A stretch of 23,393 nt of DNA from a virus: positions 1 through 23,393 of IMG/VR virus record IMGVR_UViG_3300009425_000101; one strand, given 5' to 3'. This document shows positions 1-23,393 of the stretch, piece after piece. Under the pieces are notes generated by a model. The model had not been told where the DNA came from and ran no database searches. It worked only from the letters and a program-made list of their open reading frames with translations. The first letter of the stretch is position 1. Each line of letters begins with the position of its first letter. The translations under genes and the position numbers were made by a program.

Positions 1-542
1 GGTTTTATATTTGAAGAACTTATATGGAAATTTGGGTATGTAAATAATATTTCTACAGCGTCATCTTTTTCTCTCAATACTACTTGGGCACCATCATCAA
101 TCGATGATGGGGATGATATTATGAGCGTATTCGCCGTAGCGTCAACTTTTTTTATCGACACCTTATAGCCTACACCAGTGGTAGGCGTAAGCGTAGGTAG
201 TGTGACTGTAACACTGCCGCTTGAACAATCAACTAGTACAATGTGTCCATGACTTGATACCGTTAGGGCAGTTGATGTGGACAACCTAGTTAAATTACTA
301 TCGGCAAAGTTGGCATTGATAACGCTTAGACTTCCGGTGGGGGTTATTCTGTATTGAACATGAGTGGTTGTATCTATCCAGGTGTTGTATGGTTGAGTAT
401 AAGTGGGCGCAGAAACGCCACTGTTATTTGTAAATAAAGAATCTAATGAAGATAGGACTTTATCTATGCTAGTTTGTAAATTTGTTCCGCCGCTTGCTTG
501 TGTCGTAGTTGATACCGTATTCGCTGTGTAATCGTTTGACAT
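1..542 (-). CDS. Tail fibre-like protein, 3' end cut by the window edge
   Basis: An open frame starts at ATG 542 and runs off the left edge after about 180 codons, so the C-terminus is missing. A Shine-Dalgarno-like AAAGGTAA overlaps the stop codon of the upstream J-like gene, which supports this start and suggests translational coupling. The first 40 residues are rich in Ser, Thr and Asn. A later segment (about residues 95-165) reads like the beta-rich domain common in phage fibres: GHIVLVD, then alternating hydrophobics SVTVTLPTL, GYKVSIKKVD and NTLIISSP. Its place directly after J is where lambdoid phages put side-fibre or J-associated genes. A fibre or tip-decoration role is inferred from composition and position; no specific family was recognised. 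Confidence 0.7.
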   Translation of the reverse strand, partial: MSNDYTANTVSTTTQASGGTNLQTSIDKVLSSLDSLFTNNSGVSAPTYTQPYNTWIDTTTHVQYRITPTGSLSVINANFADSNLTRLSTSTALTVSSHGHIVLVDCSSGSVTVTLPTLTPTTGVGYKVSIKKVDATANTLIISSPSSIDDGAQVVLREKDDAVEILFTYPNFHISSSNIK

Positions 543-557
543 AAATATATTACCTTT

Positions 558-3500
558 TTAATAGCCTGTTATTTGAACGTTTATTGCCGTATTTGGTGCT
601 ACTACTCCTGAAATAGTATCTAGTGTGGTTATTATAGCTTGTGTTGTACTTGCCGACACTAATCTACATATGGAATTTGAGGTCAAAGCCTCAGGAGTAG
701 CAACTACTGAAGGTACTTGTGTGTATTTATCTTTGAAAGTTATTGTCACAAGCCCAGTTCCGTCAGTAGTTGCCCTATCTGTTTCAGTTGTACTTGGAAT
801 GTCATATTGCACTAAAAAACTATCAACAAACATGTCGTATGCAGGTGCTAAAGCTTCTAATGTTATTTTGTATTGAAAATATCTAGCCGAATATTGTCCA
901 GGTACCAATTCAGTATAATCTGTAAACGTTGTGTTATCTTGAGAGTTTCGCATAAATACTTTCATTGAACTGACTTCTGTTTTGCCCGTCCAATACCAAT
1001 CGTTCATATCTGTCCAATATAAATCGCCGATGTCTGTCCAATATATGCCGTTATCATTAAAAGTTTTAGAAGCTTCTGCTTTAACATACACATTTAAAAC
1101 TTCCCCTAAATCTTTCACTGGCGTTTCATAACTACCCAATAGTCCTATGGTGGGTGAAGATACCCACGGTGTAGTCAATGTGTTCCATTGCTGTGTGACT
1201 GTATTCCAAGTGTCGTAATTAAATGATTGTAACTCCAACCTATTGCCAGCAGAACTTGTAAAATCAAAACTTTCAGCATTGCTGAATATAAAAGGCACAG
1301 AGTCACTATAATTAAACGACTCTGTTTCTACTACAAAATTACTTAAAGTTCCCAATGGAAATCCATCTGACGCGTAATTATCAGCTACGCCCAAAGTATT
1401 TGTATTACCAGAAAATGCTAAAGCGCTAGTCGCTGTTGTTGATTCTATACCGGCAATTGAGATAGCTTTAATTAAAAACGTTCCGCCAGTGTTTAAAGTG
1501 TATGTATACGAATTGTTTAACGTTGTAAATATAGTTAGTGCCTCAGACCAAGTAGAGCCTTGCCGTATTTCATAATAAGCAATTAACCCGTATTCATCTA
1601 TAGGAACTTCTTTCCACGTAAATATTAGTGCAACGCCAGATCGATGAATAACAAATGTTTGAACTTGCGCTGGTATTACATCGCTAGTGCTAATTCTAAA
1701 TTTATTTTCTATAAATGTTGATTTTCTATTTAATAAATCCGACGATCTAACCCTTATATCATAAACCCCATCTGAATCAATAATTGCAATTGAATTATCA
1801 TCAGTGGTTTTCATTGCTGAAAATTCCGAACTATCGATACGATACTGGTATTCGTAATGTGTGGCTTGATTAACCTTACTCCAAGAAAATGAGGTATTAT
1901 TTAAAACCGATTTGCCATTTTTAAATAAAGTCCTATTTGAAACAAGCAAATTTGTAGGTGATTTTACATCGGGTAGCTTTTGATCAGGCGAGATGTCTAT
2001 CGGATTGTTGGTATATATTAAATCGTATTTTGAAGCATCGTACTTGTTGGCGGTTATATCATATTTGTTAGAATCATTTTCTTTTATATCAACAACTCTA
2101 TATAGCTCTCCTGCAGAATCGGTGCTATTTGATATACCGTATATTGCGTAAGGATTTGCTTTAAACCCCTTACTGTCCACCACAGTTATTGTGTTTATTG
2201 ATCCTATATTAGAAGGGTCAATTGTAAGTTTTTGAACTATACCATTCTGATCTAATATGCTTATAAAATAAGTTACACCCGCTAATAAAGTGACATCTCT
2301 ATCTAAAACTATAATAAGATCAGTCATAGATACTAGCCTACCACCAGATATTGAATTGGGCATATTATTATCGTATATCTCAATTACCTCACCTACATTT
2401 ATGCTAGAATGATCTAATCCAGCCGTGTATGTCACTGTTTCTGAGTTTAATACATCGCTTAATAGTTGATATTTACCTAATCTATGCGCCTGAGATCGAC
2501 TAGTACAGCCGAATGCGTATAACTCTTTTTTTACTTCCACGCCAACTTCATTTAAAAGCTTGTTGTTATATACTGTCTCAGTCGTTAAAGAATAATTATT
2601 TAATGGTTCATTATAAGATACAATTACTGTATTAGACTGTCTATCCAACTCTATAGATGAATAATTAAAGCCTTCCTCTAATACATTGGCGTTTGTAACT
2701 ATAGCTATTGCTTCGCTGGGGGAATCTTGAGTTAACTTTATTACTCCACCAAAATAATATAATACTGATAGGAAGTTATTTTGCATTTTTTTAAATATTG
2801 TAAGTGCTTGTTCTCTGTCAGTTATAGCGATATTAAACGTAAATCTTGGTTCCAAATTACCGCCTAAACCTGGAACTAAATCGTCGCAGTATTGAGCTAG
2901 CGTGTACAATTCGAACTTATCTATTTGCTCTACATCTATGCTGTCCCCTGCACCGTAACGTTTGTTAGTCATCAAATCCAACATGCACCAAACGGGATTA
3001 TTTGTGTACGCTGTTGTAAAAACACCATTCCAAATACCTATATATTTTCTAGTGAGAGGATTATAATTCTCAGGTATCTTTATCGCGTTTATACCTTTTA
3101 TGTGATAAGCCCTGTCTGGTAACTGTGTGCCGAATTGTGCAGCTTCAAACATTAAAGCCGCACCTGCTCTATTTGCATAGTTCATAGCGTAATCAATGAT
3201 ATTTGTGTATGATGCTATGTAAGTATCGTTTTGTAATTTTCCGGGGTTGGAACTATCGGCTGTTACACGGTCTATGACCATAGTTACTTCTTTTTCGTAC
3301 GGTAAAATATTGAATAAAAATGATTTTTCAATAGAACTAGTGGCAATACCAGAAATTGTCTTTTTGGCAATAACGTTACCGTTTATAGAAAACTGTAACG
3401 CGACTGATGTTCCGTTTACATTACCGTTGTTATCAATTGATGCCAATGAAGGTAGCCTTATTATAATATTCACTGACGTTATTTGATCATCTGCTATTGT

Positions 3501-3959
3501 TATAGTGTGTGGAATCGCCTTTTTTATTTGTGCATTAACACTGATAGTTGAACCACTTTTTTGAAACATCGGTGGGAAGCGTTGATCTTCAGTCCCAAGC
3601 ATCTGATATACTTGTACACCTTTAAAATTAAGATTGCCACCTTCATCTGCCAGTGGCGTTCCATTTAATAATATAGACCCTACCGGATTTGCAATATTTA
3701 CTGGGCCTTCAATTGGCCCTTCCGATATTATATCAATAAACTTGGCATAAGTGTCAGTGTGCATTACATCGCCGTTTATGTGACCACCAGGAGAACCTCC
3801 TCCCCCTCCTCCTTTACCTAACAACCCTCTCAATAACTGCGGTTGTGCCCCTTCTTCTATGCTATCTTCAACTTTTACTTTATATTGCACATTCCCTTGA
3901 GACTGTGGTTGTAATTGATTACCTGCAGGGAGTTTGGTTTGTATTTGATTCTTACTCAT
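558..3959 (-). CDS. J: Tip attachment protein J-like (central tail hub / receptor binding)
   Basis: At 1133 residues it nearly equals lambda gpJ (1132). A Gly-rich linker (about residues 49-59) is followed by the family signature DTYAKFIDIISEGPIEG (about 69-85), typical of the start of the gpJ hub. The middle holds the hub domains. About residues 650-860 contain two fibronectin-III-like stretches (SFSWSKVNQATHYEYQYR and ALIFTWKEVPIDEYGL). The C-terminal third is beta-rich and should hold the receptor-binding region; it includes three closely spaced YWT motifs (about 973-992). The ATG overlaps the stop of the I-like gene as ATGA, so the two are translationally coupled. Known role of the family: it forms the tail tip, engages the outer-membrane receptor and closes the tube. 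The host receptor cannot be deduced. Confidence 0.95.
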   Translation of the reverse strand: MSKNQIQTKLPAGNQLQPQSQGNVQYKVKVEDSIEEGAQPQLLRGLLGKGGGGGGSPGGHINGDVMHTDTYAKFIDIISEGPIEGPVNIANPVGSILLNGTPLADEGGNLNFKGVQVYQMLGTEDQRFPPMFQKSGSTISVNAQIKKAIPHTITIADDQITSVNIIIRLPSLASIDNNGNVNGTSVALQFSINGNVIAKKTISGIATSSIEKSFLFNILPYEKEVTMVIDRVTADSSNPGKLQNDTYIASYTNIIDYAMNYANRAGAALMFEAAQFGTQLPDRAYHIKGINAIKIPENYNPLTRKYIGIWNGVFTTAYTNNPVWCMLDLMTNKRYGAGDSIDVEQIDKFELYTLAQYCDDLVPGLGGNLEPRFTFNIAITDREQALTIFKKMQNNFLSVLYYFGGVIKLTQDSPSEAIAIVTNANVLEEGFNYSSIELDRQSNTVIVSYNEPLNNYSLTTETVYNNKLLNEVGVEVKKELYAFGCTSRSQAHRLGKYQLLSDVLNSETVTYTAGLDHSSINVGEVIEIYDNNMPNSISGGRLVSMTDLIIVLDRDVTLLAGVTYFISILDQNGIVQKLTIDPSNIGSINTITVVDSKGFKANPYAIYGISNSTDSAGELYRVVDIKENDSNKYDITANKYDASKYDLIYTNNPIDISPDQKLPDVKSPTNLLVSNRTLFKNGKSVLNNTSFSWSKVNQATHYEYQYRIDSSEFSAMKTTDDNSIAIIDSDGVYDIRVRSSDLLNRKSTFIENKFRISTSDVIPAQVQTFVIHRSGVALIFTWKEVPIDEYGLIAYYEIRQGSTWSEALTIFTTLNNSYTYTLNTGGTFLIKAISIAGIESTTATSALAFSGNTNTLGVADNYASDGFPLGTLSNFVVETESFNYSDSVPFIFSNAESFDFTSSAGNRLELQSFNYDTWNTVTQQWNTLTTPWVSSPTIGLLGSYETPVKDLGEVLNVYVKAEASKTFNDNGIYWTDIGDLYWTDMNDWYWTGKTEVSSMKVFMRNSQDNTTFTDYTELVPGQYSARYFQYKITLEALAPAYDMFVDSFLVQYDIPSTTETDRATTDGTGLVTITFKDKYTQVPSVVATPEALTSNSICRLVSASTTQAIITTLDTISGVVAPNTAINVQITGY

Positions 3960-4516
3960 ATTTTACTACCATCAACTGCTATGAAACCACTGGCTACTAA
4001 TGAACCTACCACCATCTCGCCGTATACAATTGGTATTGCCACACCTTCTTTTGACACGTTTCTAGCCCCATTGAAAATATTACTTTGTGTGCCACTATCA
4101 CTTTTGTCATAATCTGCGGGTGTCATAAAATGCGCCATGATAACATTTGATAAAATGCCAATGCCAGCCAATATCAAAGGGTTACCCAATGTTCCAAAAC
4201 TAAAATAATCTAAAACAACACCGGCGGCTATTAACAAAACTCCTTCTGCACTTTTAATAAAATCGCCTTTATCACCTCTAGTTAGTGGGATAATGTCCAT
4301 CTTATTAAACCCGTAACTTGCGGCGGTTAAATCATTTAACTCTAGTTGCTTGCCATCAGCCACAACAATATAATCATATGCTCGCAAATCTTTCTTAAAC
4401 TCTATAAAGTTAGCGTTTAACGCTCTAAAAACTTCACCTACAGATTTAACATGAAATGATAAGTTTCTTTGATATTTTTCTGCCAATGTCCCGTGTAGTG
4501 TTATTTGCTTTAGCAC
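3956..4516 (-). CDS. I: Lambda gpI-like tail assembly protein
   Basis: This 186-residue protein lies between the K-like and J-like genes, as gpI does in lambda. The N-terminus (ITLHGTLAEKYQRNL, then SVGEVFRALNANF) matches the ubiquitin-like beginning typical of gpI. Residues about 92-131 form a Gly- and Ile-rich hydrophobic stretch, also usual in this family. The gpI similarity begins within three residues of the ATG at 4516, so the 71-bp overlap with the end of the K-like gene looks real and not a start-site error. Its stop overlaps the J start by four bases. In lambda gpI is needed for tail-tip assembly but is not found in the mature tail. Confidence 0.9.
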   Translation of the reverse strand: MLKQITLHGTLAEKYQRNLSFHVKSVGEVFRALNANFIEFKKDLRAYDYIVVADGKQLELNDLTAASYGFNKMDIIPLTRGDKGDFIKSAEGVLLIAAGVVLDYFSFGTLGNPLILAGIGILSNVIMAHFMTPADYDKSDSGTQSNIFNGARNVSKEGVAIPIVYGEMVVGSLVASGFIAVDGSKI

Positions 4517-5243
4517 GTCTCATCCCTCGTTCAATTCTACTAGCATATTTTCCAAGATTTTCTTCCACACTCAATTTACCTTCTAAGTGGTGGATCACTC
4601 TGCCGTTACCTGTGTATATAGCGCCGTGATTTATACACTTACTTCGACCTAGCTTCATTGCTAGTATATCACCTATTTGCAATTCTGTTGTAATGTCAAA
4701 CTCTTCCATTCCCAATCTTTCAAATTGGGTTAAATATAAACTATCGGCTCTTTCTGTAGTTTCCCACCACCCATAATCACTATATACCAAGGGTAAATCT
4801 ATATTAAATGTTGTAAAATAAAAATCCCTTATAAGCGTAAAGCAATCAAATACGTTATAATAATATCGCCTACCTTTTAGAGTATTATATATAATATCCT
4901 TCCCATATAATACAACATCGGAACATAACTTATTGTCTAGATGGGATAAGAATACAATAGACCCTGGCACGTTCCAAGCCTCACAAGTGTTTATATCTGA
5001 TAAAGTCACAGCTGGGGTACTTGATTCGACATGAGAATGAAAAATAGAAAATAGATACTGAGAATGCTTTATCATCACAGAGTTATCTATGGCGAAATGA
5101 TTTATTTTGTCTTTTGCTGTATTTTCACATTCAACAAACGTTAACTCATCAAATTCTTTTACAATTAAACCGCAAGATTCTTCTGGATATTTTGATTTAG
5201 CATATTCTTGTATTTCAAAATTTAAATCTTCAGTTATCATCAT
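4446..5243 (-). CDS. K: Lambda gpK-like tail tip protein, JAMM (MPN) plus NlpC/P60 domains
   Basis: The protein has 265 residues in two domains. The N-terminal JAMM/Mov34 metallopeptidase-like domain shows PEESCG (E22), the FHSH motif (H69, H71) and a downstream acidic ligand in TLSD (D83); Thr replaces the usual Ser of the SxxD motif. The C-terminal NlpC/P60 cysteine-peptidase domain has the catalytic Cys in the DCFTLIRDFY motif (C134) and a His in NHGAIY, followed by RVIHH. In lambda gpK is needed for tail-tip assembly, and the NlpC/P60 fold suggests peptidoglycan cleavage during entry. Two ATGs are adjacent at the start, with no strong ribosome-binding site. The last 23 codons also encode the N-terminus of the I-like protein in another frame. 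Confidence 0.92.
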   Translation of the reverse strand: MMITEDLNFEIQEYAKSKYPEESCGLIVKEFDELTFVECENTAKDKINHFAIDNSVMIKHSQYLFSIFHSHVESSTPAVTLSDINTCEAWNVPGSIVFLSHLDNKLCSDVVLYGKDIIYNTLKGRRYYYNVFDCFTLIRDFYFTTFNIDLPLVYSDYGWWETTERADSLYLTQFERLGMEEFDITTELQIGDILAMKLGRSKCINHGAIYTGNGRVIHHLEGKLSVEENLGKYASRIERGMRRAKANNTTRDIGRKISKKLIISC

Positions 5244-5272
5244 AAATTTACTTATTATAATATTATATTACC

Positions 5273-5281
5273 ATTATAACA
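5273..5281 (-). promoter_or_regulatory. Possible extended -10 box upstream of K-I-J
   Basis: On the minus strand this reads TGTTATAAT, an extended -10 match 30 bases upstream of the K-like ATG. No convincing -35 is present and the surroundings are very AT-rich, so a chance match is likely. Confidence 0.2.
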
Positions 5282-5286
5282 TACTT

Positions 5287-5417
5287 TTAACTTATTTTTA
5301 AGTTCTTCAATTTCGATTCTATATTTTCTTGCCACACTTTCTTTTTTTTAACCCTATGCTTAATTCTAACCATAGTTCCATTTTTGCCAATTGTTTTTCT
5401 ATTTCATACTTTGTCAT
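5287..5417 (-). CDS. Possible small coiled-coil protein, interrupted at an A8 run
   Basis: ATG 5417 opens a 32-codon frame ending at 5319, beginning MTKYEIEKQLAKMELWLEL. It is Lys/Glu-rich and likely helical. After the codons TTA AAA AAA a -1 shift would extend it to TAA at 5287, giving 43 residues that stay helical (VWQENIESKLKNLKIS). The eight-A run contains A AAA AAA in the correct phase for -1 slippage, but a homopolymer length error would look the same. An AGGAT lies about 13 bases upstream, which is a weak ribosome site. It sits in the 248-base gap between L and K, where lambda has no gene. No family was recognised and it may not be translated. Confidence 0.35.
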
Positions 5418-5491
5418 TTATTTTTTTATAATCCTATTTAGTTGTTATGTTTTTAAAATATGCGGTTTATGATGTAAACTATTTACTTTAT

Positions 5492-6202
5492 TTAAAATCT
5501 TGGTATTAACGGAAAGAAAGCCCCCTGAACGTCAGCAGTCTTGTCAACAGCCTGAAAGCGTTTGACGCAATCATCTAACCTTTTACCACATTGATCATTT
5601 TTTTTACTTGTCACATTGCCTAACTCGTCAAAAAAAGCATCCCCTGTGTATGGACAAGTTCCTTGTACGAATACATCATTAACGAGTCTACGATATCTAA
5701 AGGCACAAGACCTAGTAAACTGACCTCTAGGTATCATTACTGTCTCTAAATCTAAAGGGTTTTTCATTTCCCATTGAATAACGTTCTTATTATGCTTTGT
5801 TTTTTTATTTAAAATCCATCTATCCTTACTAATAAAAGCACCCAAACCGCCTTTATCCTTGTCATCTAAATACTTATAAAAAACTTTATATCTAGTTAAA
5901 GTAGCACCCAACAAACTGTTAAAAGATTTTAAAGTTTGGTTATAAGTGCCACCTATGTTAGAAACCTGTAATGTAGGTCTTGGCATTGTCCCTGACGAAT
6001 TTATTTCAAATCCTTCTGATTTTATAGGCGCAGCTGTATATTCATTTCCATTATATTTTAATTTACTCATATCATTATCTAATTGGTTTGCTAGATACAA
6101 TATTGTTGTCGTATTATCAGGTGTCAATTTAGTTAAATCTAAATCATGCAAAGTAATTACCGCGTCAGTTTGTAAAGGCGTTATATCTTCTGTAATATTC
6201 AT
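5492..6202 (-). CDS. L: Lambda gpL-like minor tail protein with four-cysteine Fe-S motif
   Basis: This 236-residue protein lies between the M-like and K-like genes. The C-terminal domain has four cysteines, C166, C183, C205 and C212, in the contexts SCAFRYRR, GTCPYTG, DQCGKRL and DDCVKRF. In lambda gpL the corresponding cysteines bind an iron-sulphur cluster, and this spacing fits that arrangement. The N-terminal half (EGFEINSSGTMPRPTLQVSNIGG, with cluster-free beta character) matches the gpL body that forms part of the tail tip under the tape measure. Cluster binding here is inferred from conserved cysteines. The gene begins 12 bases after the M-like stop. Confidence 0.93.
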   Translation of the reverse strand: MNITEDITPLQTDAVITLHDLDLTKLTPDNTTTILYLANQLDNDMSKLKYNGNEYTAAPIKSEGFEINSSGTMPRPTLQVSNIGGTYNQTLKSFNSLLGATLTRYKVFYKYLDDKDKGGLGAFISKDRWILNKKTKHNKNVIQWEMKNPLDLETVMIPRGQFTRSCAFRYRRLVNDVFVQGTCPYTGDAFFDELGNVTSKKNDQCGKRLDDCVKRFQAVDKTADVQGAFFPLIPRF

Positions 6203-6214
6203 ATCGTACCCTTA

Positions 6215-6565
6215 TTAAAAGCCATAAGCAGTTTTAAACTTTATGGTAACATTACTTGTTGTAACTGCATTTCTTTCTGTTTTTAATGAGTCTTTAACAT
6301 ACCTGACTGTTTCAGGCATTAACGTATCTGGGTTATTCCATATAAAAGCTTTAACCGCAGTTTGGTTGTCTATGAAGGTTTTTACAACTACAGTGCTAGC
6401 TAAACTCAATATATCCCAATTTAACTCATACATAGTTTCTTTTACATTTACACCATCATTTGATAGTTGCTCATAGCCGTCACCAAAAGCGGCAGTTAAA
6501 GTTCTGTAATCAAAAGTCTCAGTTATCTTACTAGGGTTTACTATTGTTGTTGGGAAAGTGTCCAT
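6215..6565 (-). CDS. M: Lambda gpM-like minor tail protein (distal tail)
   Basis: This 116-residue protein is the usual length of lambda gpM (109). It contains the family pattern DYRTLTAAFGDGYEQLSNDGVN near residues 19-40, which is characteristic of the phage minor tail / distal tail family, and it ends with a beta-rich segment (NVTIKFKTAYGF). It lies between the tape measure and the L-like gene, exactly as in lambda, with three bases separating it from the tape measure stop. Its expected role is to form the first ring of the tail tip on which tube assembly starts. Confidence 0.92.
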   Translation of the reverse strand: MDTFPTTIVNPSKITETFDYRTLTAAFGDGYEQLSNDGVNVKETMYELNWDILSLASTVVVKTFIDNQTAVKAFIWNNPDTLMPETVRYVKDSLKTERNAVTTSNVTIKFKTAYGF

Positions 6566-6568
6566 TAA

Positions 6569-8689
6569 TTAACCTCTATGCAATAAACCGCCCACACGCG
6601 ATTCTTTTATTAATTTTTCGGTTATTTTCGCATTTACTAACTTAGATATGTCAGTGGCTTGCTCACTTTGACTCTTAGCGTTATTTGAAGAACCAGACCC
6701 GCCATTGTCACTTGTTATGTTTGTATTAACTACCATCTGCACTGGCACATTTGATCGGTTGAATGAGGAACTTAAGGGTATAGCTGCGTCATTTGCAGCC
6801 TGTAACGATAATCCTCTTGTTCCAGATAACAAATTTCCGCCAGCACTACTTGCGACTGCGCCACTAGCAGAACTTGCAACAGAACCACCCACAGAGCCAA
6901 AAAGCCCACTAAATAAACTGCCTAAACCTTTTATTGCGTTTAAAGCTTCTGCTTCTATGCCCATTCTTATCATGTCAGATATTATTGAAGAAGCCATCTG
7001 TTTAAACGCCTGACTCGCAGTTAAAGTTCCTGTGACAAGTCCAGACATGCTATCAGCGAAACTAGACGCTAAATCATTAGATAAATTGTTTAATGATTTA
7101 TATAAATTTATCATGCTTTTATCTTTTGCTATTGTATTTAAAGACTTTTGCGAAGCTTCAACTTTATTTCCATTACTGGCAGCGGTATTCATTTCTGCAG
7201 CTGCCATAGCTATGTCATCTTTTAATTTTTGATAGGATGAACCTAAATTAATAATATCAGTATTTGAATCAGATATTTCCGAAGAAGTTCTAATGAACTC
7301 TTTTATTTGTTGATTAGCTTCGTTAATGCCAGCCAGTTTAAAAGTTTGTCCAGACGTTAATGAAGCATCACTTTTAATTTTTTGCATCATAGGGCTAATA
7401 CCTAACAATTGCTGTCGAACAGTTTCTAACTGTTTAAGATAAGTCACATAATTATTAGATGTTTCAGCCACTGTTTCTTTCTGACCTTTCATCACAGATA
7501 ATGATTTTTTAGACGTATCAGCAATTGCCAATGCTGATACTGCAACCCTGTTTAACTCAGAGTCCAGCTGCTTATTTATGCTTATTTCTTTTGTTGTGTT
7601 TTCAACTGCCTGTACTGTACTATCTATCTTGCCTTTATTAGAAATAGATTTGAAAACATCAGAATCAGTCCCCAATAATGGTTCTGTTTTTTTCAATGTA
7701 CCATCACCTAAACCGAATTGAGTGTTATTTGCTCTATCAGCTATATGCAAAAAACTCTGCAACTCTTTTTTTGCAGGGATTATTCCAGAAACAAACTTGG
7801 AAAAATCCATTTCCCTAATGGACTCTGAAAAATTCTTTACTGTTTGTTCTCCACTTTTTAAACTTTTAAATAACCCACTTATACCATCCATAACCCCTGT
7901 TAAACTGTCTGCAAAGCTATTAACTCCTGTGCTTTCTTGCAGTAAAGAATCCATAGACCCAACTAACTTATCAAAAGAGTTACTTAATCTAACAACCCCT
8001 TGGGCGTTTGTTCTTTGCATACTACTTTGCATGTTATCTAATTCAGGTGCTATGTCTAACAAGGCCTCAAAAAATTGCCTACTGGATATTTTACCCTCAA
8101 GCATTTGTGCCCGCATCGTTTCAGTTCCACCTGAAGCATCAAGAAAAAACTTTTTAAGTTTACTACCCAATGCTGGGAAATCTGTAATCACTGAATTGTA
8201 CTCTTGAGCTTGCAAAGTACCCTTTTCAAATACTTGCCCCAACTGTATTATTCCTCCCCTGGCTTGTTGTGCGGTGGTTCCAGATTGAGATATACCTTCA
8301 GTTATAGCTTGAGTCACAGCCAATAAGTCTTTTTGTGAAGCGCCAAGTTCACCCATATTCAAAGCTAATGCTCTATAAGTATCAGAAGTACCTTCCAAAC
8401 TTGTGCTAGTTCTTTGTGCTATTGCAAATAACTTATCTTGCACATCTATTAAATTTGTACCTGCTTCACTAGAAGCTTTAATTGTGTTGGCATATGTTGT
8501 CCATCCATCAGCTGCTTTAAGTATCTCTACAGTACCCAAACCTATGCCTAAAAACCCAAGACTTGATTTTAATAAACCTAACGAATTAGAGGCGACTTTG
8601 CTCTTATCGCCCATATCTTTTATTTGTTTACTAGTATTACTCGCACCTTTAGTCTGCAAATCTATAAAAACGCTGTAGCTAGTTGCCAT
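6569..8689 (-). CDS. Tail tape measure protein
   Basis: The protein has 706 residues and is Ser-, Ala- and Gly-rich with long helical stretches. Residues about 60-240 carry the tape-measure N-terminal domain, including ANTIKASSEAG, LFAIAQRTSTSLEGTSDTYRAL, ITEGISQSGTTAQQARGG and LGQVFEKGTLQAQEYNSV. The C-terminal 130 residues include the Gly/Ala-rich segment (LGSLFSGLFGSVGGSVASS) and a GGLLHRG end typical of lambda H-like proteins. It is shorter than lambda gpH (853), so at the usual 0.15 nm per residue the tail would be roughly 105 nm (inference). The ATG at 8689 overlaps the preceding gene by 11 bases. Confidence 0.95.
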   Translation of the reverse strand: MATSYSVFIDLQTKGASNTSKQIKDMGDKSKVASNSLGLLKSSLGFLGIGLGTVEILKAADGWTTYANTIKASSEAGTNLIDVQDKLFAIAQRTSTSLEGTSDTYRALALNMGELGASQKDLLAVTQAITEGISQSGTTAQQARGGIIQLGQVFEKGTLQAQEYNSVITDFPALGSKLKKFFLDASGGTETMRAQMLEGKISSRQFFEALLDIAPELDNMQSSMQRTNAQGVVRLSNSFDKLVGSMDSLLQESTGVNSFADSLTGVMDGISGLFKSLKSGEQTVKNFSESIREMDFSKFVSGIIPAKKELQSFLHIADRANNTQFGLGDGTLKKTEPLLGTDSDVFKSISNKGKIDSTVQAVENTTKEISINKQLDSELNRVAVSALAIADTSKKSLSVMKGQKETVAETSNNYVTYLKQLETVRQQLLGISPMMQKIKSDASLTSGQTFKLAGINEANQQIKEFIRTSSEISDSNTDIINLGSSYQKLKDDIAMAAAEMNTAASNGNKVEASQKSLNTIAKDKSMINLYKSLNNLSNDLASSFADSMSGLVTGTLTASQAFKQMASSIISDMIRMGIEAEALNAIKGLGSLFSGLFGSVGGSVASSASGAVASSAGGNLLSGTRGLSLQAANDAAIPLSSSFNRSNVPVQMVVNTNITSDNGGSGSSNNAKSQSEQATDISKLVNAKITEKLIKESRVGGLLHRG

Positions 8690-9101
8690 TTTCTAAATCC
8701 TCTTTTTTAAAATCAAACTTAGTATGGGCTAATGCTATTTTGTACACGCCGATAGGCGCTTGCTTAGAGCCACCATTTTCTAAATTTTCTGAATAGTCTA
8801 AATTATTTTGTATAAAAATACGGTTATCTCTTGTAGATTTATAAGACTTGACCTTATTTGTAGCTAAGTTTATAACCTCTCCTGGACCTTTAACCTGTGA
8901 CTCATCATTAGACTTTTGATTTATAGATACATGATGATTCGACCGGTATAGAGTTGTGTCTATTGGAGACAAGTCTGTGATTGATGCCACATTTTCTACA
9001 ACATAATTTTTTACTGATTTATCAAAAGCTTTTATGATATTTAATGATAGTTTGTCCATCGCATTTGGAAGCTGTGAAATAGATATATTTATGTTAGGCA
9101 T
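8679..9101 (-). CDS. HK97 gp10-like tail completion / neck protein
   Basis: This 140-residue protein has the C-terminal signature of HK97-gp10 family proteins: NLDYSENLENGGSKQAPIG followed by VYKIALAHTKF. Upstream is the common SPIDTTLYRSNHHVSI segment. Family members usually sit at the neck or tail completion ring and are encoded beside the head-tail connector and tail terminator genes. Here the gene lies between the tail assembly chaperones and the tape measure, a displaced location. Its ATG overlaps the end of the chaperone -1 frame by eight bases, and its own end overlaps the tape measure start, so it is embedded in the operon. The family call is good; a role in tail completion is inferred. 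Confidence 0.8.
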   Translation of the reverse strand: MPNINISISQLPNAMDKLSLNIIKAFDKSVKNYVVENVASITDLSPIDTTLYRSNHHVSINQKSNDESQVKGPGEVINLATNKVKSYKSTRDNRIFIQNNLDYSENLENGGSKQAPIGVYKIALAHTKFDFKKEDLENGN

Positions 9102-9459
9102 GGGTGTTGCCTGTAGTTACCACGGCTCTTGCTTTTTGTTCTGATAAATATTTATCGTATACAAGTTCAAGTTTTCGGATACAATTTAAATATATATTGA
9201 ACTCGTCCATATCTTTTAAGCCTTGAATTTGAAAATATATATAAATATCATTATATGTTATTCTACCACTATATGATATTGCAGGATATAATTCATAAAA
9301 AGCTTTTATTATAAAATCAATAAAACTTTTATCAACTAGTTCTAAAGTGTGTAAGTTAATTTCTGCTTGTACGCCTTTAGCTTTCAAATGGTTTTTTATT
9401 ATCGTATCTCTTTCTTTATACAATTTGCTTTCAAATTCAGTTGATACAAGCTCTATTAC
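9094..9459 (-). CDS. Tail assembly chaperone, -1 frameshift extension (gpT-like)
   Basis: This frame is entered by -1 slippage at 9459-9465 and adds 121 residues to the 135-residue chaperone, giving a fusion of about 256 residues. The extension starts VIELVSTEFESKLYKERD and ends at TAA 9094. The frame is open without interruption from the slip site. Read alone, the only candidate start near the beginning is TTG at 9423 (109 codons), with no good ribosome site, so independent translation is unlikely. In lambda the analogous gpG-T product, made by the same kind of slip, recruits tail tube subunits to the tape measure. The extension itself has little sequence conservation; the call rests on position and the slip site. 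Confidence 0.82.
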   Translation of the reverse strand, partial: VIELVSTEFESKLYKERDTIIKNHLKAKGVQAEINLHTLELVDKSFIDFIIKAFYELYPAISYSGRITYNDIYIYFQIQGLKDMDEFNIYLNCIRKLELVYDKYLSEQKARAVVTTGNTHA

Positions 9460-9863
9460 TTTTTTTCAAAATCCTCAGAAAAGTTATTTGTATTTTGACA
9501 AACAGCATACAATTCATGCACAAGGTCTGGCAATTTAGTAAGTAACTCTTTTGCTTTATGCTTTGTGAATGTTATTTGTTTGCTATTGTCATCAACTAAC
9601 CCAGACCATCCTATTAACAATGACTCTACCATTACATCCAAATTTATGTTTTTAGTAGCGTTAAATAATTGCTCTTGATTTGCATCATCATCAATAATAG
9701 CGGTAACCTGGTGTTTCATTGACGATCTAGCTAAACATAAAACAAATTCTTTATTTGCTCTACCAGCATATTTTAATGTAAAAGTTACCCCATGCACCAT
9801 GTATTTGAAAGTTTTATCTCCCGAATCTGAGTCCATGTAAAATTTTGATAAGTTTGTTTGCAT
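9456..9863 (-). CDS. Tail assembly chaperone, short form (gpG-like)
   Basis: This 135-residue protein is encoded between tail tube and tape measure, the fixed position of the tail assembly chaperone. It carries a small beta-rich start (YMVHGVTFTLKYAGRANKEF) and a helical C-terminus ending NNFSEDFEKK. The stop follows directly on the slippery heptamer, so most ribosomes should finish here and a minority continue into the -1 frame. A Shine-Dalgarno-like AGAGGT lies nine bases upstream of ATG 9863. In lambda the unshifted gpG coats the tape measure during tail assembly and is absent from virions. Confidence 0.82.
   Translation of the reverse strand: MQTNLSKFYMDSDSGDKTFKYMVHGVTFTLKYAGRANKEFVLCLARSSMKHQVTAIIDDDANQEQLFNATKNINLDVMVESLLIGWSGLVDDNSKQITFTKHKAKELLTKLPDLVHELYAVCQNTNNFSEDFEKK
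9459..9465 (-). promoter_or_regulatory. Programmed -1 ribosomal frameshift site A AAA AAG
   Basis: The minus strand reads GAA AAA AAG TAA in the chaperone frame, so the heptamer A AAA AAG is in the X XXY YYZ phase and is followed at once by the zero-frame stop. After slipping, the next codon is GTA and the frame is open for 121 codons. A AAA AAG is one of the strongest -1 slip sequences in bacteria (as in dnaX). I see only a weak GCTT...AAGC pairing downstream, so any stimulatory structure is uncertain. Confidence 0.88.
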
Positions 9864-9886
9864 TAGTAATTTACCTCTTACTGTAT

Positions 9887-9964
9887 TTATATTCCATTAA
9901 TAAAAGCGGCAGCAGTTGGAATAGAACTGTTTTCGGCGACGTTGTGCCTAGGCACTAATTCTTT
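9887..9964 (-). other. Protein-like open frame just after the tail tube stop (+1)
   Basis: The 99-base gap between tail tube and chaperone genes has higher G+C than other gaps. In the +1 frame relative to the tail tube it stays open for 25 codons past the tube stop, with a protein-like composition (KELVPRHNVAENSSIP, then TAAAFINGI), and ends at TAA 9887. It also carries a perfect 12-bp palindrome GTGCCTAGGCAC at 9944-9955. It may be a decayed or frameshifted C-terminal extension, a tiny GTG-started ORF, or non-coding; there is no obvious slip site. Confidence 0.25.
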
Positions 9965-11471
9965 AGTAAGTGCTAATCTTACTCCAAGCCAGTGTGTACA
10001 ATTTCACTGGGTCTTTTAAAGCTTGAAAACCATATGTGGCTGTCACATCTGCATTTACCCCAGAAACCTCTGGTGCACCGCTTGATATTTTAACTCTTGG
10101 CATATCAGCAATCATATAGCGCTTACCCAGCACATACCTGACATCTAAATTTGTGTCAACGTTCGAATTCAATAACGACAAAATGCTTGTATCTTGAAAG
10201 TAGGTATCGATAGAGCCCGTTACGTCAAATTGCCCAGAGCCTGTTCCGGCAAAAGCCAAACAGCCGATTGCGTTTTGCCCTCTAAGATTATTTTTAATTG
10301 ACATGTCCACTTTGGTAGCTAGATTGATCCCAGAACTGTCTGCAGAACACGATATGTCCGTACCGTTCAATCTTATAGAGTTTATATTAGTGACAGTATT
10401 AAACGGCGTTGTAGAAAAAGCATCCACATCTGTTGCACCCGCTTCTCTTGCAGCGCCCACAGAAGAACTTAGCCCCATAAATGAAAATGAACCAGTCACA
10501 ACCGCTTGTTTATCATTAGTAAGGTTTGTTTCATCTATTCCCATGCCTCTAAAATACTCGAAATCGACAGGACTATGGTCTAGGTAACTTCTTTCAATTG
10601 TAAAACTAAAATCAGACACGCCGTTATTTAAAAACCCATCATAAAATATAGCTATTTTTTTAGACCCGGCGTTTGCATCTGCTGTCCAACCTGTTGGGAC
10701 AACATTCAGAGTCAGTAAGTTGGTATCTATTGATAATATTCTAATGAAACCGTTATCTGCAGTTGTATCAAAACCATCAGTGGCACCATTTGTCACACTG
10801 CCTATTTTTACCCATTGGCCCACATTTAGCCCTAATGTTGTCATATCTGTAGTAGCACTAGCAAGAGTTGTTGGCCCAGCACCAGCAGATAGCACATCTT
10901 GGAATTCATAACCACAAGAGTATACTCTTGAAATGCTAGTAGTAGTTAAACTCTCAACGGCTTTACCATTTAATACCGTAAAGTTAACTGCTGGTAACGC
11001 TGTGCTTGTAACTTGAACTATAGCCCCACTAAAATCAGCTCCGACACCATCGACAAATAGGATAGTATTATCTAAAAATGGTGCGGCAACAATACTTGCA
11101 TCTAAATCAATACTACCGGTCGTGCCTGTTATTTTAGTTATGCTTGCAAATAATAAAGTGGTACCTGAATCATTTCGTACAATGTTGCGACTCCAACTAT
11201 TCGCCATAGTACCTTCTAGCAAATCGTCATATGAGTCTATTGAAAACTCAATATTTGCACCACCTTGAGACTCAGCGCCGGTCAGATATAAATCAGATAT
11301 TTGGCGATCTGCAATAATTTCTTTTGATGCCTCAGTTTTATACTCAAATTTTAAATCGGTAGAGCCTGTATATCTCATTTTAGCAAAAACAGGACTTGTA
11401 GGAGTTGTTCCTTTTGTCACTTCTTTTACAGTAGATAACCTAACCCTGTTCGTATCCGCATTAATTGCCAT
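9963..11471 (-). CDS. Major tail tube protein
   Basis: The N-terminus (RVRLSTVKEVTKGTTPTSP, then TEASKEIIADRQISDLYLTG) and SQGGANIEFSIDSYDDLLEG match the phage tail tube family whose members carry a bound 'SxEI.aDRQI.Dl..tG' pattern. The end, GFQALKDPVKLYTLAWSKI, also fits the family C-terminus (QAL.D...). At 502 residues it is longer than usual (about 300). Residues about 90-280 hold extra beta segments, including LNVGQWVKIGSVTNGATDG with NGFIRILSID, a fold often inserted in these proteins that may be exposed on the tube surface. A strong AGGAG precedes ATG 11471. The protein should polymerise into hexameric rings forming the tail tube. Confidence 0.9.
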   Translation of the reverse strand: MAINADTNRVRLSTVKEVTKGTTPTSPVFAKMRYTGSTDLKFEYKTEASKEIIADRQISDLYLTGAESQGGANIEFSIDSYDDLLEGTMANSWSRNIVRNDSGTTLLFASITKITGTTGSIDLDASIVAAPFLDNTILFVDGVGADFSGAIVQVTSTALPAVNFTVLNGKAVESLTTTSISRVYSCGYEFQDVLSAGAGPTTLASATTDMTTLGLNVGQWVKIGSVTNGATDGFDTTADNGFIRILSIDTNLLTLNVVPTGWTADANAGSKKIAIFYDGFLNNGVSDFSFTIERSYLDHSPVDFEYFRGMGIDETNLTNDKQAVVTGSFSFMGLSSSVGAAREAGATDVDAFSTTPFNTVTNINSIRLNGTDISCSADSSGINLATKVDMSIKNNLRGQNAIGCLAFAGTGSGQFDVTGSIDTYFQDTSILSLLNSNVDTNLDVRYVLGKRYMIADMPRVKISSGAPEVSGVNADVTATYGFQALKDPVKLYTLAWSKISTY

Positions 11472-11512
11472 TGTTACAACTCCTAATTGTTTTATAAAAT
11501 TATTATATACTA

Positions 11513-11953
11513 TTAACTTCTTATTGTATCATAATAGTAGTTTACACTTATATTCGTTTGGTAATATACACCATTTGTATCTTGAGTTATGCCACTAAAA
11601 TTTATTTCAGAATCACGCAATACAATATTGTCTGTAACATTGACTTCACTAAGTATCTCATTAACTCTTGTTATGTATAAATCGTTATTAAAAACAGAAT
11701 TATTAGATATTGAAAATATCTGAACAAATATGACCCCAGTGTTTCGAAAGTTGCAATTTCCGATGCTGTTTACAGTCGCTCTTGTTGGGCGTAATGATAT
11801 ACGTATAAAGTCGTTTGTATAATCTATATCTTCGCCAAGATTGTTCCTGTCTAAATTATCGTAAGTTATAGGCGTTAACGTGTTCCAATTAGTCGTGAAA
11901 TAAGCAAATATGCTGTCTCTGACCGATGAATCTGTAATACTAAAAGTCGCCAT
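11513..11953 (-). CDS. Tail terminator protein (DUF4128 / gpU-like)
   Basis: This 146-residue protein starts SVRDSIFAYFTTNWN, has DYTNDFIRISLRPT near residues 43-56, and a central GVIFVQIFSI strand followed by an alpha helix (NDLYITRVNEILSEV). This matches the DUF4128 tail terminator group: a mixed alpha-beta protein that caps the finished tail tube and joins it to the head. It lies immediately upstream of the tail tube gene, the normal position of a terminator. Its ATG overlaps the stop of the preceding gene by one base (TAATG), indicating coupled translation. Confidence 0.78.
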   Translation of the reverse strand: MATFSITDSSVRDSIFAYFTTNWNTLTPITYDNLDRNNLGEDIDYTNDFIRISLRPTRATVNSIGNCNFRNTGVIFVQIFSISNNSVFNNDLYITRVNEILSEVNVTDNIVLRDSEINFSGITQDTNGVYYQTNISVNYYYDTIRS

Positions 11954-12621
11954 TAGGCACCTACCAGCAATTTATATAACAAATTGTTACCACTTGGAGA
12001 AACTTCTTTAATGTCATAAATCTTATTTTTAAGAGATTGTTCGTAATTGGTACCATTTAATATGAAACCCGCAACACTTGCGTTAAATTTATTTGTGTAA
12101 GTGGTCTTACCCAGTATAGTAACTGCCCCTGATGTGTTCATTATTATACTATTTGAATCTTTGGAATTTTTGCTTATAAATATTATAGCCTTATCAGCAT
12201 TATTTTGATCAAGCGTAAGAGTTATATCGCCTGCTGTACTATCAATATTATAGACACCGCTAGTGCTTATTGTCGTATTGGTATTTATATTAGAAGGCGG
12301 CAAAGTCACAATAGACTGTAGCACTTGGTCAAATGTAAATATCAAATCATCTGGATTTACTGTCACTAGTTTATCGCCAGCTATTATAAATTCTCTATTT
12401 ACGTTTTTCATTCTAGCGTCATTTAAATTCAACAAGTTTTCATCTACTGTTTTGCTAACTGTTTTTAAAGTCACACCTGTAAAGTTTTTTATATTTCCTT
12501 CCCAGGGTTTTGATGCTGATATTAATGAATTTTCTTGTGATAATATCGCTACGTATTGACCGAATTGGTCTATGAGTGTGTTGGCAGTTTTTAAAATGCT
12601 TGTTTCAAAGACTGTTGCCAT
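11953..12621 (-). CDS. Head-closure-like connector with an inserted fibre-type beta domain
   Basis: The protein has 222 residues. Residues 1-100 (TLIDQFGQYVAILSQ, then NREFIIAGDKLVTVNPDDLIF) and the last 20 (KIYDIKEVSPSGNNLLYKLL) together resemble a head-closure / stopper protein of the SPP1 gp16 type, in which a small beta barrel ends with a 'y.I..v.psg....y.l' strand. Between them, about residues 110-195, is a separate beta-rich piece (SGVYNIDSTAGDITLTLDQ, AIIFISKNSKDSNSIIMN, GFILNGTNYEQ) of the kind seen in phage fibres. A similar pattern occurs in the partial gene at 1-542. The closure role is inferred from position between adaptor and tail terminator; the inserted domain could decorate the neck. 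Confidence 0.62.
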   Translation of the reverse strand: MATVFETSILKTANTLIDQFGQYVAILSQENSLISASKPWEGNIKNFTGVTLKTVSKTVDENLLNLNDARMKNVNREFIIAGDKLVTVNPDDLIFTFDQVLQSIVTLPPSNINTNTTISTSGVYNIDSTAGDITLTLDQNNADKAIIFISKNSKDSNSIIMNTSGAVTILGKTTYTNKFNASVAGFILNGTNYEQSLKNKIYDIKEVSPSGNNLLYKLLVGA

Positions 12622-13133
12622 TAGTAATATCCTTTAAAAGTATTACCACGCAAAAACTCCTTTAACCAAAAATCAGCTTTAGGAAAAGAGAACTTTATAA
12701 CTTGTCCTCTATCTGTATCGTACTCTAATGATTCTGATAATACATCGGCTTTTCTAGACTCCTTTTTCAATAAAGAAGTTACTGAAGGCACTTGGTTAAT
12801 AGTAAAGTCAGTCGTCAAAGATATTAACGCGTATTCGGCCTGTGCGTTTTTAATATTCGTTTCTACGTCTGATAGTTCGGTTCCTCTTTGACTATATACC
12901 CCTAATCTCGGAAATGTGGTATTTTGTGCGTCAGTTTTTTGGTAACCTTGAAAATTAAATGCAGTATCAATATATTGCCAAGCTTTTATCAGAGCTATTT
13001 CTTTGTTTTGGGTGCTCAGAGCTGTCCATGTAGATTCGCCTCTTAATGAAAAATAGTCATCTACAAATGTTGTATCAGCATAGCTATTAGCGTTTGTAAT
13101 TGTCCCAGCGTTATTCTGTACTATAATAGCCAT
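12621..13133 (-). CDS. Head-tail adaptor, DnaT-like family
   Basis: This 170-residue protein contains SYADTTFVDDYFSLRG (about residues 17-32), ALIKAWQYID (about 48-57), FPRLGV (about 74-79) and VPSVTSLLKKE, the order typical of the phage family annotated as DnaT-like ssDNA-binding protein. In phage structural modules this family sits directly after capsid genes and behaves as the head-tail adaptor that binds the portal ring. The DNA-binding name should not be taken literally here. Its stop overlaps the next start by one base. No unusual residue was seen. Confidence 0.78.
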   Translation of the reverse strand: MAIIVQNNAGTITNANSYADTTFVDDYFSLRGESTWTALSTQNKEIALIKAWQYIDTAFNFQGYQKTDAQNTTFPRLGVYSQRGTELSDVETNIKNAQAEYALISLTTDFTINQVPSVTSLLKKESRKADVLSESLEYDTDRGQVIKFSFPKADFWLKEFLRGNTFKGYY

Positions 13134-13143
13134 TACTTACCTC

Positions 13144-13827
13144 TTATACAGCTGTGGAGGCTGCTGCCAATGATGATCTGGTAATAGAATCTAATTCCAC
13201 GTCTATGTCACTTCCAGCATCTCCTACCATTGAAGTAGCAACTTGATAACCCTGCCCTGTTCCCAACGGTGTGGGCAAACTCGCAGAATCTGCGATAGTT
13301 TCAAATATAACAACAAATGATCCAGCGTCAGCTTCTTCAGATAAATAATGCTCATTTGATATTGAAAAACCAGATAAAGCGTTGTATAACCTTAACCTTA
13401 TCAGATTTTTTTTACCTGTTGCGTTTTTATTATAATTAAATATTAATCTCCATAAATGCACTTGCCCTAACATTTTATTTTCTAAAAATGTGCTATTAGC
13501 ATCATCCCATACACTAGTCTCGTCTGCCACAGTGTCCATCGGCGGAAAAGTTGTTGTTGGTGACACTGCTAAAGTTAATGGCGTAGCATAGTTAATTACT
13601 TGTTCCACAGACGATGCCCCAGTGTGGTTATGAGAAGGTTTAACTCCGTTGCCATCAATTACTTTAACTTGCCCTACCATTCTGTGAACCAAAATTATCA
13701 AGTCTTTAAGTTCCATCTTTTTAGACTTACCTGATGCACCTTCGGACACATCGCTTACGTCTTGAACAAAACCTAAATCTAACCTATCCAATGCGGTTAG
13801 TTGTTCACGTGTTGATATATTAGCCAT
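13144..13827 (-). CDS. Fibre-like structural protein in the head module
   Basis: The 227-residue protein begins with TREQLTALDRLDLGFVQDVSDVS, then GKSKKMELKDL, closely resembling the N-terminal attachment segment of many phage fibre proteins ('iseLpaatsldd.Dl..v.dvs...tkkit..dL'). This is followed by a His/Asn-rich turn (PSHNHTGAS). Residues about 120-200 look like a beta-sandwich (LWRLIFNYNKN, LIRLRLYNALSGF, SFVVIFETIA). It lies between the tail-collar-type protein and the head-tail adaptor, which suggests a head or neck fibre or decoration protein. The exact family was not recognised. An AAAGG-type ribosome site lies just upstream of ATG 13827. Confidence 0.55.
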   Translation of the reverse strand: MANISTREQLTALDRLDLGFVQDVSDVSEGASGKSKKMELKDLIILVHRMVGQVKVIDGNGVKPSHNHTGASSVEQVINYATPLTLAVSPTTTFPPMDTVADETSVWDDANSTFLENKMLGQVHLWRLIFNYNKNATGKKNLIRLRLYNALSGFSISNEHYLSEEADAGSFVVIFETIADSASLPTPLGTGQGYQVATSMVGDAGSDIDVELDSITRSSLAAASTAV

Positions 13828-13850
13828 TAGTTTTGCCTTTTATAATTAAA

Positions 13851-14804
13851 CTACACCGCAGCGATAACACATAAAAGTAATGCTATATTTTCAGGTCTGG
13901 TTTCTGAGTCAGTGGAAGTTATTGTTGGATTACCACTCATTGTATGTGAGTGTGCGCCGTCGGCAATGTCAGGCTTTTGCCGGTTGTCTTGCGAATCTCC
14001 CCATGCGAGGTTTTGATTATTTTGATCATCATGGTCAGGGTCTTGTGCAGTGTGTTGGTGAGTTCCCCCTGTATCTACAGCAAGAGTTCCTTTTGATGTG
14101 CTTAAACCATTTACCGAAGTTGCATCTGGTTGATTGACTCCCAATGCAGCAGCTGAACCACCTGTAGACCTGATAAACCTACCCGACCAATCTGGCAATA
14201 CAATATTTGCACCAGACACCCAAGAAGCCCATTTGGTTGCGAGTAGTGGATAAGTAGCAACCCCACCTACAATCGTTTGGCCATTCATTGCAAATGTGTT
14301 ATTGACAGGTTCTTCAGTAGCAGCATAAAGGAATGTTCCAACCATGAATGATAATGAAGGGTTGCTGGATTCTATATCATCTACCATAGCAACTGTAATA
14401 GCAGCATCAGGTGTAGCCGTATTAATAAGTAAAGCATCTCCCTGCGCTACTGCAATAGTTCCATCAGATAAAGTTAAAATGCCACCTGCTGCTGCAACAA
14501 ACATATCTCCCACTAAGTATGCGGAGTTAGCATCAGCGTAGGCGTTACCAGTAGTGTTTGTTGTCATATCGGCCGGTATTGGCATAACACCTCTGTAGGT
14601 CACACCCCCTGCAATTTGATTAGCAACATAAGCAACAACGGATTGTTGTGTCGGTATTCTCTCATCCGAATCGCTAACCATCAAATCCTCATTTACAACG
14701 GCAGTAGCATCTAATAACTTGCCAACAGTTTGCGCAACTATATCAGTACCTGTGGCAATATCTGATGAACTTAAGCCTTGCTGTTGTCCAGAAAATACAC
14801 TCAT
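13851..14804 (-). CDS. Fibre protein with tail-collar-type domain, encoded beside the capsid
   Basis: The protein has 317 residues. The N-terminal 70 carry DLMVSDSDERIPTQQSVVAYVANQI, a common fibre attachment segment, followed by YRGVMPIPADM. The middle has Ala/Gly/Thr-rich beta repeats (GDMFVAAAGGILTLSDG). From about residue 180 there is a tail-collar-type domain: VLPDWSGRFIRSTGG, GAHSHTMSG with clustered His, and the terminal SETRPENIALLLCVIA, which is the hallmark end of this family. Collar-domain proteins are usually tail-fibre or baseplate components. Here the gene lies among head genes between the coat protein and connector genes, so a head or neck fibre is likely. AGGAT precedes ATG 14804. 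Confidence 0.78.
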   Translation of the reverse strand: MSVFSGQQQGLSSSDIATGTDIVAQTVGKLLDATAVVNEDLMVSDSDERIPTQQSVVAYVANQIAGGVTYRGVMPIPADMTTNTTGNAYADANSAYLVGDMFVAAAGGILTLSDGTIAVAQGDALLINTATPDAAITVAMVDDIESSNPSLSFMVGTFLYAATEEPVNNTFAMNGQTIVGGVATYPLLATKWASWVSGANIVLPDWSGRFIRSTGGSAAALGVNQPDATSVNGLSTSKGTLAVDTGGTHQHTAQDPDHDDQNNQNLAWGDSQDNRQKPDIADGAHSHTMSGNPTITSTDSETRPENIALLLCVIAAV

Positions 14805-14815
14805 ATCATTTTATC

Positions 14816-15127
14816 CTAAGCAGTTATATTGCCGATTAGCAAACAAGTAGGGGATATGCTTTTAAACCAACTAGTAAACCCTGCTTCTTCTTTTAAAGTT
14901 AACATGTCATCAACTTTTGAATTTGAATTTGAATCTGCAACAAAACCTCTTATCCCCAGTAGAGTTGGGTTTGTAACAATATCATTTATATCCACGACTG
15001 TATCGACTACTTGCACTACTTCTATGATGCCCTGTTTGATCTGCAAACCATAAGTGTTGCTAGTGACTATATTTGTAGACTTAACCCAAAGACTATCATT
15101 AAATGATTCATTAAATGTTGCAGCCAT
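14816..15127 (-). CDS. Small structural protein of unknown function
   Basis: This 103-residue protein has no recognised family. It starts AATFNESFNDSLWVKS and has a Val/Ile-rich central stretch (GIIEVVQVVDTVVDINDIV) suggesting beta strands, then SKVDDMLTLKEEAGFTSWFKS. No signal peptide or clear membrane segment is seen, though the C-terminus is mildly hydrophobic (CLLIGNITA). An AAGGAA site lies eight bases before ATG 15127. Its position between coat-proximal ORF and the collar-domain fibre suggests a minor virion component, perhaps a fibre anchor or decoration protein; this is inference only. Confidence 0.6.
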   Translation of the reverse strand: MAATFNESFNDSLWVKSTNIVTSNTYGLQIKQGIIEVVQVVDTVVDINDIVTNPTLLGIRGFVADSNSNSKVDDMLTLKEEAGFTSWFKSISPTCLLIGNITA

Positions 15128-15151
15128 GGCAATTCCTTGAAATTTTAAAGT

Positions 15152-15301
15152 CTATATTTTATCTATAGACTTTTGTTTACTTTTTGATTCTAACTTCTTT
15201 TTAGCCTTTGGTTTATCCAATGACCACCCCGAGGCTAATAAACTAGCCTTTGTGGAATCATCAGATAAACAAATTTTGTCAGCTTTGTATAGTTTTTGCA
15301 T
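15152..15301 (-). CDS. 49-residue basic protein following the coat gene
   Basis: A short ORF with ATG at 15301 and TAG at 15152 begins MQKLYKADKICLSDDS, contains LLASGWSLDKP, and ends in a Lys-rich tail (KAKKKLESKSKQKS). An AAGGTGA ribosome site is at a good distance. Similar tiny proteins with an 'LxxxGW' segment and a Lys-rich tail often follow capsid or connector genes in phages, but their role is not established. It lies eight bases past the coat gene stop, within the operon, and both neighbouring intergenic spaces are short, supporting a real gene. Confidence 0.65.
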   Translation of the reverse strand: MQKLYKADKICLSDDSTKASLLASGWSLDKPKAKKKLESKSKQKSIDKI

Positions 15302-15309
15302 GAGTCACC

Positions 15310-16518
15310 TTATGACAATTTTTGTACAACTTTAACACCAAGTCTGCCATCTAGCATTTTATAACCTGGAATCGTGTTCATTGTCCAAAGTGTATTAAGA
15401 TTCCCGGAGTCGCCACGGATAGTATTTGTTACACCAAATCCGTCGTCACTAAAGCTTGTTGAATCAAAGTTTTCACCTTGAACGACCGGCGGAATAGAAG
15501 CGTACGCGATACAATCTCTTACACCAAAAAAGCCAACAGTCTTGTAGGTGATAGATACTCCACCTGCAACACCATAATTTGTGATTGCAGCGTCGTCAAC
15601 AATTGTTTCTCTAAGTGGCTCTTTAATTGTCACAACCCCAGCATTAGCTACTGCTGTAACATCTGCTGCAACAATAACATTACCGTAACCCGCGATAGTA
15701 AGTGTGTCCCCTGTGAGAAATGTTCCAACAGCCTGATCGCCTGTATCAAAAGCAATGGAAGTAGTGCCAGCTGGATAACCACCTACATTATTTACAACGG
15801 CTGTTCCCATTATTCCGGTCGTATGAATATCTTCTGGAAAATGCTGATCCATAAACACATCGAATGTTGCCAAACGGCCAACAATACCATTGCGTAATGC
15901 ATCTGAGTTTCCAGATTCATTTACTTTAGTTAAAAGATCAAGCATAGAACCATACAAGTCAGGGGTAACAATTCCAAATCTACCCGACATTGGCACTTTC
16001 TTTTTATTTAACACAGTGGAAATCGCATTAAAATCAGATAGTGTTGATGGCAATGCTAAAGACGCTGTGGTGGGATACGCCGATGGCACGTCATCAACTT
16101 TTGCTAAAATATTAGCATCCAACTTTTCAGCGAAACCAATGGCCACCGGTGAAACGATTCTAGACACTTGATTATCCATAAATGATCTGATTCTATCAGC
16201 CGACATAATTTCACCACCGTCAACTGATAGTGTTAAATCGTAAGGATCAATAGTTATTGTAGTCTCTAATTCTTTTTCAAGTATAAATGAGTCGACAGTT
16301 TCATCAATATCTTGAATATTTACATTAGCGCCCAATGTGCGTTCGGTAGGAGTTAGAACAGGTCTACGATTAACTTTTACGGTATTACCCGTTTTAGGAT
16401 TTTTACCAAAATTTTGTTCAATATCGTTATTAAATAAATTACCCGCTACAATTTGCCCTTTTAGAATATCTTGGGATTTTGCTGCTACTAATTGAGAAAC
16501 GGTAAATGCATTAGCCAT
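15310..16518 (-). CDS. Major capsid protein, P22 coat-like
   Basis: The 402-residue protein starts MANAFTVSQLVAAKSQDILKGQIVAGNLFNND and has GKNPKTGNTVKVNRRPVLTPTE, the pattern of the P22 gp5 coat family (HK97 fold), which lacks the cleaved delta domain. Residues about 225-330 (GTTSIAFDTGDQAVGTFLTG, DTLTIAGYGNVIVAADV, VTIKEPL) form a separate beta-rich insert at the position of the P22 I-domain. The end (YKMLDGRLGVKVVQKL) is also family-like. P22 coat has 430 residues, so this is slightly shorter. AGGA precedes ATG 16518 by eight bases. The 136-base space upstream could hold a promoter, but none is convincing. Confidence 0.92.
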   Translation of the reverse strand: MANAFTVSQLVAAKSQDILKGQIVAGNLFNNDIEQNFGKNPKTGNTVKVNRRPVLTPTERTLGANVNIQDIDETVDSFILEKELETTITIDPYDLTLSVDGGEIMSADRIRSFMDNQVSRIVSPVAIGFAEKLDANILAKVDDVPSAYPTTASLALPSTLSDFNAISTVLNKKKVPMSGRFGIVTPDLYGSMLDLLTKVNESGNSDALRNGIVGRLATFDVFMDQHFPEDIHTTGIMGTAVVNNVGGYPAGTTSIAFDTGDQAVGTFLTGDTLTIAGYGNVIVAADVTAVANAGVVTIKEPLRETIVDDAAITNYGVAGGVSITYKTVGFFGVRDCIAYASIPPVVQGENFDSTSFSDDGFGVTNTIRGDSGNLNTLWTMNTIPGYKMLDGRLGVKVVQKLS

Positions 16519-16654
16519 TTTTGTTGTCCTTATTGTCTGTTATTTATTAAAAGTAAATTTATAATAAATGTAGGCACAGCCCGTAAGTGTCACAAACACA
16601 ACATTTAAACTATTGTTTTTAATTATTACACAAATATGCCAATATGTAAATATT

Positions 16655-17383
16655 TTATCTTTTTAAAATATTTTTAAGCTGATTTACTGGGTCTGATCCC
16701 GGTGTCACTGATCCAGCGGAGTAACTTGAAAAAGATGACCCCGTGCCTGCGCCATAAGAACTTGGCTTTTCCCAATGCTTAAACGTTTTCCTCTTATCAT
16801 TAATATAATCTTCTATATTCATGTCGTTGTAATCAGAGGTTTGCATAGAGTTGCCTTGAGCGTCTTTAAATGTGATATTGTCATCATCGTCAAAAACACA
16901 ATCGTTCATAACTCTTAAGGCGATATCAAACCCAGCGGTGTCTTGTAAATTTAATTTTTTACATAAGGCATTGACCTGATTTTCAATTTTAGATTGTCTC
17001 GATACTGTTCTTAAACCGTTGTATTTTTCACTAAGAACTTCATTCTCTCTAATTCTGTTTTGTAATTCTGTCTCATATTTGTGCTCTAGTTTCTTAGTAA
17101 CACTTTCCATATATTCTTTAACATTGCCTTCTTCTAAAAATTTCTTTTGGTTTTCATTTTCAGCTGATGACTTTAGTTCTTGTAATTTTTTAATGCCTTC
17201 AATACCGCCTATTTGTGCAAGTTGCTCTTCCAAACCTATAAGTTTTGCTTGAATTGACTTTTTTTCGCCAACTAATTCGAAATTTTTGTCACTCATGGCT
17301 TTTTTTTCATTTAGAAAACTTTCTTTTTCTTTTTCCCAATTACTTGTATCATTTTCTGGGATTTGTGCGCCTTCAATTTCCAT
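16655..17383 (-). CDS. Scaffold-like coiled-coil protein
   Basis: The 242-residue protein is very rich in Glu, Lys and Gln. Residues about 15-130 are strongly helical with coiled-coil character (KEKESFLNEKKAMSDK, GLEEQLAQI, LEHKYETELQNRIRENEVL). It then has a globular helical part (QVNALCKKLNLQDTAGFDIA, then an acidic FDDDDN) and a Ser/Gly-rich tail before a basic end (NQLKNILKR). A basic C-terminus that docks onto coat protein is usual in P22-type scaffolds. It directly precedes the coat gene, where scaffold genes lie. A strong AGGAGG is seven bases from ATG 17383. Scaffold function is inferred from composition and order; sequence alone does not prove it. Confidence 0.75.
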   Translation of the reverse strand: MEIEGAQIPENDTSNWEKEKESFLNEKKAMSDKNFELVGEKKSIQAKLIGLEEQLAQIGGIEGIKKLQELKSSAENENQKKFLEEGNVKEYMESVTKKLEHKYETELQNRIRENEVLSEKYNGLRTVSRQSKIENQVNALCKKLNLQDTAGFDIALRVMNDCVFDDDDNITFKDAQGNSMQTSDYNDMNIEDYINDKRKTFKHWEKPSSYGAGTGSSFSSYSAGSVTPGSDPVNQLKNILKR

Positions 17384-17394
17384 AGTTATTCCTC

Positions 17395-18444
17395 CTATGA
17401 TTCTGTTGATTTGAATATGTCGCCATATCTTCTTTGTAATTCATCCAATGTTATTAATTCGTTATTAGCATAGAACTTATCTACTGTTAGCTTTCCTGAT
17501 CTTAATAGTTCTGTTCTTTTAACGCCTAACGCTTGCTCTTGTATTACTTTAGGTTGCGTAGTTATCCAATCAAAATAGTCGTTGACTCTCGGCATGGCAC
17601 CTAAGTCTTTTTTTGCGAACCCTTGTAAGGTTTTATAAAATATAGTTATGTGGCTTCTACAATTTGGATGCAAAGGCGGATTAGGCATATCTACATATTT
17701 AGCCACTAGGCCACTATAAGAACTACATATGGCCGAAGTCCTACTGTCTAATACTGCTACAAACTGACCCCATATAACTTTTGCTATATTTGCTTTTACG
17801 ATACTTGCCACTGTTGCTGTTTGTGCTGCTATAACCAGCGTACTTATAGTGCTAGAAAGTTGATTAAAGCTCGTGTTGATCACTCCATCTTTATTTCTAT
17901 TCTGCTTTGTACCAAATATACTCTTCATTATCTGAGCATCTGTTAAATTTTGGCTTAACCCGAACTTTAATTGCTTTGATATTCTATCTATATCAGAATT
18001 TTCTAAGTCTATAAAATGATCTTCATATTTTGACCCTACAATCATAGATAATAGGAATAAAGTCCATATGCTATCATTTGAAGCTTTGTCATAATCTACC
18101 TTTCCACCATCTGACATAATACTTTCTTCAATTAAATTTTCTCTTTTAATAAAACCTTTTAGCATTTTATTAGTTTCTAACTTAGCGTTACCATACTGAT
18201 CGCTTCTTATCTTTTTAAGCTTTATTATCAAACTATCTATCTTGTTTACTTGTGACTTTATTGTAAACAGTCTTGAACTATCACCGTCATAGTTAGATAA
18301 AAATAATAAGACTTCTTTTTTAATTTTAGATAAATCGCCATTAAGTTTATTTGATATTAGTGAGGCTTGCGATCTAGAGAAGTTTATAACATTTTGTTGA
18401 TGGGCTATTGTTCTGTCTAAAATGCGCTCGTTAATAGTTGCCAT
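17395..18444 (-). CDS. Minor head morphogenesis protein (SPP1 gp7 / Mu gpF-like)
   Basis: The 349-residue protein carries the family signature in its second half: VAVLDSRTSAICSSYSG (around residues 229-245) and PPLHPNCRSH (about 256-265), followed by ITIFYKT. C240, H259 and C262, H265 lie in the conserved positions. The N-terminal half is helical. In SPP1 gp7 binds the portal and is carried into the capsid, where it affects DNA ejection. The gene sits directly after portal, as in SPP1-type gene orders, and before the scaffold-like gene. Confidence 0.9.
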   Translation of the reverse strand: MATINERILDRTIAHQQNVINFSRSQASLISNKLNGDLSKIKKEVLLFLSNYDGDSSRLFTIKSQVNKIDSLIIKLKKIRSDQYGNAKLETNKMLKGFIKRENLIEESIMSDGGKVDYDKASNDSIWTLFLLSMIVGSKYEDHFIDLENSDIDRISKQLKFGLSQNLTDAQIMKSIFGTKQNRNKDGVINTSFNQLSSTISTLVIAAQTATVASIVKANIAKVIWGQFVAVLDSRTSAICSSYSGLVAKYVDMPNPPLHPNCRSHITIFYKTLQGFAKKDLGAMPRVNDYFDWITTQPKVIQEQALGVKRTELLRSGKLTVDKFYANNELITLDELQRRYGDIFKSTES

Positions 18445-18452
18445 ATAAAGAT

Positions 18453-18782
18453 TTACTCGTTATCTTTTTGTGCTGATGGGATTTCAGTTTTTCCTAACTC
18501 GTCATCTATTTCCATTAGCTCTTCTTCATATGATAACTCAGTTACTCCTAACTCAGCAGCTCTTCCATGAATAGATTTTTTAGAAACAATGCCTGTCATA
18601 TTTAAAGTTGATGCTTTAACTAGGTCATCTATATCACCAATTTTAGCACTGAACTCACTAAACCCTTCGAACTTAACTTTATCTACATTTCCACCTAGCA
18701 TGTTTTCAGTATCTTTTATTATAAGTTGATATTGAGACGAAGTTTCTACAACAGAAGACTTTAGACTAATATCGGCCGTCAA
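18453..18782 (-). CDS. Portal protein, C-terminal part (out of frame with the N-terminal part)
   Basis: The only available start is TTG 18782 (109 codons), but the frame is open further upstream and reads LKQRQLTADISLKSS from 18797. Joined to the last residues of the upstream ORF this gives SGEALKQRQLTADIS, which is the conserved C-terminal helix of DUF4055 portals. This part is therefore the portal wing and C-terminus. The remaining residues (AKIGDIDDLVKAST, AAELGVTELSYEEELMEI) match the acidic end of that family. A joined reading is 447 residues, close to the family norm; 333 alone is too short. Independent translation from TTG has no well-spaced ribosome site. Confidence 0.75.
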   Translation of the reverse strand: MTADISLKSSVVETSSQYQLIIKDTENMLGGNVDKVKFEGFSEFSAKIGDIDDLVKASTLNMTGIVSKKSIHGRAAELGVTELSYEEELMEIDDELGKTEIPSAQKDNE

Positions 18783-18793
18783 TTGTCTTTGCT

Positions 18794-19795
18794 TTAAGCC
18801 TCTCCTGATTGAGGTTGTGTGCCAGCTTCGAATAATTTTCCAGCGTATGCCTGGGCTACTTCTATGTCTCTTTCTATTCTATTTTCTAGAGCTTCAACTC
18901 CTGAAACCATTTCAGCAAAATATACTTTGGCATTTTGACTTTGTAACGCAATAAAGTTAGTTGCACCTAATGCTATGTTTTCTGATTCACTTTGGTTTAT
19001 ACCAGTCATTATCAGTGTTGGGTCGCCTTTAGTGACCAAAGCTTTTTGTAAAATAGCGTAGTTCCTATATATATGGCGGCATAGTTCGGCTATAGGGGCA
19101 AGAGGCGAGTTGCGGATTACGTCATTAAGTTTATATGGCGATAATATATAAAATGGCATTTTATCAAAAGCTTTACCGTTATACTTAGGGGTTATTATTT
19201 CACCTAAATTCCCCTCATGGTCTCTTACCTGTTGAGTGTAAATACCTTCATCAAACCTTAATACTAACTCAAATTGTTTCGCTTCAAATGTAGAACTTTC
19301 TTCATTAAATATTCTTTTGGTATGTTCTATTACAGCGTAATCAACATTACCATTATGATCATAATTCCAATCTATAATATCTTCTGCTTTGTATAGTTTA
19401 TGAGATAGGCCTAACTCACTGCCATCCACTTCTATTAATAGACCTACCCTACCTATAGATAAATTCTCCCTTAGTACATTTACATATAAGTTTCCAAGAT
19501 ATTCTTCATTGCTTTTTAGTTTATCCAACTCTATTAGGTTATCTCCGCCTGTTGCTAAACCAATCATAGCCCTTAGACCTTGATTGGTTAAATCTGGAAA
19601 AGTCGTTAGCATTAAAAAGTTTTGATAATAAGTTCGGTATTGACTAGATCCTTTTTCCACGTTAGCAGGGTATGGTAAATACAACTCACCTTTAGATTTT
19701 ATAAAGGTGTTTCCTCTCAAAGCATCTCGGATAAAATCCCATTCTTTTCTATATATAGAATAGTCAATATCTACTTTTCTAGAATAATCTGACAT
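18794..19795 (-). CDS. Portal protein, N-terminal part (DUF4055 family), apparently frameshifted
   Basis: This 333-residue product covers most of a DUF4055-type portal: EWDFIRDALRGNTFIKSKGELYLPYP near the N-terminus, then RTYYQNFLMLTTFPDLTNQGL, YKAEDIIDWNYD, and PLAPIAELCRHIYRNYAILQKAL in the second half. It stops at TAA 18794 directly after GEA, within a conserved helix, and the missing C-terminus continues in the -1 frame. The portal forms the dodecameric ring for DNA entry. No strong ribosome site precedes ATG 19795, but the reading begins like the family and no closer start fits. The gene starts the second leftward operon, downstream of a possible promoter at 19841-19849. Confidence 0.85.
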   Translation of the reverse strand: MSDYSRKVDIDYSIYRKEWDFIRDALRGNTFIKSKGELYLPYPANVEKGSSQYRTYYQNFLMLTTFPDLTNQGLRAMIGLATGGDNLIELDKLKSNEEYLGNLYVNVLRENLSIGRVGLLIEVDGSELGLSHKLYKAEDIIDWNYDHNGNVDYAVIEHTKRIFNEESSTFEAKQFELVLRFDEGIYTQQVRDHEGNLGEIITPKYNGKAFDKMPFYILSPYKLNDVIRNSPLAPIAELCRHIYRNYAILQKALVTKGDPTLIMTGINQSESENIALGATNFIALQSQNAKVYFAEMVSGVEALENRIERDIEVAQAYAGKLFEAGTQPQSGEA

Positions 19796-19837
19796 ATGCG
19801 AATCTCAAATTGAAAACGTTACTATTTATAATAAACT

Positions 19838-19850
19838 AATACTATATCAC
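19838..19850 (-). promoter_or_regulatory. Candidate leftward promoter for the portal operon
   Basis: The minus strand reads GTGATATAGTATT, containing TGATATAGT, an extended -10 match 46 bases before the portal ATG. It matches the motif before terL at 12 of 13 positions. The -35 is not clear. Confidence 0.4.
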
Positions 19851-20525
19851 ATTTCGTGACTTTTTGTATACTTTTAAAATTCGAATATGTTTATTTTATT
19901 AATTATTTTTATTATAACTTTATTATTGCATAATCTATGAATGGTTACAAACTGTACAATAATTTGATGATTTTAAGCAAGATTAACCACTATACATTTA
20001 ATTGAACTTTAAAGCACACCAGTAAGATTTTAGTATAGCTGTGAGGTGTTTTACCATTTAATTAGTTTAAACTCAAGGAAGGTACTTTAAAATGCGAATA
20101 AAATAGAAATATCAATCAATTTAAAAGTTATATAGTTTTCATTGGCTTTTTGCTACTTTGGCTTTTGTTGTAAAATTCAAGTCAAAAGTCTATTGAAATT
20201 TTAATTTAAAACTGATCGATTTTAGTTTTTTATTTCTCAATTCCCATTTCAGTAAAACTCAAAATAGCCAAAATGTAAAAATGATGGGTTTGATGGGTAC
20301 GTACGTATAGAGCGTAAAATTACTATAACTTTCTTAACTAAAATATAAATATAATTTTATATTACTATATTTATTAACATTTTAACATTTAGTTCTGTAC
20401 TCTATACACCGTATACGTTTCGGAGATGTTGACCTCAAAACATTCACAAACATATAGGCCAATATGCTAAAAAAGGTAACAAATAATAAAAGTAACCAAG
20501 ATGTACCTTATTAATATTATTAACC

Positions 20526-20651
20526 AAAGTGTAATTTACTTTTTTTTACACTTTTCGTATGAGGGCTATGTTAGCCTCATGTAAGAAGATGTTTACGGTT
20601 TTAACTTGGATATGAGGGTGTGTTATCTTACAAAATCACAAGTAAATCTTC
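20526..20651. repeat. Cluster of nested inverted repeats, candidate structured RNA or regulatory site
   Basis: Three elements are visible. AAAGTGTAA (20526-20534) and TTACACTTT (20546-20554) form a perfect 9-bp hairpin with an 11-base loop. ATGAGGGCTA (20559-20568), TGT, TAGCCTCAT (20572-20580) form a hairpin with a bulged G. GAAGATGTTTAC (20585-20596) pairs with GTAAATCTTC (20642-20651), with one bulge. GTAAGA (20581-20586) can instead pair with TCTTAC (20626-20631), so the last two pairings compete. TATGAGGG recurs about 50 bases later. This is seen in sequence; function is unknown. Confidence 0.5.
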
Positions 20652-20821
20652 GTGTTTTAACTCTATATTTACACCTTTATTCTGAGATATATTTTTATGA
20701 TTATGCGTGACAATATTAAAATCAAAGCTAAAGTAAAACCAATTTAGAAACTTGCAAAATATGATTTTAAATTAAAACTATAAAATAATAATATTGCAAT
20801 AATAATTACATTATTAGATCA

Positions 20822-20852
20822 AAAACAAACTTTATAAAAAGTATTTACTTTA
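20822..20852 (+). repeat. Copy 1 of a 31-bp element shared with 23323-23353
   Basis: It matches the second copy at 30 of 31 positions; the last 26 bases are identical. It contains the AAGTA-TT-TACTT inverted repeat, which overlaps the -35 of the downstream promoter and could be an operator. Confidence 0.85.
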
Positions 20853-20871
20853 ATTTGTAAGTGTGTATAAT
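20844..20871 (+). promoter_or_regulatory. Rightward promoter of the small inverted operon
   Basis: TTTACT (20844-20849), a 16-base spacer and a perfect TATAAT (20866-20871) form a good sigma-70-type promoter. It points at the operon starting at 21003, with a leader of about 125 bases. The same hexamers and the same 16-base spacing recur at 23345-23372. The palindrome over the -35 suggests repressor control. Confidence 0.75.
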
Positions 20872-21002
20872 GGGTATTATCAATTTCACTATGAAAATGC
20901 AAAAGATGCTTTACTATCAGCATTGGAATTTTACATCGAAAGACATGTTATAATTCTAATATCTATAGTTAGATACTTTCAAATTAGTAGGGATTTATAT
21001 CA

Positions 21003-21194
21003 ATGGGAAAACTAACAAAAGAAGAAACTGAATACTTTTTATATATCACAGATAGATGTAGAGCAGCAAACTTACTTTGCGATTGCTTTAGCAGTTACCA
21101 AAGGGTATCTAAATTTACGCCTACAATGGCTAGGGAGAATAAATGCGAAGCAGTTATAAACTATAGTATACGAAAGAAATATAAGCCGTTATGA
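21003..21194 (+). CDS. Small unknown protein, first gene of the inverted operon
   Basis: This 63-residue protein is one of few genes on the plus strand. It begins MGKLTKEETEYFLYITDRCR and has four cysteines (C19, C26, C28, C48), with CDC close together. The C-terminus is basic (RKKYKPL). No family was recognised; a small zinc-binding or regulatory protein is possible but unproven. AGGGA lies nine bases upstream of the ATG. Its TGA overlaps the next ATG as ATGA (21191-21194). The promoter at 20844-20871 lies upstream in the same direction. Being inverted within the late operon suggests an accessory (moron-like) gene. Confidence 0.6.
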   Translation: MGKLTKEETEYFLYITDRCRAANLLCDCFSSYQRVSKFTPTMARENKCEAVINYSIRKKYKPL

Positions 21195-21289
21195 ACGGTC
21201 TAATATGTTCTAGGAATATTACTAACGAACAACAGCTAAAGTTTAATGATATTTTTTTAAACTTTTTAGAAATATTAGATGAATTATAA
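21191..21289 (+). CDS. 32-residue unknown protein, coupled to its neighbours
   Basis: A short frame begins at the ATGA overlap with the preceding gene and ends TAA at 21289. It starts MNGLICSRNITNEQQ and ends with a hydrophobic/acidic helix (FNDIFLNFLEILDEL). No family was recognised. Evidence for a gene is the four-base overlap upstream and a closely spaced next gene; its shortness keeps confidence low. It could be a coupling ORF for the third gene. Confidence 0.45.
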   Translation: MNGLICSRNITNEQQLKFNDIFLNFLEILDEL

Positions 21290-21300
21290 GGAATTAAACA

Positions 21301-21645
21301 ATGAAAACTAAACCACTAAAAGAATATATGGAAAGTAGATTTTCTAAGGAAGAAATAGATGAAATAAAACAGAAATCTAAAAAGCAGTTTGAAAAAATGC
21401 AATCTATCAGAGAAGAACAATATAGCTATATACTTGACTTGATGCAAGATATGGGGAAAGGTATTAATGTTATTATAAAAACTATAGAAACTGAAGACGA
21501 ATACGAATTAATGGCTGTGAGATTGGATGTTGTATTAGATATTGAAATAAAAAATCCTAGCTGCGAACTAAGCATAATAAAACTATGCTTAGCTAATCTA
21601 ATATCGGACTATGACAAGAATCATATTGAACCTTTGTTTAAATAG
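21301..21645 (+). CDS. Small protein with antitoxin-like sequence features, no clear HTH
   Basis: The 114-residue protein has an AAGGA ribosome site eight bases from its ATG. Residues 1-38 (KPLKEYMESRFSKEEIDEIK) resemble the helical start of Xre-type antitoxins. Residues about 57-112 (IKTIETEDEYELMAVRLDVV, then LCLANLISDYDKNHIEPL) resemble the N-terminal segment of HigA antitoxins ('I.TE.dY..al..ie.l', 'LatLveaYe..H.pi'). A degenerate HTH over residues 38-92 (MGKGINVIIKTIE) is an alternative alignment. No toxin partner is visible. The function is a weak inference; it may be a small regulator of the cassette or of the host. Confidence 0.6.
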   Translation: MKTKPLKEYMESRFSKEEIDEIKQKSKKQFEKMQSIREEQYSYILDLMQDMGKGINVIIKTIETEDEYELMAVRLDVVLDIEIKNPSCELSIIKLCLANLISDYDKNHIEPLFK

Positions 21646-21680
21646 TAAAAAAAATATTAAGTGTAATACGCTTTATCAGT

Positions 21681-21752
21681 TTATGTATTGCCAATAGCCA
21701 TGTGTTGTTTCTTATCTTATAATAAGAGCGGTAGCTATATGGCAATGCGTAA
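21681..21752. repeat. Large inverted repeat between convergent operons, possible bidirectional terminator
   Basis: TTATGTATTGCCAATAGC (21681-21698) is the near inverse of GCTATATGGCAATGCGTAA (21734-21752), with two T/C differences and one extra base. Inside is a second hairpin, TCTTAT (21710-21715) with ATAAGA (21722-21727). It lies exactly where the rightward small operon and the leftward terL meet. No T-run abuts it on either strand; on the minus strand an eight-T run lies about 30 bases further on. Termination is inferred from position. Confidence 0.45.
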
Positions 21753-21764
21753 GCTAATATGCTA

Positions 21765-23054
21765 CTAGCGATAATGATAACCGCTAATAACCCTTGTACC
21801 ATCATCTAACCCATGCCAAATTAAATACCTAACTGCATCTAGGACATGATCTATGCCTGAACTTTTGTCAGGTTCACCTTTATCTGTATAAGTCTGTTGT
21901 TCAATAGCGCTTATAGTTTTATGACAGTTTTTAGTTATTCTTATTTTTCCAGTTTCAGATTTAAACTCTAAATTTATCTTATTTACCGTGTCACTAATAA
22001 ACGGGTTACCTGACTCATCATACAATACGCCCCTAAATCCTGCATCCATCAACAAATCTATATTAGAAGTTCTTGACCCTGTATACCTATTACGGCCAGA
22101 AGCATCAGGGTATATCCTAGCGTATCTAAGTTCACCTATTCTATTCCTAATTTCTTGTATCAAAGCAAAAGTATCATAGGCATCAACTATTTCATCAAAT
22201 ATTATAAGGTTGCCATCATCGTCTTTAACGGCTAAAACACAAGCCATGTGCTGGATATTAAAGTCACACCCTATATAGATCATGGTATTAGGTTCTATAG
22301 TTATGGGTTCTATGACGTGTTTATCTCTATTAAAATACTTATATACTGACCCGGACTGCATATTAACAAACTCGCCATCGATATACGCTTTTTTCATTTC
22401 AGGAGTAAGGTGATCTAGCTTTTTAACAAAATCATCTACGTCGATACTTAGATTAGAATGTATAGACGCTTTTATTAACTTACGCTCTGGGTATTTGTTG
22501 CCAATAACTGTTTTGTCAAAGTGCTTGTACAAGAACTTAAAGCCTTCAGGCGTACTAGAAAATGCCACACGGCACATATCCTTAAAGTATTTTACATCCT
22601 TATTGGCTATTCTCAATCTTCCTGGTATTTGATTAAAGGCCTCAGTAGTAACCTTTTCGGCTATGCGGTCGCATTCGTCTATATGAATTGATACGTTATT
22701 AGCTGCTGTTATTTTAGATGCATCAGTTAAAGAACCAAAGCGAATAGACCCAAAGCCGTCTATGGTTAATACTTTTGGATTTCCTATAAATGTGCAATTC
22801 CTACCTGTCTCTAATCCATAGCTTGGCAGTATCTCAAACAAAGTGGGGTAAGCAGCTGATTCTAAAAGCGAATGACTGGGTTCTAAAAATACAACACTAT
22901 ATTTTGATAAAGGGACTCTTAACCTGTTTTGTATAGCTAAATGTAAATTGCCAAAAGTTTTACCTGACCCCCAACCACCCGCAAAGGCTGTTATTAGATG
23001 GGTGCTTGTAACAAAGTCTAATTGTGGCTTACTAAATAATAGTTCTGTTTGCAT
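21765..23054 (-). CDS. terL: Terminase large subunit
   Basis: The 429-residue protein has both terminase domains. The ATPase has Walker A GGWGSGKT (residues 26-33) and Walker B VSIHIDEC with D126 and E127; FSSTPEG (about 165-171) is the coupling motif region. The RNase H-like nuclease has D264 (IGCDFN), D317 (YPDASG) and D402/D406 (DHVLDAVRY). It packages DNA into the prohead through the portal. ATG 23054 has no clear ribosome site, and the frame upstream runs only through the 12-bp repeats to a stop, without another start codon. Unusually, no small terminase gene is seen upstream, and the gene is separated from portal by an inverted cassette. Confidence 0.96.
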   Translation of the reverse strand: MQTELLFSKPQLDFVTSTHLITAFAGGWGSGKTFGNLHLAIQNRLRVPLSKYSVVFLEPSHSLLESAAYPTLFEILPSYGLETGRNCTFIGNPKVLTIDGFGSIRFGSLTDASKITAANNVSIHIDECDRIAEKVTTEAFNQIPGRLRIANKDVKYFKDMCRVAFSSTPEGFKFLYKHFDKTVIGNKYPERKLIKASIHSNLSIDVDDFVKKLDHLTPEMKKAYIDGEFVNMQSGSVYKYFNRDKHVIEPITIEPNTMIYIGCDFNIQHMACVLAVKDDDGNLIIFDEIVDAYDTFALIQEIRNRIGELRYARIYPDASGRNRYTGSRTSNIDLLMDAGFRGVLYDESGNPFISDTVNKINLEFKSETGKIRITKNCHKTISAIEQQTYTDKGEPDKSSGIDHVLDAVRYLIWHGLDDGTRVISGYHYR

Positions 23055-23067
23055 ATTGGTTCTTGTG

Positions 23068-23124
23068 TCTCTATTTGCGTCTCTATTTGCGCCTCTATTT
23101 GCGATTCTATTTGCGATTCTATTT
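23068..23124. repeat. 12-bp tandem repeat just upstream of terL
   Basis: Almost five units of 12 bp: TCTCTATTTGCG twice, CCTCTATTTGCG, ATTCTATTTGCG, and a partial ATTCTATTT. The core TCTATTTGCG is kept in four units. The array ends 14 bases before the terL start. In one minus-strand frame it would encode IE(S/A/T)Q repeats but there is no start codon. It may be a packaging (pac/cos) recognition site or simple slippage. Confidence 0.85.
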
Positions 23125-23127
23125 CAA

Positions 23128-23256
23128 TTATGAACTGGCCTTTTGAGCTATGTTATAAAAATCAAAGCAACACGCCTTAGAATCTTCTAATTCATTAAAG
23201 TCTATTATATAACCCACATTAAATTTAGTTATGATAGCATCCAATTTGTATTTCAT
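23128..23256 (-). CDS. 42-residue unknown leader protein upstream of terL
   Basis: ATG 23256 opens a 42-codon frame ending TAA 23128: MKYKLDAIITKFNVGYIIDF, then ELEDSKACCFDFYNIAQKASS. The composition is protein-like. No ribosome site is clear. It lies between the extended -10 box at 23290-23298 and the tandem repeat, in the leftward operon. It is too short and unlike a small terminase subunit. No family was recognised. Confidence 0.4.
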   Translation of the reverse strand: MKYKLDAIITKFNVGYIIDFNELEDSKACCFDFYNIAQKASS

Positions 23257-23286
23257 TTATAGTTAGCACTCTATGACGTATCTACA

Positions 23287-23299
23287 AATATTATATCAC
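23287..23299 (-). promoter_or_regulatory. Leftward promoter of the terL operon
   Basis: The minus strand reads GTGATATAATATT, with a perfect TATAAT (23290-23295) preceded by TGA, an extended -10. It matches the motif upstream of portal at 12 of 13 positions. A good -35 is lacking, as is common for extended -10 promoters or those needing a late activator. Confidence 0.5.
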
Positions 23300-23322
23300 T
23301 ATATGCAAATTTAATATAATGT

Positions 23323-23353
23323 AAAATAAACTTTATAAAAAGTATTTACTTTA
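23323..23353 (+). repeat. Copy 2 of the 31-bp element shared with 20822-20852
   Basis: It differs from copy 1 at one base. It lies near the right edge, ahead of a rightward promoter that should serve a gene outside the window. Confidence 0.85.
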
Positions 23354-23372
23354 TTTTATAATAAGGTATAAT
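23345..23372 (+). promoter_or_regulatory. Rightward promoter at the right edge
   Basis: TTTACT (23345-23350), 16 bases, TATAAT (23367-23372), identical in layout to the promoter at 20844-20871. It is divergent to the terL promoter. Its gene starts beyond the window. Confidence 0.7.
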
Positions 23373-23393
23373 AGATATATCAACTAAATAACA

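Follow-up and report, generated by a model that had tools for sequence, protein, structure and literature searches.

A putative early-regulon cassette encoding a HigA-like protein lies between the terL and portal genes of a phage contig

Phage morons, as found in lambdoid and similar phages, are accessory genes that lie between conserved late genes, carry a promoter and a terminator-like hairpin of their own, and are absent in relatives. In archaeal viruses, small anti-defence proteins are encoded behind a repeated early regulatory sequence, and the genes associated with this sequence include functional antitoxin mimics and truncated homologues of host antitoxins, amongst them the Phd-like antitoxin ADG.17 and the truncated ADG.51 (PMC11065993). 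Antitoxin mimics are also made by bacterial phages, such as Dmd of T4 and AdfB of ICP1. The latter acts against DarTG (PMC11481870). HigA proteins like those of E. coli and Shigella (PDB 5ifg, 5ycl) dimerise through the N-terminal helices a1-a4 and touch the toxin with helices a3-a6, and have their HTH at the C-terminus (PMC7340258). A HigA-like protein is furthermore a component of the PD-lambda-2 defence system.

The locus described here has, or is proposed to have, features in common with these systems. It lies in a 23.4-kb virus contig (the window, i.e., the whole stretch of 23,393 nucleotides that was analysed), in which the late genes for tail, capsid, scaffold, head morphogenesis, portal and terL all run leftward. 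Gene coordinates and profile matches confirmed the proposal of a first-pass annotation that terL and portal, both leftward, are parted by positions 19796-21764. This gap of 1,969 bp holds a promoter, a terminal hairpin and the set of three rightward ORFs (63, 32 and 114 aa) that had been reported between the two genes, and which we located at 21003-21645 and designated c1, c2 and c3. The features of the locus are:

18794-19795, minus strand: portal, N-terminal part; left flank (phrog_145, E 7.6e-40)
19796-20821, no strand assigned: AT-rich non-coding stretch from the portal start to the cassette promoter, folding like shuffles
20822-20877, plus strand: early-type promoter with the palindrome AAAGTATTTACTTT (20838-20851) over the -35; 84% identical to 23323-23378
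21003-21194, plus strand: c1, 63 aa, predicted all-helical (low confidence); orphan
21191-21289, plus strand: c2, 32 aa, start overlapping the c1 stop (ATGA); orphan and weakest gene call
21301-21645, plus strand: c3, 114 aa, long N-terminal helix and C-terminal HigA-N-like domain (aa 53-114); no HTH
about 21674-21764, no strand assigned: large hairpin, flanked by the 3' ends of c3 and terL, which converge here
21765-23054, minus strand: terL; right flank (profile matches to Terminase_6C, E 6e-9, and phrog_10250, E 6e-34)
23323-23378, plus strand: second early-type promoter copy, divergent from terL and reading off the right window end

The window terL was 62-65% identical to the terL of five related contigs (L003-L007), and the portal 46% identical to that of L004-L007. 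In these relatives the portal gene directly follows terL, at a distance of 62 bp in L003 and of 1 bp in L004-L007; the latter are one species (99.96-100% identical), so that together with L003 they amount to two close independent comparisons. The two genes are also adjacent in the more distant L008, and in G007 the ORFs in the corresponding positions (7034-8281 and 8278-9576) overlap, their roles being assigned from gene order, as the terL of this phage is of another family and without profile identification. None of the relatives checked (L003, L004-L007, L008 and G007) carried c1-c3, and the three genes are accordingly not core genes at this place. Because terL and portal are adjacent in every relative checked, 19796-21764 is an insertion, i.e., an accessory cassette inserted against the late-gene direction, exactly between terL and portal. 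Its GC content is lower. Flanking repeats of the kind left by a transposon or a target-site duplication were looked for at the insert ends; none was found, and such an origin was therefore rejected. No relatives of c1 or c3 were detected in viral contigs, phages or plasmids at the thresholds used, and bacterial genomes, searched with c3 alone, yielded only a weak match to a Legionella HigA.

The cassette promoter is sigma70-like (TTTACT-16-TATAAT at 20844-20871, with the -35 at 20844-20849 and the -10 at 20866-20871). By consensus alone such promoters occurred at chance level (19 found versus 16 expected). The two promoter copies in the window have the above identity over 56 nt, the 25 nt around the palindrome being the same in both, and in each the 14-bp inverted repeat AAAGTATTTACTTT covers the -35 box. 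This 14-mer occurs twice in the window (0.0025 expected) and eight times in G007 (0.01 expected), a 49.8-kb phage whose replication genes are homologous to those of G005, the late genes of which are in turn homologous to those of the window. Given its identity to the second promoter and to the eight G007 sites, the cassette promoter is well beyond chance, and its presence, as noted in the first-pass annotation, is confirmed. In G007 the late strand has no exact copy: each of the eight stands in front of early ORFs on the early strand, and a P22_Cro-like gene follows one of them. The slightly shorter core TATTTACTT was found at 10 early-strand sites in G007, including one upstream of primase at which TATAAT has nearly the same place as in the window, and ahead of early genes at three intergenic early-strand sites in G005, where a downstream sequence, AGTTAAAC, is common to the sites. 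Counted by TATTTACTT or AAAGTATTTACTTT, the element on the early-gene strand thus has two sites in the window, 8-10 in G007 and, as the core, three in G005.

The early region of the window's own phage lies off the contig; in the direction in which the 23323-23378 copy reads, relatives have primase and other early genes. We conclude that the cassette promoter probably belongs to an early-promoter family of this phage group and is not autonomous. As the element is common to the early-strand sites of G007 and G005, the cassette appears to be wired into the early regulon, and is probably a unit of that regulon lying within the late operon. Early timing of the cassette itself is inferred from the layout of one other phage.

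The element was also sought outside the group. In bacterial genomes, the promoter motif gave five scattered matches in unrelated taxa, about chance level, and was discarded as an indicator of the host. Additional 20-mer matches in viral contigs were traced to one protein-coding sequence in unrelated phages, and a scan of viral contigs for the 14-mer together with a -10 box was near chance level among the matches listed. Amongst the latter, L087, L090/L153 and L094/L152 have two to three copies of AAAGTATTTACTTT followed by TATAAT and no detectable protein similarity to this phage group; judging from these repeats, the same type of promoter/operator may recur in other phages.

Upstream of the genes, the leader consists of about 1.03 kb of AT-rich DNA (18-29% GC) without a recognisable gene. 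It had been described as structured, and this was not borne out. In 150-nt windows over 19780-20930, folding of the plus strand was near the expectation from composition (z +1.8 to -1.6), the lowest value on the minus strand was z -2.7, and an Rfam search of the leader returned no matches; a structured RNA in this stretch was thus rejected. The large inverted repeat noted after the three genes is, by contrast with shuffled sequence, real: the hairpin beside the terL end folds more strongly than shuffles on both the plus (z -3.4) and minus (z -4.9) strands. On the minus strand the hairpin is followed by a T-run at about 21647-21654, and the two together are possibly a terminator of the terL transcript. 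A canonical plus-strand terminator for the cassette was not present at the hairpin.

Codon usage compared with shuffles supported c3 as a gene (z 4.4), with modest values for c1 (2.3) and c2 (2.5). Neither c1 nor c2 had a match in Pfam or PHROGs, so that the earlier statement that the three proteins belong to no recognised family stands for these two, and is softened for c3, the C-terminal half of which is HigA-like. Residues 53-114 of c3 align to the HigA N-terminal domain, so that HigA as in E. coli and Shigella and the HigA-like part of PD-lambda-2 B are the known proteins to compare it with. The one sequence match was the HigA of Legionella adelaidensis (39% over 62 aa), which sits in a plasmid-borne HigBA pair. 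A profile built from about 25 HigA proteins scored 19.0 bits on the whole of c3, with aa 57-110 as the best region, compared with a maximum of 12.3 among 5,000 shuffles of c3, and c3 was the only clear match to this profile among the ORFs of three phages; the HigA match has a database E-value of only 0.03. No HigA-family match for c3 was obtained in Pfam, NCBIfam, PADLOC or PHROGs. Marginal matches in Pfam, PADLOC and PHROGs, to Prim-pol 4, Arcadin, PDC-S54 and spanin, fell below Pfam cut-offs, fitted mostly the charged helix and were rejected. The single-sequence AlphaFold models were poor (pLDDT 66-68), and fold searches with them were empty and uninformative. Taken together, the C-terminal domain of c3 weakly but consistently resembles the dimerisation and toxin-contact domain of HigA. 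Unlike HigA, c3 has a different N-terminal helix, no adjacent HigB and no C-terminal Cro/C1-type HTH: Pfam matched no HTH in c3, which ends where one would begin.

Our best explanation, which we hold with moderate confidence, is an inserted early-regulon cassette; for its function, the likeliest reading is that c3 is an antitoxin-like early protein, which we hold with low confidence. The cassette would be transcribed rightward from the early-class promoter (TATTTACTT core, with the AAAGTATTTACTTT palindrome over the -35), so that its products would appear at the same early stage of infection as those of the replication genes, and the adjoining hairpin at the terL end would keep it apart from late transcription. 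A Cro-like repressor might control the cassette by binding the palindrome; we guess this from the palindrome itself and from the Cro-like gene of G007. Since its domain matches the dimerising and toxin-contact part of HigA and lacks the DNA-binding part, c3 could bind either HigA or HigB where the host has a HigBA-type (PD-lambda-2-like) module, and so keep the module from aborting the infection, with c1 and c2 as co-expressed host-interaction proteins. The mode proposed for c3, a phage-made substitute or decoy antitoxin, would be that of T4 Dmd and ICP1 AdfB.

A parallel in layout exists with the early anti-defence genes of archaeal viruses, with which the cassette has in common small proteins encoded behind a repeated early regulatory sequence and, as in ADG.17 and ADG.51, an antitoxin-like or truncated antitoxin-like domain. 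It differs from these in belonging to a bacterial phage, in that c3 is HigA-like and not Phd-like, in its late-operon location, and in that its anti-defence function is a proposal. An early antitoxin-like or decoy role, directed against a toxin or a defence system, is the likeliest single function of c3, tentative as the assignment is. With c3, the locus offers a candidate, open to experiment, for a phage product acting against HigBA-type defences, and with the repeated early promoter/operator element a sequence handle on genes for host interaction in a phage group of which little is known; in the boldest reading, the early-promoter element of these phages could locate further anti-defence genes. 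That all of this holds at once, i.e., an early-regulon anti-defence cassette in the packaging operon, an HTH-less HigA-domain decoy and an element that finds anti-defence genes, we regard as rather doubtful.

The alternative that survives best is an internal rearrangement, in which duplication or relocation of one of the phage's own early operons brought its genes here with their promoter, and the genes have general early roles without a toxin link. The near identity of the cassette promoter to 23323-23378 fits such an event, as does the abundance of small orphan genes among the early genes of phages of this kind, whereas nothing in the early region of either G005 or G007 corresponds to c1-c3. 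We consider it possible, at clearly less than an even chance, and it does not conflict with our best explanation on promoter and timing.

The first-pass annotation had read the locus as a moron. An accessory insertion with a promoter against the late genes was confirmed, and the resemblance to morons extends to the inverted orientation and the lower GC. Independent expression, for instance in lysogeny, is less likely than early expression. The cassette differs from known morons in its promoter, which is of the phage's early class, and in its site, between terL and portal on the opposite strand. For the cassette to be expressed from a prophage and to change the lysogen (by superinfection exclusion or in fitness), it would have to use a promoter class that serves early lytic genes in G007 and G005, and a repressor acting at the palindrome, if this is its operator, would keep the cassette off in a lysogen. 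No integrase was seen among 20 early-region proteins of G005 and G007, which included polymerase, helicase, primase, DUF2800 and base-modification enzymes, nor were other lysogeny genes seen in this survey of part of the ORFs of the two relatives. A prophage moron is less likely for want of an integrase in this survey, and an early cassette likelier because the promoter belongs to the early-promoter family; overall, we judge expression from a prophage improbable. An insert that faces against its late operon thus need not be a lysogeny moron, as promoter class tells timing.

A phage-borne toxin-antitoxin or addiction module, with c1 or c2 as toxin and c3 as antitoxin, would account for the order of a small protein first and a HigA-like protein second, as in HigBA, and for their close spacing. 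It is nonetheless quite improbable: similarity to HigB was sought in c1 and c2 and none was found, so that c1, predicted all-helical, was rejected as a HigB; c3 is without the HTH needed for autoregulation; and the promoter is the early one of the phage and not specific to a module. Finally, an assembly artefact that joined unrelated pieces at terL/portal, as might be suspected of a metagenomic contig with a two-frame portal (possibly a sequence error) and junctions without a second copy, is very unlikely, in that the insert is bounded on either side by a gene end that is intact, and the specific promoter element within it recurs beyond terL on this contig.

Several minor observations were made in the window and its relatives. 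The portal gene (18453-19795, minus strand) is split into two frames of 333 and then 109 aa, both of which match parts of phrog_145, and is a single ORF of 440-462 aa in relatives; sequencing error, mutation or frameshifting may be responsible. In relatives a small terminase gene stands immediately before terL; it is missing at this place in the window, where 23055-23322 instead contains a 42-aa ORF along with a 12-bp tandem repeat (23063-23112). The idea that c1-c3 represent this terminase in a new position was rejected, since they showed no similarity to it. Two tail genes that adjoin each other in G005 are separated in the window by a further non-coding gap rich in AT (5244-5491; 248 bp, about 25% GC), at the edge of which the early palindrome occurs with one mismatch (5476-5489). 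On the early strand of G007 (L018-L020), which has 8 to 10 near-identical promoter copies and the P22 Cro-like gene, possible thymine hypermodification genes were found, i.e., an HMUDK-like kinase domain, a thymidylate-synthase-like enzyme and a TAGT-like glycosyltransferase. In G005 (L021), an early protein encoded at 2812-3510 on the minus strand joins a DUF3310 domain to DUF285 repeats, which are of a Mycoplasma-type family.
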